Shown here: one piece after another, positions 1 to 64,000 of the stretch
Layout: each line of letters starts with the position of its first letter
How positions within the stretch are numbered: the stretch's first letter is position 1
NCBI GenBank assembly: GCA_913057205.1
Contig: CAJXNO010000001.1
Coordinates: 124,001-188,000 of the forward strand
DNA length: 64,000 nt
Reading direction: 5' to 3'
Source: an uncultured Flavobacteriales bacterium
GTDB taxonomy: Bacteria; Bacteroidota; Bacteroidia; Flavobacteriales_G; Salibacteraceae
Program-made: the position numbers and the translations under genes
Notes under the pieces: generated by a model
What the model saw: the letters and a program-made list of their open reading frames with translations, nothing else
The model's database searches: none
What the model was told of the DNA's origin: nothing

Positions 1-176
1 CCAAAGGCGGTGAAGAGCTCATCCCAGGCCAAATAGATGCCGCTTGCGACAGCTGTTCCCGTTAAGATCGCTTTCCATTGCGAAAGGAATCGGATCCTGC
101 GCTCATAGCTCTGTGCCAAAGGGTAGGCGATCGTAAGGAGGTTGATCAGCAAGTATTGGTAGTGATCATCGATCAT
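1..176 (-). CDS. Lycopene cyclase domain protein (CrtYcd type), 5' part only
   Basis: The reading frame starts with ATG at 176 and runs off the left edge, so only the first 58 codons are present. It begins MIDDHYQYLLINLL and continues through IAYPLAQSYERR and WDELFTAFG. This layout of a first membrane helix, a P-L-A-x-S-(Y/F)-(E/D)-(K/R)-R turn and a WD(E/I)-x-F-T second helix is what I know from heterodimeric or fused CrtYc/CrtYd lycopene cyclases of Bacteroidota, which cyclise lycopene to beta-carotene in the membrane. The ATG overlaps the crtZ stop codon (ATGA), so it is the last visible gene of the carotenoid operon. The catalytic acidic motif would lie outside the window and cannot be checked. 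Confidence 0.7.
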   Translation of the reverse strand, partial: MIDDHYQYLLINLLTIAYPLAQSYERRIRFLSQWKAILTGTAVASGIYLAWDELFTAF

Positions 177-628
177 CTGCTGCGCATTGCTTCCTTGAAA
201 TACTTCATCGGTACCAAGAGCATGCCGAAGCACTCCCCGTCTTCCTTGCCGAGGTGCTTGTGGTGCACCTTGTGCGCTTTTCTGATGGCTCGGAAATACA
301 CATTATCGGTGCGTTTGAACCAGGGTAAGCGTTGGTGAATAAAAACATCATGTACCAAAAAGTAGGCAAGTCCATACACCGCGATCCCTAAGCCTACAAA
401 AACCCTCCAATCGTTTCCACCCATCATTCCAAACATGATGAAGAGCCAACTCGGTACAGCGAAGATTAGGAAGAACACGTCGTTCTTCTCAAAGAAGCCC
501 GGTTCGTGTTGGTGGTGGTCCTTGTGGAAATACCACCCCAGACCATGCATGACGTACTTGTGCATGAACCACGCCATGAACTCCATGAAGAAGAAGGTTG
601 CTATGGTAATACTGATGTTGGTGATCAT
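173..628 (-). CDS. crtZ: Beta-carotene hydroxylase CrtZ
   Basis: This 151-residue protein fits the usual CrtZ length. It is a fatty-acid-hydroxylase-type di-iron membrane enzyme that adds 3-hydroxyl groups to beta-ionone rings, giving zeaxanthin. The histidine clusters are visible: FMHKYVMHG near residue 22, HKDHHQHEP near 35, HDVFIHQR near 93 and KAHKVHHKH near 117. Helices flank them (FFFMEFMAWF and VFFLIFAVPSWLFIMFG). ATG at 628 is chosen because it overlaps the TGA of the upstream gene (ATGA) and gives the family N-terminus; the open frame further upstream only shadows the neighbour. The TGA likewise overlaps the ATG of the cyclase gene, so translation is probably coupled along the operon. 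Confidence 0.93.
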   Translation of the reverse strand: MITNISITIATFFFMEFMAWFMHKYVMHGLGWYFHKDHHQHEPGFFEKNDVFFLIFAVPSWLFIMFGMMGGNDWRVFVGLGIAVYGLAYFLVHDVFIHQRLPWFKRTDNVYFRAIRKAHKVHHKHLGKEDGECFGMLLVPMKYFKEAMRSR

Positions 629-1251
629 TGTGGCAGGAGATTCAATATTCCGAAAAATACCAATTGGGTAGCATAAACAGCAATGGCAACCTGAGTGTTC
701 AGTTGCCAACGCACCCGCTGCCACATGAAAGCTAAGCCGGATGCCACAACAAACCAAGCCACATAGTTTTCTAAGGGCGGATGGGTCAATGCCCACTCCC
801 AGAAGTCGTACTTGATGGCAATGGGTTCGATGAAATAATCGAGGAATACCATCAAGCCTCCCGCCACCAATGCTGTGGTTGCATCGCTCAAGCCGAACCT
901 GCGGGCAATAGCTACGGAGCCGTAGAGTAGGATGAACCAATTGATGCCGATGATCAGTGGTGTATTGAGCCACTGCCAGCCCAGCACATGTTCATAGATG
1001 TATTCACCGAATGGAAAACCAGTGTTAACCCCAACAACTTCGATGAAGAATCCTCCGGCCCAAGTAGCGGGGATCAACCACCAATTCCTCCAATCCACAT
1101 GCGCAAAAAGGATGCATCCAAAGGTGATCAGTAGATTCAAAGGGGTAAGTTCCAAGAAGGAGCTTGCATCGCCAAAAACGATACCACCTATGCCTACCAA
1201 GTGAAAGATAATGAGCACTGCAATCGCGATATTGGTCTTGTTCTTAAGCAT
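625..1251 (-). CDS. Carotenoid biosynthesis membrane protein (DUF422/CruF-like)
   Basis: This 208-residue integral membrane protein has about six helices. The motif EVVGVNTGFPFGEYIYE near residue 70, PLIIGINWFILLYG near 100, and a later FLDYFIEPIAIKYDFWEW match the carotenoid-biosynthesis DUF422 family. That family includes CruF-type 1',2'-hydratases and bisanhydrobacterioruberin hydratases. ATG at 1251 is preferred over the longer frame because the extra 31 residues only read through crtI; the chosen start overlaps the crtI stop by 8 bases. In Flavobacteria a phytoene synthase often sits next to crtI, but this gene lacks the aspartate-rich squalene/phytoene synthase motifs and is not crtB. 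The exact reaction is not known from sequence alone. Confidence 0.75.
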   Translation of the reverse strand: MLKNKTNIAIAVLIIFHLVGIGGIVFGDASSFLELTPLNLLITFGCILFAHVDWRNWWLIPATWAGGFFIEVVGVNTGFPFGEYIYEHVLGWQWLNTPLIIGINWFILLYGSVAIARRFGLSDATTALVAGGLMVFLDYFIEPIAIKYDFWEWALTHPPLENYVAWFVVASGLAFMWQRVRWQLNTQVAIAVYATQLVFFGILNLLPQ

Positions 1252-2722
1252 GTGCCGGGTTTTTTCGCTGTATGAGTTCTGAAGTGATCTTGGCCGATAG
1301 CAAGGAAAGTGGTATGCCTCCACCGGGATGAACGCTGCCTCCACAGAAGTAGAGGCCCTTCAATTTGGAAGAGCGATTCGGGTGCCTCAGAAAAGCAGCG
1401 AACTGACTGTTTGAACTGTTTCCGTAAAGCGCACCCTTGAAGCTCAAGGTATCTTGTTCGATGTCTTTCGGATTCCAGATCCGCTCCTCTTCGATCAAAG
1501 GCTCAATAGCCGTGTTGAGGTGCCTTGAAAGCTTCTCCAGAACCTGTTTGCGCACCTTCTGCTGGATCTTTGGCCAATCTTGATCTTGGTGGTGAGGGGC
1601 GTTCACCATCACGAACCAATTCTCGGCTCCGTCAGGAGCATCTGATGGATTCATTTTACTTGAGATGTGGATGTAAACCGTCGGATCATCGATCAAATCG
1701 GTACGCTCAAAGAGTGCGGTAAACTCTTCTTTATAGCGCTCACTGAAGAAAATATTGTGCAGACCAAGCGCTTCGAATGTTCGTTTAATTCCCCAATAAA
1801 ACACAAGCGCAGAGCTTGAGCGTTCTTGCTTCAGGATGCGCTCAGGCGGTGAGACATCCTTCAACAAGCGCTGATAAACGAAATGAATGTCCATGTTGCT
1901 GATCACCAGGTCGAAGCCTTGGGTTTTGCCGTTTACCACAAGGCCTGTGATGGACCTTCCGTCATGAAGAATGCGATCCACCCGATGATTGAAGTGAAAG
2001 TGCACATCCATGTCCTTGGCCAAACGATAAACGGAGCGGGCGATCTCTTCCATGCCTCCTTTCGGAAAGAAGGTTCCAAAACCGTGTTCCAGCCAAGGAA
2101 TGACATTCAGGATGCCTGGCGCTTTATAAGGGTCGGAGCCATTATACGTGGCGAATCTGTCGAAGAGTTGCACCAAGTGCGGCTCACCGATTCGAACGCG
2201 ATTGGCTTCATGCATGCTTTTGAAGAGATCATATTGCGTGATCTTGAGAAAGGCTTTCACGGTTTCTTTATTCAACCATGTGCCCGCTTCATGAAGCGAT
2301 TGTTCCAAAAAGATCTTGCCTGAGTGCTGGTAAATCTGACGGATATGATTAAAGTAGTCCGTAAGCTCTTCCGCAGGCACGTTGAACACACGTTCTGCTT
2401 CTTTCGCGAAAAGTTCGGGGTCGCTAGGTGCGCGCAACTGCTTGCCGTCTTCCCAGAAATATCGGCACGCTTCGTTGGATCGTTCGTAATTGAAGTAATC
2501 TTGAGGTGATTTTCCAGCGATCTTGAAGAGCTCATCTACAAAATGAGGCATAGTAAACAGGGAGGGACCGCCATCAAAGCGATAAGCCCCGAGGGATTTT
2601 CGATGAAGCTTGCCACCTGGATAACCATTCGCTTCAAATACGTGCACATCATGACCGGCTGCACGCATGCGCACTGCTGAGGCCAAGCCTCCGATTCCTG
2701 CTCCTATGATCCCTACGTTCAT
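1244..2722 (-). CDS. crtI: Phytoene desaturase-type carotenoid oxidoreductase (CrtI family)
   Basis: This 492-residue FAD-dependent amine-oxidase-fold enzyme has the size usual for bacterial CrtI and CrtD. The N-terminus carries the dinucleotide-binding motif VGIIGAGIGGLASAVRMRA ending in the acidic HVFEAN. The typical YPGGKLHRKSLGAYRFDGGP follows, with a C-terminal FCGGSVHPGGGIPLSLLSA flavin-binding segment. It would introduce the desaturations that turn phytoene into lycopene, although CrtI and CrtD cannot be told apart safely here. ATG at 2722 is used because the longer frame adds ten residues before the Rossmann motif. It is the first gene of the minus-strand carotenoid operon. I see no clean TAnnTTTG element in the 90 bases upstream. 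Confidence 0.88.
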   Translation of the reverse strand: MNVGIIGAGIGGLASAVRMRAAGHDVHVFEANGYPGGKLHRKSLGAYRFDGGPSLFTMPHFVDELFKIAGKSPQDYFNYERSNEACRYFWEDGKQLRAPSDPELFAKEAERVFNVPAEELTDYFNHIRQIYQHSGKIFLEQSLHEAGTWLNKETVKAFLKITQYDLFKSMHEANRVRIGEPHLVQLFDRFATYNGSDPYKAPGILNVIPWLEHGFGTFFPKGGMEEIARSVYRLAKDMDVHFHFNHRVDRILHDGRSITGLVVNGKTQGFDLVISNMDIHFVYQRLLKDVSPPERILKQERSSSALVFYWGIKRTFEALGLHNIFFSERYKEEFTALFERTDLIDDPTVYIHISSKMNPSDAPDGAENWFVMVNAPHHQDQDWPKIQQKVRKQVLEKLSRHLNTAIEPLIEEERIWNPKDIEQDTLSFKGALYGNSSNSQFAAFLRHPNRSSKLKGLYFCGGSVHPGGGIPLSLLSAKITSELIQRKNPAHA

Positions 2723-2816
2723 GTGTGATGGTTCGAACACCCAAAGAAACAAGGATTTTCACGTAAAGTTTCCGTCAAGCGCTCAAAAGGAACCTATTCG
2801 CTCTTGGACTGTTTTT

Positions 2817-3374
2817 ATGATTAGGATGAATAAACTCACGAAGTTTTTTGTTGGAAGCATCATCTTGCTGGTTGCTTTTGTTTTACTCTCTGCTCCTGAT
2901 GTAAAGAGGGTGAAGCGAGCCCTTGCTGATTTTCATGTGAACGCATCTGACCGTTTGTATTTCAAGAACCTCCGTCAGTACTATTATCGGAGTTCAACCA
3001 CCAAGGGAGAGCAATTCGAAGTTTTCACCCTGAAGCAAGCAGATACGGACCTTCAAAGTCCGCTCCGTTTCAAAATCCTCAACAACTGGCGTATGGATGA
3101 GGCTTACATCATGCTTACCGATACTGCTGATGTTACTTTAGGGAAGGTGATATTGGACGGAACTGTTATGGAGCCATGGGATCTTCAGAACTTGGATGGC
3201 GAAGGACACATGCAGTTGGCGATGGACCTTTTTGAACATCTGCAAGATGATGGTAATCGTTGTTTTTATGATCACCCGGACCTTGGTAGAATGGAGCTAT
3301 GGAGCGATAAGGCTGAGCGCCAGCGAACGCTTACTGTTTTGAAAGACTACTTTAAGCTGGTAGGTGCGCTATGA
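2817..3374 (+). CDS. Hypothetical membrane-anchored protein
   Basis: I do not recognise a family for this protein of about 185 residues. It opens with a short basic segment (MIRMNKLTKFF) and one hydrophobic helix (VGSIILLVAFVLLSA), then a soluble domain of about 150 residues rich in aspartate, leucine and aromatics. It is probably anchored in the inner membrane facing the periplasm. ATG at 2817 or 2826 is possible; both come just before the helix. The open frame from 2667 overlaps the divergent crtI N-terminus and looks like a shadow. The 3' end overlaps the convergent sensor kinase gene by six bases. Confidence 0.6.
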   Translation: MIRMNKLTKFFVGSIILLVAFVLLSAPDVKRVKRALADFHVNASDRLYFKNLRQYYYRSSTTKGEQFEVFTLKQADTDLQSPLRFKILNNWRMDEAYIMLTDTADVTLGKVILDGTVMEPWDLQNLDGEGHMQLAMDLFEHLQDDGNRCFYDHPDLGRMELWSDKAERQRTLTVLKDYFKLVGAL

Positions 3375-5609
3375 ATGATCTTTGAGCTTAATGGGCAAGG
3401 TGACGATGAACTCAGTACCCTCTCCTTCTTTGGAAAACGCATTGATGGAGCCGTTTAGGCTATTGATATACTTGATCACCATACGGAGCCCTAGTCCTGC
3501 ACCGTATTCATTGTTGGTTCCCAGAGTTGAACCCTTCTTATCCGTGTTCAAGATGCTCCGGAGCTGTTGGCTAGACATCCCTATACCATGGTCCTTGATG
3601 TGTGTGACCACCACGTCTTTCTCACGCTCATAAGAGATCTCGATCGAGCTATCATGCGTGGAATACTTGATCGCGTTGGAGAGGAGGTTCCTGAAGATCA
3701 AAGAAACGGCCATTCGATCGGTCTCTGCGTCGATCTTGGAGTGTGACTGGATGTAGATGCGAATGTTTTTGAGGTCAGCAAGTGATTTCGATATGCTTTC
3801 TACTTCCTCCAGCACATCTGCCCATTGGAATTTGAGCTTGTAGGGCGTGTAGCCATCTTTTTGTGAAATGGCCCAACCAACGAAGGAGTCGAACATCAAC
3901 GAGACGTCGGCACTTTGGCGGTAGAGGTCTTTGGCGAGGGTATTGAATTCAGCACGATTCATTTCCTCTGATTGGAGCAGTTCGAGTGATAGCTTAATAT
4001 TATTCAAAGGTCCCCTGAAGTCATGGCTGATCATGGAGATGATGCGTTGGTTCACGGCATTCATCTCTTCCAGTGTTCGTGTCATCCGCAGGTGTTGGTA
4101 CCAATAGTAATAGAAGAATCCAGCGAGCATGAGCGCGAGCGCCAAACCGATGGAAACATTGATGATTCGGAGGTTTTTTCGTTCAAGCTCTAAGGATTGA
4201 CGTTCCGCTTCATACTGCAATCGAGTAATCTTTTCCTTGTTGCTCTGCTCGTAGCGATCTACTTCTACTTGCAGTGTCTTCAAGGCCTCTTCTTTTCCTT
4301 GTAAAGCCAGCTTCAATTCAAGAAAGTCATCGAAGTAGGCTAGCGCTTGTTTGGGGTTGGACTTTGCATATATTTTGATCAGGCCTTCGATCGCATTCAT
4401 TTCTTCTAACTCATCTGCGTAGTCTCGTGCGATTCCCAGCGCCCGCTTGAAACGCGCCTCCGCAGTATCGACCCTACCCCTTTCAAAATCAACGTTTGCG
4501 ATATTATTCAAGGCTTCTGCCACTCTCGTTTGAAAGTTGAGTTGCTGAAAAAGGTCTTTTGCTAAACTGGAGTACATCACCGCACTGTCTAGTTGACCAA
4601 GCTTTTTGTAAACCAGTCCGAGATTACCCAGAGGATAAGCGATCTCTGGGTTGCCGGGTGAAAGACGCTCAAAGGCTTGTACTGATTTTTCTAGGAAGAA
4701 CATCGCCGAATCCAGCTCATCGATGCGATAATAGGACCACGCAGTGCTGTTGTAATGGTGTGCTCGTTCCTTGAGTGGCGGTCCGCCCGGAAGGTTTAGC
4801 GCTTTCAACACGTAGTGCTTAGACCGCTCATAGTCGTTGATGAAGTCATAAGCGTCAGAAAAGGTACAATAGAGATCAAACAGCCTTGGGATGTTGTCGG
4901 TAGCAAGGTAGTGCTGTTCCGCTTGCAAATAGTTGTCAATGACCTCAGGGATCCGATCGAAGTATTGATGCAGATCACCGAGTTCTAGAAAGAAGTCACC
5001 AGACCACGCTGGATGATTGTTTTTAAGGAGGCGGGCACTCTCAATATCGGATAGCCACATGCGCTCAGATCCCTCAACACACTCGGTGAATCGGGCGCGG
5101 TAGAGGTAGGCGTGCATGAGCAAGGAGTCTTCTTGAGCTTTAACACAAGCATCTAGGAATTGCTGAGATTGAATGACGCCTTTATCGCATTCAACATACA
5201 AGGAATAGTCTTCCAGTGCCTGAAGGAAAACTCGTTTTTGAATCCTAATGCTCGGTTGGGTTCGCTCGATGACTTTGAATGCCGAGTCGTAGGCTGCAAT
5301 CATTTCGTTGTAAAGCCCTAGGTTACTTCCAATTGTTGCTTTTGTAAGCCAGTACAGGGTGTTGAGCTCTGGCGACGGAGACATGCGATAGACCAATTTT
5401 TCCAAGCAACGTTCGGCGCTATCGATCATGGTGTAGCTTGCGAAAGCATGGCACTGCTCGCATTTGAAGACTGCATTCTTATGGTTAGCCTTGGCCTGGC
5501 GTCTGAGGGAGTCTAGTTCAGCATTCTGCCCTTGGCTATCCAATAGAAGCGCAAGCATGAATACGATGCTCAGCAAAACTCGAAGATGGCTTGACCTAGG
5601 CTGTTCCAC
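3369..5609 (-). CDS. TPR-containing sensor histidine kinase
   Basis: This 746-residue protein has a signal peptide (LLSIVFMLALLLDSQGQ) and a long helical TPR region from about residue 40 to 430; SVQAFERLSPGNPEIAYPLG and YSSLAKDLFQQL are typical repeats. A coiled coil follows, then a membrane helix near 480-502, a HisKA domain and an HATPase_c domain. The phosphoacceptor is H529 in ISMISHDFRGPLNN. The ATP-binding boxes are visible as NLLSNAIKYS, DHGIGMS and YGAGLGL. The layout is a periplasmic TPR sensor joined to a cytoplasmic kinase, common in Bacteroidota. No response regulator is adjacent, so its partner is unknown. Confidence 0.88.
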   Translation of the reverse strand: MEQPRSSHLRVLLSIVFMLALLLDSQGQNAELDSLRRQAKANHKNAVFKCEQCHAFASYTMIDSAERCLEKLVYRMSPSPELNTLYWLTKATIGSNLGLYNEMIAAYDSAFKVIERTQPSIRIQKRVFLQALEDYSLYVECDKGVIQSQQFLDACVKAQEDSLLMHAYLYRARFTECVEGSERMWLSDIESARLLKNNHPAWSGDFFLELGDLHQYFDRIPEVIDNYLQAEQHYLATDNIPRLFDLYCTFSDAYDFINDYERSKHYVLKALNLPGGPPLKERAHHYNSTAWSYYRIDELDSAMFFLEKSVQAFERLSPGNPEIAYPLGNLGLVYKKLGQLDSAVMYSSLAKDLFQQLNFQTRVAEALNNIANVDFERGRVDTAEARFKRALGIARDYADELEEMNAIEGLIKIYAKSNPKQALAYFDDFLELKLALQGKEEALKTLQVEVDRYEQSNKEKITRLQYEAERQSLELERKNLRIINVSIGLALALMLAGFFYYYWYQHLRMTRTLEEMNAVNQRIISMISHDFRGPLNNIKLSLELLQSEEMNRAEFNTLAKDLYRQSADVSLMFDSFVGWAISQKDGYTPYKLKFQWADVLEEVESISKSLADLKNIRIYIQSHSKIDAETDRMAVSLIFRNLLSNAIKYSTHDSSIEISYEREKDVVVTHIKDHGIGMSSQQLRSILNTDKKGSTLGTNNEYGAGLGLRMVIKYINSLNGSINAFSKEGEGTEFIVTLPIKLKDHS

Positions 5610-5650
5610 AAGGTAAAGATAGGCGAATGCCTAACGTTCTCAATAGTTGG

Positions 5651-6922
5651 TTATTTCAACCACAAACGCTGAAAGACTTGATCAGGGTCATAACGCTCTG
5701 ATTGCGTCTTCGGATTGAAGTAGCGGTCGGGTCGAGGGTCGTTTCCCACGCCTGCGATATATTGCCAGTTGCCGTAGTTGCTCGCAGCATCATAATCTAT
5801 CAATACCGATTCAAAGTAAGCGGCACCAAAGCGCCAATCGCAGTTCAGATCATTGATTAAATAACTGGCCACTACCTGTCGGCCGCGATTACTCATAAAG
5901 CCCGTCTCCTTGATCTCCCGCATATTGGCGTTGACGAAGTCATTCTTCGTTGCTCCATTTATCCATGACATAAGCCGTTTCTCATCATGGGTCCAATTTG
6001 TGGCTTCGCCTTGTATTCCAGAGGCCAGAAAGAGTTTTCGTCCGTGCTTTATCAACATGAACTGAAAGAAGTCTCTCCAGATCAATTCGAAGATCAGCCA
6101 GTAGGTACTGTTGTTTTTTCTGCGTTCCCGTTCATAGTGTTTCACTTCGTGGTATACCTCCCGAGCAGAGATGCATCCAAGGCTAAGCCATGCGGATAGT
6201 TTCGAACTGTAGTCTGTCCCGACCAAGCCGTTTCGGGTTTCTTTGTAACTGGTAATCAGGTTGCTTTCCCAGAGGTAATGCTTGAGCCTTTCTTTGGCAG
6301 CCATGCGTCCGCCTTTGAATGGAAACGCAGAACGGTTATCGACCTCTTTCGCCATGCCATCTAGCGCCGGTGGTGGAAGGATTGATGCATCAACGTCAAC
6401 AAGGTTCTTGAAGCCTGGCGCAGGCAGCGATGATCGAACATCCGCATATTTTTCCACTTTCTTACGGAAAGGGGTATAAACTTCGGGAGCATCGTTCCAA
6501 TCAAACGGGAGGTCGTCTTTATGGTACAGGCATTGGTCGTGAATGGTCCGTACGTCAAAGTCGCACGCTTTCAACATCTGTTCTTGATCACGTTCCTCTG
6601 TCCCGATGGCCTCTGCGCAGTAGATGATGTCGCATTCATAGACTCCCTGAAGGTCTTCGAAAACAGCAGGGAGTTCGCCTTGCTCGATGATCAGGCCACC
6701 ACCGTGCTTCGAAAGTTCCTCCTTAAGGTCTTGGAGGCTTTCCCATAAGAATTTCTTTCTGAAAGCGCCCATCCGCTCAAATCCCAAAAAGGGTCGCAGC
6801 GCGACTGCTTCATCGAATACATAAACGGGGATTAAAGCATCGCATGCTTCTGCTGCCCGCGTAAGTGCCAGGTTATCTTCCAGCCGTAGGTCATTTCTGA
6901 ACCAATAAAATGCGCTTTTCAT
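5651..6922 (-). CDS. Cryptochrome/photolyase, CRY-DASH type
   Basis: This 423-residue protein starts with FYWFRNDLRLEDNLALTRA, the photolyase antenna-domain signature. The FAD-binding domain carries YKETRNGLVGTDYSSKLSAW, WRDFFQFM, SNRGRQVVASYLINDLN and NYGNWQYIAGVGNDPRPDRY. The GNWQ.. and GVGNDPR segments are those of CRY-DASH proteins, which repair cyclobutane pyrimidine dimers mainly in single-stranded DNA and may act as light sensors. ATG at 6922 overlaps the stop codon of the upstream DUF2256 gene; the longer frame merely reads back through it. Carotenoid genes nearby suggest an organism exposed to light. Confidence 0.93.
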   Translation of the reverse strand: MKSAFYWFRNDLRLEDNLALTRAAEACDALIPVYVFDEAVALRPFLGFERMGAFRKKFLWESLQDLKEELSKHGGGLIIEQGELPAVFEDLQGVYECDIIYCAEAIGTEERDQEQMLKACDFDVRTIHDQCLYHKDDLPFDWNDAPEVYTPFRKKVEKYADVRSSLPAPGFKNLVDVDASILPPPALDGMAKEVDNRSAFPFKGGRMAAKERLKHYLWESNLITSYKETRNGLVGTDYSSKLSAWLSLGCISAREVYHEVKHYERERRKNNSTYWLIFELIWRDFFQFMLIKHGRKLFLASGIQGEATNWTHDEKRLMSWINGATKNDFVNANMREIKETGFMSNRGRQVVASYLINDLNCDWRFGAAYFESVLIDYDAASNYGNWQYIAGVGNDPRPDRYFNPKTQSERYDPDQVFQRLWLK

Positions 6923-7059
6923 TTGAGCTTCTTTGCTGTTCTTCGGCAGCGTTCGCTGCAGTATTTCACTTGGTCCCAATCACGTGCCCATTTTTTTCGC
7001 CAGCTGAAGGGACGTTCACATACCAAGCATATCTTTTCAGGAAGGTTCTGCTTACGCAT
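6919..7059 (-). CDS. DUF2256 zinc-finger-like small protein
   Basis: This short gene codes for 46 residues starting MRKQNLPEKICLVCERPF and ending RRTAKKLK. Two Cys pairs (CLVC near residue 11 and CSERC near 34) and the core SWRKKWARDWDQVKYCS are the marks of the DUF2256 family, probably a small zinc-binding protein. The family is known to sit next to cryptochrome/photolyase genes. Here its TGA overlaps the photolyase ATG (ATGA), so the two are surely co-translated. The molecular role is unknown. It is divergent from the TIGR03643 gene, with about 30 bases between them. Confidence 0.88.
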   Translation of the reverse strand: MRKQNLPEKICLVCERPFSWRKKWARDWDQVKYCSERCRRTAKKLK

Positions 7060-7089
7060 AGAGCTTAAACAAAGCTGTTCAGTGATGGT

Positions 7090-7389
7090 TTGAGACATAA
7101 AACCGATTCATTGGAGCAACAGCTAACAGCAGAAGAAATTGATCGCATCATCGAGATGGCATGGGAAGACCGCACACCGTTTGAAGCCATTACTTTCCAG
7201 TTTGGTTTGCAGGAGCAGGAGGTTATTGAGTTGATGCGTCGAGAAATGAAACCATCCAGTTTTCGCATGTGGCGGAAACGGGTTTCTGGTCGGGCTACGA
7301 AGCATCGGAAGCTGCGATTCTTCGATGAAGGTAGGCACAAGTCGACACGCCAGCGACACATCAGCAACAACAAGATTTCCAAGCGATAA
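7090..7389 (+). CDS. TIGR03643 family protein
   Basis: This protein of about 99 residues contains AEEIDRIIEMAWEDRTPFEA, EVIELMRREMKPSSFRMW and RKRVSGRATKHRK, the full signature of the TIGR03643 family. The middle looks like a helix-turn-helix. The family is uncharacterised, but I know it as a companion of DUF2256 and CRY-DASH genes, as found here. No ATG or GTG precedes the family core in this frame: an upstream TAA lies at 7066, and the only candidates are TTG at 7090 or 7111. The ATG at 7085 is out of frame and closes at once. The C-terminus is basic (KSTRQRHISNNKISKR), compatible with nucleic-acid binding. Confidence 0.8.
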   Translation: MRHKTDSLEQQLTAEEIDRIIEMAWEDRTPFEAITFQFGLQEQEVIELMRREMKPSSFRMWRKRVSGRATKHRKLRFFDEGRHKSTRQRHISNNKISKR

Positions 7390-7407
7390 TATCGCTACTT
7401 TGGACCC

Positions 7408-8082
7408 ATGAATCGAGCTAGCCGCCAGAAGGCTGATCACCTGTACCTCTTTCTTGCTACCCTGTTCATCACTGCGCTGATCGTCTGCAACCTGATCGCA
7501 AATAAGTTCATTGTACTTGACCTTGGATTCAAAGAATTTAGGATTTCTGCGGGGGTCCTACCTTATCCCATTACGTTTTTGATTACAGACATCCTCTCGG
7601 AGATCTATGGTCGGAAAAAGACCAACCGCGTGGTGATGATGGGTTTTGCAGCACTTGTTTTTACCTTGTTCATCCTTTGGCTTGGAAGCATGTTCCCAGC
7701 CATTGACTCCTCTCCTGTTTCTGATGAATTATATGAAACGGCCTACGGTAACTCTTGGCGTGTTATCATGTCGTCTATGGTAGCTTACCTTGTAGCCCAA
7801 CTCGTGGATGTGAGGTTGTTTCATTTTTGGAAAGACCTCACAGGAGGAAAGCACCTTTGGCTTCGCAATAATGCTTCTACGGTTTTATCTCAGCTTGTAG
7901 ACACCACCTTGGTGGTATGTGTATTGTTCGTTGGAACGATGGAGTGGAAAGATATCGGTGCGCTGATCTATGATGGTTGGTTGTTCAAAGCGGGTACTGC
8001 TTTGCTCGATACACCCTTGCTCTATATGGCCACATGGTTGGTCAGGAAACGCTTGAAACTGAAGTTCGGGCAGGAGGTCTGA
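7408..8082 (+). CDS. Queuosine precursor transporter (YhhQ family)
   Basis: This 224-residue membrane protein has about six helices. The N-terminal ITALIVCNLIANKFIVLDLG, then GVLPYPITFLITDILSEIYG followed by RKKTNRVV, is the diagnostic core of the VUT/YhhQ family. Members take up preQ0/preQ1 bases for queuosine synthesis in tRNA. A later LVAQLVDVRLFHFWKDLTGG segment and the VSQLVDTT-type motif near residue 165 agree. A TACTTTG element at 7396-7402 resembles a Bacteroidota -7 box but lies almost on the ATG, so its role is uncertain. The gene ends four bases before the convergent FG-GAP gene. Confidence 0.9.
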   Translation: MNRASRQKADHLYLFLATLFITALIVCNLIANKFIVLDLGFKEFRISAGVLPYPITFLITDILSEIYGRKKTNRVVMMGFAALVFTLFILWLGSMFPAIDSSPVSDELYETAYGNSWRVIMSSMVAYLVAQLVDVRLFHFWKDLTGGKHLWLRNNASTVLSQLVDTTLVVCVLFVGTMEWKDIGALIYDGWLFKAGTALLDTPLLYMATWLVRKRLKLKFGQEV

Positions 8083-8086
8083 TCGA

Positions 8087-10717
8087 TCAATATTGGAGCA
8101 CTTTACAGACGGATTCGTCACCGATCCGTACAAGATAAAGTCCCGAGGTGGGTAATTGGATTTTAATTGCATTCGGTCCCACGGGTTCAGAGACGAAGGT
8201 GCTGGCTCTACCAGTAAGGTCAAACACTTCTACGGACTGGTTTTCACTCTGTTCACTTTTGATCCATATTCCATCTGGCATGGTTTTACAGATGACGGAA
8301 GGCGTTGTGCGCTTTTCCTCTTTTCCAATGACCACATGGTTCTTCACCCGAATGCTGCGGCTATAGGTACAGCCATTTACATCTTCCACGTTGGCTTCGT
8401 AATCGCCTGCTGATAGACCATAGGCGGTATCGGTGGTTTGCATGAGGCTATCATTCCATTGAACCGCATACGGAGCAACCCCACCGTCAATCTCCACCCA
8501 AGCACTTCCAAGACCAGCAAGGTTAGTGTCTGGTGTAGATTCAGCCCAAACGAAAAGGTCTTCGGGCTCCGTGAGAATGAAGGTGGTGTCTTCCTTACAG
8601 TCATTGGGGTCGGTTACCGTTATGGCGTGTTGTCCGGCAGGAAGGCTTTCAGGATTGCCAGAAGCACCATTCGACCATTCATAGGTAAACGCGCCGTAGC
8701 CCCCAGAGCCTAGAACTTCTACAACGGAGGATTCTCCATAGCATGGAATCTCATCAAACGCCAGGTCAATGGTAATGGGGTTCAGGCTGTCTGGGCCTAG
8801 AAGCAGGAAGGTGTCAGTTATTGGGCAGAATCCGGCGTTTGTTACGGTGAGTACATAAGCTCCCGGCTCCAAACTACCCAACGAGTCTGTGTTGGATCCT
8901 GTGCTCCAGAAGTAGAAGTAGTCGTTGTTGGAGTTGGAGGGGATGATTCTTAGGCTGCCGTTATTGAAGCAGTTGGGGTGATGAATATTCACTGTATAAT
9001 TTGGCAACAGCTTGGCGGTTACCGACACCGGCTTGGTAGAAGCACTGGAGTAACCAAACTGATTTGTCACGGTAACATCGTATACCCCAGGAGAGGTTAC
9101 CACAATGCTATCATCGGTAGAACCATTTGACCACGAAACAAATTCATAATCGCCGTCTACCCTCAAGACGATCTCTTCACCTGGACAAAGTACCAGTTGG
9201 TGATCTAAATAATCGTCAACAAGGATCACCGGAAAGGGCGTTGCACTGCCGCATTCATTGAGTGTGATGGTTTGGTCTGGCTTGATGCCGTAAAGCATGG
9301 TATCATTGCCAAGTGGCCAGATAACGTGCAGCGAGTCGAGGGTTGGACCGCTGAAAATAGGAATGATTTCTCGATCGCTGTTTTGACTGGTGAAGGACTG
9401 CGTTGAGTGCTTCATCCAAACGCGCTTTTCGCCTCCATCGTAAGCATAGAGCATTGCACCGAATGCATCTCGGTTGGATTGGCACCCCTCCAGTTGGATA
9501 GAGAAGCGGGGCGTGTTTGTTTCAGATGTGTTCAGCCAAACAGAGGATGGATTGTTCGATGAGTTCAAGGCAGCAAGGTCGTGCAACCTGTCGTTATTGA
9601 AGTCGAATAACCCATTGCTGAAGGAATAGATGGAGTCACCATCTAGGGTGTCGTTGTCGAAATAGTTCGTGCCATCATTGATGTACAAGATGCTTGGCAT
9701 TCCGTTTTGAAATGGCACGTTGATACCGGAAACGTAGAGGTCGTTATCTCCATCAAATTCTGCATCAAAGAAGCTGTTTCCCCAACCAAAACCGGTTGGA
9801 TAATGCAGGTTGTGCGTTTCTGCTACCTCTGAATAGGTGCCATCGCCATTATTGCGGAGCAAGATTGTTTCAAAGGACCTGCCGGTCACGTGGATATCCA
9901 AATCGGCGTCACCATCGTAGTCGCCTACGCCCAATCCCATGGAGTTGAGTTCTTGATAGGTGCCATTGGTGTAGCTCACTTCCGTAAAGGTACTGTCGCC
10001 GTTATTCTTGTACATCAGATTACCGGTATTGGCATCATTCGACTCGTAGAAATCCATCCACCCATCGTTGTTGAAGTCAATGGCAACGAACATGAAGGTA
10101 ATATCGATGCTATCGCAGGCTCCAGATGAAGCGGAGATGTCTTCGAAGGTGTGATTGGGTGTTTGAAAGAACAATCGGTTTGGACTCACCATATTATGCG
10201 AAGCCACCAAGAGATCGAGCAAACCATCGTTATTGAAATCTGTGAAGAGAGCTCCTTCATGCACCGTTCCATTCATCCCTCCGAGTCCGATCGAACTGGT
10301 TACATCTGTGAATGTTCCACTCGAATCTCCTTTTAGCATAAATACACCGCCTGTATCGGAGACCTTGAAAAAATCAAGAAAGCCATCGTTGTCATAGTCA
10401 ACCCAAACGGCAAACTGATCATGCTTTGGTGCGCCGAGTTGAAGGTCTATTTCCTGGAAATAGCCGTATTCGTTCATGTATACCTTCAGCTGCGAAGCTC
10501 CGTCCGTACACATCACAAGGTCGTCCCATCCATCCCGATTAAAGTCGCGTAGCGTAAGTCCAGAAGCATAGGCGGGCAAGGCACTGAAGGTAGAGTTCAC
10601 ACCTACAGAGTCACTCATCCAAATGAACGAAGCCTCTTGGGCAGTTAAGTGCGTCCCCGTGCTGATGAACAAGGTTAACAACCAAGGTAGAATGAATAGC
10701 CTCAAGGTATTCAACAT
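8087..10717 (-). CDS. Secreted FG-GAP/ASPIC-UnbV protein with SprB repeats (array copy 1)
   Basis: This 876-residue protein has a signal peptide of about 26 residues ending THLTAQ. Residues 30-400 hold calcium-binding FG-GAP/VCBS loops such as DFNRDGWDDL, DYDNDGFLDF and DFNNDGWMDF, forming a beta-propeller of the CRTAC1 type. An ASPIC/UnbV domain follows (NRDAFGAMLYAYDGG, VIWPLGNDTML), then Ig/SprB repeats (HPNCFNNGSL, CYGESSVVEVLGSGGYG, GLSAGDYEANVEDVNGC). The C-terminus (VEVFDLTGRASTF, GLYLVRIGDESVCKVLQY) resembles a short T9SS sorting domain. It is likely exported to the cell surface. It lies 13 bases downstream of copy 2, probably in one transcript. Confidence 0.85.
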   Translation of the reverse strand: MLNTLRLFILPWLLTLFISTGTHLTAQEASFIWMSDSVGVNSTFSALPAYASGLTLRDFNRDGWDDLVMCTDGASQLKVYMNEYGYFQEIDLQLGAPKHDQFAVWVDYDNDGFLDFFKVSDTGGVFMLKGDSSGTFTDVTSSIGLGGMNGTVHEGALFTDFNNDGLLDLLVASHNMVSPNRLFFQTPNHTFEDISASSGACDSIDITFMFVAIDFNNDGWMDFYESNDANTGNLMYKNNGDSTFTEVSYTNGTYQELNSMGLGVGDYDGDADLDIHVTGRSFETILLRNNGDGTYSEVAETHNLHYPTGFGWGNSFFDAEFDGDNDLYVSGINVPFQNGMPSILYINDGTNYFDNDTLDGDSIYSFSNGLFDFNNDRLHDLAALNSSNNPSSVWLNTSETNTPRFSIQLEGCQSNRDAFGAMLYAYDGGEKRVWMKHSTQSFTSQNSDREIIPIFSGPTLDSLHVIWPLGNDTMLYGIKPDQTITLNECGSATPFPVILVDDYLDHQLVLCPGEEIVLRVDGDYEFVSWSNGSTDDSIVVTSPGVYDVTVTNQFGYSSASTKPVSVTAKLLPNYTVNIHHPNCFNNGSLRIIPSNSNNDYFYFWSTGSNTDSLGSLEPGAYVLTVTNAGFCPITDTFLLLGPDSLNPITIDLAFDEIPCYGESSVVEVLGSGGYGAFTYEWSNGASGNPESLPAGQHAITVTDPNDCKEDTTFILTEPEDLFVWAESTPDTNLAGLGSAWVEIDGGVAPYAVQWNDSLMQTTDTAYGLSAGDYEANVEDVNGCTYSRSIRVKNHVVIGKEEKRTTPSVICKTMPDGIWIKSEQSENQSVEVFDLTGRASTFVSEPVGPNAIKIQLPTSGLYLVRIGDESVCKVLQY

Positions 10718-10730
10718 TTCGGGATTTTCA

Positions 10731-13379
10731 TTATGGAGTTACTACCCTGCACACGGCCGTTTCATCGATTCGAACCAAATGAACTCCCTTGGAGGACGTG
10801 GCGATCTCTACAGAGTTCAAGCCGTTTTGCTGCCATTGAAAGGGGATTGACCGGCCAAGTAGATCATATACTTCTACACGCTCAATAGGAGCGATTGGAG
10901 CTAAACCATAAACCTCGATACGGTCCTGATTCCAAATGCATTTCACGTCCTTCATTCGCAGTTGACTCATACCCAGTACAACGTGGTTTCGTACTTTAAA
11001 GTTTCGGTAAAAATCACAGCCATTATCATCCATTACATAGGCTACATAGTCTCCTGCAGACAGTCCAAACGCAGTATCTCCGGTTTGTTGAAGCGGGTCG
11101 TTCCAAGTGGTCAGGTAGGGGGGTGTGCCACCATCTATCTCTACCCAGGCTTTTCCAAGGGATGAATCATTGGTGTCTGGAATGCTTTCGGCCCAAACAA
11201 ATAGCGACGGGGGCTCACTCAAGGTGAACGTTGTATCAATGGTGCAGTCTTGCGGATCGGTCAGTGTTAGGGTGTATACACCCGCAGATAAAAGTTGATT
11301 GCTACCTGTACTTCCATTTGACCACTCGAAGGTGAGCGGACCATATCCGCCGGTACCATGAACCTGAACGAGCGTATTACTGTCATAACACAAAATAGGC
11401 TGAAAGTCTATTGTTGCTTGGATAGGGTTCAAACTGTCGGGTCCAGACAGTATAAAGTTTTGTACTACTGGACAGAAACCACCGTTGTCTACCGTAACGG
11501 TATATGTTCCCGGTTCCAGATTGAAAAGGGTGTCTTCGCTGGATGTAGGAGTCCATTGGATGCCGAGGTCGGCCGCAGGATTGAAATCAAACAGGCCAAT
11601 CACTCCATTATTGAAGCAGTTAGGTTGCTCCATGTAAGCGTCGAAGGTTGGCGTAACACGGCTTTCTACAATTACTCCCTTGGTGCTTGCTCTTGTAACC
11701 CCCCACTGGTTGCTCACCGTAACATTGTATGTTCCGGCCTCATATACTACGATGCTATCGCTTGTAGCTCCGGTAGACCAGATCACGTTGTTGTAGCTCC
11801 CATCTACACGTAGTGTTATGGAGTCTCCGCTGCATAGTACCAACTTATGTTTAATGTAGTCGTCTACCAAAATGACAGCATACGGTGCGGCATCAGCGCA
11901 TTCCGTGAGCTTGATTGTTTGGTCGGGTTGGATATTATAGAGCATGGTGTCATTACCGAGTGGCCAAATGATCTTCAATGAGTCGAGCACCGGTCCGTTG
12001 AGGATAGGAATGATTTGTTTATCGGTATTTTGAGACATGAACGACTGGGTCGAATGCACCATCCAAGCCCGAGTTTCTGGACCGTCAAATGCGAAAATCT
12101 GAGCCCCTATCGCCTCTCGGTTCGATGTACAGCCCTCCAGCTTGATCGAGAACCTAGGGGTAGAGGTTTGGGTGGTATTCTGCCAAATGGAGAAAGGGTT
12201 GTTTTCTGAGTTTTGTGAAGTGAGGTCTGGGAGGCGATCGTTATTAAAGTCGAATACCGCATTAGAGAAGGAATATAGGGAGTCGGCTCCTATGGTGTCA
12301 CCGGTGAAGTATGCGTTTCCATCGTTCACATAGAGTAAACTAGGCACTCCATTTGCCAACGCGATTTTCATTCCTGAGATATAGATGTCATTATCGCCAT
12401 CGAGATCAGCATCGAAGAAGTTGTTACCCCATCCGAACCCATTGTAGTAGTCGAGGTTATGTTCAACGCCAACTTCCGTGTACGTTCCGTCGCCATTGTT
12501 GCGCAAGAGCCTACTCTGAACATAGCGATCCGTGATATGGATATCAAAGTCGAGGTCACCATCAAAGTCTCCAACGCCTAACCCCATGGCGTCAAGTTCT
12601 TGATAGGTTCCATTTATTAGGCTCACGTCTGTAAAGGTGCTGTCACCGTTGTTTTTAAAGAATCGATTACCATCGCTGTAATCGTTCGCTTCGTAGAGGT
12701 CTAATAAGCCATCGTTGTTGTAGTCTATGGCTACCGCATGGAAGGTGTGATCTACGGTATCGCATACCCCAGACGTGGCCGATATGTCGACAAAGGTGTT
12801 TTGTGGCGTTTGAAAATAGAGCTTGTTGGGTGCGGCAAAGCTGTGGGTCCCAATAAAGAGGTCTAGCAGGCCGTCGTTGTTCAGGTCGGCAAAAACACCA
12901 CCTTCACGTCTTACCCCATTCAGTCCTGAAAGTCCCACGGCTGCTGTAATATTGGTGAAGCCTCCCGTAGAATCTCCTTTGAGCAAACGCACACCTGCTG
13001 TATCCTTCGACTCAAAGTAATCCAAGTAACCATCGTTATCATAATCGATCCAAATCACATAATTCCCGTGCTCTGGAGTGGTTGGGATGGGAGAGACTTC
13101 TTCAAATGTCCCGTAGTAGTTTTTGTAGTAGATCACAGGAGCATTCTCGTCTGTGCAGAATACAATGTCATCCCAACCATCACTGTCAAAGTCCCTAACA
13201 CTTAGTCCGGATGCATAATGCGGACCGGTACTGTAGGATTGAATTACCCCCAAACTATCGCTCATCCAAATGAAGCTGGGCTGCTGGGCGAGTGCGACCT
13301 GATTCCAACCCCATAGGAAGGCACAGCACACCAAAAGCCTTGATGCCCAAGGTGTCATGCGTAATCCATGTGTTTTCAT
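10731..13379 (-). CDS. Secreted FG-GAP/ASPIC-UnbV protein with SprB repeats (array copy 2)
   Basis: This 882-residue protein has a signal peptide ending NQVALAQ. Its FG-GAP loops include DFDSDGWDDI, DYDNDGYLDY, DLNNDGLLDLF and DFDGDLDFDI. The ASPIC/UnbV domain carries SNREAIGAQIFAFDG and IIWPLGNDTMLYNI. The SprB-like repeats include QPNCFNNGVI, CYDSNTLVQVHGTGGYG and LTLTDPQDC. It ends GVHLVRIDETAVCRVVTP. ATG at 13379 is used; ATG at 13358 is also plausible, since both precede the same hydrophobic core. A TAnnTTTG-type promoter (13459-13466, minus) and a perfect 12-base palindrome lie upstream. It probably forms an operon with copy 1. Confidence 0.85.
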   Translation of the reverse strand: MKTHGLRMTPWASRLLVCCAFLWGWNQVALAQQPSFIWMSDSLGVIQSYSTGPHYASGLSVRDFDSDGWDDIVFCTDENAPVIYYKNYYGTFEEVSPIPTTPEHGNYVIWIDYDNDGYLDYFESKDTAGVRLLKGDSTGGFTNITAAVGLSGLNGVRREGGVFADLNNDGLLDLFIGTHSFAAPNKLYFQTPQNTFVDISATSGVCDTVDHTFHAVAIDYNNDGLLDLYEANDYSDGNRFFKNNGDSTFTDVSLINGTYQELDAMGLGVGDFDGDLDFDIHITDRYVQSRLLRNNGDGTYTEVGVEHNLDYYNGFGWGNNFFDADLDGDNDIYISGMKIALANGVPSLLYVNDGNAYFTGDTIGADSLYSFSNAVFDFNNDRLPDLTSQNSENNPFSIWQNTTQTSTPRFSIKLEGCTSNREAIGAQIFAFDGPETRAWMVHSTQSFMSQNTDKQIIPILNGPVLDSLKIIWPLGNDTMLYNIQPDQTIKLTECADAAPYAVILVDDYIKHKLVLCSGDSITLRVDGSYNNVIWSTGATSDSIVVYEAGTYNVTVSNQWGVTRASTKGVIVESRVTPTFDAYMEQPNCFNNGVIGLFDFNPAADLGIQWTPTSSEDTLFNLEPGTYTVTVDNGGFCPVVQNFILSGPDSLNPIQATIDFQPILCYDSNTLVQVHGTGGYGPLTFEWSNGSTGSNQLLSAGVYTLTLTDPQDCTIDTTFTLSEPPSLFVWAESIPDTNDSSLGKAWVEIDGGTPPYLTTWNDPLQQTGDTAFGLSAGDYVAYVMDDNGCDFYRNFKVRNHVVLGMSQLRMKDVKCIWNQDRIEVYGLAPIAPIERVEVYDLLGRSIPFQWQQNGLNSVEIATSSKGVHLVRIDETAVCRVVTP

Positions 13380-13445
13380 AGGTTCTTCGGAGACCATCAG
13401 AAGATCATTGTTTTGGGTTCGATTAAGACGAATAGATCAAAAAAG

Positions 13446-13466
13446 TCGATTAATCGATCAAAAGTA
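13446..13466 (-). promoter_or_regulatory. Promoter -7 box with adjacent 12-bp palindrome
   Basis: On the minus strand TACTTTTG (13466-13459) matches the Bacteroidota -7 consensus TAnnTTTG. Immediately downstream, TCGATTAATCGA at 13446-13457 is a perfect 12-base palindrome near the expected transcription start. This would suit a repressor site controlling array copies 2 and 1. No clear -33 TTTG is seen at the standard distance. The operator role is inference. Confidence 0.5.
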
Positions 13467-13548
13467 ACGCTCAATAATGAAATAAGCTAATGAAATCGAA
13501 GTGTTTGGGGGTTAGAAGAAGGTAGGTGGGGTGGGCTATGGTTTGCGG

Positions 13549-15649
13549 CTACCTCAGGACTTTACAAGCGAAGTGATCGTTTACATGAATGATCGAGACG
13601 CCTCGGTGCTGCACGTCCACCAAAAAGTTCCCTTCTCCCAAGGAAGTGGTCGTATGGCCTATGCGCCTTCCTAATACATCAATCACACGGATATCGCTCG
13701 GTTCTATTCCTTGCCTCAGGTCGGTTTCAAGCAGCACGCTTCCATACTGTTCAACGCATTTGAAAGGGGATGCTTGGACTCTGGTAACACCTAGGGTCAT
13801 ACGGTTTCGTACTTCTACATGGCGCTCATAGCGGCATGCACTCCGGTCTACCACTCGAGCGATGTAATCCCCTGCAAAGAGATGAAAAGCGGTATCGGTG
13901 GTTTGCTCTAGGCGATCATTCCACTGAATCGCATACGGACGAGTTCCCCTATCGATCTCAACCCAAGCCTTGCCGAATCCTTTTAAGTTGGTATCAGGAA
14001 TGGTTTCTGCCCAAACAAAAGCAGCTTCGGGCTCCGACATCCGAAATGCTGTATCTCGAAAGCACCCGTTCGGGTCTGTCAGGGTAAGTTGGTAGGCTCC
14101 CGCACCTAAGCGCTGTTCTGGTCCAGTTGATCCATTGGGCCGATTCATATGACCCATCTACCCGCAAGGTGATTGCTTCTCCAGGGCAGAGCACCAGCTC
14201 GTGTTCCGAGTAATCTTCAACGAGAATCACGGGATATGGAGCAGCATCTCCACACTCCGTCAGACGGATCGTTTGGTTAGGTTTTACGTTGTAGGGGGTG
14301 GTGTCACCGCCCAGAGGCCAATCGATATGCAGGGAGTCGAGGGTATTGCCGTTCAGAATGGGAATGATCTGTCTTTGCGCATTTTGTCCACTCTAAGACT
14401 GGGTGGAGTGGGTCATCCAAGCCCTACTCTCTTGGCCATCATAAGCTGTGATGGTGGAACTGATCGCATCTCTGTTTGAAGAACAGCCCACCAACCGAAT
14501 CGAAAACCTCGGGGTGCTGATGGGGGTGGTATTCGACCAGACCGAGTTTGGAATGTTGTCCGCATTCAAGGAAACGATGTCGGGTTTCCTGACATTGTTG
14601 AAATCGAAAATCGCGTTGGTGCCGGAATAGAGGGAATCATTCTCTAAGGTGTCTGGATTGAACCAAGCTTGTCCATTATTTACATAGAGCAAGCTAGGAA
14701 GCGCACTGAAAAATGGGAAGTGTGTACCTGATATGTACATGTCATGGTCTCCATCGAGATCGGCGTCAAAGAAGTTGTTTCCCCAACCGAATCCACCAAC
14801 ATATTCAAGGTTGTGTTGCCCACCAACTTCCGTGTAAGTTCCATCACCGTTGTTTCGTAGCAGCTTGCTGTCTGTAAACCGATCGGTGATGTGAATGTCA
14901 AAGTCGAGGTCACCATCAAAATCACCTACACCGAGGCCCATCGCATCGAGTTCCATATGGGTGCCGTTGGTGAAGCTCACTTCGGTGAAGGTGCTGTCTC
15001 CATTGTTTTTGTAGAAAAGGTTGCCGTCGTAGTTATCATTTGCTTCGTAGAAGTCTAACCACCCATCGTTGTTGTAATCTACCGCCACTGCGTGAAAGGT
15101 GAATTAGGAGCTGTCGCAAGCACCGGACGAAGTGGATACGTCTACAAATTGATGGTTGCTATTCTGAAAGAGAAGTGAGTTAGGTGCGGTATACGCATAA
15201 ACACCTCTAAAGAGGTCCAACAACCCATCTTTATTGAAATCCGCTGCTAATCCCCCTTCCCTTATTGCGGACGGCAGCGTGTTTAAGCCAACGCTTGCGG
15301 TAACATCGTTGAACTGGCCAATGCTGTCCTGGTTAGCAAGGAATGCACCGGTATTGTTGTTAATGCCGAAACAGTCCAAGTCACCATCGTTATCATAGTC
15401 GATCCAGATGATGTAGTTGCCGTGGCCACTGTAGTCTATACCAAGATCTACCTCCTCAAAGTAGCCGTAGCGGTTCTGGAAGAACCGCGGGGGATCTCCC
15501 GGACCGGTACAAAAGGTGATGTCATCCCAACCATCTTGATTGAAATCGACCAAGGAGAGGCCTGAGGGAGGAAATGCTACTTCGCTGTGCGTGGCGAACA
15601 TACCTACCTCAGCTTGAACGTTTTGAAAGGTAGACAGTTGGCCAAAGAG
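13549..15649 (-). pseudogene. Broken FG-GAP/ASPIC-UnbV/SprB gene (array copy 3)
   Basis: Homology to the flanking copies runs through the whole region, but the gene carries several lesions. No start codon is left: the frame before TFQNVQAEVG closes at a TAA about 20 codons upstream of it. There is an in-frame TAA at 15106-15104, where the paralogs read CDSLDHTF, and an in-frame TAG at 14395-14393, where they read HSTQSY. Near 14128-14140 about 150 codons covering the Ig-like domain and most SprB repeats are missing, and the junction changes frame (frame of DGSYESAQW to that of NGSTG). The C-terminal part to 13549 (ending DHFACKVLR) is otherwise preserved. The lesions look like stepwise decay rather than one error. 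Confidence 0.85.
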
Positions 15650-15799
15650 GGAAGAAAAATAAACGATTTAGAACAGGAGAAGCCAGGTCTGTATCCTATG
15701 CGCTTTTATGAGATAAATCAACCACATTGACTCCTGCTTTGCCGGTAGGTTCAATAGAACCCAATGAATGGAAGTTACCACAGCGCTCATGACTCAGGT

Positions 15800-18421
15800 C
15801 TACGGTTGTACGACCTTGCACGCTTGCTGGTCATCGATATGAATGATGAAGACACCCCGCTGAACAATGCCTAGTTCGATCCGTGAAGGGTCTGTAGCTT
15901 TCGAATCAAAGGGTACCAGTTTGCCAAGTGCATCATAGACCTTAATGTCACGGATATCGAGGTCTGGTTGCGCTGGGTTATGGATCACAACCGCTCCATT
16001 TTCTACCGTGCACTTCAGCTTGCTAATAGCCGCTGAGCGAAGTCCCAATACAATCCTATTCTTCACCTCTACTTCCCGTTGGTAGTCACACCCGTTGGCA
16101 TCATGTACAAGGGCCGTGTATTTGCCAAACCGGAGGTTATAGGCGGTGTCTCCCGATTGGGAAAGGCTGTCGTCCCAGGCCACTTGATAAGGAGCAACAC
16201 CTCCATCTATTTCTACCCAAGCCAGACCTTTTGCCTCGCCGTTGGTGTCTGGAATAGATTCGGCCCAGACGAAGAGGGGGTCGGGCTCAGTGATGATGAA
16301 TGCCGTGTCATTTGAACAACCATTGGTGTCAGAAACGGTCACGCTATGGTTACCTGCTTCTAGGGATTGCACGGATCCCGTATCGCCCGTTGACCATTGA
16401 TAGTGCAGAGCGCTGTAGCCTCCAGAGCCCAATGCGTGCACTTCGGTGGTTCCGCCGTTGCAAAGTAAGGGGGCGCTTTCAATATCAATCAGGATCGGGT
16501 TTAGACTGTCAGGTCCAACCAATAGGAAAGAGTCTGTTAGTCCGCATTCTCCTGCATTGCTGATGCTTAAGGAGTACAAACCAGGTGTTAGGTCGAAGAT
16601 CGAATCCGTTGTTGCCCCTGTAGACCATTCATAGATGTAGGGCTTAGACGGGTCATTCGGACGGATGGCTATGTAGCCATTATTGAAGCACAAGGGGTCT
16701 TGCTTGAATGCTTGGTAGTTTGGATGGCTGAATGCATTGATTACAATTGGTTTTGTGGCTGCACTCGATATTCCGAACTGGTTCGTGACGGTGACGTTGT
16801 ACACACCAGCACTCGTGACATGAATCGTGTCGGTGGTCTGTCCGCTCGACCAAATAAGAGAAGAATAGTCTCCATCCACCGAAAGGGTGATTGTATCGCT
16901 AGGACAAAGCACCAGCTCATGCTCAGGATAGTCTTTAACCAAGATGACCGGGTAGGGTTGGGCGCTTCCACATTCCAGTAAATGGATCGTTTGATCAGGA
17001 TCAATGCTGTACAAGGTGGTATCACCGCCCATGGGCCACTTTATGAGCAGTGAGTCGAGGGAAGTTCCATTGAGGATCGGGATAATCTGACGATCTGCGT
17101 TTTGCGAGCAGTATGACTGCGTTGAGTGCACCATCCAGATGCGTTTATCGGGACCGTCGTAAGCGAGCATTTGCGCTCCTATGGCATCCCGATTGGAGGT
17201 GCATCCTTCGAGTTTAATGCTAAACCGTTTGGCGTTGGTTGCCGTTGTATTCTTCCAGACAGAATGAGGATTGTTATCAGAGTTCAATGAAACGATGTCT
17301 GGGAGCCGATCGTTATTGAAGTCAAAGATGGCGTTTGAGAAGGAAAACAAGGAATCTTCTTCAAGGGTGTCAGCAGTGAAGTTGGCTTGGCCATCATTCA
17401 CGTACAAATGGCTGGGAAGCCCGTCTAGAAAAGGAATCTTAATACCGGAGACGTAAATGTCGTTATCGCCATCGAGGTCCGCATCAAACCAGTTATTACC
17501 CCACCCAAAACCATCGATGTAGTCTAGGTTATGTTGAGCTGCTACCTCTGTGAAGGTACCGTCTCCATTGTTGCGAAGCAGCATGCTGTGATTGAATCGA
17601 TCTGAAATATGAATATCGAAATCCAAGTCGCCATCGAAGTCACCAACGCCCAGCCCCATCGCGTCCAGCTCTTGATAAGTTCCGTTGGTATAGCTGATTT
17701 CGGTAAATGTGCTGTCGCCGTTGTTCTTGTAGAACATGTTGCCATTGTAGAAATCATTGGCCTCGTAGAAATCCATCCATCCATCGTTATTGTAATCAAA
17801 GGCGATGGCATGGAAAGTGTGGTCAAGGCTATCGCATGCATTGGACGTTTCAGACACATCTACAAAAGCATGATTGCTGTTCTGGAAGAACAAAGAATTG
17901 GGCGCGCCGAATTCATAAACGCTGATGAAAAAGTCGAGGAGTCCGTCATTGTTGAAATCCGCTAGCACTCCACCTTCACGTTCAATGGTTGGAATCATAT
18001 TCAAGCCAACATTAGCGGTCACATCATCAAGGTTCCCTACGCTATCTGTGCGCTTTACGTACGGACCGGTATTGTTGTTAACTCCGATGCAATCGAGGTC
18101 GCCGTCGTTATCGTAATCCACCCAAACAATGTAGTTTCCGTGGACAGGCACAACGAATCCTTTGTCTACTTCCTTAAACGTTCCAAAGTAGTTTTTGAAG
18201 AAGCGAGGTGGCGAGGCCAAGTCGGTGCAAACACTGATATCGTCCCAGCCGTCTTGATCGAAATCCCGCACAGAAAGACCAGAGGCATAAAAAGGAACGG
18301 CACTGTAAGAAATGTCTATACCCACAGCGGTATTCACTTGCTCAAAGGTGGGTTGCTGTCCACTGCTCCAAAATGGAATGAGACAACTCAACAGTGCTAT
18401 GGTGCTTATTCTAGACAGCAT
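15800..18421 (-). CDS. Secreted FG-GAP/ASPIC-UnbV protein with SprB repeats (array copy 4)
   Basis: This 873-residue protein has a signal peptide (ISTIALLSCLIPFWSSGQ). The FG-GAP loops include DFDQDGWDDI, DYDNDGDLDC, DFNNDGLLDF and DLDGDNDIYV. The ASPIC/UnbV domain shows SNRDAIGAQMLAYDG and IKWPMGGDTTLY. The SprB-like repeats include CFNNGYIAI, CNGGTTEVHALGSGGYS and VTVSDTNGC. The C-terminus reads DIKVYDALGKLVPF and ends FIIHIDDQQACKVVQP. ATG at 18421 is chosen because it directly precedes the signal peptide; the longer frame adds 13 residues with no signal-like character. It is the promoter-proximal member of the array and is divergent from the suf operon, with about 240 bases between. Confidence 0.86.
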   Translation of the reverse strand: MLSRISTIALLSCLIPFWSSGQQPTFEQVNTAVGIDISYSAVPFYASGLSVRDFDQDGWDDISVCTDLASPPRFFKNYFGTFKEVDKGFVVPVHGNYIVWVDYDNDGDLDCIGVNNNTGPYVKRTDSVGNLDDVTANVGLNMIPTIEREGGVLADFNNDGLLDFFISVYEFGAPNSLFFQNSNHAFVDVSETSNACDSLDHTFHAIAFDYNNDGWMDFYEANDFYNGNMFYKNNGDSTFTEISYTNGTYQELDAMGLGVGDFDGDLDFDIHISDRFNHSMLLRNNGDGTFTEVAAQHNLDYIDGFGWGNNWFDADLDGDNDIYVSGIKIPFLDGLPSHLYVNDGQANFTADTLEEDSLFSFSNAIFDFNNDRLPDIVSLNSDNNPHSVWKNTTATNAKRFSIKLEGCTSNRDAIGAQMLAYDGPDKRIWMVHSTQSYCSQNADRQIIPILNGTSLDSLLIKWPMGGDTTLYSIDPDQTIHLLECGSAQPYPVILVKDYPEHELVLCPSDTITLSVDGDYSSLIWSSGQTTDTIHVTSAGVYNVTVTNQFGISSAATKPIVINAFSHPNYQAFKQDPLCFNNGYIAIRPNDPSKPYIYEWSTGATTDSIFDLTPGLYSLSISNAGECGLTDSFLLVGPDSLNPILIDIESAPLLCNGGTTEVHALGSGGYSALHYQWSTGDTGSVQSLEAGNHSVTVSDTNGCSNDTAFIITEPDPLFVWAESIPDTNGEAKGLAWVEIDGGVAPYQVAWDDSLSQSGDTAYNLRFGKYTALVHDANGCDYQREVEVKNRIVLGLRSAAISKLKCTVENGAVVIHNPAQPDLDIRDIKVYDALGKLVPFDSKATDPSRIELGIVQRGVFIIHIDDQQACKVVQP

Positions 18422-18557
18422 GGTCGATGAAGGAGCCCAAAGAACAGATAAATATCTCAAAAAGTTCGATGGGTGACGCGAAATTAACGATGAAATCTGT
18501 TTATGCTGTGGAAATGCAAAAGAAATAGGTGTTTGCTTCGTTGAAAACCTCAGCTTG

Positions 18558-18588
18558 TTTGATTACATTGACAATCTGAGTACTTTTG
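18558..18588 (+). promoter_or_regulatory. Bacteroidota-type promoter of the suf operon
   Basis: TTTG at 18558-18561 and TACTTTTG at 18581-18588 are 19 bases apart, matching the TTTG-N19-TAnnTTTG promoter used by the primary sigma factor of Bacteroidota. Transcription would start near 18595, about 65 bases before sufA. Confidence 0.7.
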
Positions 18589-18602
18589 CACATTGAAGGT
18601 CA

Positions 18603-18625
18603 TTATTTAGACAAAATCTAAATAA
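18603..18625 (+). promoter_or_regulatory. Operator-like 9-bp inverted repeat upstream of sufA
   Basis: TTATTTAGA-CAAAA-TCTAAATAA is a perfect 9-base inverted repeat with a 5-base spacer. It sits a few bases after the expected transcription start of the suf operon. Its TTTAGA...TCTAAA form resembles sites of DtxR/MntR-type metal regulators. Control by iron or Fe-S status is plausible, but which regulator binds is inference. Confidence 0.6.
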
Positions 18626-18662
18626 ACCACGAACCAATTGAAGCACAAAATGTTTGAACGCT

Positions 18663-18989
18663 ATGATCAAGGTAAGTGATAACGCAAAAAAGCAGGTTGA
18701 CAAGCTGAAGGCAGATCAAGAAGTGTCTGCAGAAGCTTTCATTCGTGTGGGTGTCAAAGGAGGAGGTTGCTCTGGTTTGACCTACGTGTTAGATTTTGAT
18801 ACCGATCTCAAAGAAGACGACAAGTTGTTCGAAGACAAAGGCGTGAAGATCGTTGTTGACAAGAAGAGCTTCCTCTACCTGGTTGGGACAGAGTTGGATT
18901 TCTCTGGTGGACTCAATGGAAAGGGATTTGCCTTCATCAACCCGAACGCAAGTAGAACCTGTGGATGTGGAGAGAGCTTCTCCATCTGA
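18663..18989 (+). CDS. sufA: Iron-sulfur cluster assembly A-type carrier (SufA/IscA family)
   Basis: This 108-residue protein has the HesB/IscA fold signature [17 protein letters not shown] and the C-terminal [11 protein letters not shown]. The three conserved cysteines are C36, C100 and C102. A-type carriers accept Fe-S clusters from the SufBCD scaffold and deliver them to target proteins. ATG at 18663 gives the family start [10 protein letters not shown]; a TTG nine bases upstream in the same frame is less likely. It is the first gene of the suf operon, with sufB 23 bases downstream, behind a clear promoter and palindrome. Confidence 0.92.
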
Positions 18990-19012
18990 TTCAACCCCAT
19001 AACTACGCAGAA

Positions 19013-20461
19013 ATGGCTTATACAGAAGCAGAATTAGCAAAAGAACTAGAACACAAAAAATACGAGTTTGGCTTCGTTTCAAACTTCGAGTCGGATAAGG
19101 CTCCGAAAGGACTGAGCGAAGACATTATCCGATTCATTTCCGCCAAGAAGAACGAACCGGAGTGGCTGTTGGAGTATCGACTCAATGCATACAGGCAATG
19201 GCTGTCTATGGAGGAGCCGGAGTGGGCCCATGTGAAATATCCCAAGGTTGATTTCCAAGACATCTATTACTACTCAGCGCCAAAGACCAAAAAGAAGCTC
19301 AATAGCCTCGATGAAGTAGACCCTGAACTGAAGCGCATGTATGAGCGCTTAGGCATCAGCACGGAAGAGCAGAAGCGTTTAGCCGGAGTTGCAGTAGATG
19401 TTGTTGTCGACAGCGTTAGCGTAGAAACTTCGTTCAAAGACAAGCTGGCAGAATTGGGCATCATCTTTTGTTCTTTTTCTGAAGCCGTACAAGAACATCC
19501 TGAATTGGTTAGGAAATACCTTGGTAAGGTGGTTCCTCCAAACGATAATTATTACGCAGCATTGAATTCAGCCGTCTTCACCGATGGCTCCTTCTGCTAC
19601 ATCCCGAAAGGGGTGAGGTGTCCGATGGAATTGAGCACTTACTTCCGGATCAATGAGGCACAAACCGGTCAGTTCGAACGTACATTGGTCGTTGCCGATC
19701 AAGGAAGTTACGTAAGCTACCTCGAAGGCTGCACCGCACCGATGCGCGATGAGAATCAACTTCACGCCGCTGTGGTAGAACTCATTACCATGGATGACGC
19801 GGAGATCAAGTACAGTACCGTTCAAAACTGGTATCCAGGCGATGAGAATGGTAAAGGGGGTATCTACAACTTCGTAACAAAACGCGGCCTTTGTGAAGGC
19901 AATAACTCCAAGATCAGCTGGACCCAAGTAGAAACGGGCTCGGCAATCACATGGAAGTACCCGAGCTGTGTCTTGAAAGGAGACAACACCGTTGGTGAGT
20001 TCTATTCAGTGGCTGTCACGAACAACCACCAGCAAGCAGACACAGGAACCAAGATGATCCACATCGGTAAAAACACCAAAAGCACGATCATCTCTAAAGG
20101 TATATCAGCTGGACTCAGTAACAACAGCTACCGAGGACTGGTAAAAGTGCTCCCGAAAGCGTCTAATGCCCGCAACTTTAGCCAGTGCGATTCCCTCTTG
20201 CTGGGTGACCGCTGTGGCGCGCACACCTTCCCTTACATTGAAACGCAGAACAGCACCGCGAAAGTGGAGCATGAGGCAACGACCTCGAAGATCGGTGAAG
20301 ACCAGATCTTCTACTGCTTGCAGCGTGGAATCGATGAAGAGAAAGCCGTAAGCCTGATCGTTAACGGCTATGCGAAAGAAGTACTGAACAAACTCCCAAT
20401 GGAGTTCGCCATTGAAGCGCAGAAACTGCTCAGCATCTCCCTTGAGGGAAGCGTGGGCTGA
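19013..20461 (+). CDS. sufB: Fe-S cluster assembly scaffold SufB
   Basis: This 482-residue protein matches SufB length. Diagnostic segments are [58 protein letters not shown], and the C-terminal [20 protein letters not shown] and [15 protein letters not shown]. SufB forms the SufBC2D complex on which new clusters are built. ATG at 19013 ([12 protein letters not shown]) fits the family; the longer frame reads back into sufA. The gene is followed after only six bases by a GT39 membrane gene instead of the usual sufC. Confidence 0.97.
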
Positions 20462-20467
20462 TCTGAA

Positions 20468-21913
20468 ATGTCAGCACCATCCAAATATCACCAACTCAGC
20501 TGGCTGCTGTTGCTCATACCGATTTACGTATTCTTATTCGTGAAGCTCGGCAGTGCACACATCCGTCTATGGGATGAAGGTTGGTTTGCCGTGCATGCGG
20601 TTGAAATGATGCAGCAAGGAAGTTGGTTTGTGTCCTATTTCGATGGGGTACCCAGCGTTACCTCCTCTAAGCCCCCTTTGCAAACATGGTTGCAGATCGG
20701 AAGTATGCAGCTGTTCGGGATGAACGAACTGGCGCTAAGAATTCCAAGTGCACTTGCAGCTGGAGCAGTGGTGTTGCTGATGTTCTTCTTCACTAAAAAA
20801 CAACTCGACGAGTCCTTTGCATGGAAAACGGCATTAGTGCTGTTGACCTCCATCGGATTCATCGGTTTTCACACCGCACGAGGTGCAGAAGCCGACGCAT
20901 TGCTAACCCTCTTTCTGGTCCTTCAAGCGATGACCTTCTTTCTATTTGCCCAACAGCGTTCACCCAAGTGGATGTGGGCCTTGGGTTTGTTCGTCGCACT
21001 TGGCTTCTGGACCAAATCTGTTGCTACGTTTTTGTTCATTCCTGGCATGTTGGCCTATGTAGCCTTATTTGATCGTCCACTGTTAGGAGCGCTCATCGGC
21101 TCTCCCCATACCTACGGTGCCATCGTCTTGGCAGTGGCAGGAATCGCATTGTATGTCATTATCAGAGAACAAGCCCAGCCGGGTTACTTGGCGATGTTCT
21201 TTAAATCAAACGTGGGCAGATACACCCGAACGGTGGGACACGATCAGCCATTGAGCTATTACCTACGTCATTTCTTGGATGGCCGGTATGCCTTCTGGAT
21301 CGGCTTTGCCTTCTTTGGAATGGTTTTGGCCTTTATGCAACGCGATAAGGTGGCTCCGTGGGTGCTGTATACTTCCATGATGGCATTGACCTACATCCTT
21401 GTGGTATCCTTTTCGAAATCAAAGCTCCCATGGTATGACATGCCCTTCTATCCGATGGCATCCGTGAGTACCGCATTCAGCCTGAGGGAACTTGTAAGAT
21501 CACAACGCGGACTACGCCGGACCATCCTTCTTGTGGCGGTGTTCTTGTTCCCTGCATACCAAATGTTTGCTCATACCCAAGCCAACAGACTTAACCTGCA
21601 GGAAATGGCCTTTGAGGCACAGGAGATCTACCTTTCCAAAGCACTAAGAAGCAATACAGATCTGGATCAAACGTGGGTGATTCATGACCACTTTGAAGGG
21701 TCCTTACTCTTCTACCGCCATGCTTTTGAGAACAGAAATCAATCCTTGCGGTTAACCAATAACATTGAATCCGTATCCACCGGAGATCGCATACTGATCT
21801 CCAATGAAGAATGGATCGCATCATTAAACGAGCGTTTTGACCTCGATAGTTTAGACGGCTATCGCAATGCCATCCTATATCAGGTTGGAACGCCCAATCA
21901 GACCATCAATTAA
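20468..21913 (+). CDS. GT39-type membrane glycosyltransferase (ArnT/PMT-like) inside the suf operon
   Basis: This 481-residue polytopic protein has about ten helices. The first periplasmic loop carries [18 protein letters not shown], containing the acidic motif of GT-C enzymes. It is followed by [19 protein letters not shown], typical of the ArnT/PMT (GT39) superfamily, and then [11 protein letters not shown]. Members transfer a sugar from a polyprenyl-phosphate donor to lipid or protein at the outer face of the inner membrane. It starts six bases after sufB and ends 23 bases before sufC, so it is probably co-transcribed with the Fe-S genes. Nothing in the protein suggests a role in Fe-S assembly. 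Donor and acceptor are unknown. Confidence 0.85.
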
Positions 21914-21936
21914 GAACCACAGATAAACGAATAGCA

Positions 21937-22701
21937 ATGAGCGATTTTTTGAAAATCAGAAACCTCCGAGCATCCATCGAGGGCAATCAAATCCTTAAGG
22001 GGATCGATCTGGACATCAACCCGGGAGAAGTACATGCCATCATGGGTCCGAACGGTAGCGGAAAGAGCACCCTGAGTGCCGTTCTTGCGGGACGAGATGA
22101 TTACGAAGTAGAGGCCGATGAGGTATCCTTTCTTGGTAAAGACCTGCTGGAGCTTGAACCGGAAGAGCGGTCTAGAGAAGGACTGTTCCTCGCTTTCCAA
22201 TATCCGGTCGAGATCCCTGGCGTGAGTAACATCAACTTTTTAAAGGCAGCCATCAATGCAAAGCGCCAACATCAAGGGCTAGACGAAATCTCTGCCAAGG
22301 ATTTCATGGCCTTGGTGAAGGAAAAACAAGCCTTGGTAGAATTGAAGCAATCCCTCGCCAACCGATCGGTGAATGAAGGCTTTTCAGGAGGAGAGAAGAA
22401 ACGAAATGAGATCTTTCAAATGGCGATGTTGGAGCCAAGGTTGGGCATCCTTGATGAAACCGATTCAGGCCTCGACATCGATGCCTTGAAGATCGTTGCT
22501 AACGGCATGAATAAGCTGAAGAACAAAGACAATGCATTCGTGGTAATCACCCACTACCAGCGCCTGCTCAACTATATCGTTCCAGATTTCGTGCATGTGC
22601 TGTACAATGGACGCATCGTAAAGTCTGGCGATAAAACTTTAGCGCTCGAACTCGAAGAAAAGGGCTACGATTGGATCACCAAGGAAGTTGAATCGGTATA
22701 A
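21937..22701 (+). CDS. sufC: Fe-S cluster assembly ATPase SufC
   Basis: This 254-residue ABC-type ATPase has Walker [10 protein letters not shown] at residues 37-45, the Q-loop [10 protein letters not shown], the signature [12 protein letters not shown], and Walker [17 protein letters not shown]. The [10 protein letters not shown] and ETDSGLDID forms are characteristic of SufC rather than transport ATPases. It powers the SufBC2D scaffold. It is separated from sufD by nine bases and from sufB by the inserted GT39 gene. Confidence 0.97.
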
Positions 22702-22710
22702 GTCAACACC

Positions 22711-23979
22711 ATGTCGAATAAAAAGCAATTCTTAGATCAATTCGATCACCTCGCAGCAACCCTGCCGTTGCAAGGGGCGGCTCGGGCGGCCATTCACACT
22801 GGTCTAGATTTCCCGACCACCCGAGATGAGTACTGGAAGTACACGCGTGTGAATGGCATCTTGAATGCCACCTACGCCATCAATGATGCCAAGCTTGGTG
22901 ATGTAAGTCAGCATCAATTGAATGGACTGGATGCGTACTATGCTGTTTTCGTTAACGGCGTTTTTGCACCCGAACATTCTTCTCAGCAGCTACCTGAGGG
23001 TCTTGAGATCACTTCGATCGCCGCCGCACAAGGCGCGCGCCGTGAACTGCTTTTAGAGCACCTTGGTCAGCACACCGATGTGAAGAAGCATGCCTTCAAT
23101 GCGCTGAATACGAGCTATTTCAAAGATGGTGTCTTCATTACAGTAGATAAAGACAGGGTTGTAGAAAAGCCTGTTGTTATGCTTCATGTGTCCACCGGTG
23201 AGGGCAGCGCCAGTAATGTGCGAAACCTCATTCATATTGGATCGTACGCACAAGCAGAGTTCTTGATGCAGTATGAAGGCGAGGCGAACAATCAGAGCTT
23301 CACCAACGCGCTCACTGAGATCATCGCTGAAGAAGGGGCGAAAGGGATGTGCTACCTGCTACAGAACGAAGGCGATGGCAGTAAGCAGGTCAACACCACT
23401 CAGGTGGTGCAGAAGCGGAACAGCACGTTCAGCGTGGTTACCTTGACCAAGTCGGGCGAATTGGTGCGCAACAACCTTAATTTCTCCATTACGGAAGAAG
23501 GGTGTGAGAGCAATATGTATGGAATCTACTTCACTTCAGGTAAGCAGCATGTAGATAACCATACCTACGCAGATCACCTCAAGCCACATTGCAACAGCAA
23601 CGAGCTTTACAAAGGTGTGATGACGGGTCGCTCTACCGGAGTTTTCAACGGTAAGATCATGGTGCATAAGGATGCGCAGCAAACCAATGCGTTCCAGAGC
23701 AACCAGAACATCTTGCTTACCGATACGGCGTCCGTCAATACCAAGCCGGAGTTGGAGATCTATGCGGATGATGTGAAGTGTTCGCATGGCTGTACCATTG
23801 GCCAGCTGGATGAAGAGGCCATGTTCTACTTGCAAAGTCGAGGCCTCGGCAAGGAAGCGGCCACCAAACTTCTCATCCAAGCCTTTGCGGGTGATGTGCT
23901 TGAGTTCATTGCATGTGATGCTCTCCGCGACGACATGGAGGACTTCATTCAACAAAAATTCAAAGAGTTAGATGCTTGA
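22711..23979 (+). CDS. sufD: Fe-S cluster assembly protein SufD
   Basis: This 422-residue protein is homologous to SufB in its beta-helical core. Recognisable parts are TTRDEYWKYTRVNGIL near the N-terminus, HVDNHTYADHLKPHCNSNELYKG in the core (H and C residues of the SufBD interface) and DDVKCSHGCTIGQLDEEAMF near the end, a SufD hallmark. It pairs with SufB in the scaffold. Its last eight bases overlap the start of sufS. Confidence 0.95.
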   Translation: MSNKKQFLDQFDHLAATLPLQGAARAAIHTGLDFPTTRDEYWKYTRVNGILNATYAINDAKLGDVSQHQLNGLDAYYAVFVNGVFAPEHSSQQLPEGLEITSIAAAQGARRELLLEHLGQHTDVKKHAFNALNTSYFKDGVFITVDKDRVVEKPVVMLHVSTGEGSASNVRNLIHIGSYAQAEFLMQYEGEANNQSFTNALTEIIAEEGAKGMCYLLQNEGDGSKQVNTTQVVQKRNSTFSVVTLTKSGELVRNNLNFSITEEGCESNMYGIYFTSGKQHVDNHTYADHLKPHCNSNELYKGVMTGRSTGVFNGKIMVHKDAQQTNAFQSNQNILLTDTASVNTKPELEIYADDVKCSHGCTIGQLDEEAMFYLQSRGLGKEAATKLLIQAFAGDVLEFIACDALRDDMEDFIQQKFKELDA

Positions 23980-25189
23980 TGTATTGCCGATAAGAGCGGA
24001 GTTTCCCATCCTTGAACAAGAGGTGAATGGAAAACCGTTGATCTATTTCGATAACGCTGCATCCTCCCAAAAACCCAGGGAGGTGGTGGAAGCCATTAAG
24101 CGCTATTATGAGCATGACCATGCTAACGTGCACCGGGGTGTACACCATTTGAGTCAACGGGCTACCGATCAATTCGAAGCGGTGCGCAAGAAGGCACAAG
24201 CGTTCATGAATGCTGCGCACGACCATGAGATTATTTTCACGCGCGGCGTCACAGAATCGATCAACCTGATCGCGAGCTCTTTCGGAAAGACCTACATCGA
24301 AGAAGGGGATGAGATCTTGATCTCTGCTATGGAACACCACAGCAACATCGTTCCCTGGCAAATGCTTTGTCAGGAGTGGGGGGCAGAACTGAAGGTGATT
24401 CCAATTGATGAAGAGGGCAACCTGATCATGGAACGCTTTGATGAATTGCTGAGCGGTAAAACCAAGTTGGTTGCTGTGAACCATGTCAGCAATACCCTTG
24501 GAACGGTGAACCCGATCCGCGAGATCATCGAGAAAGCCCATAAGGTGGCCGCAGCGGTTCTGATCGATGGAGCTCAGAGCGCACCACACATCAAAATCGA
24601 TGTGCAAGACTTGGATGCGGACTTCTATTGCATCTCCTCGCACAAGATGTACGGTCCAACAGGTATTGGCGTACTCTATGGAAAAGAGCAATGGCTCAAC
24701 GAAATGGTGCCCTACCACGGTGGCGGTGAGATGATCGAGACGGTGACCTTTGAGGAGACCACCTACAATGGCCTGCCCTTCAAATTTGAAGCAGGTACTC
24801 CTAACATCGCAGATACCATAGCCTTTGGTGCGGCCATCGACTTCATCGAGCGTATCGGAATCGAAGTGATCGCACATTGGGAGCGGGAGTTGCATAACCA
24901 TGCCGTAGCACAAATGGCAGAGATCGAGGGTATGCGCTTTGTTGGCACCGCGGCTGAAAAGGCAGGCGTGATCTCTTTCTTGGTCGGAGATATTCACCCG
25001 TATGACTTGGGTGCGATTTTAGACCAACAAGGCATCGCTGTGCGCACCGGGCACCATTGCACGCAACCTTTGATGGACCGATACCAGATTCCGGGAACGG
25101 TAAGAGCCTCCTTTGCGGTGTACAACACCAAGCAAGAGGTGGATGATTTCGTCAAGGCGCTTAAGAAGGCCGTTACCTTGCTGTCTTGA
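23972..25189 (+). CDS. sufS: Cysteine desulfurase SufS
   Basis: This 405-residue PLP enzyme of the group II desulfurases begins with YFDNAASSQKP. The PLP lysine is K225 in SSHKMYGPTGIGVLYG, and the persulfide cysteine is C363 in RTGHHCTQPLMDRY. It releases sulfur from cysteine for the SufBCD scaffold. The start overlaps sufD by eight bases. No sufE or sufU follows in the window, so the sulfur acceptor must be encoded elsewhere. Confidence 0.96.
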   Translation: MLDVLPIRAEFPILEQEVNGKPLIYFDNAASSQKPREVVEAIKRYYEHDHANVHRGVHHLSQRATDQFEAVRKKAQAFMNAAHDHEIIFTRGVTESINLIASSFGKTYIEEGDEILISAMEHHSNIVPWQMLCQEWGAELKVIPIDEEGNLIMERFDELLSGKTKLVAVNHVSNTLGTVNPIREIIEKAHKVAAAVLIDGAQSAPHIKIDVQDLDADFYCISSHKMYGPTGIGVLYGKEQWLNEMVPYHGGGEMIETVTFEETTYNGLPFKFEAGTPNIADTIAFGAAIDFIERIGIEVIAHWERELHNHAVAQMAEIEGMRFVGTAAEKAGVISFLVGDIHPYDLGAILDQQGIAVRTGHHCTQPLMDRYQIPGTVRASFAVYNTKQEVDDFVKALKKAVTLLS

Positions 25190-25252
25190 TTTTTGAACAA
25201 GGTCAGAAGCATATTCGAGTAGACTTTCGCATCTTTCGGCTTCCTAGAAAGC

Positions 25253-26620
25253 ATGGCTAAGACTAAAACAGCATTCGTTTGCCAGAACTGTGGCACCAAT
25301 ACACCTAAGTGGATGGGTAAGTGCCCAGGCTGTGGCGAGTGGAATACCCTGATCGAGGAGGTGGTCTATAAGCCTTCGAAGAGCGGTAGTCGACGAAATT
25401 TCAGCGAGACCGTTTCCCGTAAGCCGGTTCCGATCACGGAGGTAAAAGCGGACGTAACTGAACGCTTGCAATTACCTGATGGTGAACTGCACCGTGTGCT
25501 GGGTGGTGGACTCGTGCCAGGAAGTGTAACCTTGATTGGTGGTGATCCCGGGATCGGGAAGTCAACCCTGCTGTTGCAGCTCGGACTGAACTACGCAGCG
25601 GCAAAGGTGCTCTATGTATCCGGTGAGGAAAGCGCCAACCAGATCAAGATGCGCGCTGAGCGCATTGGTAACCTGCATGATGGACTGCTGCTCTTGATCG
25701 ACACCTCACTAGAGCGGGTGATGGAGCGCATTGAAGAAAGCAATCCTGACCTCGTCATCATCGATTCCATTCAGACACTTCAAAGCCCAGAGATCGACTC
25801 TGTGCCAGGTTCGGTTGCACAGATCCGAGAATGTACCGGCGAGCTGATCCAGTATGCGAAGGAGACCGATACACCGGTGGTCTTGATCGGACACATCACC
25901 AAGGAAGGCAATATCGCCGGACCGAAAGTGATGGAACACATGGTTGATGTAGTGCTTCAGTTTGAAGGAGATCGACAACATTTATATCGCCTGCTGCGTG
26001 CCAAGAAGAACCGTTTTGGCTCCACCAATGAATTGGGTATCTATGAAATGCAGGGCAGTGGACTGAAAGAGGTCACCGAACCGTCGCAGGCCTTGTTGTC
26101 TCACCGCGATGAGGGCTTGAGCGGCTCTGCCATTGCCGCTAGCATGGAAGGCGCCCGTCCGATGATGATCGAAGCACAGGCCTTGGTCAGCACGGCAGCG
26201 TATGGCACACCGCAGCGCACCACAACCGGCTTTGACCAGCGCAGGCTTCATATGTTACTCGCGGTGTTGGAGAAGCGTTGCGGCTTTGGCATCGGTCGGT
26301 TTGATGTCTTTGTGAACATGGCAGGAGGCATTCGGGTGGATGATCCGGCGATCGATCTGGCGGCAGTGTGTGCTGTCTTGTCGAGTTCGGAAGACTACCC
26401 CATTCCCGGACAAACCTGCTTTGCGGGCGAAGTGGGCTTGAGTGGAGAGATCAGGCCGGTGACCCGCATTGATCAACGCATCAGAGAAGCCGAGAAGCTG
26501 GGCTTTGAAGAGATCTACATTTCCGGTTATGGGTTAAAAGGATTGAACCTCAAGGACTTTTCCATCAGGGTGAAACCGGTCAAGCGCATGGATGAGGTAT
26601 TCCAGCAGCTATTCGGCTGA
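25253..26620 (+). CDS. radA: DNA repair protein RadA
   Basis: This 455-residue protein has an N-terminal C4 zinc finger (C10, C13, C24, C27 in FVCQNCGTNTPKWMGKCPGC). A RecA-like ATPase follows with Walker A GGDPGIGKST near residue 96, then the RadA-specific KKNRFGSTNELG near 250, and a C-terminal Lon-type fold (ARPMMIEAQALV, GEVGLSGEIRPV). RadA is a hexameric helicase-like protein that extends recombination intermediates. Its 3' end overlaps the convergent glycosyltransferase gene by 12 bases. Confidence 0.97.
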   Translation: MAKTKTAFVCQNCGTNTPKWMGKCPGCGEWNTLIEEVVYKPSKSGSRRNFSETVSRKPVPITEVKADVTERLQLPDGELHRVLGGGLVPGSVTLIGGDPGIGKSTLLLQLGLNYAAAKVLYVSGEESANQIKMRAERIGNLHDGLLLLIDTSLERVMERIEESNPDLVIIDSIQTLQSPEIDSVPGSVAQIRECTGELIQYAKETDTPVVLIGHITKEGNIAGPKVMEHMVDVVLQFEGDRQHLYRLLRAKKNRFGSTNELGIYEMQGSGLKEVTEPSQALLSHRDEGLSGSAIAASMEGARPMMIEAQALVSTAAYGTPQRTTTGFDQRRLHMLLAVLEKRCGFGIGRFDVFVNMAGGIRVDDPAIDLAAVCAVLSSSEDYPIPGQTCFAGEVGLSGEIRPVTRIDQRIREAEKLGFEEIYISGYGLKGLNLKDFSIRVKPVKRMDEVFQQLFG

Positions 26621-28162
26621 GGGGTCCCCCTTCCACCACTTGCTGTGCCCGATGCGATACACCCCAATTCCTTCGTGATAGCCGATCGTATCTTGAATAT
26701 GATACTGTAGAAAGGTTACGGCATGGAAAGATGTGTCAGGCACCACGGCGTATGCTGCACCCTTCGCAATGATCGGATCCAGTTGATCAGATTCATACAC
26801 ACCAGATAGCTGTGTCCAGCCCTTTCGCCGAAGGAAGTAAAGGCATTGATTAGAGCTAAAATCCTGCGCTACGAAGAACTTAGCATCATGATCGATTCCT
26901 TGTGCATCCAAATAATCAGCAATAGTGAAGAAGCCGTCTGAAGTATCAAGGTCGCGGTACCATCCATAATAGGTCTGCTTGTTGCGTTTCACGGCGTGAA
27001 CAATGGAACCATAGGTCACCGCTGCACAAAGTGCAAAAGCGGTCCAATACAACCACGTCTTCCGCTTGAGCATCTCCCATTGGTCAAGGGCGATGCCGGC
27101 AGCAAGGTGAATGAAGAGGATGGGGAAGTAGATCGGAATGAAGTAGTAGTCGTGCTCAAAGAGGTTCACGTAAAAGAGTAAGAAGTAGGCCACAACTCCC
27201 AGGGTGTTCAAGCCGACCCAAAGCAGCCATTGCTTGGGAATGGATCGCCAGCGCAGCAGGATGATGAGCAAGCTGGCGAGTGCGGTCCACCGCATCCAAA
27301 GCGGAAAAACATCCACGATCCATTGCTTGAAGAAGTGGTCCCAGACCTTTTGCAGGTGAACTGCATCAGCATCCCAGATCGGGCGGATACCAGTAGCGAA
27401 ATAGGAGCTGCTGAAGGCGGCATTGTATTGAGCAATGTAAACGTACCACGCGATCACCAAAACCGCTGCAATCACACTTCCAACCGTCCATCCAATCAGC
27501 TCCTTCCGCTTGTCTTTTTCGAAGAAGGCAAGGAGGTAGATGCTCCCGATCCACGCGAGAAAGGGGATGAGCATCGAGATCTTCACCCAGCCGGTGAGCA
27601 CGAAAAAAAGGAAGGCCAGTAGGCGTTTAGAGCGATGCGGTGACGGGTATTCAGACAGGAGAAATGCAGTACCGATCAAGGCCAGTCCGAACCCACCGGC
27701 ATCGGGCAGGAAGTTGGCGCTGTAGTAGATCAACGTGGGTGCAGCAACCGAGAGCAGAATGGCCAACACGCCCCATAGTTTTTGATCTAAGTAATTCCCC
27801 ATCGACCAAAGCAGGACCATTAATCCCGTGCAGACCAAGGCGAAGTGGATCAATCGAATGATGCGGTCGTTCACTCCTGTCCAGTGATACAGGTTTCCGG
27901 CCGCAAAGTACACCAAGGGCATCTCGCCGCCAGCTTCACCTGCTCCATGCAGTTGGTTGTGAATGTGCGGGCGATGGATCGGATGCTCATCTTCATAAAA
28001 GAGCAGGGCCATACTCGCACCGTCGGTTTGGCGCCATTGGTGAATACCCCAAGGGGCCTTTTGAAGCAATTCACCCACCTTCATGTCTACGCTGAAGTAC
28101 CCAAAGGTAAGCGCGAACAGTAAAAGTGAGAGCCAGCGTTGTTTCGCCGTTGTGAGCTTCAT
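26609..28162 (-). CDS. Polytopic GT-C glycosyltransferase-like membrane protein
   Basis: This 517-residue protein has about eleven helices. After the first helix comes GIHQWRQTDGASMALLFYED, a W-R-Q-T-D motif I associate with GT39-like GT-C enzymes of Bacteroidota; the D would be the catalytic base. A large C-terminal periplasmic part follows (YHAVTFLQYHI). ATG at 28162 is chosen because the longer frame overlaps the upstream region of the divergent GT2 gene. Together with that gene (GTG start 40 bases away) it suggests lipid-linked sugar assembly: GT2 would make the polyprenyl-phosphate sugar and the GT-C enzyme would use it. That pairing is inference. Confidence 0.7.
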   Translation of the reverse strand: MKLTTAKQRWLSLLLFALTFGYFSVDMKVGELLQKAPWGIHQWRQTDGASMALLFYEDEHPIHRPHIHNQLHGAGEAGGEMPLVYFAAGNLYHWTGVNDRIIRLIHFALVCTGLMVLLWSMGNYLDQKLWGVLAILLSVAAPTLIYYSANFLPDAGGFGLALIGTAFLLSEYPSPHRSKRLLAFLFFVLTGWVKISMLIPFLAWIGSIYLLAFFEKDKRKELIGWTVGSVIAAVLVIAWYVYIAQYNAAFSSSYFATGIRPIWDADAVHLQKVWDHFFKQWIVDVFPLWMRWTALASLLIILLRWRSIPKQWLLWVGLNTLGVVAYFLLFYVNLFEHDYYFIPIYFPILFIHLAAGIALDQWEMLKRKTWLYWTAFALCAAVTYGSIVHAVKRNKQTYYGWYRDLDTSDGFFTIADYLDAQGIDHDAKFFVAQDFSSNQCLYFLRRKGWTQLSGVYESDQLDPIIAKGAAYAVVPDTSFHAVTFLQYHIQDTIGYHEGIGVYRIGHSKWWKGDPSAE

Positions 28163-28201
28163 TGCATTCCTATCTTTGACCGCCGAATTTAAGCGAATCC
28201 C

Positions 28202-28915
28202 GTGGCTGAAGCGCATAGTATTGACCTTGTCGTACCTTTTTACAACCCTTCACCGGGTTGGGAGGTGACTGTAGAACAGCGCATGAAGGCCCTTCAGCAG
28301 GCCTATCAAACGCAGCATTTCAACCTTATTCTTGTAGACGACGGCTCGGTTGATCAACAGAACCTTGACCTCGCCTTTCAGCAGCTTGAGGCCTCAGGCA
28401 CATTGGGATCCTTGATCCGCTTACCAAGGAATAGAGGTAAGGGTGCGGCGCTGCGGGCAGGGATCCAACAATCTACTGCGGCAATCACCTTGTTTACCGA
28501 TGTAGATTTTCCATACGATATCCCAAGCATGGGGAAGGTGATTGCAGCCCTAGAGGAAGGAAATGATGTGGCACTCGGACACCGCGAGGAAGATTACTAT
28601 GCTTCTGTTCCTTGGTTCAGAAAAGGCCTGAGTGAGTGGTTTAGGTTTATCCTAAAGAAGGTCTTGAATTTTCCAATTACCGATACACAGTGCGGCTTGA
28701 AAGGAATGAATGCGGCAGGACGTAGCGTCTTTTTGTCTACGCAGATCGACCGTTTTTTGGTAGATATGGAATTCATCAAGCTGTTGGTGAGCGATGACGG
28801 TTTGAAGGTTCAGCCCGTTGTTGTGCATTTAAGGGAGGGAGTAAAGTTTTCTAAGATGGGCTTTTCGGTGCTCCTTCAAGAGGGGTTCAACTTTGTGAAA
28901 TTGTTGTTTCGCTAG
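28202..28915 (+). CDS. Family 2 glycosyltransferase (dolichyl-phosphate mannosyltransferase-like)
   Basis: This 237-residue GT-A enzyme starts with IDLVVPFYNPSPGWE and has LILVDDGSVDQQ (first aspartates), RLPRNRGKGAALRAGI and FTDVDFPYDI (the DxD motif), then TDTQCGLKGMNA and the acidic DMEFIKLL. This order is that of polyprenyl-phosphate mannose/glucose synthases such as DPM1. There is no C-terminal membrane domain. The start codon is GTG at 28202, because no ATG lies before the first beta-strand. It is divergent from the GT-C gene and is its probable donor-supplying partner. Confidence 0.88.
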   Translation: MAEAHSIDLVVPFYNPSPGWEVTVEQRMKALQQAYQTQHFNLILVDDGSVDQQNLDLAFQQLEASGTLGSLIRLPRNRGKGAALRAGIQQSTAAITLFTDVDFPYDIPSMGKVIAALEEGNDVALGHREEDYYASVPWFRKGLSEWFRFILKKVLNFPITDTQCGLKGMNAAGRSVFLSTQIDRFLVDMEFIKLLVSDDGLKVQPVVVHLREGVKFSKMGFSVLLQEGFNFVKLLFR

Positions 28916-28998
28916 CTTTAAGCTTTCTTTATTCACAGCAATTGGTTTCGTTTTTTAATTCCAAATGGTAATATTTGGAAGACCTACCTAAATAACCC

Positions 28999-29400
28999 AT
29001 GAAAAACGCTCTCCTCAGTTTTGCATTCGCCTTTGCGTTGAATGCACTTTCCGCTCAACAGATATCCAATGCTAGCACCGCAGACTGCGCCATTCAGGTG
29101 GCTTTTGCAATTTCCGAAGGGGATGGCTTTGGAGAATACTCCATGACTCGTCTGGTGGATCTGGCGCCTGGGGATCGGTTCGATTTTAGGCACGAGGCCT
29201 TCGATAGCCGCCGGATCTACAGCAAGGTGCAGTTTGATGAGATCTTCATTGTGCGATTCAAGGAAAGCGGCATCACTCATTTTTTGAATGCTCGCGTTCA
29301 AGATGGTTATGAGGCCGTATTGAATGGCGGTTGTACCTTGGATCATCGTCCATTCGTGAAGAAAGATGGTCTATTGCTTCTTGACGCTTCTGCCAACTAG
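28999..29400 (+). CDS. Hypothetical secreted protein
   Basis: This 133-residue protein has a clear signal peptide (MKNALLSFAFAFALNALSAQ). The mature part of about 113 residues contains two cysteines (ADCAIQV near 32, GGCTLDH near 113) that may form a disulfide. It is predicted beta-rich, with EYSMTRLVDLAPGDRFDF in the middle. I do not recognise a family. It lies convergent to the broken sensor kinase, whose ancestral stop overlaps its 3' end. Confidence 0.6.
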   Translation: MKNALLSFAFAFALNALSAQQISNASTADCAIQVAFAISEGDGFGEYSMTRLVDLAPGDRFDFRHEAFDSRRIYSKVQFDEIFIVRFKESGITHFLNARVQDGYEAVLNGGCTLDHRPFVKKDGLLLLDASAN

Positions 29401-31371
29401 CTCATTCGCGCATCTGCGATCGGTATCCGGATATTTGCCAGGGTTCCCGAGGGCGTGGCGCTCATAGTTCACTTCGCCGTTTACGGCACTTGCTCGGCTG
29501 AAAATGTTGTGCATGCCGATCCCTTCACCTTGTTTCACGGCGTTCACTTCAAAACCGCTTCCGTCATCTTCAATCATTAAGATCAAATGGTGCTTGGTCT
29601 GGTAGAGTTGCATCGAAACGTTCTTAGCCCCGCTGTGCTTGATGATGTTGTTCACCATTTCCTGCGCAATACGATATAAACCAACCTCTACACTTGGCTT
29701 GAACCTGTCGTCTTCCAATCCAAAGTGTTCGAAGGAGTATTCCAAGGCATATGCACCCAAGGTTTTCTGCAGCATTTCTTCCAAGGCGGTTACCAGTCCA
29801 CCGTCCATGAGCGCCCGAGGCATCATTTGGTGACTGATGTTTCGTGCCTCCTCCGCGGCAGCGTCGAGTTGTTCGATGTGGCCTTTGAAACGCTCCTTGC
29901 CTGCTTCATTCAATGCGCTATCGTTCAATACCTTTTGAATGTTCAGCTACAATACGGCGAGGCTTTGTACCAGTCCGTCATGGATCTCTTTGGCGATGCG
30001 CTGACGCTCCTCTTCCTGCACCAAAAGGTTTGTTTCCAGCATTTTCTTATTGAGACGTGCTTCGGTCTCTGCAATGGCAGCGGCAGCCAGTTGACGTTTG
30101 CGATCGTAAATGAACCAGCCTGAGATTGCGAGGATCAGCAATGCTCCAAGTAGTCCGTAGGTCCAAGCGCGTTGCTGGGCTAGGTTCAAGGCATCTTCTG
30201 CGCGTCGCTGGTTCAGTTCAGCAATGCGCTGCTCCTTCTTTGCTGATTCATATTGCGCTTCTAGCTCTGCTACCGTTTGCCGGCTTTCTTCGCCAAGCAA
30301 GGAATCACGAAGTAGGTAGGCTTCCGTGCTGTAATAGTAGGCGCTGTCTAATTGGTTGACTTCGTAGTAGTAGCGATGATAGTCTTTGCACAAGCCGAGC
30401 AGATCCAGACCAGAGTTGGTACTGTTGATCAAAATGCGAGCGCTGTCTAAGAGTGCTTTTGCTCGCGGATAGCGTTGCTTGTCCAGATAAAGCTCAGCGA
30501 GGTTCACATAGGTTTTTGAGAGGGCCTGCCGGTCTCGCATCGCGGTTCTGAACTCCAACGCCTGTTCAAAATTCTCCAGTGCTTCGTTGTCGTTACCCAT
30601 GCGTTGTTGAATACGTCCTACGCTGTTGTACGCTCCAGCCAGTTACTCGGGACTCCCGTTACAGGCGATTAGCATGGCCTTGGCCGATGAGAAATAGTAC
30701 AGGGCACTGCCATATTCCCCCACCGTTTCGTAAGCGTTCCCGAGGTTCACCAAGGTTCCTGCAGCTTCGGATGAATCGGGTATTTGCATTTTCATGTGGT
30801 AGGATCTGCGCAGGTATGTTCGCGCTTTATCGAGTTCTTGCAGGTTGTTGTGGATGATGCCGATGTTGTTCAGCAGCATGGCTTGACTCCGAATGTCATT
30901 CATCGCCTCACAAAGTCCGAGGGTTTGGATGTTGTAACGAAGTGCGTTCTGCAGGTCGCCGCGTTTCTGGGCGATGATGGCCAGTTTGTTCTGAATGGCC
31001 GCAATGCGCAGGGTGTCTTTGAGCTCCAAACGGATCCTCAGCGCTTGCTCCAGAAGCGTTTGAGCGGTGTCTAGGTTTCCTGTAAGAATATGGATGATGG
31101 AAAGGTCGTTATAGCCTTGTGCGATCGCTTGTGGATCTTGGATTTGTTTCGCTACGGAAATGGAGCGTTCACCATAATGAAACGCTGAATCCACTTCAAC
31201 GAAGCGGTATTCCCAACACAGGTCGGCATAGATCTTGGCCCGTTCTTGTTCGGTGCTTGGAGCAGCGGCGCGCTTAAGGCTATCGATGAGGGAGGTCTGG
31301 GCTGAAGCAGAACGAAGCTCCGCTACCTCCACTACAGCCAGCAGGATGATAAATGTTAAGATTCGACGCAT
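29397..31371 (-). pseudogene. Broken TPR-containing NarL/NreB-type sensor histidine kinase
   Basis: One reading frame from 31371 codes for a signal peptide, TPR repeats, a membrane helix, a HisKA_3 dimerisation domain (EEERQRIAKEIHDGLVQS) and an HATPase domain (YRIAQEMVNNIIKHSGAKN, IEDDGSGFEV, GEGIGMHNIFSRA). It is cut twice in frame: TAA at 30645-30643 between GSPE and LAGAYNSVGRI, and TAG at 29949-29947 between QSLAVL and LNIQKVL (expected Lys). A one-base loss near 29458-29463 then shifts the last 20 or so codons; the restored frame ends in NIRIPIADARMS at 29397. A TAnnTTTG box survives upstream. The kinase cannot be made intact unless these are sequence errors. Confidence 0.85.
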
Positions 31372-31381
31372 GATGATGCAC

Positions 31382-31389
31382 CAAAACTA
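31382..31389 (-). promoter_or_regulatory. -7 promoter element of the broken sensor kinase
   Basis: On the minus strand TAGTTTTG matches TAnnTTTG, eleven bases upstream of the kinase ATG at 31371. No good -33 element is visible. Confidence 0.35.
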
Positions 31390-31434
31390 AGACAGCTGCC
31401 CGTTCACAGCCCTACGCACTTTACCCTAATTCGT

Positions 31435-32976
31435 TTACAAGGGAATATTCCCATGCTTCTTCTTTGGAAGCACATCCACCTTGTTTTCCAACATCTCAAA
31501 TGCTCGGATGAGCTTCTCACGGGTATGTTCTGGCTTGATCACCTCGTCGATGTAACCCCGAGCTGCCGCATTGTAAGGATGAGCGAAGAGTTCAGCATAT
31601 TCCTCTTCTTTCTCCTTGTGCTTCGCCGCTTTGTCTTCAGCCGCTGAGATCTCTTTGCGGAAGATGATCTCCGCTGCTCCCTTGGCACCCATCACCGCGA
31701 TCTCGGCCGATGGCCAAGCGTAGTTCATATCGGCGCCGATGTGCTTCGAGTTCATCACATCATACGCACCACCGTAGGCCTTCCGTGTGATGACCGTAAC
31801 GCGTGGCACGGTCGCTTCGCTGAACGCATAGAGCAGCTTCGCTCCGTTGGTGATGATGGCATTCCACTCTTGGTCGGTACCTGGTAGGAAGCCGGGAACG
31901 TCTTCCAACACAAGCAGCGGAATATTGAAGCTGTCGCAAAACCGAACAAAACGCGCCCCTTTCTTGGAGCTGTTCACGTCCAGCACGCCCGCCAAAACAG
32001 CAGGTTGGTTCGCAACCACTCCGATGGATCTGCCCGCAAGTCGAGCAAAGCCCACCACAATGTTCTCTGCATAGTCTTTGTGCACTTCCAAGAAGCTATC
32101 CGCATCCACCGTTCCGTTGATCACTTCTCGGATGTCATAGGGCTGGTTCGGGTTATCAGGAATGATGTCATTGAGGTTTGGTCTGCGTTCATCACCTGGT
32201 TCGTAGGGTAAGCGTGGTGCATCGTCTTCGCAGTTGGAAGGCATATAGCTCAGCAACTTCTTGAGGTGTTCGATTGCCTCCACTTCGTTCTCATAGGCAA
32301 AGTGGGTCACGCCCGACTTCGTAGCGTGCGTTTCTGCACCGCCAAGCTCTTCTGAAGAAACGTCTTCGTTGGTTACGGTTTTAACCACATTAGGTCCGGT
32401 AACGAACATGTAGCTTGTTTGCTCCACCATCAGGATGAAGTCGGTTAGTGCAGGAGAATAAACAGCACCACCAGCGCACGGACCCATGATTGCACTCAGC
32501 TGCGGGATAACGCCGCTCGCAAGTGTGTTCCGGTAGAAGATGTCTGCATAACCGCCAAGCGAAACCACTCCTTCTTGAATGCGCGCTCCACCTGAATCGT
32601 TCAATCCGATCACGGGAGCTCCATTCTTCATCGCGAGGTCCATGATCTTCACGATCTTCTCTGCATGGGCTTCTGCTAAGGATCCACCAAGCACCGTAAA
32701 GTCTTGAGAGAAGGCATAGACCAATCGGCCATTTACCTTGCCATAGCCTGTGATCACTCCATCGCCGTAGAATTTCTGCTTGTCGAGTCCGAAATTGGTA
32801 CTGCGGTGCGTCACCAGCATGCCCATTTCTTCAAAGGTGCCTTTATCAAAGAGCAATTCGAGTCGCTCTCTGGCCGTTAGCTTTCCCTTTTCGTGTTGTT
32901 TCTTGATCCGTGCTTCACCGCCTCCTTGAAGGGCTTCGGCTTTTTTGGCGTCCAATGCTTCAAACTTCTCTTTCAT
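31435..32976 (-). CDS. Acyl-CoA carboxylase, carboxyltransferase (beta) subunit
   Basis: This 513-residue protein has the length of propionyl-CoA carboxylase beta or methylmalonyl-CoA decarboxylase alpha. The N-terminal crotonase-like half has [32 protein letters not shown] and [17 protein letters not shown]. The C-terminal half has [15 protein letters not shown]-type [24 protein letters not shown] and [17 protein letters not shown]. It transfers carboxyl from carboxybiotin to propionyl-CoA, or the reverse. No biotin carrier or biotin carboxylase gene is adjacent. ATG at 32976 is used; the longer frame is poor. A TAGATTTG promoter box and a strong hairpin lie in the leader. Confidence 0.93.
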
Positions 32977-32992
32977 GCGTTCAGGTTTTTCT

Positions 32993-33031
32993 GACCGGGC
33001 ATAGCTCCCGGTCTGCAAGCGGCCAAATCTA
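32993..33031 (-). promoter_or_regulatory. Promoter box and leader hairpin of the carboxyltransferase gene
   Basis: On the minus strand TAGATTTG (33031-33024) fits TAnnTTTG. Downstream, GACCGGG (33013-33007) and CCCGGTC (32999-32993) form a perfect 7-bp GC-rich stem with a 7-base loop, 16 bases before the ATG at 32976. Such a hairpin in the leader could affect translation or RNA stability. The function is inferred. Confidence 0.45.
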
Positions 33032-33083
33032 ACCATTATGACGTGTTAATCACCTCGATCAGTCGCTATACATTTACAGTCTG

Positions 33084-34484
33084 ATGAATATCAAGTTTCG
33101 ACCTGATCCATGGTTGTTAATTGCACTTCCCGCGTGGGTGTATTTGATCGTTCGGGCGGCATTGCTAGACCTCACATACGATGAGTGCTGGACCTTCTTA
33201 GGCTATGCGCAGGCACCGATTTGGGATGTGCTGGTCAATACCCACCCTGCGGCGAACAATCATGTCTTGCACAGCTTGCTGATGAAGGCAAGTGCTTTTC
33301 TGTTCGGTACGTCTCCTTTTGCCTTGCGTATCCCGGTGCTGTTGGGTTTTATGGCCTTTGCGCTTGCAGTTCATCAGCTCCTTCTAGGCCTGCCACGTGT
33401 GTGGCGATTATTCCTGATGGTTGCTCTGATTTATCAGCCCTACGTGCTCGATTATTTCGTTGCTGCTCGAGGCTATGGCATTGCATTGCCGGGGTTATTG
33501 TGGTCTATGGTCTTCTTGGTTCGGTACGCTCAACGGAGCGATGTGAAGCACCTTTGGATGGGAGGCTTTGCAAGCTTTCTCATGGCTTGGGCAAACTTCA
33601 CGTACCTGCTTCCGTTTGTGGTGTGGTGGTTGCTTGCTTTAGGGTTCAGTTGGAAACACCGTAAGGTAAAGCCATTTGCTGCAGCTGCGCTCGGGTTTGC
33701 TGGCTTGGCGGTGTTGGTGTATGTGCCAGCGATCCTCCCGTTGATCGAAGCCAAGGAGTTATACTATGGTGCTGCTTCACTCAACGAAACGATCAGTTCT
33801 ATTGGTGCACGATTTATCTACACGCTGAATGAGGCATCTTGGAAAGGATTGCTCTTTGCTGTTTTGCTGGGATTAAGTCCACTTGCATGGAAGCTCTGGG
33901 ACAAGCAGCATTACCGTTTTGCAGCCATCGGGGCAGCATTGATACTCGGCTCACTCGTGCTCAACGTTTTGCAACATGTGATCATGGACGCCCCCTATCT
34001 CATTGATCGCACGGGGATCTTTTTGATTCCGCTGGGTTTGCTCGCCTTAGCAGGCGTGGGTTATTGGTTGCCCAAGAAGAGGAGCTCCGTGCTCGCTTAT
34101 TTCTTGCTAGGAGCGGCTATTTTGAATGCAGCAATGGCGATGAACTTCACCCATCTCATCGATTTCAAAGACTACGCAGATGTTTCAAAGGCGATGGAAT
34201 GGGTTGGGGAGCATGTAGAAACGCGCGAAGGTGAACAAGCGAAGATCGGGAAGTCTACGTATTTGAATGCTCCGATCAATTATTACAAGCAGGAATTAGA
34301 ACTCGTTCAAGTTGCTCACAGTGGTTTGGAGTATTGCGATGCCGAGGCGTTGTATCGCGTCTACTACCTTTTTGCCCGGGACCTAGCGTGCGTGCAAGGC
34401 AAACCCGTGGATACGGTGGCTTACTATCCGGTTTCTGATACCTACCTTTTTGTGCAAAAAGAAGAAGGCCCCACCGGTCGGTGA
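33084..34484 (+). CDS. GT-C-type membrane glycosyltransferase-like protein
   Basis: This 466-residue polytopic protein has about ten helices. The first loop carries LTYDECWTFLGYAQ, an acidic D-E pair where GT-C enzymes keep the catalytic residue. It is followed by NTHPAANNHVLHSLLMKAS and SPFALRIPVLLGF, typical of GT39/GT83-like families of Bacteroidota. A soluble C-terminal domain of about 100 residues follows. It is the third GT-C-like gene in 14 kb, but it stands alone, divergent from the carboxyltransferase. Substrates are unknown. The stop codon lies inside a terminator hairpin. Confidence 0.7.
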   Translation: MNIKFRPDPWLLIALPAWVYLIVRAALLDLTYDECWTFLGYAQAPIWDVLVNTHPAANNHVLHSLLMKASAFLFGTSPFALRIPVLLGFMAFALAVHQLLLGLPRVWRLFLMVALIYQPYVLDYFVAARGYGIALPGLLWSMVFLVRYAQRSDVKHLWMGGFASFLMAWANFTYLLPFVVWWLLALGFSWKHRKVKPFAAAALGFAGLAVLVYVPAILPLIEAKELYYGAASLNETISSIGARFIYTLNEASWKGLLFAVLLGLSPLAWKLWDKQHYRFAAIGAALILGSLVLNVLQHVIMDAPYLIDRTGIFLIPLGLLALAGVGYWLPKKRSSVLAYFLLGAAILNAAMAMNFTHLIDFKDYADVSKAMEWVGEHVETREGEQAKIGKSTYLNAPINYYKQELELVQVAHSGLEYCDAEALYRVYYLFARDLACVQGKPVDTVAYYPVSDTYLFVQKEEGPTGR

Positions 34485-34493
34485 AGCCTTCTT
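34462..34493. terminator. Bidirectional hairpin terminator overlapping a stop codon
   Basis: AAGAAGGC at 34462-34469 and GCCTTCTT at 34486-34493 form a perfect 8-bp stem, and the loop includes the TGA (34482-34484) of the plus-strand gene. On the minus strand the stem is followed by TCTTTTTG, so it is best read as the terminator of the outer-membrane gene at 34521. Confidence 0.6.
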
Positions 34494-34520
34494 GCAACCT
34501 AACTAAACAGCGAATAATTT

Positions 34521-35411
34521 TTAGAACATCAGTTGTACACCTATGTCGAATGGTGTAAGGTCTACGGTGGTCTTGCCGCTTTGGAAAAGCGGGTTCAAAC
34601 CATACTTCGCATAGATGTTGAGGGGACCATATCCAACCGCCGCAGTGGCGTGGAAGAGGAAGGGTGTAAGGTCAAAGTCTGAGCGTACCACAGGCTTGAA
34701 GGTGCTTCCGTTGAAGTCGTAGCGCTGCTTCATGCGTGAACCAATCCTCCAAGATACTTGTCCACCAACTGCCAATCGGAAGGCCTTGTCTTCATCCTTG
34801 TGGGTGCTGAACCCTAACATCAATGGCGCGGTCAAATAGTTGGCTTTCAGTTTATTTCGGGTGAAGTTGAGCGCTGTATTGGTATCGTAAGAAAACGGAT
34901 CGGTGTTGATCAAGGTGGTGTTCTCGCTTTTCCAGGTGTAGTTTGCGAAGTGGAAACCTAAACCGGTCACCAATTCTACGTGCTGCTTGTACAAGCGGAA
35001 GTCTTTCTCAAGAAGGTTCAGGTCCCAGCTTACACTACGTCCGTAGTTCAACTCAAGGTTTTGATCCTGCGGAGGCAGAGGCAAACCATTGTTGTGCAGG
35101 TAACCGTTCACACCGATGCGGATCCCCGCCCAGTGGCTTACGTTGTCATCTTCGTCCTCATCCTTATCGTTGTCGTCATCTTCACCTTCTACCTCATCGA
35201 TGACGATCGTTTCATTCTCTTCATCGTCGCTGAGCACGATGATCTTCATACCAGCTACTTTCACGATGGTACTGTCTTGATTCTTCTTTGGTGTAATCAC
35301 TACTTCTACATCACTTGAGTCAGAAGCGGTGCTGTCTTTTTTGGTTTCTTGTGCGAAACTCAATTGGCCTGCTAGAAAGATCATGGCCAGTAGGGTAATA
35401 ATTGCTTTCAT
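34521..35411 (-). CDS. Outer-membrane beta-barrel protein with acidic segment
   Basis: This 296-residue protein has a signal peptide (MIFLAGQLSFAQ region). A low-complexity stretch at residues 61-90 contains EGEDDDNDKDEDEDDN, and a C-terminal beta-barrel of about 200 residues follows (alternating strands such as WAGIRIGVNGYL, HVELVTGLGFHFANYTW, FDIGVQLMF). It fits the PorT-like/outer-membrane beta-barrel group. The acidic run may bind divalent cations. It is the third gene after an ECF sigma factor and an anti-sigma factor, with a 62-base gap, a layout in which the OMP is often regulated by or signals to that pair. Confidence 0.75.
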   Translation of the reverse strand: MKAIITLLAMIFLAGQLSFAQETKKDSTASDSSDVEVVITPKKNQDSTIVKVAGMKIIVLSDDEENETIVIDEVEGEDDDNDKDEDEDDNVSHWAGIRIGVNGYLHNNGLPLPPQDQNLELNYGRSVSWDLNLLEKDFRLYKQHVELVTGLGFHFANYTWKSENTTLINTDPFSYDTNTALNFTRNKLKANYLTAPLMLGFSTHKDEDKAFRLAVGGQVSWRIGSRMKQRYDFNGSTFKPVVRSDFDLTPFLFHATAAVGYGPLNIYAKYGLNPLFQSGKTTVDLTPFDIGVQLMF

Positions 35412-35473
35412 GGTTTCTTTGTTTGGGAGTATGACGGCGGGGCTACCAATAAGTTACAACCCCACCAAAAAAA

Positions 35474-36532
35474 TTACTGATCGTAGCTAACACGCTTAAA
35501 ACCAAAGTTTCCAGCAAGGAATTCAATGGTCTTTCCACGACCTTCTTTTTCAGAAGCCGTCAAGGCAACGTCTTCTCGCTTGTTGATCGCTTGCAATAAT
35601 CCTTCCCGGATCAAACCGGTGGTGGTCTGGGTCTTCTCGGGGTCTAATCCAAGCACTTTCTTTCCAACAAACTGATTCAGGTTCAATACCTCGGTATTGT
35701 TCGATGCATAAACCGGTTCCTGTGGGGAGGCTTCCAGGCCTTGGGGGATGGATGGCGAATAGGCCGCCAAACTTCGTTGTTCGACCTCACTTCGCGTCTT
35801 TACTTCAATTTCCGAAGCGTTCAATCGACCGATGGGTTGAGGCGTAGAGGTACTGCGCACCGTTGGGTTAGCACTTGCCAATCGAACGGTCTTAGTTGGC
35901 GTTGAAGAAGAAGAAGAGGATGTTGACTCCGCACTGCTTTTTGCATCTGGCTCGGCAGGAAGCTCGATCCAAGTCACATCATAGTCGGTTTCGCGTGGCA
36001 TGTAGATGCTGGTGTTGGTCAAGGTGTTCAATACGGTATAACCTGCGAGCAATACCACGAGCGCTGCAGCAACGCGAAGGGCGGTTGGACGCGTAGCTTC
36101 CCACAAAGGAATGCTTCGCTTCAAGGCTTGCTTTTCAGGGTATACAACCTGGGCGTCAGGCTTCAAAACGGAGCGCTGGTACAGGTTGAACTCACCCTGG
36201 AGTTTTGGGTTCTTCGCGAGGAAGGCTTCTACCTCTGCCTGTTCTTCCCTTGCTAGGCTGTCATCTGCAGCTGCGCTGAAGTAGCTTTCGTAGGTATTTT
36301 CGTTCAAAGCGCCAACGGCTTCCACCTCCATCTTCAAGGCAGAAGCATCCATTTTTACAGCAGGATCAGCCTCCAAGGCAGAAACATCACGCATCGCATC
36401 CACCTCCTCGGCCGCATCGGGATGCAACGCAAGGAAAGCAGTGAACGCTACTTCATCTTCAGTACTCAGGGTGCCATCGATGTAGTCGATCACATATTCC
36501 TCGTAGTTCGATATGTTGATGTGTCCTTTCAT
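35474..36532 (-). CDS. Anti-sigma factor-like transmembrane protein with duplicated N-terminal module
   Basis: This 352-residue protein starts with two related helical modules: YEEYVIDYIDGTLSTEDEV at 10-28 and YESYFSAAADDSLAREEQAE at 81-100. Each continues with an aromatic and leucine-rich helix ending in (H/N)P(D/K). They look like the cytosolic sigma-binding domain of anti-sigma factors, but without the Cys/His zinc ligands. A single membrane helix lies at about 149-171, followed by a Ser/Thr-rich periplasmic part (SSSSSSTPTKTV). The gene overlaps the ECF sigma gene by four bases. It most likely holds that sigma factor inactive at the membrane. Confidence 0.75.
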   Translation of the reverse strand: MKGHINISNYEEYVIDYIDGTLSTEDEVAFTAFLALHPDAAEEVDAMRDVSALEADPAVKMDASALKMEVEAVGALNENTYESYFSAAADDSLAREEQAEVEAFLAKNPKLQGEFNLYQRSVLKPDAQVVYPEKQALKRSIPLWEATRPTALRVAAALVVLLAGYTVLNTLTNTSIYMPRETDYDVTWIELPAEPDAKSSAESTSSSSSSTPTKTVRLASANPTVRSTSTPQPIGRLNASEIEVKTRSEVEQRSLAAYSPSIPQGLEASPQEPVYASNNTEVLNLNQFVGKKVLGLDPEKTQTTTGLIREGLLQAINKREDVALTASEKEGRGKTIEFLAGNFGFKRVSYDQ

Positions 36533-37011
36533 ATTACGTTCTCCATCTCGCCGATGTAAGCCTTCAATTTCTTTCGTCCACGGAAGATGTAAACCTTCAC
36601 CTGCGACAAATTCAGCCCAGTGATGTCTGCGATCTCGTCGTAGTTATATCCTTCATAGTCGCGCAACAAGATCACACTGCGCTGGATCTCAGGCAGGGTG
36701 TTCAATGCTTCATGCAAGACCTCTTGAAGGTCGTGGTGTCCTTGTTCCACACTCCGGTTCATCGGAGTCTCCTCGATGTCTTGGTGAGGGTTGTCGTGTC
36801 GGAAGCCGTCGATGATCTTATGGTGTACGGTGGTGAACAAATAGCTCTTTATTTTATTGGGATCAACTTGATCCCTTCGCTCCCAGAGTTTAATGAACGC
36901 ATCTTGTACCGCGTCCTTCGAACGATCTTCATCCTTGCACATGGAACGTGCAAATCGGAAGAGTCCGTCGGACCATTCATCCACGATCTGGTTATAGGTA
37001 CGTGTGTTCAA
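36529..37011 (-). CDS. ECF RNA polymerase sigma factor
   Basis: This 160-residue sigma-70 family protein has region 2 (EWSDGLFRFARSMCKDE, DAVQDAFIKLWERR, KSYLFTTVHHKIIDGFRHD) and region 4 (LPEIQRSVILLRDYEGYNY, DEIADITGLNLSQVKVYIF, RGRKKLKAY). Region 3 is absent, as in the ECF group. The start is TTG at 37011: an in-frame stop lies two codons upstream, and the first ATG (residue 24) would cut region 2. It heads an operon with an anti-sigma factor and an outer-membrane barrel, suggesting envelope-stress or surface-signal response. Confidence 0.92.
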   Translation of the reverse strand: MNTRTYNQIVDEWSDGLFRFARSMCKDEDRSKDAVQDAFIKLWERRDQVDPNKIKSYLFTTVHHKIIDGFRHDNPHQDIEETPMNRSVEQGHHDLQEVLHEALNTLPEIQRSVILLRDYEGYNYDEIADITGLNLSQVKVYIFRGRKKLKAYIGEMENVI

Positions 37012-37108
37012 TTTTCACTCGGTTGCAGGGGTAGGACGCTGAGGTGGACTTAAAGTTACAGCACTTTCAAAAAAAAATTGCAAAAAGCCATAAACGCATT
37101 ATCATCAG

Positions 37109-37116
37109 TATGTTTG
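37109..37116 (+). promoter_or_regulatory. -7 promoter element of the trkA-like gene
   Basis: TATGTTTG matches TAnnTTTG, 24 bases before the ATG at 37141. A TTG occurs at 37078-37080, but 28 bases away, which is longer than usual. Confidence 0.4.
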
Positions 37117-37140
37117 CGTTGGATTTGATCATCAGAATTT

Positions 37141-37833
37141 ATGTCTAAACGATACGCGGTTATAGGATTAGGTCAGTTCGGTAGAGCCATTGCAACCGTA
37201 CTTGCTGGAAAGGGTGCTGAAGTGATCGCCATCGATAACAATGCAGCGCACATCGATTCCATTAAGGATGATGTAGCCCACGCCATCACGATGGATGCCA
37301 CCGATAAGAAGGCGCTCATGGCCCATGGGGTGCAGGATGTTGACGCCGTCGTTCTGGCCATTGGTAAGCACTTTGAGGCCTTGTTACTCTGTGCAACCCA
37401 TCTTTTGGAGATGAACGTGAACCGCATCATCGCCCGATCGCACGGCAGCCATCAGAAGATGATCCTGGAACGCATCGGTGTTACCGAGACCCTATCACCG
37501 GAAGACGAAGTTGGAAAGATCGTAGCCGAGCGTTTGCTCAATCCGAACATCCTCAGCTACCTAGAGCTTCCAGACGATTATGAGATCGTTGAGATCAAAG
37601 CGCCGAAGGGCATCATCAATAGATCTTTGGAAGACATCGGACTACGAGATAAGTACAAGCTTACCGTGATCACGATCAAGCGTGAATTCCAAGAGATGAA
37701 AGATGGCAAGAAAGTGGCTGAGCAACACGTGCTCGGGGTTCCAAGTTCTAAGACCACCATCACCGAGAACGACACCCTGATGGTGTTTGGATTGGTGAAG
37801 GATATTCAGCGATTCACCGATATCAACTGCTGA
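37141..37833 (+). CDS. TrkA/KtrA-type potassium uptake regulatory protein
   Basis: This 230-residue protein has an RCK_N Rossmann domain (YAVIGLGQFGRAIATVL, IAIDNNAAHIDSI, MDATDKKAL) and a C-terminal RCK_C domain from about residue 135 (YEIVEIKAPKGIINRSL, ENDTLMVFG). Such cytosolic rings bind nucleotides and gate Ktr/Trk K+ channels. The length fits KtrA (single copy) rather than the doubled TrkA. No channel subunit (KtrB/TrkH) is next to it. Confidence 0.92.
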   Translation: MSKRYAVIGLGQFGRAIATVLAGKGAEVIAIDNNAAHIDSIKDDVAHAITMDATDKKALMAHGVQDVDAVVLAIGKHFEALLLCATHLLEMNVNRIIARSHGSHQKMILERIGVTETLSPEDEVGKIVAERLLNPNILSYLELPDDYEIVEIKAPKGIINRSLEDIGLRDKYKLTVITIKREFQEMKDGKKVAEQHVLGVPSSKTTITENDTLMVFGLVKDIQRFTDINC

Positions 37834-37889
37834 TTTCCAATCCTGAAACCTGACGATAGCTTCCCTCGTAAGTGACGATACGCACATTT

Positions 37890-37908
37890 AATGAATATCG
37901 TATTCGTT
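37890..37908 (+). promoter_or_regulatory. Imperfect inverted repeat upstream of M43 protease 1
   Basis: AATGAATA-TCG-TATTCGTT is an 8-bp inverted repeat with one mismatch, 27 bases before the ATG at 37936. It could be an operator for the two protease genes; this is inference from position only. Confidence 0.3.
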
Positions 37909-37935
37909 AAATTCGTCGATCCTAACTAAACGAGT

Positions 37936-40287
37936 ATGCACAAAAAGCTACGCTATTTTGCGGCACTTGCCGTGTTTTCTATTTCCCTACAACCCCTATT
38001 GGCGCAGCATTATTGCGGACAAGCAGTTGTCGAGAATGCGCTTCGCGCAAGCAATCCAGAACTGGCTTTTCAGGCGGATATCCTCGATTCAATCCTTACG
38101 CTTGAGGCCCAGAATATGCCGGAAGGTCAGCGTGAAGACAAGCGCATCATTCCGGTGGTGTTTCACATCATTCACCAGAACGGAGATGAGAACATCAACG
38201 ATGACCAGATCCACTCTGCCATTCGTATCATGAATGAAGACTTCATTGCCATCAATGAAGAGTTGGAGGACGTGGTTCCCTTTTTTCAAGACCGGATTGG
38301 AAACACGAACATTGAATTGCGTTTGGCCACCATCGATCCTGATGGGAATCCTACAACCGGTATCGACCGCATTGAATCTGCGCAGACGAATGTTGGTACA
38401 GATGCCTCGAAATTGAATCCCTGGCCGCGAAGAGATTATTACAACATCTGGGTCACCAACGTGATTGGTGTGGGTGGAGCGGCCGCTTATGCTTACCGTC
38501 CGCCATTCGTACCTTCTGCCAGCGTGGATGGTGTTATTTCTAACCATCGATATGTAGGAAATATCGGAACCGCTTTTGCCAGCGGTGTGAAGACCTTGAC
38601 CCATGAGACGGCGCACTTCCTGAACATCTTGCATACCTGGGGTGGATCGAATACGCCCGGACTTACAGGGAATTGTTCGATTGACGATTTTGTGGGTGAC
38701 ACACCGAATTGCATCGGAACGGGTAACAGCAGCTGTGACCTAGATGGCAATACATGTGGATCGCTTGACAATGTTCAGAATTTCATGGATTACTCTTCGT
38801 GCGAGTCCATGTTTACGCAAGGACAAGTAAACCGAATGCGTGCAGCGTTGAATTCAAGCACTGCGCAACGCAACCAATTGTGGCAAGATGACAACCTGGA
38901 ACAAACGGGTACTTCTGGCTTACACGAAGCTCGATACTACGTGGAGCGCACGGCTGTTTGCCGAGGCCAGGAAGTGCAGTTCTTTGACGAGTCGCGTTAC
39001 GATGCCAGCTCGTGGGATTGGGAGATCAGTGGACCTTCGACCTACACCTCGGACGAGCAGAACCCGGTTTTCACCTTTAACCATGCCGGAAGCTATACGG
39101 TGAAACTGACCGTGAGTAATGGAACAGAAACCGTGAGTATTGAAGATGAAATGGCCTTCACCGTGAGTAATGTCTACGGCGCAGGGATGCCATTCGAAGA
39201 GGATTTTCAAGATCCTAAACCCGGTTGGGCGATCGATATGAACGAGCGCTACGATGAGTATACTTGGGAATTGACCGATGTTGGCTACAATGACGATGCG
39301 AGCTTCAAGTTCAACAACATCGGAAATGACACGCGTAATAACCGTGACCTGGTTTTTGCAGGTTTGGACTTCAGAGGGATGACCGATGTTGACCTTGACT
39401 TTAGGGTGGCTTATGCACAATTCAGTCCGACCAATTCAGATGAGCTACGCGTGGAGTTTTCAGACGATTGTGGTGCTTCTTGGCGTACGATCGAAATTTT
39501 GAATTCGACCCAGATGAATGCGGGCAAGGATTTGACTTCATCTTCTTACGTGCCAGAGAGCAGTTCAGACTGGGAACGATTTTCCGTAAATAATATCCCC
39601 CTGACATGGTTGAACGAGCAAACCATGATTCGCTTCAAGTTCATACCTGGAGGCGGAAACAATGCCTACATCGATGACATCAACATCGATGGCTCTTATG
39701 AAGCAGTTCCTTATTTGGTTTACCCGGATAATGGCGCTCCCAGCATGAACAGTGATGTGGTGTTGGATTGGCGTTCGGTGCCAGGCGTGAGCTCCTACGA
39801 GCTGGAGGTGAGTACAACCTCTGACTTTACCAATGTGGTGGAGTCGGTCACCATAAATGCTACAGGTGATGCTTCTGACGCGGAAGACACCCAACATAAG
39901 GCCACGGCCTTAGAGAACGGACAGAAATACTACTGGAGGGTGCGTGCCAACGATGGCGGAACCTTAAGTGACTGGAGCGATGAATGGGTCTTCACAGTAG
40001 CCGAAGACGGCGTAGGTATGGAGGAGGCAGGAGCATCAAATGAACTGCTCGTTTACCCCAATCCAGCACAAGACATGTTGAACATTAAACTACCACAGCT
40101 TGTTTCGGATGCCCAGGTGGCGGTGATCAATGTGAATGGACAACTTGCCATTCAACGCCCGATCTCGTCTACTAATGAGCCAACTGAACAGCAAGTTGAC
40201 CTCAACCACCTACCCAACGGCGTGTATTTCGTCAAAGTTGAGTCTAACGAACAAATGTGGTTCAAGCGATTTGTAATCAATCGCTGA
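37936..40287 (+). CDS. Secreted M43 (pappalysin-like) metalloprotease, T9SS cargo 1
   Basis: This 783-residue protein has a signal peptide ending QPLLAQ and an M43 catalytic domain at about 50-330. The zinc motif is H223-E-T-A-H227 ... H233 (LTHETAHFLNILHTWG), and the Met-turn is FMDYSSC. Then come a PKD-like domain near 345-420 (NPVFTFNHAGSYTVKLTVSNG), a MAM-like choice-of-anchor domain near 430-590 (AYIDDINIDGS) and an Fn3-like domain near 595-690. A T9SS type A sorting domain ends the protein (LLVYPNPAQDMLNIK; FVKVESNEQMWFKRFVINR). It would be secreted and degrade external protein. The motif residue A in HETAH is less common than G. Confidence 0.92.
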   Translation: MHKKLRYFAALAVFSISLQPLLAQHYCGQAVVENALRASNPELAFQADILDSILTLEAQNMPEGQREDKRIIPVVFHIIHQNGDENINDDQIHSAIRIMNEDFIAINEELEDVVPFFQDRIGNTNIELRLATIDPDGNPTTGIDRIESAQTNVGTDASKLNPWPRRDYYNIWVTNVIGVGGAAAYAYRPPFVPSASVDGVISNHRYVGNIGTAFASGVKTLTHETAHFLNILHTWGGSNTPGLTGNCSIDDFVGDTPNCIGTGNSSCDLDGNTCGSLDNVQNFMDYSSCESMFTQGQVNRMRAALNSSTAQRNQLWQDDNLEQTGTSGLHEARYYVERTAVCRGQEVQFFDESRYDASSWDWEISGPSTYTSDEQNPVFTFNHAGSYTVKLTVSNGTETVSIEDEMAFTVSNVYGAGMPFEEDFQDPKPGWAIDMNERYDEYTWELTDVGYNDDASFKFNNIGNDTRNNRDLVFAGLDFRGMTDVDLDFRVAYAQFSPTNSDELRVEFSDDCGASWRTIEILNSTQMNAGKDLTSSSYVPESSSDWERFSVNNIPLTWLNEQTMIRFKFIPGGGNNAYIDDINIDGSYEAVPYLVYPDNGAPSMNSDVVLDWRSVPGVSSYELEVSTTSDFTNVVESVTINATGDASDAEDTQHKATALENGQKYYWRVRANDGGTLSDWSDEWVFTVAEDGVGMEEAGASNELLVYPNPAQDMLNIKLPQLVSDAQVAVINVNGQLAIQRPISSTNEPTEQQVDLNHLPNGVYFVKVESNEQMWFKRFVINR

Positions 40288-40307
40288 TCCCTGAAGGATA
40301 AAAGCAT

Positions 40308-42680
40308 ATGAAGAAGATCTTATCGATGGCTTTCGCGGGCCTTATCGCGTTCAGTACCAATGCCCAAGACCGTGGCAATTGGTGTGGATCAGATGCGCAC
40401 TTACAAGAACTCTTGGATGCGGATCCAGCACAACGTGCCTATTTCGAGCAGAAGTTAGAAGAACAGATCGCGCGGACGGCCAGCGTTCAACGGAACGGGG
40501 AAACGGTCATTCTACCAACTGTTGTACATGTCTTGTATGCAGACTGCGATGCGAGCATCAGTGCTGCGCAAGTGAAGGATGGGATTCGCGTTTTGAACGA
40601 GGACATGATGCGTTTGAATGGAGATACTTCGGAAACCCGAGCTATTTTTAAGCCGCATGCTGCGGCAACGCCCATTGAATTTCGACTGGCCCAGATCGAT
40701 CCGGATGGTAATCCTACCAATGGGATCACACGTACGTTGACCAATGCAGCCTTGAGTGCAGGGCAAAACGTGAAGAGCATCATCAATTGGCCTGCTAACG
40801 AGTATTTCAACATTTGGGTGGTGGAGAACATCGCAGGTGGCGGTGGAGGGACTATCCTTGGCTATGCACAGTTTCCAGGCAGTGGGAGCTGGGGAACCTA
40901 TGGTATTGTAATCCGTGATGATATGTTCGGAACCATCGGTACGGCAACGGCTGACGGTCGAACATTGACCCATGAGGTAGGTCATTGCTTGAATCTCTTC
41001 CATACATTCCAGAGTGGATGCGGTGGAAACTGTAACACTTCTGGAGATCGCATTTGCGATACGCCTCCGGTAGTTACCTCATCTTGGGCTTGTGACTTTG
41101 GCATGAATACATGTGCGAATGATGCTTCAGGCAGCAATGCGTTTAACAGTAACGTAGTAGACCAGATCGAAAACTACATGAGCTATAACGACTGCCAGAA
41201 CATGTTCACCAATGATCAGGCAGACCGTATGTTGGCGGTATTCAATACGCACACCGTATTGAATGAATTGGTGAGTGAAGAGAATTTAATCAATACAGGT
41301 GTGGGCGGCTTTCTTGCGGCAGATTTTGATCCGGAGCTCGACGTCGTAGTGGCGGATCGTCCAAGCACCTTTATTGACCTTACCCGCTATGAAGCGGAAG
41401 AATGGTCGTGGGATTTCGGTGCAAGCTCTTTTCCTCCTACATCAACCGATCAGAATCCAAGTGTGGCGATGATCGAGACGGGTATCCGCTCGATCACTTT
41501 GGATGTGAGTCGCGGTGGTGAAGACTTGAGCGTCACCAAGAACGTTTTGGTATGCAGCCAAGAGGGTCAATCGATTCCGTTCAGCGAAGACTTTGAGTCA
41601 GCCGGTAGCTTCCCAACCTTGTCTTGGATCACCAAGAACAACGATGCGGATGAGCATGGATTCGTAGTGACCAACCTTGCGGCCTACAGTGGTGAGCAGA
41701 GCATCATGATCGAGAATGAAGGAAAATGCGAGGCATACACGGATGAACTGATTTCTCAAACGATGGATTTCTCGCCCTTCAGTGAGGTAGAACTGACCTT
41801 CAAGGCAGCCTTTGCACGGCGCGATATCAACAGCACCGATTTCATGCGGGTGTATGTGAGTCGCGACTACGGTGAGTCTTGGCAGTTGGCAGGATTGAAA
41901 GGATCCACCAGCTTGGAGTCTGTCTCTGGCTTCAAGAATGGTTCGTGGGTGCCGGCCTCTCAGGACGAATGGAAGGAGCATAGCTTCGCCATTTTTCAAA
42001 GCAACCTAATGCGAGAAGGAATCTTAGTCAAGATCGAGTTTACCGCGGAGGGCGGAAACAACCTCTTCATTGACGACATCGCTTTCAACGGAGACTTTAC
42101 AGGTGAGCTGCTGCTGAAGAGTCCGAAGGACGAAACCTACGGGCTGAAGAAAGACGTTTTATTGGATTGGAAAGCCGTAGGCGCTGCGCAATCCTATGAG
42201 TATCAATTGGATCAGGTGACCAGCTTTGACTCTGAAGCCTTGATCATGGGTACCACCACCTTCATCAACAGCTCTGCTGACAATGAGGATACCGAGGCAT
42301 TTGTGGAAGACCTTGAATTGAATACGGTTTATTTCTGGCGCGTTCGTTACCAGCGCAACAACGGCGATTGGTCAGATTGGAGTGAAACTTGGGCTTTTCA
42401 AGTGAGTGCAGATGGCTTGAGCACGGGGGATGACCCAGTAGCGTCTGATTGGAAAGCATACCCCAATCCAGCTGATGATCGCATCACCATCGCATCAAAT
42501 GCAGCCAGCTTGCAAAATGTGAGCGTTTATGATATCAGCGGACGTATGGTTCAGCAGGTGGATAACATCCATGCGAACACCTTCAACTTAGATGTTCAAG
42601 GACTGGATGCAGGGATGTACTTCTTGCAACTAACAGACAATAAAGGTCCGCAGAAAGCTATTCCGGTGATGGTGCGCTAG
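40308..42680 (+). CDS. Secreted M43 (pappalysin-like) metalloprotease, T9SS cargo 2
   Basis: This 790-residue paralog of the preceding gene starts 20 bases after it. The zinc motif is H222-E-V-G-H226 ... H232 (LTHEVGHCLNLFHTF), followed by a Cys-rich loop (CGGNCNTSGDRICDTPP) and the Met-turn NYMSYNDC. A PKD-like part, a MAM-like domain (FIDDIAFNGD), an Fn3-like domain and a T9SS tail (WKAYPNPADDRITIAS; GMYFLQLTDNKGPQKAI) follow in the same order. The two genes are probably one transcription unit from a local duplication. The 3' end overlaps the convergent EamA gene by 23 bases. Confidence 0.92.
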   Translation: MKKILSMAFAGLIAFSTNAQDRGNWCGSDAHLQELLDADPAQRAYFEQKLEEQIARTASVQRNGETVILPTVVHVLYADCDASISAAQVKDGIRVLNEDMMRLNGDTSETRAIFKPHAAATPIEFRLAQIDPDGNPTNGITRTLTNAALSAGQNVKSIINWPANEYFNIWVVENIAGGGGGTILGYAQFPGSGSWGTYGIVIRDDMFGTIGTATADGRTLTHEVGHCLNLFHTFQSGCGGNCNTSGDRICDTPPVVTSSWACDFGMNTCANDASGSNAFNSNVVDQIENYMSYNDCQNMFTNDQADRMLAVFNTHTVLNELVSEENLINTGVGGFLAADFDPELDVVVADRPSTFIDLTRYEAEEWSWDFGASSFPPTSTDQNPSVAMIETGIRSITLDVSRGGEDLSVTKNVLVCSQEGQSIPFSEDFESAGSFPTLSWITKNNDADEHGFVVTNLAAYSGEQSIMIENEGKCEAYTDELISQTMDFSPFSEVELTFKAAFARRDINSTDFMRVYVSRDYGESWQLAGLKGSTSLESVSGFKNGSWVPASQDEWKEHSFAIFQSNLMREGILVKIEFTAEGGNNLFIDDIAFNGDFTGELLLKSPKDETYGLKKDVLLDWKAVGAAQSYEYQLDQVTSFDSEALIMGTTTFINSSADNEDTEAFVEDLELNTVYFWRVRYQRNNGDWSDWSETWAFQVSADGLSTGDDPVASDWKAYPNPADDRITIASNAASLQNVSVYDISGRMVQQVDNIHANTFNLDVQGLDAGMYFLQLTDNKGPQKAIPVMVR

Positions 42681-43578
42681 GGCGCGACTTCCGGATACTT
42701 ACGAGATAGACTCCACTGAAGATCATCGCTGCCGAAAGGAGCTTGATCCAGTGGAGTTTTTCCATTTCTAAGGCGATGCTCAAGGTGCCGGCCAAGACCG
42801 GCTGAAGGTAGATGTAGGCGCTCACCACCGACGGACTCACCGTTTTCATGGCGTACACATTGAGGAAATAGACCAAGAAGGTCACGCAGATGATCACGTA
42901 CATCACCCCCCAGAAGATTTCGATAGGCATATTGGCCCAATCCACCTCCAATGCTTGACTGTAGCCGAAAGGAAACACCATCACACAACCAAAGGTGAAG
43001 ACCCACTTGATCACCGTCATGGGTTCATACTTGTTCATCAGCGGCTTCACGGTAACCAAGTAGATGCCGTAGCTGATGGCGTTGATGAGAATCATAGCAT
43101 CCCCCAATGGGTCGCCGGCCTTCCACTCCAGCTCACTGTAACCCAAGAGCACCGGCAGGAGGATGAGCATCAAAGAACCCGCCAGCCCAAGCCCGATGCC
43201 CGCTACCTTGAAAACGGTTATACGTTCTTTCAAGATCACCGCAGCAGCCAGCAATACCAGCACCGGATTGCTGGTCATGATGACGCTTGCATTGAGCGGC
43301 GATGTAATGTTCAATCCATTGAAGAAGAAGAGCTGATTCAGGGCTACGCCGAACAGCGCTGCTTGGATAAAGCGCGGATAGTCTTCACGAGCGATCTTCT
43401 CCTTGGAAATGAAGCGGTGTACAATCCAGAACAGCGCCGTAGCTCCGAACACCCTGTAGAAGATGAATCCTGACGGACCGATGTATTCTGGCATGATGCC
43501 TTTGGCCACGATATAGTTGACGGCGTAGAATACACCAACGATGAACAGGACAATATGCGCTCGAGCAACGTTACTCAT
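42658..43578 (-). CDS. EamA/DMT family transporter
   Basis: This 306-residue protein has ten hydrophobic helices in two EamA repeats. Family marks are YAVNYIVAKGIMPEYIGPSG with FYRVFGATALFW in the first repeat, TSPLNASVIMTSNPVLVLL, and AYIYLQPVLAGTLSIALEME in the second. Such carriers export amino acids or other metabolites; the substrate is not predictable. It overlaps the upstream ArsC/Spx-like gene by eight bases, so the two are co-transcribed. Confidence 0.9.
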   Translation of the reverse strand: MSNVARAHIVLFIVGVFYAVNYIVAKGIMPEYIGPSGFIFYRVFGATALFWIVHRFISKEKIAREDYPRFIQAALFGVALNQLFFFNGLNITSPLNASVIMTSNPVLVLLAAAVILKERITVFKVAGIGLGLAGSLMLILLPVLLGYSELEWKAGDPLGDAMILINAISYGIYLVTVKPLMNKYEPMTVIKWVFTFGCVMVFPFGYSQALEVDWANMPIEIFWGVMYVIICVTFLVYFLNVYAMKTVSPSVVSAYIYLQPVLAGTLSIALEMEKLHWIKLLSAAMIFSGVYLVSIRKSRPSAPSPE

Positions 43579-43921
43579 TGAGGCGTGCTTGAATGGCTTC
43601 TACGATCTTCTTGCTGTTGCCTACAAAAACATCCTCACCGATGATGTAGACCGGTCGCTTCAAGAAGGTGTACTCGTTCAAGATCAACTTGCGCCAAGCG
43701 GGCTCTTCTAGTTTTTGCTGGTTCAATCCATCCGCACGGAACTTCTGCGCCCGCTTGTTGAACAGGGCCTCATAGCTGCCTTCCTTCTCGGCCAGCATAT
43801 CCAAGGTAACTGCATCGATGTGCTGTTTTTTGATGTCTTGCAGTTCAAAGCCATCCGTGCCCGTTTCATGCATGATGCGTTTACACGTATCGCAGGTGCT
43901 GAGGTAGAAGATCTTTTTCAT
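43571..43921 (-). CDS. ArsC/Spx family thioredoxin-fold protein
   Basis: This 116-residue protein has the ArsC/Spx fold. An N-terminal CDTC motif (FYLSTCDTCKRIMHE) lies near residue 10, followed by the mid segment LEEPAWRKLILNEYTFLKRPVYIIG, including the conserved L(K/R)RP turn, and GNSKKIVEA at the end. Members are glutathione-linked arsenate reductases or redox-sensing Spx-like proteins; the CxxC form alone does not decide. ATG at 43921 is used, as the 17 extra upstream residues are not family-like. Confidence 0.85.
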   Translation of the reverse strand: MKKIFYLSTCDTCKRIMHETGTDGFELQDIKKQHIDAVTLDMLAEKEGSYEALFNKRAQKFRADGLNQQKLEEPAWRKLILNEYTFLKRPVYIIGEDVFVGNSKKIVEAIQARLNE

Positions 43922-44031
43922 CGTTAGAAATTTCGTCCTCAAAGTTAGTGCTTGAAATTTGGACGAAATCACCGGGATGTGCGGCTTTGATGCACGTTTT
44001 TGATCGAAGGCACTGACATGAAGTTCCCAAA

Positions 44032-44176
44032 ATTGCGGGAGGGTTGGAGAACTCAGCGCGGACGCATTGCGGGAGGGGGTATCCAGCCGACGCGCGATGG
44101 GGCTTTGAGCGCAGGATACCGAAGGGCTCGAGTTCTCCGATTTTTTGGATACTTTTTTTTAAAAAAAAAGTATTGG
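44032..44176 (+). ncRNA. Structured intergenic element with nested stems and a terminal hairpin
   Basis: GGAGAACTC (44046-44054) pairs perfectly with GAGTTCTCC (44130-44138). Inside it, GGTATCC (44078-44084) pairs with GGATACC (44114-44120), and AGCC (44085-44088) can pair with GGCT (44101-44104). ATTGCGGGAGGG occurs twice, at 44032 and 44066. A second hairpin follows, ATAC-T8 (44149-44160) against A9-GTAT (44161-44173). The nested design indicates a folded RNA or a palindromic mobile repeat. From memory, similar G-rich elements ending in a 'TACTTTTT...AAAAAGTA' hairpin recur between genes in other Bacteroidota. This is unverified, and the strand is not certain. Confidence 0.5.
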
Positions 44177-44262
44177 ACTGAGGGCCAATTGAAGCATGAG
44201 GTTCAAATCAGAAGTTGAGTTCATAAGTCTGCCTTAGCACTTTCTTCCCTGAACGTCAACAG

Positions 44263-44282
44263 ATCCCGATAGCCATCGGGAT
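44263..44282. repeat. Short palindromic repeat-like hairpin
   Basis: ATCCCGAT-AGCC-ATCGGGAT is a perfect 8-bp stem with a 4-base loop. Very similar CCCGATAG(C)TATCGGG palindromes are, to my knowledge, frequent between genes in Bacteroidota, so this is probably a REP-like sequence or a terminator remnant. No T-tract follows. Confidence 0.45.
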
Positions 44283-44429
44283 GTGGGTTTCTTATTCACA
44301 GCTAGGTGTACGGATTGTACCTCCGCGCGATCATTTAATGCACTTCAAGCTCGAAGCAGAATGCAACAAAATTTGCCATAATCGAATCACGCTTCGCTTG
44401 CTTCTAAAGGTTTTCTTTGTAGCCCTAGC

Positions 44430-45530
44430 ATGGCGAGAAAAAGCAATCCCATACGTCAACTGCTCAGTCCCGGTAAGATCTTTATCCCCATCGGTATCGG
44501 CCTGGCGATCGTGGCCTATTTCCTTATTCGTGACTTCAATGCGCAAAAGGAGGCGTTGAGCATGATCAATTGGACGTGGTCGTCTACCTTGTGGTTTGGT
44601 GTTGCCTTGCTTATGGTGGCCTTGCGCGATGTGGGCTACATGATCCGCATACGCATCCTTACCGATAAACAACTCAACTGGCGACAAGCCTTTGATGTGA
44701 TCATGTTGTGGGAGTTTGCATCGTCTGTTACACCGAGCATCGTGGGCGGGTCCAGCATTGCGATCTTCATCGTGAACCGGGAGAAGATACCCCTCGGGCG
44801 GAGTACGGCCGTGGTGATGATCACCGCCTTCTTAGACGAACTGTTCTACGTGTTGATGGTGCCGCTGCTGCTGATCATCGTGGGATGGAGTGAGCTGTTC
44901 CCCGTAGCCTTGCAAAAGGAATTCTTTGGTGTAACCCTGGGTGCGCGTGAGATCTTTGTGGCGGGTTACGTCTTCATCCTCATCCTGATCACCCTGATCT
45001 GGCTCGGCATCTTCCGCTATCCTAAAGCAGCTAAGCGCTTATTGATATCCGTTTTCTCGATCCGCTTTTTGAAGCGCTGGCGGCGAGGTGCTATCGAAAC
45101 GGGGAATGATCTGATCATTACAAGTGCAGAGCTCAAAGAGAAGCCATTCAGCTTCTGGGCGAAGGCATTCGTGGCGACGTTCTTATCCTGGACTGCTCGG
45201 TTCTGGGTGGTGAATTTCTTGATCCTCTCGTTTACCTTGGTAGACATCAGCCTGCTCGATCACTTCATGATCTACGCCCGGCAATTGGTGATGTGGGTGA
45301 TCCTCTTGATCTCTCCGACTCCTGGCGGAAGTGGAGTAGCAGAGGTGGCGTTCAGCGGCTTCTTGCAGCAGTTCATCTCACCTGTAGGGTTGGCCATTTC
45401 CATCGGGGTGATTTGGCGGATCATCAGTTACTACCCCTACTTGTTGATGGGTGCCATCATCCTACCACGTTGGATCCAACGGGTTTATTTGGGCCGACGC
45501 TTGATCAAATTCAAGGTGCCAGAGCAATAG
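44430..45530 (+). CDS. Flippase-like membrane protein (LPG synthase TM-region/UPF0104 family)
   Basis: This 366-residue membrane protein has about eight helices. It carries LRDVGYMIRIRILTDKQLNW near residue 65, WEFASSVTPSIVGGSSIAIF near 90 and LLISPTPGGSGVAEVAFSGF near 290. The TPS.(V/G)GG and SPTPGG(S/A)G.AE motifs define the flippase-like domain found in MprF and AglD. No soluble LPG-synthase domain is present, so it may move lipids or lipid-linked sugars, in line with the GT genes in the window. Function is inferred from the family. Confidence 0.85.
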   Translation: MARKSNPIRQLLSPGKIFIPIGIGLAIVAYFLIRDFNAQKEALSMINWTWSSTLWFGVALLMVALRDVGYMIRIRILTDKQLNWRQAFDVIMLWEFASSVTPSIVGGSSIAIFIVNREKIPLGRSTAVVMITAFLDELFYVLMVPLLLIIVGWSELFPVALQKEFFGVTLGAREIFVAGYVFILILITLIWLGIFRYPKAAKRLLISVFSIRFLKRWRRGAIETGNDLIITSAELKEKPFSFWAKAFVATFLSWTARFWVVNFLILSFTLVDISLLDHFMIYARQLVMWVILLISPTPGGSGVAEVAFSGFLQQFISPVGLAISIGVIWRIISYYPYLLMGAIILPRWIQRVYLGRRLIKFKVPEQ

Positions 45531-45906
45531 TCGTATAGCTCAAAACGTAGCGTTCCTTCTTCGGATCTCCGATGCCTCGCCAGTACATTTTATCATCTTC
45601 AAACCAGACGTGCCAGTCGCTGTCGTCATTCTCCACATCGCTGTCTAGAAAGAAGGTGCTAGCTTCCTCGTCAACGGTCCAAACTCCTTGGTTGGCCCCA
45701 TAAGGTTCGCCATCACTGAAGAACTTACCGTCTTGGTGAAATTCGATCCACCGCTCATCTTGCGGGTCATGTTCGGAGGTCACATCATCATCGCCGAGCA
45801 TGACGGTTTCCATGGCCCAGCGTCCGATCATTTGTTCGTGCAGACTTTGGGCAAGCAATAGGTTGGATGTGAGGGTAAATAAAGCGAGGCTGAGAAGGGT
45901 TTTCAT
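45511..45906 (-). CDS. Secreted lipocalin-like hypothetical protein
   Basis: This 131-residue protein has a signal peptide (MKTLLSLALFTLTSNLLLAQ). The mature part of about 110 residues begins with IGRWAMETVML and carries WIEFHQDGKFFSDG, then GVWTVDEEASTFFLDSD, VWFEDDKMYW and YVLSYTTIA. The 'GxW...F..DG.f......GxW' layout is typical of small lipocalin-like proteins of Bacteroidota. No ligand can be named. A perfect -7 box (TATTTTTG, 45928-45921 on the minus strand) lies 15 bases upstream. The 3' end overlaps the flippase-like gene by 20 bases. Confidence 0.7.
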   Translation of the reverse strand: MKTLLSLALFTLTSNLLLAQSLHEQMIGRWAMETVMLGDDDVTSEHDPQDERWIEFHQDGKFFSDGEPYGANQGVWTVDEEASTFFLDSDVENDDSDWHVWFEDDKMYWRGIGDPKKERYVLSYTTIALAP

Positions 45907-45920
45907 ATGCAGGATTTGGT

Positions 45921-45928
45921 CAAAAATA
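45921..45928 (-). promoter_or_regulatory. -7 promoter element of the lipocalin-like gene
   Basis: On the minus strand TATTTTTG matches TAnnTTTG, 14 bases before the ATG at 45906. A -33 element is not clear. Confidence 0.4.
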
Positions 45929-45989
45929 GAGGAATGCGTCAATGAACTACCGTTCACGAAATCGGAATGAGGGAACGGTGGAAAGCGAA

Positions 45990-46017
45990 AAGCCCCTACC
46001 ATCACTGGCAGAGGCTT
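45990..46017 (-). terminator. Terminator hairpin of the propeller-protein gene
   Basis: Read on the minus strand, AAGCCTCTGCC and GGTAGGGGCTT form an 11-bp stem with two mismatches, followed by TTCGCTTT. It lies about 30 bases after the stop of the gene at 46048. Confidence 0.6.
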
Positions 46018-46047
46018 CTTCGTATGTGGAGATTAGGAATAGGTTCC

Positions 46048-48303
46048 TTATCGCTTGATGAAGCTCTTGGTCTCACCGGCTTCATTCTGGATGAAGTACA
46101 GTCCGGATACCAATGAAGCCACATCGATGGTGTTGGTGTTGGTCACGCTCATCACCGTGCGACCGCTGAGGTCAGCTACGGTATAGTTGCCGCGCTTGCT
46201 CACACGCAATACATCTGTTGTTGGGTTAGGGAAGATGCCCCAAGCAGCTTCCTGCTTGATCTCCTCACGTCCAACCACGCCGCTCAGTTCAAATACACTC
46301 ACGGTACCGCTCACTTCGTTGGAAGTCACGATGTAGTAGTTTCCATCGCCGCTTGAAGCACTATCGATCACGATCACGTCTTCGCAACCGAGGTCACCGA
46401 TGGCTTGTGAAGTTGGATCCATCACGCTGAAATCACGGTTGTTCACGTAGGTGATGTAGGTTGCATTCGCCGGATCGGTGATGTCGTACATGAACACACC
46501 GCCGATGCGCTCCAGTCCGATGAAGGCATACACCTTGTTCTCGATCTTTGCTACGGTAATGGCTTCTGGCTCAGGACCCTTGTTGTCTGAACGACCTTCG
46601 AAGTCATCGTTTTCATCGTTACCTGAGTTGAAGTCCTCTGGATACTCTTCTGCGGTGATCTGCTCGAAATCATCGCCTGAATCGAATACCACGTTGCCGT
46701 TGGCATCCCAGATGGTGAATGAACGTGCTCCGTAGGTGTAGATCTCATCGTAATCACCATCGCCGTCGGTATCACCGTCAGCCAAGGTTACGTTGATGCG
46801 ACCTGCAACTGCTGGATCTTGAAGGGTTGCCGCATTCGGGAAGGCAGTTGGGTCAAGGGTGATGTCTTCCAAACGCTCTTCTTCGCTGTAGGCATCGTAA
46901 TCACGAGCATCGCCTTCATTTGCTGTCAGAATGTAGGTTGAACCATTGATATCAACAGATGCGATTGCATCTGGAAGGTAAAGTCCAAGGAAGGGGTGAG
47001 TAGCGATGTTGATGCCGCCATCTTCGTCGCTTGGATCCAAACCGTTGCCGGCAGCGCTGTGATCTTTAGCTCCCAATGGAAGGATGTCTGTGATGGTGTT
47101 GTTGCTCAAGTTCACAACGGCAATCGCGTTGTTTTCTTGCAGACAAACAAAAGCCGTGCTGTTATCTTCTGAAATGGCTACGTACTCTGGTTCGAAATTG
47201 CTCGCTTCGCTGTGGGTTCCGCTGATCTTGATGTCATCGATCTGCCACAAAGCACCATCGCCACCACCTGTTCCGGTAGTTTGGTAAAGGAAAGCAATCG
47301 CTACCTCACCACCTGCGATGTATGAGGTGATATCGATGTCGCCTGCGTTGGTATCCAAATACCCACCTGGCGACCAAACCGCCTGAGCGGTCAAGGTGTC
47401 CCAAGAAGCGGTGGTTGGATTACCCATACCATCATAATCAGCTGAGATCAATACATCCAATGAACCCCCAGAGAAGTTCTTTGCACTGTTGAACGTAAAG
47501 CTTGCCGTAGTGAAGTTGCTGATGTCAACCACCTCAGAGATCAACCAATCGATGCTGTTGGTGTCATCACCAAATCCGTTCGCTTCAGCGAAGTAATCGT
47601 TGCTAAAATCATCGTAGTACCACTCACGGTCGCTCAACTCATTGTAAGTAACGAAGTTGTTCAGGGCCAAAGCCGTGTCTTGAAAGTCTTCGTTCAATGC
47701 GTAGATGTCTTCAGGACCGAAGATGCGTACACCCGCTAAAGAACCCGTGTAAGAACCGATCTCAACGAGGTCAACATCTCCTTGTGTAACGCTAGCCGCA
47801 CCACCAGAAACATCGATGATGGCTACCGATCCCACAGGGTCAAAGGTCCAATCATCGCTTGGCTCACCTTCACATGCAGCTACAACGGTGTTACCATCGT
47901 GTGAGAAGGTTACCATATCAGGAAGGTGGCCTACCTCTACTTGTGAAAGGAATGTGCCTTCATGATCGAAGAATACGATCTTTCCGGGCGACTCGTCGAT
48001 CTCAACGGCAACAGCGATCACGCCATCAAACGCGGATACACTATTCACACCATCGCCGTAAGCATCGATGTCGATCGTGCTCAACAAGCTCAGATTTGTT
48101 GGATCAGAGAAATCAAGAATTCCAACGCTATTTTCGTTTGCGTTGGTGAAGAAGAGTTTCTGTGAACCGGCATCGTAGGTTACGATCTCGGCAGCGCCTT
48201 CATCAAAGACACCGGTAAAATAGGTAGAGACGTACTCAATTCCTTGAGCGAATCCCATGATGCTCAAAAGAAGAGCGGATACGGTAAGGTAAATCTGTTT
48301 CAT
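46048..48303 (-). CDS. Choice-of-anchor I family secreted propeller protein, T9SS cargo
   Basis: This 751-residue protein has a signal peptide ending IMGFAQ. It is a beta-propeller of the choice-of-anchor I type: AAEIVTYDAGSQKLFFTNAN, LPDMVTFSHDGNTVVAACEG, ANEGDARDYDAYSEEERLED and the late FEGRSDNKGPEPEAITVAKI. A separate MAM-like/choice-of-anchor J module (NEDFQDTALALNN ... GALWQIDDIKISG) is inserted between blades, at about 205-370. The tail is a T9SS sorting domain (AAWGIFPNPTTDVLRV, GLYFIQNEAGETKSFIKR). Some relatives are annotated as esterases or phosphatases, but I see no safe catalytic site. ATG at 48303 precedes the signal peptide. Confidence 0.88.
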   Translation of the reverse strand: MKQIYLTVSALLLSIMGFAQGIEYVSTYFTGVFDEGAAEIVTYDAGSQKLFFTNANENSVGILDFSDPTNLSLLSTIDIDAYGDGVNSVSAFDGVIAVAVEIDESPGKIVFFDHEGTFLSQVEVGHLPDMVTFSHDGNTVVAACEGEPSDDWTFDPVGSVAIIDVSGGAASVTQGDVDLVEIGSYTGSLAGVRIFGPEDIYALNEDFQDTALALNNFVTYNELSDREWYYDDFSNDYFAEANGFGDDTNSIDWLISEVVDISNFTTASFTFNSAKNFSGGSLDVLISADYDGMGNPTTASWDTLTAQAVWSPGGYLDTNAGDIDITSYIAGGEVAIAFLYQTTGTGGGDGALWQIDDIKISGTHSEASNFEPEYVAISEDNSTAFVCLQENNAIAVVNLSNNTITDILPLGAKDHSAAGNGLDPSDEDGGINIATHPFLGLYLPDAIASVDINGSTYILTANEGDARDYDAYSEEERLEDITLDPTAFPNAATLQDPAVAGRINVTLADGDTDGDGDYDEIYTYGARSFTIWDANGNVVFDSGDDFEQITAEEYPEDFNSGNDENDDFEGRSDNKGPEPEAITVAKIENKVYAFIGLERIGGVFMYDITDPANATYITYVNNRDFSVMDPTSQAIGDLGCEDVIVIDSASSGDGNYYIVTSNEVSGTVSVFELSGVVGREEIKQEAAWGIFPNPTTDVLRVSKRGNYTVADLSGRTVMSVTNTNTIDVASLVSGLYFIQNEAGETKSFIKR

Positions 48304-48429
48304 TGCATTCAAGTTTTGTGCAAAACTCTATGCAATGCTGCGCATGTGCCTTAGGGATTGGTTAACCTTCGACTAGGAATCAGTTAGCGGAATGTAACGT
48401 TAGCTTTACCTGCTTTAAGCCAAGGTTAA

Positions 48430-49149
48430 TTAGAACGGCACAATGGATAAACCAATGGTAAGTGCGTTCTGCTGGGTGGTGCTGTTGTTTGGCTCAAAGA
48501 AAGGAGTCAAGGAGTAGAACGCCGATAGCATCAAGCTACCATATCCTACCCGTGCACTCACACCATAACGCCATTGGGTAATGTGCGGATAGTCGTAGGT
48601 CTTGATTTTGATCCCCTGGTTATCGATCAGCTTTTCGTGTGCTTGAAGCAGGTATCCCACCTTACCACCAACGGCAAACTTCCAACGGTAGCCTTTGCTG
48701 TTCTCATTGGTGCGGAAGCGCACTTCGATCGGGAGGTCAACGTAGTTCACAGAGATCTTTCCGCGATCCAAGATTGTATCACCCACTACGCGAAATTCAG
48801 AGTAGTTCACCCCGCCGGAATCATAGCGGCTTACCACGCTGTTCAAGTAGTAGTTGTGCGATTGGAAACCCAGTCCGATCGCAGCACTCACATTTCCGTT
48901 TTTATTCAGCGGATAATCGTAAAGAAGTCCCAAGTTGATCCCCCTGCTGTACCACTTCTGCTGCACCCCATTCGGCATACCCAGCAAGCGCTCCCAAGTG
49001 AGATCGATGTACATCAGGTCTTGGTGCGGCTTCTTGCTTTCTTGCGCAACGCTGTCCTTCGCGGTAGGTGTTTCAGTCGCATCGCTTTGAGCAAGGGATT
49101 GGAAACCAACGCTGAGCAGGATGGTTGCAATAAGAATGAAATGCTTCAT
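48430..49149 (-). CDS. Outer-membrane beta-barrel protein
   Basis: This 239-residue protein has a signal peptide (MKHFILIATILLSVGFQSLAQ), a short linker and a beta-barrel of about 190 residues with alternating strands (GINLGLLYDYPLNKNGNV, AAIGLGFQSHNYYL, VNYVDLPIEVRFRT, GVSARVGYGSLMLSAFYSL). It ends ALTIGLSIVPF, with an aromatic last residue as in outer-membrane barrels. It resembles the PorT-like PF13568 group and, in general layout, the OMP at 34521. A TACCTTTG box lies upstream on the minus strand. It is divergent from the FG-GAP gene pair. Confidence 0.78.
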   Translation of the reverse strand: MKHFILIATILLSVGFQSLAQSDATETPTAKDSVAQESKKPHQDLMYIDLTWERLLGMPNGVQQKWYSRGINLGLLYDYPLNKNGNVSAAIGLGFQSHNYYLNSVVSRYDSGGVNYSEFRVVGDTILDRGKISVNYVDLPIEVRFRTNENSKGYRWKFAVGGKVGYLLQAHEKLIDNQGIKIKTYDYPHITQWRYGVSARVGYGSLMLSAFYSLTPFFEPNNSTTQQNALTIGLSIVPF

Positions 49150-49167
49150 GGTAAAATTTTCTGAGCG

Positions 49168-49175
49168 CAAAGGTA
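49168..49175 (-). promoter_or_regulatory. -7 promoter element of the outer-membrane barrel gene
   Basis: On the minus strand TACCTTTG matches TAnnTTTG, 18 bases before the ATG at 49149. Confidence 0.4.
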
Positions 49176-49236
49176 AGGCTTGATGCAGACCCCTTTCCGA
49201 TTACAACGTTACATTCGTGTTATACGTCTATTGTAC

Positions 49237-51498
49237 ATGACATTTATTCAACGCATCGTCTTTGCAGTGAGCCTGAGCCTCGGTCTGTCGACCATTGCAC
49301 ACGCGCAGTTCAATTTGGGTTTTAGGCATTATGACGCCGTAAAGGTGATAGAGCAGGGCGATACCTTGACGATGCCTTGGGCAGGAGGATTCAATAATCC
49401 GCAGTTATCCATGGTCGACCTTGACTTTGACGGGGAGAAGGACTTGATCGCATATGAACGCGATGGCGAGATCCTGCGCGGATTCGCATGGGAGAGCGGC
49501 GATACCTACACGCCGCTCTTTGATCTCAACCGCATCCTTCCTGATGTAGGTGGGAGCTACGTACTCTTCCGCGATTATGATGGAGACGGCAAGAGCGATA
49601 TTTTCTCGGCAGCCATCAGCAATACAGGACTCCGCGTGCATCGCAATGCGTCCACCGAAGAAGACCTGGTATTTGAAGAAGTTGAAGAACGCCTGTGGTT
49701 CAATGTGCCTGGAACAGGTAATCTGTACTTCTTCGTTCCGCCGAACGACCTTCCTGTTTTCCGCGATTTCAATGGTGACGGCGACATCGACATCCTCTTA
49801 CAAGGCCAAACTGGATTCCTTTCCTATCCGGCATTGCTCTATTTTGAGAACCGTTCGCAGGAGTTGTACAACACTTCCGATAGCTTGGTGTATCGATTGG
49901 AGAACCCCTGTTGGGGAAGGATCCGTGAGTTCATCACGGCAAGTGGATGGTTGGAGTACCCGTGTGATACTTCCAATGTATTGCCCAACAACTACCAAGA
50001 GCGTAACAGGCATGGAGGCTCCACCTTCGCAGCCTTTGACGCAGATGGTAATGGGGCCTTAGACCTTGTTACAGGGGATGCTTATACCGGGTATTTGTCG
50101 GTGCTTTATAACACCAATGAAAATGTAGATGCGGTGGTTGACCTTTCGCTTTCTGACACCACCTTCCCATCGTCGGATGTGCCGGTTTTTGTACCGACCC
50201 TCACCGCAGCCTTCTTTGAAGACGTAGACCACGATGGAGTAGAGGACATGTTGGTGGCGCCGAATCAGCTGACCTCTCTGGCCAGTTTCTATTTGGATAC
50301 CTCCATCAATGCCAAGGTAGATTGGTATTACCGCAACCATGGAACAGTAAGCAGCCCAGACCTCAAGTTGGAAAAGCAAGGCTTCCTCTCAGGTGAGATG
50401 ATCGATGCCGGTGCGAAGTCGATGCCGGCGCTGGCAGATGTGAATGGGGATAGCCTCGTGGACCTGTTGATCGGCAACGAGGGTTACACGATCTACGGCG
50501 GCTCAGAAGCAGCGCGGATCCGTTTGTACTTGAATGTAGGTACCGATACCAATCCAGTATTCGAATTGCACGATGCAGACGTGGCGGGAATCGCTTCCTT
50601 GGATTTCGGCAATGTGCATCCCGCGCTAGCCGACCTCGATGACGATGGTGATCAAGACCTGATGATCGGAGATGAGAATGGACGATTACACTACTTCGAG
50701 AATCAAGGCACCGCTACCAATTATGATTTTCAGCTGACCGAGCCAGAGTATGCAGACATCGATGTTGACCTTGGGGCACACCCACAGTTCTTCGATCTAA
50801 GTGGAGACGGAATTGAAGACCTGGTGATTGGAGATTTTTATGGGCGGGTGCAATACCATGAGAACGCCGGAACAGCCACAGAACCGGATTTCAGCAAGAA
50901 CCCGACCATCGAGCGGATCGGTGATATCTTGACCTTCAGTAAGCATGGGGGCGAGAGTACGCCATATTTTACGCGGAAACTAGACAGCCTTGGAACCAAG
51001 CTTTACCTCTTTTTGAGCAATGCAGACGGTACCATCTTGGTCTACGGACCCATTGAAGACCTGACCACCTTGGATGAGCCGATGACACCGGCAGATTCCA
51101 TCATTGTGGATGCGACTTTTACGTCGCTTACAGGATCCAACCTGTTTGGAGATTTCAGGGATGAACTGATCATCGGTCAGCGCACGGGTGGACTCTTTGC
51201 TTTGCGTCGTGCAAAGGAGATCCCACTTGGGTATGCGGAGCCGATCGATCCCGCCGAATACAAGATTAAAGTGTATCCGAACCCCAGCAATGGAAGGTTC
51301 CGTGTAGCACTGCCAAAAGAGGTCGATCGAGCAGGTGAGCTAAAGGTGTTTGACCTGAACGGTAGGCTGAAACACAACGAATCTTTGGCTGAGGGAAGTG
51401 AGATGGAGATCGACCTAGCCGATTTGCCTGATGGTATCTATTTGCTCCAAGTCCAAACCAACAGCCACGTTTGGCATGAGCGTATCGTGAAGCAATGA
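49237..51498 (+). CDS. Secreted FG-GAP/VCBS-repeat protein, T9SS cargo (pair member 1)
   Basis: This 753-residue protein has a signal peptide ending STIAHAQ. Calcium-type loops run through most of the protein: DLDFDGEKDL, DYDGDGKSDIF, DFNGDGDIDIL, DADGNGALDLV, DVNGDSLVDLLIG, DLDDDGDQDLMIGD and DLSGDGIEDLVIGD, forming a propeller. The tail is a T9SS type A sorting domain (YKIKVYPNPSNGRFRVAL, DLPDGIYLLQVQTNSHVWH). ATG at 49237 directly precedes the signal peptide. The stop overlaps the next gene's ATG (ATGA). It is unrelated in C-terminal layout to the 8-18 kb array, as it lacks ASPIC/UnbV and SprB domains. Confidence 0.88.
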   Translation: MTFIQRIVFAVSLSLGLSTIAHAQFNLGFRHYDAVKVIEQGDTLTMPWAGGFNNPQLSMVDLDFDGEKDLIAYERDGEILRGFAWESGDTYTPLFDLNRILPDVGGSYVLFRDYDGDGKSDIFSAAISNTGLRVHRNASTEEDLVFEEVEERLWFNVPGTGNLYFFVPPNDLPVFRDFNGDGDIDILLQGQTGFLSYPALLYFENRSQELYNTSDSLVYRLENPCWGRIREFITASGWLEYPCDTSNVLPNNYQERNRHGGSTFAAFDADGNGALDLVTGDAYTGYLSVLYNTNENVDAVVDLSLSDTTFPSSDVPVFVPTLTAAFFEDVDHDGVEDMLVAPNQLTSLASFYLDTSINAKVDWYYRNHGTVSSPDLKLEKQGFLSGEMIDAGAKSMPALADVNGDSLVDLLIGNEGYTIYGGSEAARIRLYLNVGTDTNPVFELHDADVAGIASLDFGNVHPALADLDDDGDQDLMIGDENGRLHYFENQGTATNYDFQLTEPEYADIDVDLGAHPQFFDLSGDGIEDLVIGDFYGRVQYHENAGTATEPDFSKNPTIERIGDILTFSKHGGESTPYFTRKLDSLGTKLYLFLSNADGTILVYGPIEDLTTLDEPMTPADSIIVDATFTSLTGSNLFGDFRDELIIGQRTGGLFALRRAKEIPLGYAEPIDPAEYKIKVYPNPSNGRFRVALPKEVDRAGELKVFDLNGRLKHNESLAEGSEMEIDLADLPDGIYLLQVQTNSHVWHERIVKQ

Positions 51499-53693
51499 TC
51501 CGAATTACCACCCTCATTTTATTGATGGGTTTGAGCGTTGCCGCTTCAGCGCAATTCAACCTTGGTTTCATCCGGAACCCTTCCATCCCTTACCTCCAAG
51601 AAACTACGCTTCCGAATTATTCTACGGCTGGTGGACTGAACACCCCACAGTTCTCTCAGATCGAATTGAACGGAGACAGCACAATGGACCTCTTCATCTT
51701 CGATCGCTCGGTGGATGTGGTACGCACTTACTTCGTAGACCCAGTGAATGGGGTATACAAATACGCTCCTGAGTATGAGTCGCACTTTCCTGCTGACCTG
51801 AAGGAGTTTGTATTGCTACGCGATTACGACTGCGATGGTCGACAAGACATCTTCACATACCATCAGGCGGGTTTTCGGGTGTATCGCAATACCACGCCTC
51901 AAGGTGGCGACTTGACCTTTGAAAAAATAAGCGATCAGATCCGCAGCGACTACGGTTCCTTCGAATCGGCAGCCTTTGTATTGGCAGGCGATGTGCCGGC
52001 CATTGTGGATGTGGATGGTGATGGTGATCTGGACATCCTGACCTTTGGAACGGTGAACTCAGAGAGTACCATCGAGTACCATCGCAACCTTTCTATGGAC
52101 CTCTACAACACCTGTGATAGCCTGATATTCGAAGTGGTTACCCAGTGCTGGGGAAATGTACAAGAGGCGGCCAATACGAGTACGCTCACCGCGATCAGCT
52201 GCAGGGGAATCGTTCCACCTACTTCCTCGCGCGATGAATTGCACCCAGGTTCCAGTGTGTTGCTGATCGATACCGATGGCGATGGCGATAAGGACTTGAT
52301 CTTGGGCGATATCCAGACCGATCATGTGGTCTATGCAACGAACACGGGCGATCTTCAATCTGCCGTGATCGATGTGAACACCCAAACCACGCAGTTCCCG
52401 AATGCACAGGATCCTGTGAACATGCAGTACCTCGTTTCTGGATACGAGATCGATGTGGATGGAGATTCAATCCAAGACTTGCTGATGTCGGTGAACAACT
52501 CGATCGATAGCTCTGTGAATACCGAACACATTTGGTATTACCGAAACACTGCACCAAGCGGTGCACCAAATTACGTCTTGCAGCAAAAGGATTTTCTACT
52601 GGATGAACAGTTCGATGCCGGCGCAAATACCTCCGTTCAAACGGCTCAGCTCAATGTAGACAATCGTCGTGACCTCCTGATTGCGGTGGATTATCGCCGT
52701 GACCCCGATGGCAGTACAAAGAGTAGGATCTACCGCTATGATCAGCAACCGGGCGGCGTTATGCAGTTCATCGACGACGATTACGCCAACCTGAGCAACT
52801 TCAACTTTTCCTCTGCCCAACTGGCCATGGGTGATCTGGATGGTGATGGCGATGAGGATATGCTGATCGGAGATGCGGAAGGCTTTTTGCACTACTTCCG
52901 AAACGATCCGGTGAACGGGGATGCCAACCACAGTTTGGTAGCACCCCAATACATGGGTATCAGCACCATCGGTAACAACGCATCACCAGCCATAGCAGAC
53001 ATCAATGGCGATGGACTCTTAGACCTGATCGTCGGGGAACGCACCGGAATCCTCTCGTACTTTGAGAATACCGGAACGGCAAGTGTACCTCAGTTTCCTT
53101 CAAGTCCAACCATCAGCAACTTCGGCGATATCGATGTGAGTGAATTGTGCTGCACAGGATATGCTACTCCACAGGTCATGGATGACCCCGCTTTTGGTCC
53201 AGGCACCTACTTGGTGATCGGATCGGATGAGAAATGGATCCGCATCTTTGAGATCACAGAAGACCTCAGCGGAAGCTTTCCTTTGATCGACAGTATTTAC
53301 GTAAATGCCGGCCGCATCGATCCACATTTGGTGCGCTTGTTTGATGAGGATGACGTCATCGGTCTTTTGGCAGGCGAAGCAGGTGGAGGACTGCTTTACT
53401 ACTACCGCAATGGAGATTATCCGGTAGGAAGCAGAGCGCTGAATGCGACTCAAGCGCCTGTTGATTTCCAACTCTTTCCGAATCCCAGCCAGGGCAGCTG
53501 GACCATGGCCTTCGATGGTTTAGTGTCTGGTACAGTGCGGGTGTTCAACGCCCTCGGCAAGGAAGTGATGCGCGAGGAGATGTTGTTGGAGCGCTCGTTC
53601 ACCTCATCTCTTCTCCTGCAGGGAGGCTACTACATCGTTTCATTCGAGGGGATTCATGGTAGATCCGTGAAACCTTTACTTATTTTGCGGTAG
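51495..53693 (+). CDS. Secreted FG-GAP/VCBS-repeat protein, T9SS cargo (pair member 2)
   Basis: This 732-residue paralog of the preceding gene shares the mature N-terminus (AQFNLGF) and the same domain order. FG-GAP loops include DYDCDGRQDIF, DVDGDGDLDILTF, DTDGDGDKDLILGD, DLDGDGDEDMLIGD and DINGDGLLDLIVGE. A central CDSLIFEVVTQCWGNVQE segment has a counterpart in the partner. The tail is DFQLFPNPSQGSWTMAF ... KPLLILR, a T9SS sorting domain. The ATG overlaps the upstream stop (ATGA), so the two proteins are translated together and may work as a pair. Confidence 0.88.
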   Translation: MIRITTLILLMGLSVAASAQFNLGFIRNPSIPYLQETTLPNYSTAGGLNTPQFSQIELNGDSTMDLFIFDRSVDVVRTYFVDPVNGVYKYAPEYESHFPADLKEFVLLRDYDCDGRQDIFTYHQAGFRVYRNTTPQGGDLTFEKISDQIRSDYGSFESAAFVLAGDVPAIVDVDGDGDLDILTFGTVNSESTIEYHRNLSMDLYNTCDSLIFEVVTQCWGNVQEAANTSTLTAISCRGIVPPTSSRDELHPGSSVLLIDTDGDGDKDLILGDIQTDHVVYATNTGDLQSAVIDVNTQTTQFPNAQDPVNMQYLVSGYEIDVDGDSIQDLLMSVNNSIDSSVNTEHIWYYRNTAPSGAPNYVLQQKDFLLDEQFDAGANTSVQTAQLNVDNRRDLLIAVDYRRDPDGSTKSRIYRYDQQPGGVMQFIDDDYANLSNFNFSSAQLAMGDLDGDGDEDMLIGDAEGFLHYFRNDPVNGDANHSLVAPQYMGISTIGNNASPAIADINGDGLLDLIVGERTGILSYFENTGTASVPQFPSSPTISNFGDIDVSELCCTGYATPQVMDDPAFGPGTYLVIGSDEKWIRIFEITEDLSGSFPLIDSIYVNAGRIDPHLVRLFDEDDVIGLLAGEAGGGLLYYYRNGDYPVGSRALNATQAPVDFQLFPNPSQGSWTMAFDGLVSGTVRVFNALGKEVMREEMLLERSFTSSLLLQGGYYIVSFEGIHGRSVKPLLILR

Positions 53694-53714
53694 ATTAAAC
53701 GTGTTTACTCCATA

Positions 53715-53978
53715 TTGATCGTCGTACTGATCATCCTTTTTGTGATCTTCATTTTGCAGAATGCAGAAACGGTAGACCTGACCTTCTTAGTGTGGGGCAT
53801 CGAGATGCCAAAGGCCTTGCTGATGATGCTCTGTGCTGCACTCGGGTTCTTGATCGGCCTGTTGGTGTTCTCCTACCGGAAGGCAAAGCCGAAGGAAACA
53901 TCACTGAACACTCCAGCCGCCCCTCTAGAGAAGAAAGAAGATACAGGCACTACTTCAGATAAACCGTCTTCGCATTGA
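53715..53978 (+). CDS. LapA family (DUF1049) small membrane protein
   Basis: This protein of about 87 residues has two helices separated by a short loop (LIILFVIFILQNAETVDLTF and LLMMLCAALGFLIGLLVFSY), then a charged tail. FILQNAE.V.L.FL.W is the LapA/DUF1049 signature; relatives help assemble lipopolysaccharide. The start is odd. TTG at 53715 would begin inside the first helix, while the frame upstream reads I-K-R-V-Y-S-I from ATT at 53694, right after the previous stop. ATT may therefore be the true (rare) start, or a changed ATG. The 3' end overlaps the convergent aldehyde dehydrogenase gene. Confidence 0.75.
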   Translation: MIVVLIILFVIFILQNAETVDLTFLVWGIEMPKALLMMLCAALGFLIGLLVFSYRKAKPKETSLNTPAAPLEKKEDTGTTSDKPSSH

Positions 53979-55305
53979 CGAAGGCGTGAATCCCTTCCGC
54001 GCTAAGCTCTCTTCCATATCCCGACCGCTTCACGCCACCAAAGGGTAGTCGAGGATCGCTTTTAACCAACTCATTGATGAAGACGGCGCCTTCATCGAAG
54101 CGCCACGCATGATCCAGAGCAGCTTCAGGTTCGCCGGTAAGAATACTTACACCTAGACCAAACGAAGAACGGTTGCTGAGCTCTATGGCTTCGTCGAGGT
54201 CTTTGATCTTAAGGAAGGGAACCACAGGTCCAAAGGTCTCTTCCTTGAAAACGGGCATGTCGAGACCCACATTGCCGAGTGCCGTTGGTTCATATCGGGC
54301 CCCATCGCGCTTACCGCCCATCAAACAGGTAGCTCCCATTGCTATGGAGCGCTCCACCTGTTCTTCCAATTTTTCAGCCAGGTCTACCCGTGCTAGCGGA
54401 CCGATGTTCGCATCCCCACCCAAAGGGTCTGCAAAACGGAGGGTTTTCATCTTTTCCAGAAATGCGGCAACATAGTCTTCATAGATGCCTTCGGCGATGA
54501 GAAAGCGCTTGCCTGCGATGCAACTTTGTCCGCTGTTCAGAAAGCGGGCTTTGAAGCCGGTATCCACCGCTTGCTTCAGATCAGCATCCGCAAGCACGAT
54601 CACCGCATTGCTCCCTCCGAGTTCCAATAAGCTTGGCTTAAGCGCTTTTCCTGCGGTAGCTGCAACCGCCTCACCAGCACGATCACTTCCGGTTAGAGAA
54701 ACTCCTTTAATGATAGGATGGCGAATCAGGTCATTAGCGGCTTGATTATCGAGCAATACCGTTCTAAATACATCTTCAGGAACACCAGCTTCCAAAAAAA
54801 GCTCCTCAATGAGCAGGGCACAACGTGAAACGTTTGGGGCGTGTTTCAGAACGGCGGTATTACCCGCCATCAAGGTGGGTGCTGCAAAGCGAAAGACTTG
54901 CCAGAACGGGAAGTTCCACGGCATGATGGCGTAGATTACCCCAAGCGGGTCGTAGCGCACAAAGCTCTTGTTGCCGTCTGTTGCAATAGGACGGGGTTTC
55001 AATTGTTCTTCTGCCTGTTCGGCGTAGTAGCTGCATACCCACGCACACTTTTCAACCTCGGCAACCGCTTCAGCGATCGGCTTGCCCATTTCAAGGGTGA
55101 TCACCTCAGCGCACCGGCGGTTGTTTGCTTTCAACACCGCTCCAACGCGCTGCAGATGCTCTGCTCGTTCTTGGATCGGTAGGGTTCTCCACTGTTGAAA
55201 GCGGAGTTGGGAGCGTTTCAGAACATCCTCTACACGATCAGGCGTATGTGGGGTGAATCGTTCCAGTTCTTCTAAGTTCCACGGATTGATTGAACGTATG
55301 CTCAT
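53950..55305 (-). CDS. NAD(P)-dependent aldehyde dehydrogenase (succinate-semialdehyde dehydrogenase-like)
   Basis: This 451-residue ALDH lies in the short SSADH-like group. It has IMPWNFPFWQVFRFAAPTLM (cofactor-binding start), GVSLTGSDRAGEAVAATAGK, the general-base segment LLELGGSNAVIVLADAD, the catalytic cysteine in FLNSGQSCIAGKRF, ETFGPVVPFLKI and LPFGGVKRSGYGRELS. It oxidises an aldehyde to the acid; succinate semialdehyde is the usual substrate of close families. ATG at 55305 starts with SIRSINPWNLEEL; an ATG 18 bases upstream is possible. It is divergent from the acyltransferase gene. Confidence 0.92.
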   Translation of the reverse strand: MSIRSINPWNLEELERFTPHTPDRVEDVLKRSQLRFQQWRTLPIQERAEHLQRVGAVLKANNRRCAEVITLEMGKPIAEAVAEVEKCAWVCSYYAEQAEEQLKPRPIATDGNKSFVRYDPLGVIYAIMPWNFPFWQVFRFAAPTLMAGNTAVLKHAPNVSRCALLIEELFLEAGVPEDVFRTVLLDNQAANDLIRHPIIKGVSLTGSDRAGEAVAATAGKALKPSLLELGGSNAVIVLADADLKQAVDTGFKARFLNSGQSCIAGKRFLIAEGIYEDYVAAFLEKMKTLRFADPLGGDANIGPLARVDLAEKLEEQVERSIAMGATCLMGGKRDGARYEPTALGNVGLDMPVFKEETFGPVVPFLKIKDLDEAIELSNRSSFGLGVSILTGEPEAALDHAWRFDEGAVFINELVKSDPRLPFGGVKRSGYGRELSAEGIHAFVNAKTVYLK

Positions 55306-55405
55306 GGTCTTGTTTTCATTCATTCCCCCCAATATAAGCAGCACAATCCGAAAAGGCTTCACATGGTGGTAACACTTCCTTCGGCACCAAGCATACATTT
55401 GCACG

Positions 55406-56647
55406 ATGCTTTTTCTCTTCCTCAGATACTGGCTCAGTTTGGCGATGCGTGTGTGGTATCGGCGTGCTTACGTACATTTTGATGCTCCGCTTCCTATGGA
55501 TGGTCCGATCATCTTTGCCTGTACGCACCCCAATTCTGCGGTAGACTACCTCTTGGCTCCACTAATCCATCGGATGCCTACCTACGTTTTGGTGCGGGGG
55601 GATGTGTTCGAGAAACCGCTTTTGAACAAGGTGTTTCGTGCGATCTTCATGCTGCCGGTTTACCGATTCCGTGATGGTTTTGCATCCATCAATAAGAACC
55701 AGGATAGTTTCAAGACGTGCTATGAGCATTTCGATAAGCAGGGTAGGGTGCTGATCTTTTCGGAAGGAATCTGCATTCAAGAAAAAGTGCTTCAGCCTTT
55801 GCGCAAAGGAACGGCTCGATTGGCCTTGAACTACCTTGCACAGCATGGCGGCGAGAAGGTCTACATCGTACCCATCTCTGGCAGCTACACACGTTTCAGG
55901 CATTTTCGTTCATCCATCATGGTAAACTATGGCAAGGCGATCGATGCCCGAGCATACATGGAGCTTTTTGAAGAGAACGCCAACAAAGCCTATGAACGTT
56001 TGACGGCGGATGTGGATGAGCAGTTGAGGAAGCAATACATCACCTTTCAGGATTATGCGGATGACTCAAGCGCTGAGCGTGTGATGATGGCGCACCGCCT
56101 AGAGCGAACTGCTCCAGGTGCTGCTTGGCGCGTCGATGACCGAAGCGTATTTGATGGAGAGAAATCATTGTCGGAGCGCTTGAATACAGCCCATGTAGAT
56201 ACCCGTGAAGTGCTTGAACTGTGTGAGCGCACGGGTATTGACCCCAATGACGATGGTGTGTTGAGCAGCTCTACTTCACCTTGGACTTCGCTGGTGTACT
56301 TGATGCTGGCCACACCGATTGTAGCTCTTGCTGCACTTACCGTGGTATTTCCATACCTGATGGGCAGGTGGATCGTGAATCGATGGATCAAAGACATCAT
56401 CTTCGATAATACAGTGATGGTGATGGGTGGTACCGTGCTCTACGTACTGCAATTTGCTGTTTTGCTGATCGTAGGATTATCCACGATGGGTTGGTTAGGA
56501 CTCGCCTTACCGTTCGTGGTGCTGATGATCACCATGGTCGGACTCGAAGTGATCGATCCATTCATCTTGCATTGGCGCAGATGGAAGCATCGTGCTCACC
56601 TTGATAAGCTTGAGGTGTTGGCGCAGAAAGTACGTGCCTTCACTTAG
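55406..56647 (+). CDS. PlsC-type 1-acylglycerol-3-phosphate acyltransferase family protein
   Basis: This 413-residue protein has an N-terminal helix and a PlsC domain. Block I is CTHPNSAVDYLLAP (HPNSxxD form), block II LPVYRFRDGF, block III ILIFSEGIC-like FSEGICIQE, and block IV KVYIVPISGSY. The C-terminal third has two or three membrane helices (MLATPIVALAALTVVFPYL, LQFAVLLIVGLSTMGWLG). This combination is common in Bacteroidota glycerol-3-phosphate acyltransferases of membrane lipid synthesis. Its stop overlaps the convergent VOC gene by four bases. Confidence 0.88.
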   Translation: MLFLFLRYWLSLAMRVWYRRAYVHFDAPLPMDGPIIFACTHPNSAVDYLLAPLIHRMPTYVLVRGDVFEKPLLNKVFRAIFMLPVYRFRDGFASINKNQDSFKTCYEHFDKQGRVLIFSEGICIQEKVLQPLRKGTARLALNYLAQHGGEKVYIVPISGSYTRFRHFRSSIMVNYGKAIDARAYMELFEENANKAYERLTADVDEQLRKQYITFQDYADDSSAERVMMAHRLERTAPGAAWRVDDRSVFDGEKSLSERLNTAHVDTREVLELCERTGIDPNDDGVLSSSTSPWTSLVYLMLATPIVALAALTVVFPYLMGRWIVNRWIKDIIFDNTVMVMGGTVLYVLQFAVLLIVGLSTMGWLGLALPFVVLMITMVGLEVIDPFILHWRRWKHRAHLDKLEVLAQKVRAFT

Positions 56648-57684
56648 TCTTTTACCCGGGTCATCCCGATCACTTTGAACAGGAAGTCAGGCAGGGGTTT
56701 GTTCTTGCGTGCTTCACTCAGGGTGATGCGCCACCCAAGTTTCTTGGAGATGGTGATCTTATCGGTTTCCACGAGTTCAATCAACGTACCCTCTGGATCT
56801 TCTACATAGGCAAACCGTCCCGCCGCTTCGCCCATGGAGAAACTATCGCCTGTATCAATCGTGAAGGCATTGTTCAACGCATCGGCGCGTTGCTTGATGG
56901 CATCCATTTGGTTTACATCAAAGCAAAGGTGGATGAAGCCTTGGTCGCCCCAATACCGTCCCTTCATGTTGTGCTCCATCGGTTCAGCGGAGGTCACCTG
57001 CACCAGCTCGAGGAAGAAGTCGCCAAAGACCTTCGAGAAGGCACCGTTGTTGCGTTGACTCGGCGCGATGCGTACGCGTCGGTAGGTCTCGTCCCCTCCG
57101 GCTAGGCCTTTGAAGTCAGCGAAGACCCCGGTTTCATCCGACAGGACCTTATCGATCCCGAGTACCTTTCCGTAGAAATGAAGGGCTTTTTCCATATCGG
57201 TCACCCCGATAACCATGCCTTCTATACCCCCAAATGCGTCTTTTTTTCGCTTGTACCAGCTCTTGGACTCTGCTATGATGAATGGGTTTCCGAAGGGATC
57301 GGTTACATTGAACGCTGGGTTTCCGACCGGGTCCTTTCCAAGGTCACTTGGTTTCGATGCTTTCATTTGCGCGTGAGCTGAAATTGCCTTGTCGCACTTG
57401 ATTCGGGTAATCAATAAACCAGGTCTGCGCAACGAAAAGGAAGGCTGATCAGCAGGTTTTCTGCTGGTATATTGCCAGATCTCCATTCCGCCGCCGCCGT
57501 TGAGGTTCATGGCTAGAATGGCGTGCCGTGATTGCACCTTATCTCCAGTGTATTGAGTCATTAAGGGTGCTTCTGCAGCCTCATCGAAAACCGGCACATC
57601 AAAGCCAAAGTTTTGGCGATACCAGCGGAAAGACTCGTGCACATTTGGGGTTCCAATACCGACTTGTTGTATACCGTTGATCAT
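56644..57684 (-). CDS. Two-domain VOC (glyoxalase/dioxygenase superfamily) protein
   Basis: This 346-residue protein has two VOC domains. The first (GIQQVGIGTPNVHESFRWYR, near 3-130) contains FGFDVPVF and a variant metal site. The second (MVIGVTDMEKALHFYGKVLG, near 155-315) ends with GFIHLCFDVNQMDAIK and PEGTLIELVETD, where the H and E look like metal ligands. Such proteins include glyoxalases, extradiol dioxygenases and isomerases; I cannot name the substrate. It starts one base after the SDR gene's stop, so the two are likely one operon. Confidence 0.85.
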   Translation of the reverse strand: MINGIQQVGIGTPNVHESFRWYRQNFGFDVPVFDEAAEAPLMTQYTGDKVQSRHAILAMNLNGGGGMEIWQYTSRKPADQPSFSLRRPGLLITRIKCDKAISAHAQMKASKPSDLGKDPVGNPAFNVTDPFGNPFIIAESKSWYKRKKDAFGGIEGMVIGVTDMEKALHFYGKVLGIDKVLSDETGVFADFKGLAGGDETYRRVRIAPSQRNNGAFSKVFGDFFLELVQVTSAEPMEHNMKGRYWGDQGFIHLCFDVNQMDAIKQRADALNNAFTIDTGDSFSMGEAAGRFAYVEDPEGTLIELVETDKITISKKLGWRITLSEARKNKPLPDFLFKVIGMTRVKD

Positions 57685-57685
57685 T

Positions 57686-58486
57686 TCAGTTAGGCTTGAA
57701 TTTATGTACGATCGATCGGAAGATCGTGGGGAAGAAACGTTTTACAAAGATCAGAAGTTGTTCGCGTCCAAGATAGACTACTGCACGTTTTCGTTCGGCA
57801 GCGCGGATGATACGTTTTGCACAAATCGCTGGGTCGAGGCCAGCGTTGAGGCGATCGTCCATGGTACCCTGAGCGCTGCCATCGCTTGTCATCGCGTTGA
57901 TCGACATGTTGGTGCGGACACGTCCGGGTAGGGCCATTAGGATATGAATGTTCTTGTTGTTTGCCTTCAGCTCTGCTTGAAGGGACTCAAAATAACCGTG
58001 CAAAGCGTGTTTGGATGCGGCATAAGAGGATCGAAGCGGAAAGCCAAACATTCCGGCCGGGGAACTCATGTTGATGATCATGCCTTCGTTTCGCTTCATC
58101 ATTCGTGGGAGTACAGCTTTTGTGAGCGCAGTAGCGCCGAAGAAATTAGTCTCCATGATACGGCGCTCAGATGCTCGGTTAGCCTCCCATGTTAGTGCAC
58201 GTTGACTGATGCCTGCATTGTTAATGAGTACGCTGACTTCAGCGATCATCATGGCGTTTTTTGACAGGATCTCATCGATTTCACTTGGATTAGATAAATC
58301 AATAACCAGGTTGCGGTGTTGTTCTGTGTGAGGGAGCGACCATCTCAAGGTTTCCAGCTCTTCTTGATTGCGTGCTGAAAGGATCAGTCGAGCACCAAAC
58401 GGAGCCAGCTGGCGAGCGAAAGCTTTACCTATGCCGCTAGATGCTCCAGTGATCCAAACGACTTTATTATTCCAGAGGCTGCTCAT
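57686..58486 (-). CDS. Short-chain dehydrogenase/reductase
   Basis: This 266-residue SDR of the classical type has the cofactor motif VVWITGASSGIGKAFARQLA, INNAGISQRA, and the active-site Ser in INMSSPAGMFG with SSYAASKHALHGYFESL (Y-x-x-x-K). The C-terminal IFVKRFFPTIFRSI is hydrophobic, as in membrane-associated DHRS7-like reductases. The start codon lies at 58486. The substrate is unknown. It is followed directly by the VOC gene. Confidence 0.92.
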   Translation of the reverse strand: MSSLWNNKVVWITGASSGIGKAFARQLAPFGARLILSARNQEELETLRWSLPHTEQHRNLVIDLSNPSEIDEILSKNAMMIAEVSVLINNAGISQRALTWEANRASERRIMETNFFGATALTKAVLPRMMKRNEGMIINMSSPAGMFGFPLRSSYAASKHALHGYFESLQAELKANNKNIHILMALPGRVRTNMSINAMTSDGSAQGTMDDRLNAGLDPAICAKRIIRAAERKRAVVYLGREQLLIFVKRFFPTIFRSIVHKFKPN

Positions 58487-58597
58487 CGGCTACAAACCAA
58501 GTATTTTTTTACGTTCCGTGGGCCAGGCAATTTAGCTTTCACCGAACAGGGGCTGTTAAAAACAGTAAGGATTCTTTTCGGTTATCTTTATCAATCG

Positions 58598-59362
58598 ATG
58601 AATATGCGTTCGATCTATTGGCTGATCCTTATCGTGCTCTTTTCTGCCTGTCAGCAGGAAGGCAACCGCAGCTACGCCCAGCAGCCTCCTTCACATGAGG
58701 CGTACGATGCTTTGCTTAAAAAGTATGTAGACAGTGCGGGCGATGTGGATTATAAAGGCCTTCAAGCCGATAGCGTGAGCCTGAATGCCTATTTGCAGGT
58801 GCTATCTGCCCATCACCCCAACGAAAAGTGGACCAAAGATGAGCAATTGGCCTATTGGATCAATGCATACAATGCGTTCACCCTTCAACTGATCATCCGC
58901 AACTATCCCATCGGATCCATCAAGGACATCACCTTCGTGAATATTCCCTTGGTGCATTCCCCGTGGGACCTTGAATTCATTCAGATCGAAGACGAGACCT
59001 ATGACTTGAACGACATTGAGCATGGCATCATCCGCAAGCAGTTTGAGGTACCGGAAATCCACTTTGCGCTGGTGTGTGCGGCACGTTCATGTCCACGTTT
59101 ACGTCAGGAGGCTTATGTTGCCGAAAGCTTAGCAGAACAGTTGACAGACCAAGCCAAAGACTTTCTATCTGATCCCAGCAAGAACCTGATCACAAAGGAT
59201 TTCGTGCAGCTATCCAAGCTCTTTACATGGTACCGTGGCGATTTCAAAACAGATGGTAGTTTGATCAACTATGTGCAGCGCTACGTGAACAAGCCCATTG
59301 ATGCCAACGCACGCATTGGTTCCTTGCCTTACAATTGGAATTTGAACGCGCAAATGCGCTAG
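58598..59362 (+). CDS. DUF547 family lipoprotein
   Basis: This 254-residue protein starts with a lipoprotein signal (IYWLILIVLFSAC, Cys lipobox near residue 18). The DUF547 core is complete: DEQLAYWINAYNAFTLQLI, SIKDITFVNIPLVHSPWDLE, DLNDIEHGIIRKQF and HFALVCAARSCPRLRQEAY with the conserved Cys pair. The family is of unknown function and common in marine bacteria. ATG at 58598 or 58604 may be used. A strong Bacteroidota promoter is not apparent. Confidence 0.9.
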   Translation: MNMRSIYWLILIVLFSACQQEGNRSYAQQPPSHEAYDALLKKYVDSAGDVDYKGLQADSVSLNAYLQVLSAHHPNEKWTKDEQLAYWINAYNAFTLQLIIRNYPIGSIKDITFVNIPLVHSPWDLEFIQIEDETYDLNDIEHGIIRKQFEVPEIHFALVCAARSCPRLRQEAYVAESLAEQLTDQAKDFLSDPSKNLITKDFVQLSKLFTWYRGDFKTDGSLINYVQRYVNKPIDANARIGSLPYNWNLNAQMR

Positions 59363-59447
59363 ATTTTCACTAGTTTTCTGTCCTGAATCTAAGCCGGTCG
59401 AACTGATCGAACGATACCGCAAGAAAACCAACGAAGAGCTCGTCAAG

Positions 59448-59753
59448 GTGATTGAGTCGCCCGCAGATTACCAGCCTGAGGCGATCAAAGTGGCCAAACA
59501 GGTCTTGCGTTCCCGTAACTTAGAGCAGGCTGACCTTCTCAAGTTAGCCCGCGCCATTCAGACCGAGAAGATCGATCGCTACCTCGATGGCTTCTCCGTG
59601 GTCAATGACAAACTCGAGTTGCCGGAAAGCCACTTTTTGAATGAGGAAGAAATGAAGCTTCTTTTCAAGACCTGTTTCACCCGCTGGAAGGAGGAAAACG
59701 ACGACATGATACCAGATAGTTCGCTCTACGTGCTTGGCGCTGGATTTGGATGA
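59448..59753 (+). CDS. Hypothetical protein without a clear start codon
   Basis: This is an acidic, helical protein of at least 101 residues. GTG at 59448 is the first usual start, but coding character continues upstream in the same frame (PVELIERYRKKTNEELVKV), back into the end of the DUF547 gene, with no ATG, GTG or TTG. CTG at 59403 is the only near-start. The core ADYQPEAIKVAKQVLRSRNL resembles a small uncharacterised family I have seen in Bacteroidota. It ends YVLGAGFG, overlapping the next ATG by four bases. Confidence 0.55.
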   Translation: MIESPADYQPEAIKVAKQVLRSRNLEQADLLKLARAIQTEKIDRYLDGFSVVNDKLELPESHFLNEEEMKLLFKTCFTRWKEENDDMIPDSSLYVLGAGFG

Positions 59754-60082
59754 TCATCAACGGAGAAAAGCCAGCCACGGCTATGCTGATCTTCGCGGGG
59801 GCACCGCTCTCACAGGTGATCTCTGGTATGATCTTGAAGAACACCATCGCAGATGCCAATTTGGCTCCGGATTCCTACGTATGGCAAATGGTGATCGGAT
59901 TACTGGCCGGAGCCGCCATGGCTGGTTCAGCGATCTTCCAGGGAAGAACAGGCGCAAGGGCATGTGATGCCATCGCTGCGGGCGCAAATGACACCGCCAA
60001 GTACATCATGATCATCGGTATCGTAGAAACAGTGGCCTTGTTCGTGATGATCTTTACGATGACTGGTCTGCTGACGGGCTAG
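59750..60082 (+). CDS. V-type ATPase subunit K-like protein lacking its first helix
   Basis: This 110-residue membrane protein has three helices: MLIFAGAPLSQVISGMILKN, WQMVIGLLAGAAMAGSAIFQ and YIMIIGIVETVALFVMIF. The AGAPLSQ...GMIL turn, the GxAxxxSAxxQGRxGA stretch and the buried Glu in GIVETVALFV are those of V-type ATP synthase proteolipid K, the rotor ring subunit. The usual first helix and its loop (about 45 residues) are missing, and no other V-ATPase gene is nearby. The frame upstream of the ATG closes at 59717 without helix character. It is probably a remnant or a deletion, although a distinct short protein cannot be excluded. Confidence 0.5.
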   Translation: MIINGEKPATAMLIFAGAPLSQVISGMILKNTIADANLAPDSYVWQMVIGLLAGAAMAGSAIFQGRTGARACDAIAAGANDTAKYIMIIGIVETVALFVMIFTMTGLLTG

Positions 60083-60106
60083 TAGCTGACCGCTAAGCAT
60101 AAGAGG

Positions 60107-60128
60107 GGCGTCTGTGGTTGTAGACGCC
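60107..60128 (+). terminator. Rho-independent-type terminator
   Basis: GGCGTCT (60107-60113) and AGACGCC (60122-60128) form a perfect 7-bp GC-rich stem with an 8-base loop, followed by TTCATTCTTTCT. It lies about 25 bases after the stop of the subunit K-like gene. Confidence 0.7.
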
Positions 60129-60158
60129 TTCATTCTTTCTACAGCGAACCCAGAGCTA

Positions 60159-60398
60159 TTAGCCTTCGAAGAGTTGGCAGGTTACATCGTATACCCTGTC
60201 GCCATTATAGGAGGTCCCTTCTAGGTATTCGCAGATTTCTTCTGCCTCTTTTTTAGTGTTACGCAGATCAGACTCAGAGGTGTAGGTATCGGGAAAGTCC
60301 TCTTGATTGGTGTACGTGAACTCACACGTGAAGTCCTTGGCGCAAGAACTCATGATCAAGGCTGAATCAGCGGCGAAAAGCCAAATGTGTGTTTTCAT
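60159..60398 (-). CDS. Small hypothetical lipoprotein
   Basis: This 79-residue protein has a lipoprotein-like signal (MKTHIWLFAADSALIMSSC, Cys at residue 19). The mature part of about 60 residues has further cysteines (FTCEF, EEICEYL, VTCQLFEG), which could form disulfides. No family is recognised. ATG at 60398 is used because the longer frame adds 37 residues without signal character. Confidence 0.55.
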   Translation of the reverse strand: MKTHIWLFAADSALIMSSCAKDFTCEFTYTNQEDFPDTYTSESDLRNTKKEAEEICEYLEGTSYNGDRVYDVTCQLFEG

Positions 60399-60740
60399 AG
60401 TTGTTGGTTTAGAATGAGAAGTCCGATAAAAGGAGATTAGAGAGGGAAGGCTGTTGTTTCTGATTAAACCAGTACTTGATCTCCGATATGATAAATCTAC
60501 AACAGACATTCCGAATCATCGGTGTTTTAAAGGCTTAGATAAAAAGGATTTCCGTTTAGATAAGGAAAACAAAATTGAGTTCGATAGTAAACACAATTAT
60601 CTCACGAAGATACGCGATAGGAGGCTTAAATGTATATTTCGGAAGATGAAAAAAGGGTTGTGAGCTTCAAGCTCTTAAAGAATGGAGTTTTGCACGAGAT
60701 ATTAATAAGCAAAGCATTAATCTGTCTCAAGCGCTAATCG
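60399..60740. other. AT-rich intergenic stretch
   Basis: This stretch of about 340 bases lies between the small lipoprotein and the giant adhesin gene. It holds the leader of the lipoprotein and a 35-codon ORF with a strong ribosome site at 60630. The rest shows no family similarity I can name; a 69-codon frame at 60454 is not supported. The shift to AT-rich sequence begins here. Confidence 0.5.
60619..60737 (+). CDS. Possible 35-residue leader ORF with perfect AGGAGG site
   Basis: AGGAGG at 60619-60624 lies five bases before ATG at 60630. The frame reads MYISEDEKRVVSFKLLKNG and ends ICLKR at TAA 60735-60737, three bases before the adhesin ATG at 60741. Strong Shine-Dalgarno sites are rare in Bacteroidota, so this is notable. 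It could be a leader peptide coupling translation to the giant gene, or chance. The coordinates include the ribosome-binding site. Confidence 0.35.
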
Positions 60741-63700
60741 ATGAATAATTTTGGTTTTTTAGTGAGAGCACTCTCCGTTGGTCTCTTACTTTTCAGTCTG
60801 AGTGATACTTATCTTCACGCTCAAACTGGGAATATTTTTTTAAATTCAACCGGGATTGGTTCAGCTGCGGTTCTAGATCCAGGTAATGATGACTATATTA
60901 CTTCCTCCGGAACAACTTTTACGTCGTCCATTATAGATGAGTCTGACGAGTTCGATGCTGTTTTCCACGAGATTTGGTGCTACGCGAACGAGCCTACAGG
61001 TGATTTGCAAACCGGCCCAAACTGCGGTTCAACGGAGATTGTTGATAATCCTAATACTGGAAAACATGCTGCTTATTATCGCTTCATTGATCCAGATAAT
61101 ATACTCGACAATGGCGATGAATTACTGGTTTTTAGAATAAGAATTGCATCAAACCCAGGTAATGCTGGTTTCGGTTATTCCATTTTATTGGATACAGATT
61201 TAGGGTTTGGGAATACCGGACCAGCTGCAGACTCAAACTATTTATCTGGTAATCCGGGTTTTGAATTTGAGGTTCTTTTTGGTTCAGGTAATAACAATGG
61301 TGTTGAGGTAAATGATGTTGATGGCGTATCAGCAGCTAATCAAGTAACGAACCTAGCTTCTTACTCAACAACCCAGCGGCATCAAAGATCCTATGCCTTG
61401 CTTTCTAATTGTGGGGGAACGCCGGTTTTCGTGGATTTTTACATTGATTTTAGTGACTTAGGCATCTCTGCCACTACGCCGTTGCGCATGGCTTTTGCTA
61501 CTTCTTCATCTCCAAACTCTGCACTTGGAGGTTCGGCAAGTGACATAGGGGGAGTTGATGACGATAATTATGCGAGTGATGATGCGGCATTCGTAAACAT
61601 CATCAATAACTCACCCATTATGAGTTTTGCTGGGGGCTACAATTGTGTTGCTACATATACAGTTTCTAATGACACTACGATTTGTTCGGGAGATAACATC
61701 ACCCTCGGTGTTAACCTTACTTCGCCAGCAGCTGGTGTTACCTATGCTTGGTCTACTGGCGCAACAACTTCAAGCATCAGCGTTTCGCCGCTCACTTCCA
61801 CAACATATACCGTTTCAGTTACAGATTCGGTTGGTACATGTGTGGATTCTGTGGTTGTAAACATCAATAATGGAGGACCTTGCGTTGCAACCGCTTGCGC
61901 AACCTACACAGATACATGCACAGCAGGCGATTCCACTTTTTATACGTTTACTTATACCTTGCTAAACGAAGATTTTGAGGTGGATAGTGATGGTTGGACT
62001 ATAAATGGGAGTGTAACGCCAGCACCGAGGCACGAAGGAGGTCCGTCCTTAGGATCCAACTATTTTTTGGGTCGATATGCGAATGGGCAATGGATTCAAA
62101 AAACTTTTGATTTAAATAGTAAATCTCATCGCATAGCATTCGATATATACAGACTTGATTCTTGGGACAATGAAAATTTGTTGATTTATGTTGGTGATGG
62201 CACAACTTTGCTTTGTAGCATTCCATTAAGCGCGAATTCAGCAGGCCAAACATACACAGGTACTGTTAGTGGATACACCTATTCAATTGTTTCTACAACA
62301 TCCTTTAACATTCCTTATAGCAATGCACCTACTAATGTTAATTGGAAGGAACAAATTTTAAGAGTTTATATTGATGTGCCTACAGGAGTTCAATCACTTA
62401 CTTTGAAAATATCTTCTACGCTTAACTCAAGCGAATCAGATGAATCATGGGGATTAGACAATTTCAACATCACTTGTACACAGTTTGATGTGCCTGCTGG
62501 CGTTGATAGCGTTGACGTTTTTGTAGTTGGCGGTGGCGGCGGTGGCGCCACCGATGGTGGACCAGGTGGTGGCGGAGGAGAAATAAGGTATGGAAATATT
62601 GACGTTTCAGCTATTTCAACGCTTACTGCACTTCCTTCTAGAGGAGGTCGAGGTGATTATCAGTGGTGGGGAATAGATAATCAAGGTGATGCTTCTCAAG
62701 TTTACAATGGAAATTCATTGTTATACTCCGCAAATGGAGGCGAAGGAGGTGGATGGTTTACAATGACTACCGTTAATCAAGGCGGATCAGGTGGAATTGG
62801 TGGTACAGGGATTCAAGGCGCCAACGGAGGTGCAGGAGTGATGGGGAATTGTGCTGTTGGTGGAGCAGGTTCAAATGGCACAACTTCCGATATTTCGTGT
62901 ATTAATACCTATTATTCCGGTGGCGGTGGCGGGGGTATCGGTGTTGATGTCAATAATGGCCCACCTTTCTTAGGTCCTTCTGGTGGTCTAGGTGGCGGTG
63001 GACGGGGTGCCAACTACCGTTTAGGTTTTGATGGTATTACTCCGATTACTGGTTCAACAAATGGTGGAAATGGAGCAGACGGTACCGGAGGTGGCGGCGG
63101 CGGTGGATCAGCGTGTAATTCAGGTACGACAAACTATGTTAATCAACGCACCGCAGGCGGCTTCGGTGGTTCAGGAACCGTTATTATTCGATATATCGAA
63201 GTTGCGCTTGGGGTTTCTGTTTCCGAATCTAGTCTGCCTTCATGTAATGGATTGAGCGATGGAGAGATAGTAGCAACTGCTACTGGTGGAGTAACTAACT
63301 ACAACTTCTATTGGTCAAATAATGATTCAACGCTTAATACAGCCTCAACAACCGACACCTTAACAGGACTCACTGCTGGCATTTACACTGTAACAGTTGT
63401 AGATGCTAATGGGGATTCAGCACTAGCAAGCTTCACGCTAACCGAGCCTGCTGCATTGAATGTTGCCGCTACGGTTACCTCACAAGAAACCTGTATTGAT
63501 GCCAATGATGGAAGCGTAACCTTGGCGGTGAACGGTGGAACAGTAGATTCAACGCAAACCTATGCCTTTGATGGGGGGGCTATCCCCGCAAACATCACAA
63601 TCTATGGCAATGCTTCATTCGTAAGTACAGGTGGTGTTACTGGTGGTCGTATGCGCTTGGTTCCGAATTCATCTAGCGTTCAAGGTTCATTCTATCTCGA

Positions 63701-64000
63701 TTCTTTGGTTAGCACAGAAAACCATTTAAATATTGGATTTGACTTTAAAATGGTATCAGATGGCGACGGTTTTCATATGGCACTAACTGATCTAGCCAAT
63801 GCGCAAGCTACTCCTAATGGGGGTGAAGAAGAAATCGCCACAAACTCTACCTCTGTCGGTCTTGAATTAGCCTTTGAAGACATTGTCACCGACCGCGCAT
63901 ACCTTGCTTATAACAATGTTATTTTAGGCACCCACACTTTTGGAAGTGAAGTGCTTAATGGTCCTTGGCACCATGTGGATGTTTATTTAAACAACGGTCT
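60741..64000 (+). CDS. Giant secreted adhesin-like protein (SprB, MAM and glycine-rich segments), 3' end outside window
   Basis: The frame is open from ATG at 60741 to the right edge, 1086 codons with no stop. A signal peptide ends DTYLHAQ. An N-terminal domain of about 270 residues, rich in Asp, Asn and Gly, follows (NGDELLVFRIRI, FVDFYIDFSDLG). Next come a PKD/Ig-like module (NDTTICSGDNITLGV, TYAWSTGATTSS), a MAM-like domain (EDFEVDSDGWTING ... WGLDNFNITC), and a glycine-rich region at about 600-810 (VVGGGGGGATDGGPGGGGG). SprB-like repeats follow (CNGLSDGEIVATATGGV, AGIYTVTVVDANGDSA), and a concanavalin-like start ends the visible part. It is likely a T9SS-exported surface adhesin or gliding protein. 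The DNA is clearly more AT-rich than the rest. Confidence 0.85.
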   Translation, partial: MNNFGFLVRALSVGLLLFSLSDTYLHAQTGNIFLNSTGIGSAAVLDPGNDDYITSSGTTFTSSIIDESDEFDAVFHEIWCYANEPTGDLQTGPNCGSTEIVDNPNTGKHAAYYRFIDPDNILDNGDELLVFRIRIASNPGNAGFGYSILLDTDLGFGNTGPAADSNYLSGNPGFEFEVLFGSGNNNGVEVNDVDGVSAANQVTNLASYSTTQRHQRSYALLSNCGGTPVFVDFYIDFSDLGISATTPLRMAFATSSSPNSALGGSASDIGGVDDDNYASDDAAFVNIINNSPIMSFAGGYNCVATYTVSNDTTICSGDNITLGVNLTSPAAGVTYAWSTGATTSSISVSPLTSTTYTVSVTDSVGTCVDSVVVNINNGGPCVATACATYTDTCTAGDSTFYTFTYTLLNEDFEVDSDGWTINGSVTPAPRHEGGPSLGSNYFLGRYANGQWIQKTFDLNSKSHRIAFDIYRLDSWDNENLLIYVGDGTTLLCSIPLSANSAGQTYTGTVSGYTYSIVSTTSFNIPYSNAPTNVNWKEQILRVYIDVPTGVQSLTLKISSTLNSSESDESWGLDNFNITCTQFDVPAGVDSVDVFVVGGGGGGATDGGPGGGGGEIRYGNIDVSAISTLTALPSRGGRGDYQWWGIDNQGDASQVYNGNSLLYSANGGEGGGWFTMTTVNQGGSGGIGGTGIQGANGGAGVMGNCAVGGAGSNGTTSDISCINTYYSGGGGGGIGVDVNNGPPFLGPSGGLGGGGRGANYRLGFDGITPITGSTNGGNGADGTGGGGGGGSACNSGTTNYVNQRTAGGFGGSGTVIIRYIEVALGVSVSESSLPSCNGLSDGEIVATATGGVTNYNFYWSNNDSTLNTASTTDTLTGLTAGIYTVTVVDANGDSALASFTLTEPAALNVAATVTSQETCIDANDGSVTLAVNGGTVDSTQTYAFDGGAIPANITIYGNASFVSTGGVTGGRMRLVPNSSSVQGSFYLDSLVSTENHLNIGFDFKMVSDGDGFHMALTDLANAQATPNGGEEEIATNSTSVGLELAFEDIVTDRAYLAYNNVILGTHTFGSEVLNGPWHHVDVYLNNG

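Follow-up and report, generated by a model that had tools for sequence, protein, structure and literature searches.

REPs are palindromic units of 20-40 bp that can be joined head to head, as REPIN dimers, into one long hairpin; the RAYT (Y1) gene that accompanies them is itself flanked by the repeats. The REP tag is a tetranucleotide, GTAG or CGTC, at the base of the stem (PMC3733652). The block at positions 44032-44176 of the window (the whole 64-kb stretch, from the genome G000 of an uncultured member of the Flavobacteriales, that was analysed) has much in common with the REP/REPIN system and its RAYT (TnpA-REP): it is intergenic, palindromic, dispersed and gene-less, its relatives have been amplified in particular lineages, and in several other lineages they occur as head-to-head dimers. 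It differs in being several times longer, in combining a nested double stem with a separate T/A hairpin, and in having neither the tag nor a linked Y1 gene. With the MITE-like repeats (ERIC, BOX, RUP, Correia/NEMIS), whose mobiliser is often unknown, it shares a short, non-autonomous, intergenic and self-folding character, but its ends, instead of being simple terminal inverted repeats, are formed by a GC stem with a T-tract after it and a T/A hairpin, and its sequence diverges almost completely between genomes while its architecture stays. With intrinsic (rho-independent) terminators it shares a GC stem with a T-run directly after; the long loop enclosing a second stem, the conserved downstream T/A hairpin and the dispersed, multicopy occurrence set it apart. 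Like the Flavo-1 RNA (Rfam RF01705) and other Rfam RNAs, it is structured and found in Bacteroidota, but it matches no Rfam model itself. (A Flavo-1 RNA, at 57.5 bits, lies at L216:1304-1383 in genome G107, and a copy of the element is situated about 140 bp away on the opposite strand.) The block is, in our view, probably a copy of a mobile palindromic DNA element that is non-autonomous, behaves like a REPIN or MITE and is not a REP.

All parts of the element are given here on the plus strand. The nested inverted repeats that a sequence-only reading had picked out, 9 bp around 7 bp, are present. The outer stem pairs GGAGAACTC (44046-44054) with GAGTTCTCC (44130-44138), arms that are defined by the inverted repeat, by the fold and by the conservation of pairing among copies; the inner stem pairs GGTATCC (44078-44084) with GGATACC (44114-44120), for which most sister copies have GGTGTTT and AAACACC. 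The 12-base word said to occur twice, 34 bases apart, is ATTGCGGGAGGG, starting at 44032 and at 44066. It is a G-rich GCGGG motif placed once before the outer stem (box 1, 44032-44043, with GCGGG conserved) and once inside the outer-stem loop (box 2, 44066-44077). Immediately 3' of the outer stem is a terminator-like GATTTTTT tract (44139-44146) that is conserved family-wide, and the closing T/A hairpin (44149-44173, with ATACTTTTTTTT at 44149-44160 and AAAAAAAAGTAT at 44162-44173) is, as had been described, the structure at the 3' end. A 5' module, CGGGATGTGCGGC...GATCGRAGG...ATGAA (43973-44031), is common to the copies of G000, and its hairpin is found a second time 3' of the element (CAGATCCCGATAGCCATCGGGATG, 44258-44285), likewise in several sister copies. 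By itself this anatomy is suggestive and only moderately improbable, because 2.3% of 1000 dinucleotide shuffles of the gap contain a 7-bp inverted repeat nested in a 9-bp one, and 0.1% contain a 12-nt direct repeat. The comparative data decide.

The gap is without a gene, as the sequence-only reading had it. A small protein was considered and rejected: no Pfam family matches the 72-aa ORF at 44000-44218, and the conserved block falls in differing frames among sister copies. A recombination site had also been proposed. Integron attC sites carry RYYYAAC and GTTRRRY boxes at the ends of their palindrome; the two outer-stem arms, on reading their sequence, contain neither box, and no evidence for a recombination site of this or a similar kind was found. 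Nor does any DNA-level match point to phage or plasmid origin.

The left neighbour of the block is an arsC-like gene (43571-43927, minus strand) and the right neighbour encodes a lysylphosphatidylglycerol-synthase-type membrane protein (44430-45530, plus strand), both assigned by reading their translations and both transcribed away from the gap. A retron ncRNA would have a reverse transcriptase gene next to it, where the two neighbours here are arsC-like and a membrane-protein gene. This arsC(-)/membrane-protein(+) synteny is retained in 13 genomes, that is, in G000 and all 12 of its congeners, but the intergenic gap measures 508 bp in G000 as against 46-120 bp in the congeners. On the left, homology with the congeners ends after GGACGAAATCAC, at about 43972, and it resumes at about 44400. 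The longer gap and the breaks in homology therefore indicate that approximately 390 bp (net) was gained in the G000 lineage, at 43973-44399 (plus strand; the right edge is approximate), and BLASTn detects no copy of the element in any of the 12 congeneric genomes. The true unit exceeds the block as first delimited, 44032-44176 being the middle of the insertion. Elsewhere in the window, at 37936-42680, two adjoining long secreted-protease-like genes of similar layout resemble a tandem duplication (judged from their translations).

The G000 genome (2.83 Mb, 99.9% complete) contains seven full copies of the element and several truncated ones; one further weak match (E = 0.002) is possibly a more distant copy. 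All seven have both the 9-bp outer stem and the T/A hairpin, a few cells being mismatched. In the inner stem, four of the seven base pairs are altered on both sides among these copies, as in the already mentioned GGTATCC/GGATACC and GGTGTTT/AAACACC. Most copies are preceded by the 5' module, with its GATCCCGAT..ATCGGGAT hairpin, and several have another one after. A GA-rich hairpin (GAGAGTGAGAGCGAAGA...CTCTCGCTCTTCGCACTCACTCTC) forms a second repeat of G000; it lies beside tRNA genes and after truncated 5' modules (L004:3060-3120 and L008:190-330).

That other Bacteroidota have similar blocks with a final TACTTTTT hairpin is borne out by two kinds of search of 395 Bacteroidia genomes. A tail pattern (CCGATTTTT, a gap, TTTTTCTAAAAA) matched 5 of the 395, and the reversed pattern, which served as control, matched none among the genomes listed. 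The loci found in this way have the same plan in other sequence: a GC-rich outer stem, GATTTTT(T) and a T/A hairpin. Because the tail pattern alone matches many ordinary terminators in AT-rich genomes, only loci with a paired outer stem or a covariance-model match were counted. The covariance model R1, built from the seven G000 copies, scores the clearest tail-pattern loci at E = 1e-8 to 3e-11. At E <= 1e-3, with approximately 0.4 expected by chance, it finds matches in at least 24 of the 395 genomes, in unrelated families and often in multiple copies. What these share is the order outer stem, GATTTTTT, T/A hairpin. At E <= 0.1, 40 of the 395 genomes have matches, but about 40 chance matches are possible at that level, and the stricter cut-off was used for that reason; per-genome copy numbers from the R1 scan are minima, since eight candidates at most were scored in each genome. 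When a second model, R2, was run on 99 kb of other Bacteroidia DNA surrounding Y1 genes, nothing scored E <= 1; its matches in the 64-kb window are the element, the same hairpin on the opposite strand and one at E = 3. A BLAST match in G064 is a true distant copy of the element. Another, in G110, lacks the stem architecture in its surroundings and seems to be a chance match.

Some lineages have amplified their own versions; unit sizes in the family are ~106, ~144 and ~247 bp. Genome G337 carries at least 38 copies of the ~106-bp unit, 86-97% identical and in unrelated flanks, with a sharp GTGCGGC start and a common 3' end, AAAGTAACANNACAA; all 27 of the copies examined sit between ORFs (by a simple ORF call). 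In the genus of G265, most of 40 genomes carry several copies of the ~247-bp version. The genes neighbouring copies vary. The discrete ends and dispersed insertion that mark MITEs are found. MITEs also share terminal inverted repeats with an autonomous transposon and produce a target duplication; an autonomous partner was not found, and G337 shows no clear target duplication, while one G087 copy is flanked by a GGAAT repeat. A G087 repeat exists in a filled form (L163) and in an empty form (L165, L166), the difference being the element plus one copy of GGAAT, and deletion between the GGAAT repeats could alternatively have generated the empty site. In G299 (L255:509-1650) three copies stand in tandem with a period of ~517 bp, each within a larger repeated unit.

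Several lineages have copies in head-to-head pairs, 20-250 bp apart, with their 5' ends facing and their T/A hairpins outward (L237, L243, L240, L073, L268, L274, L275 and L267); the L237 pair has a folding energy of -207 kcal/mol across 461 nt. Within the 64-kb window the copy described here has no such partner. The same paired layout is seen in a Sulfuricurvum MAG (L066:88-406) and in a Candidatus Peregrinibacteria MAG (L120:6633-7096), which suggests that the element class extends past Bacteroidota; since both loci were found with the tail pattern, only their paired layout and stems count as independent evidence. In subfamilies with a long T/A-hairpin loop, that loop and the outer stem's 3' end are complementary (for example TTTCAAGA with TCTTGAA, or ATCAAG with CTTGAT). 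Such complementarity, seen in L236, L238, L245, L253, L202, L204 and others, would give a mutually exclusive alternative hairpin. Its summed match is 134, where none of 2000 shuffles exceeds 123, but the aligned rows are related, and for that reason the possible alternative helix is a lead and not proof. The window copy, with its short T/A-hairpin loop, is without it.

Is the structure kept for the sake of an RNA? The copies might constitute a small non-coding RNA gene family, with a G-rich 5' region and nested stems, ending at GATTTTTT and multiplying through a regulatory role. The plus strand does fold strongly (-60.8 kcal/mol, z = -3.9 relative to shuffles), its end is terminator-like, boxes of loop sequence are conserved and covariation is strong. 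Among 102 aligned matches, 97.1% of paired cells hold standard pairs (an upper bound, because the alignment was fitted to the model), and 24 of 26 pairs are doubly changed. Sliding the partners lowers pairing to 48-53% of cells, a very large gap. Relative to its own shuffles, however, the minus strand folds equally well (-46.5 kcal/mol, z = -4.05), and G-U pairs are scarce. RNA tolerates G-U, which a DNA hairpin needing to form on either strand does not. Of the outer-stem pairs 1.9% are G-U, and of the T/A-stem pairs 2.2%, as compared with 10.4% in tRNA stems of the same DNA, a rarity of about five-fold (Fisher p about 5e-9, a value that overstates independence because the copies are related). 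Rare G-U therefore speaks for selection or repair acting on DNA, and it points to stem pairing being kept in DNA rather than for an RNA, although the copies may still have an RNA role; template-switch repair of palindromes, or strong terminator stems, could also be the source of low G-U. A sigma-70 scan, whose model does not cover Bacteroidota promoters, found no promoter-like site. Copy number ranges from 0 to at least 38 between genomes, zero (by BLASTn) being the number in the 12 congeners, and the lack of a matching Rfam model has already been referred to. The non-coding RNA that the sequence-only reading had offered is accordingly weakened, above all by the very low G-U content of the stems, and we consider it unlikely.

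Somewhat more doubtful is the proposal that these are dispersed intrinsic-terminator cassettes, in which the outer stem and T-run would end transcription of the upstream gene and be kept as an insulator of neighbouring genes. Stem and GATTTTTT-type T-tract are indeed present in nearly all copies, and in G337 the upstream gene is directed into the element in 19 of 26 cases, a mild bias (p = 0.03). In a mixed sample of genomes, by contrast, the two orientations of the upstream gene are about equally common (35 of 60, p = 0.25), both neighbours of the window copy are directed away from the gap, and a conserved inner stem and T/A hairpin are superfluous for a terminator. The earlier judgement that the block does not look like a simple terminator is correct, although an outer stem with a T-run after it does resemble an intrinsic terminator.

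Membership of a REP/REPIN family moved by RAYT is highly improbable: although Y1 transposases are present in 15 of 18 element-bearing genomes tested and the head-to-head dimers resemble REPINs, there is no Y1 gene in the 99.9%-complete G000 or in the carriers G037 and G084, and no element within about 1.5 kb of any of the 32 Y1 loci examined, so that the RAYT route is not supported; the GTAG/CGTC tag is missing as well (GGTT precedes the outer stem in the window copy and the G337 unit starts GTGCGGC), and the units measure 100-250 bp, not 20-40.

We return, then, to the mobile palindromic element. It is the best fit among the possibilities first raised, in that a REP-like mobile palindrome was proposed and dispersed copies, an insertion relative to 12 congeners and amplified subfamilies are found, with REP membership as the part that fails. 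Direct support comes from the dispersal, the lineage-specific amplification, the insertion at this locus, the sharp ends of the G337 unit and the compensatory preservation of the stems. The unit would consist of a G-rich 5' edge, a perfect outer stem around a variable inner stem, the GATTTTTT tract and the T/A-rich hairpin that marks its 3' end. Its hairpins may form in single-stranded or cruciform DNA at replication and mark the ends for an enzyme that acts in trans and would paste copies into AT-rich intergenic DNA. Insertion beside genes would be tolerated because the outer stem and T-run probably end transcription. In several lineages the head-to-head pair, T/A hairpins outward, is the probable full form, and single copies such as that in the window may be half-elements.

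No description of this family was found in Rfam or in the open PMC literature (subscription papers lay outside the search). More tentatively, the copies may represent a previously undescribed class of mobile DNA with nested-stem and T/A-hairpin ends in head-to-head arrangement; it would range over Bacteroidota, possibly reaching Campylobacterota and Candidate Phyla bacteria, and some enzyme other than a Y1 transposase would move it in trans. Outside the REPs, few families are known that combine conserved structure with near-total sequence turnover. With an explicit covariance model, at least 38 near-identical copies in one genome and copies in almost all species of one genus, palindrome mobilisation becomes directly testable. 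Repeats of this kind shape bacterial intergenic gaps and gene expression, and the family accounts for recurrent intergenic blocks in Bacteroidota genomes that are open to misreading as small genes.
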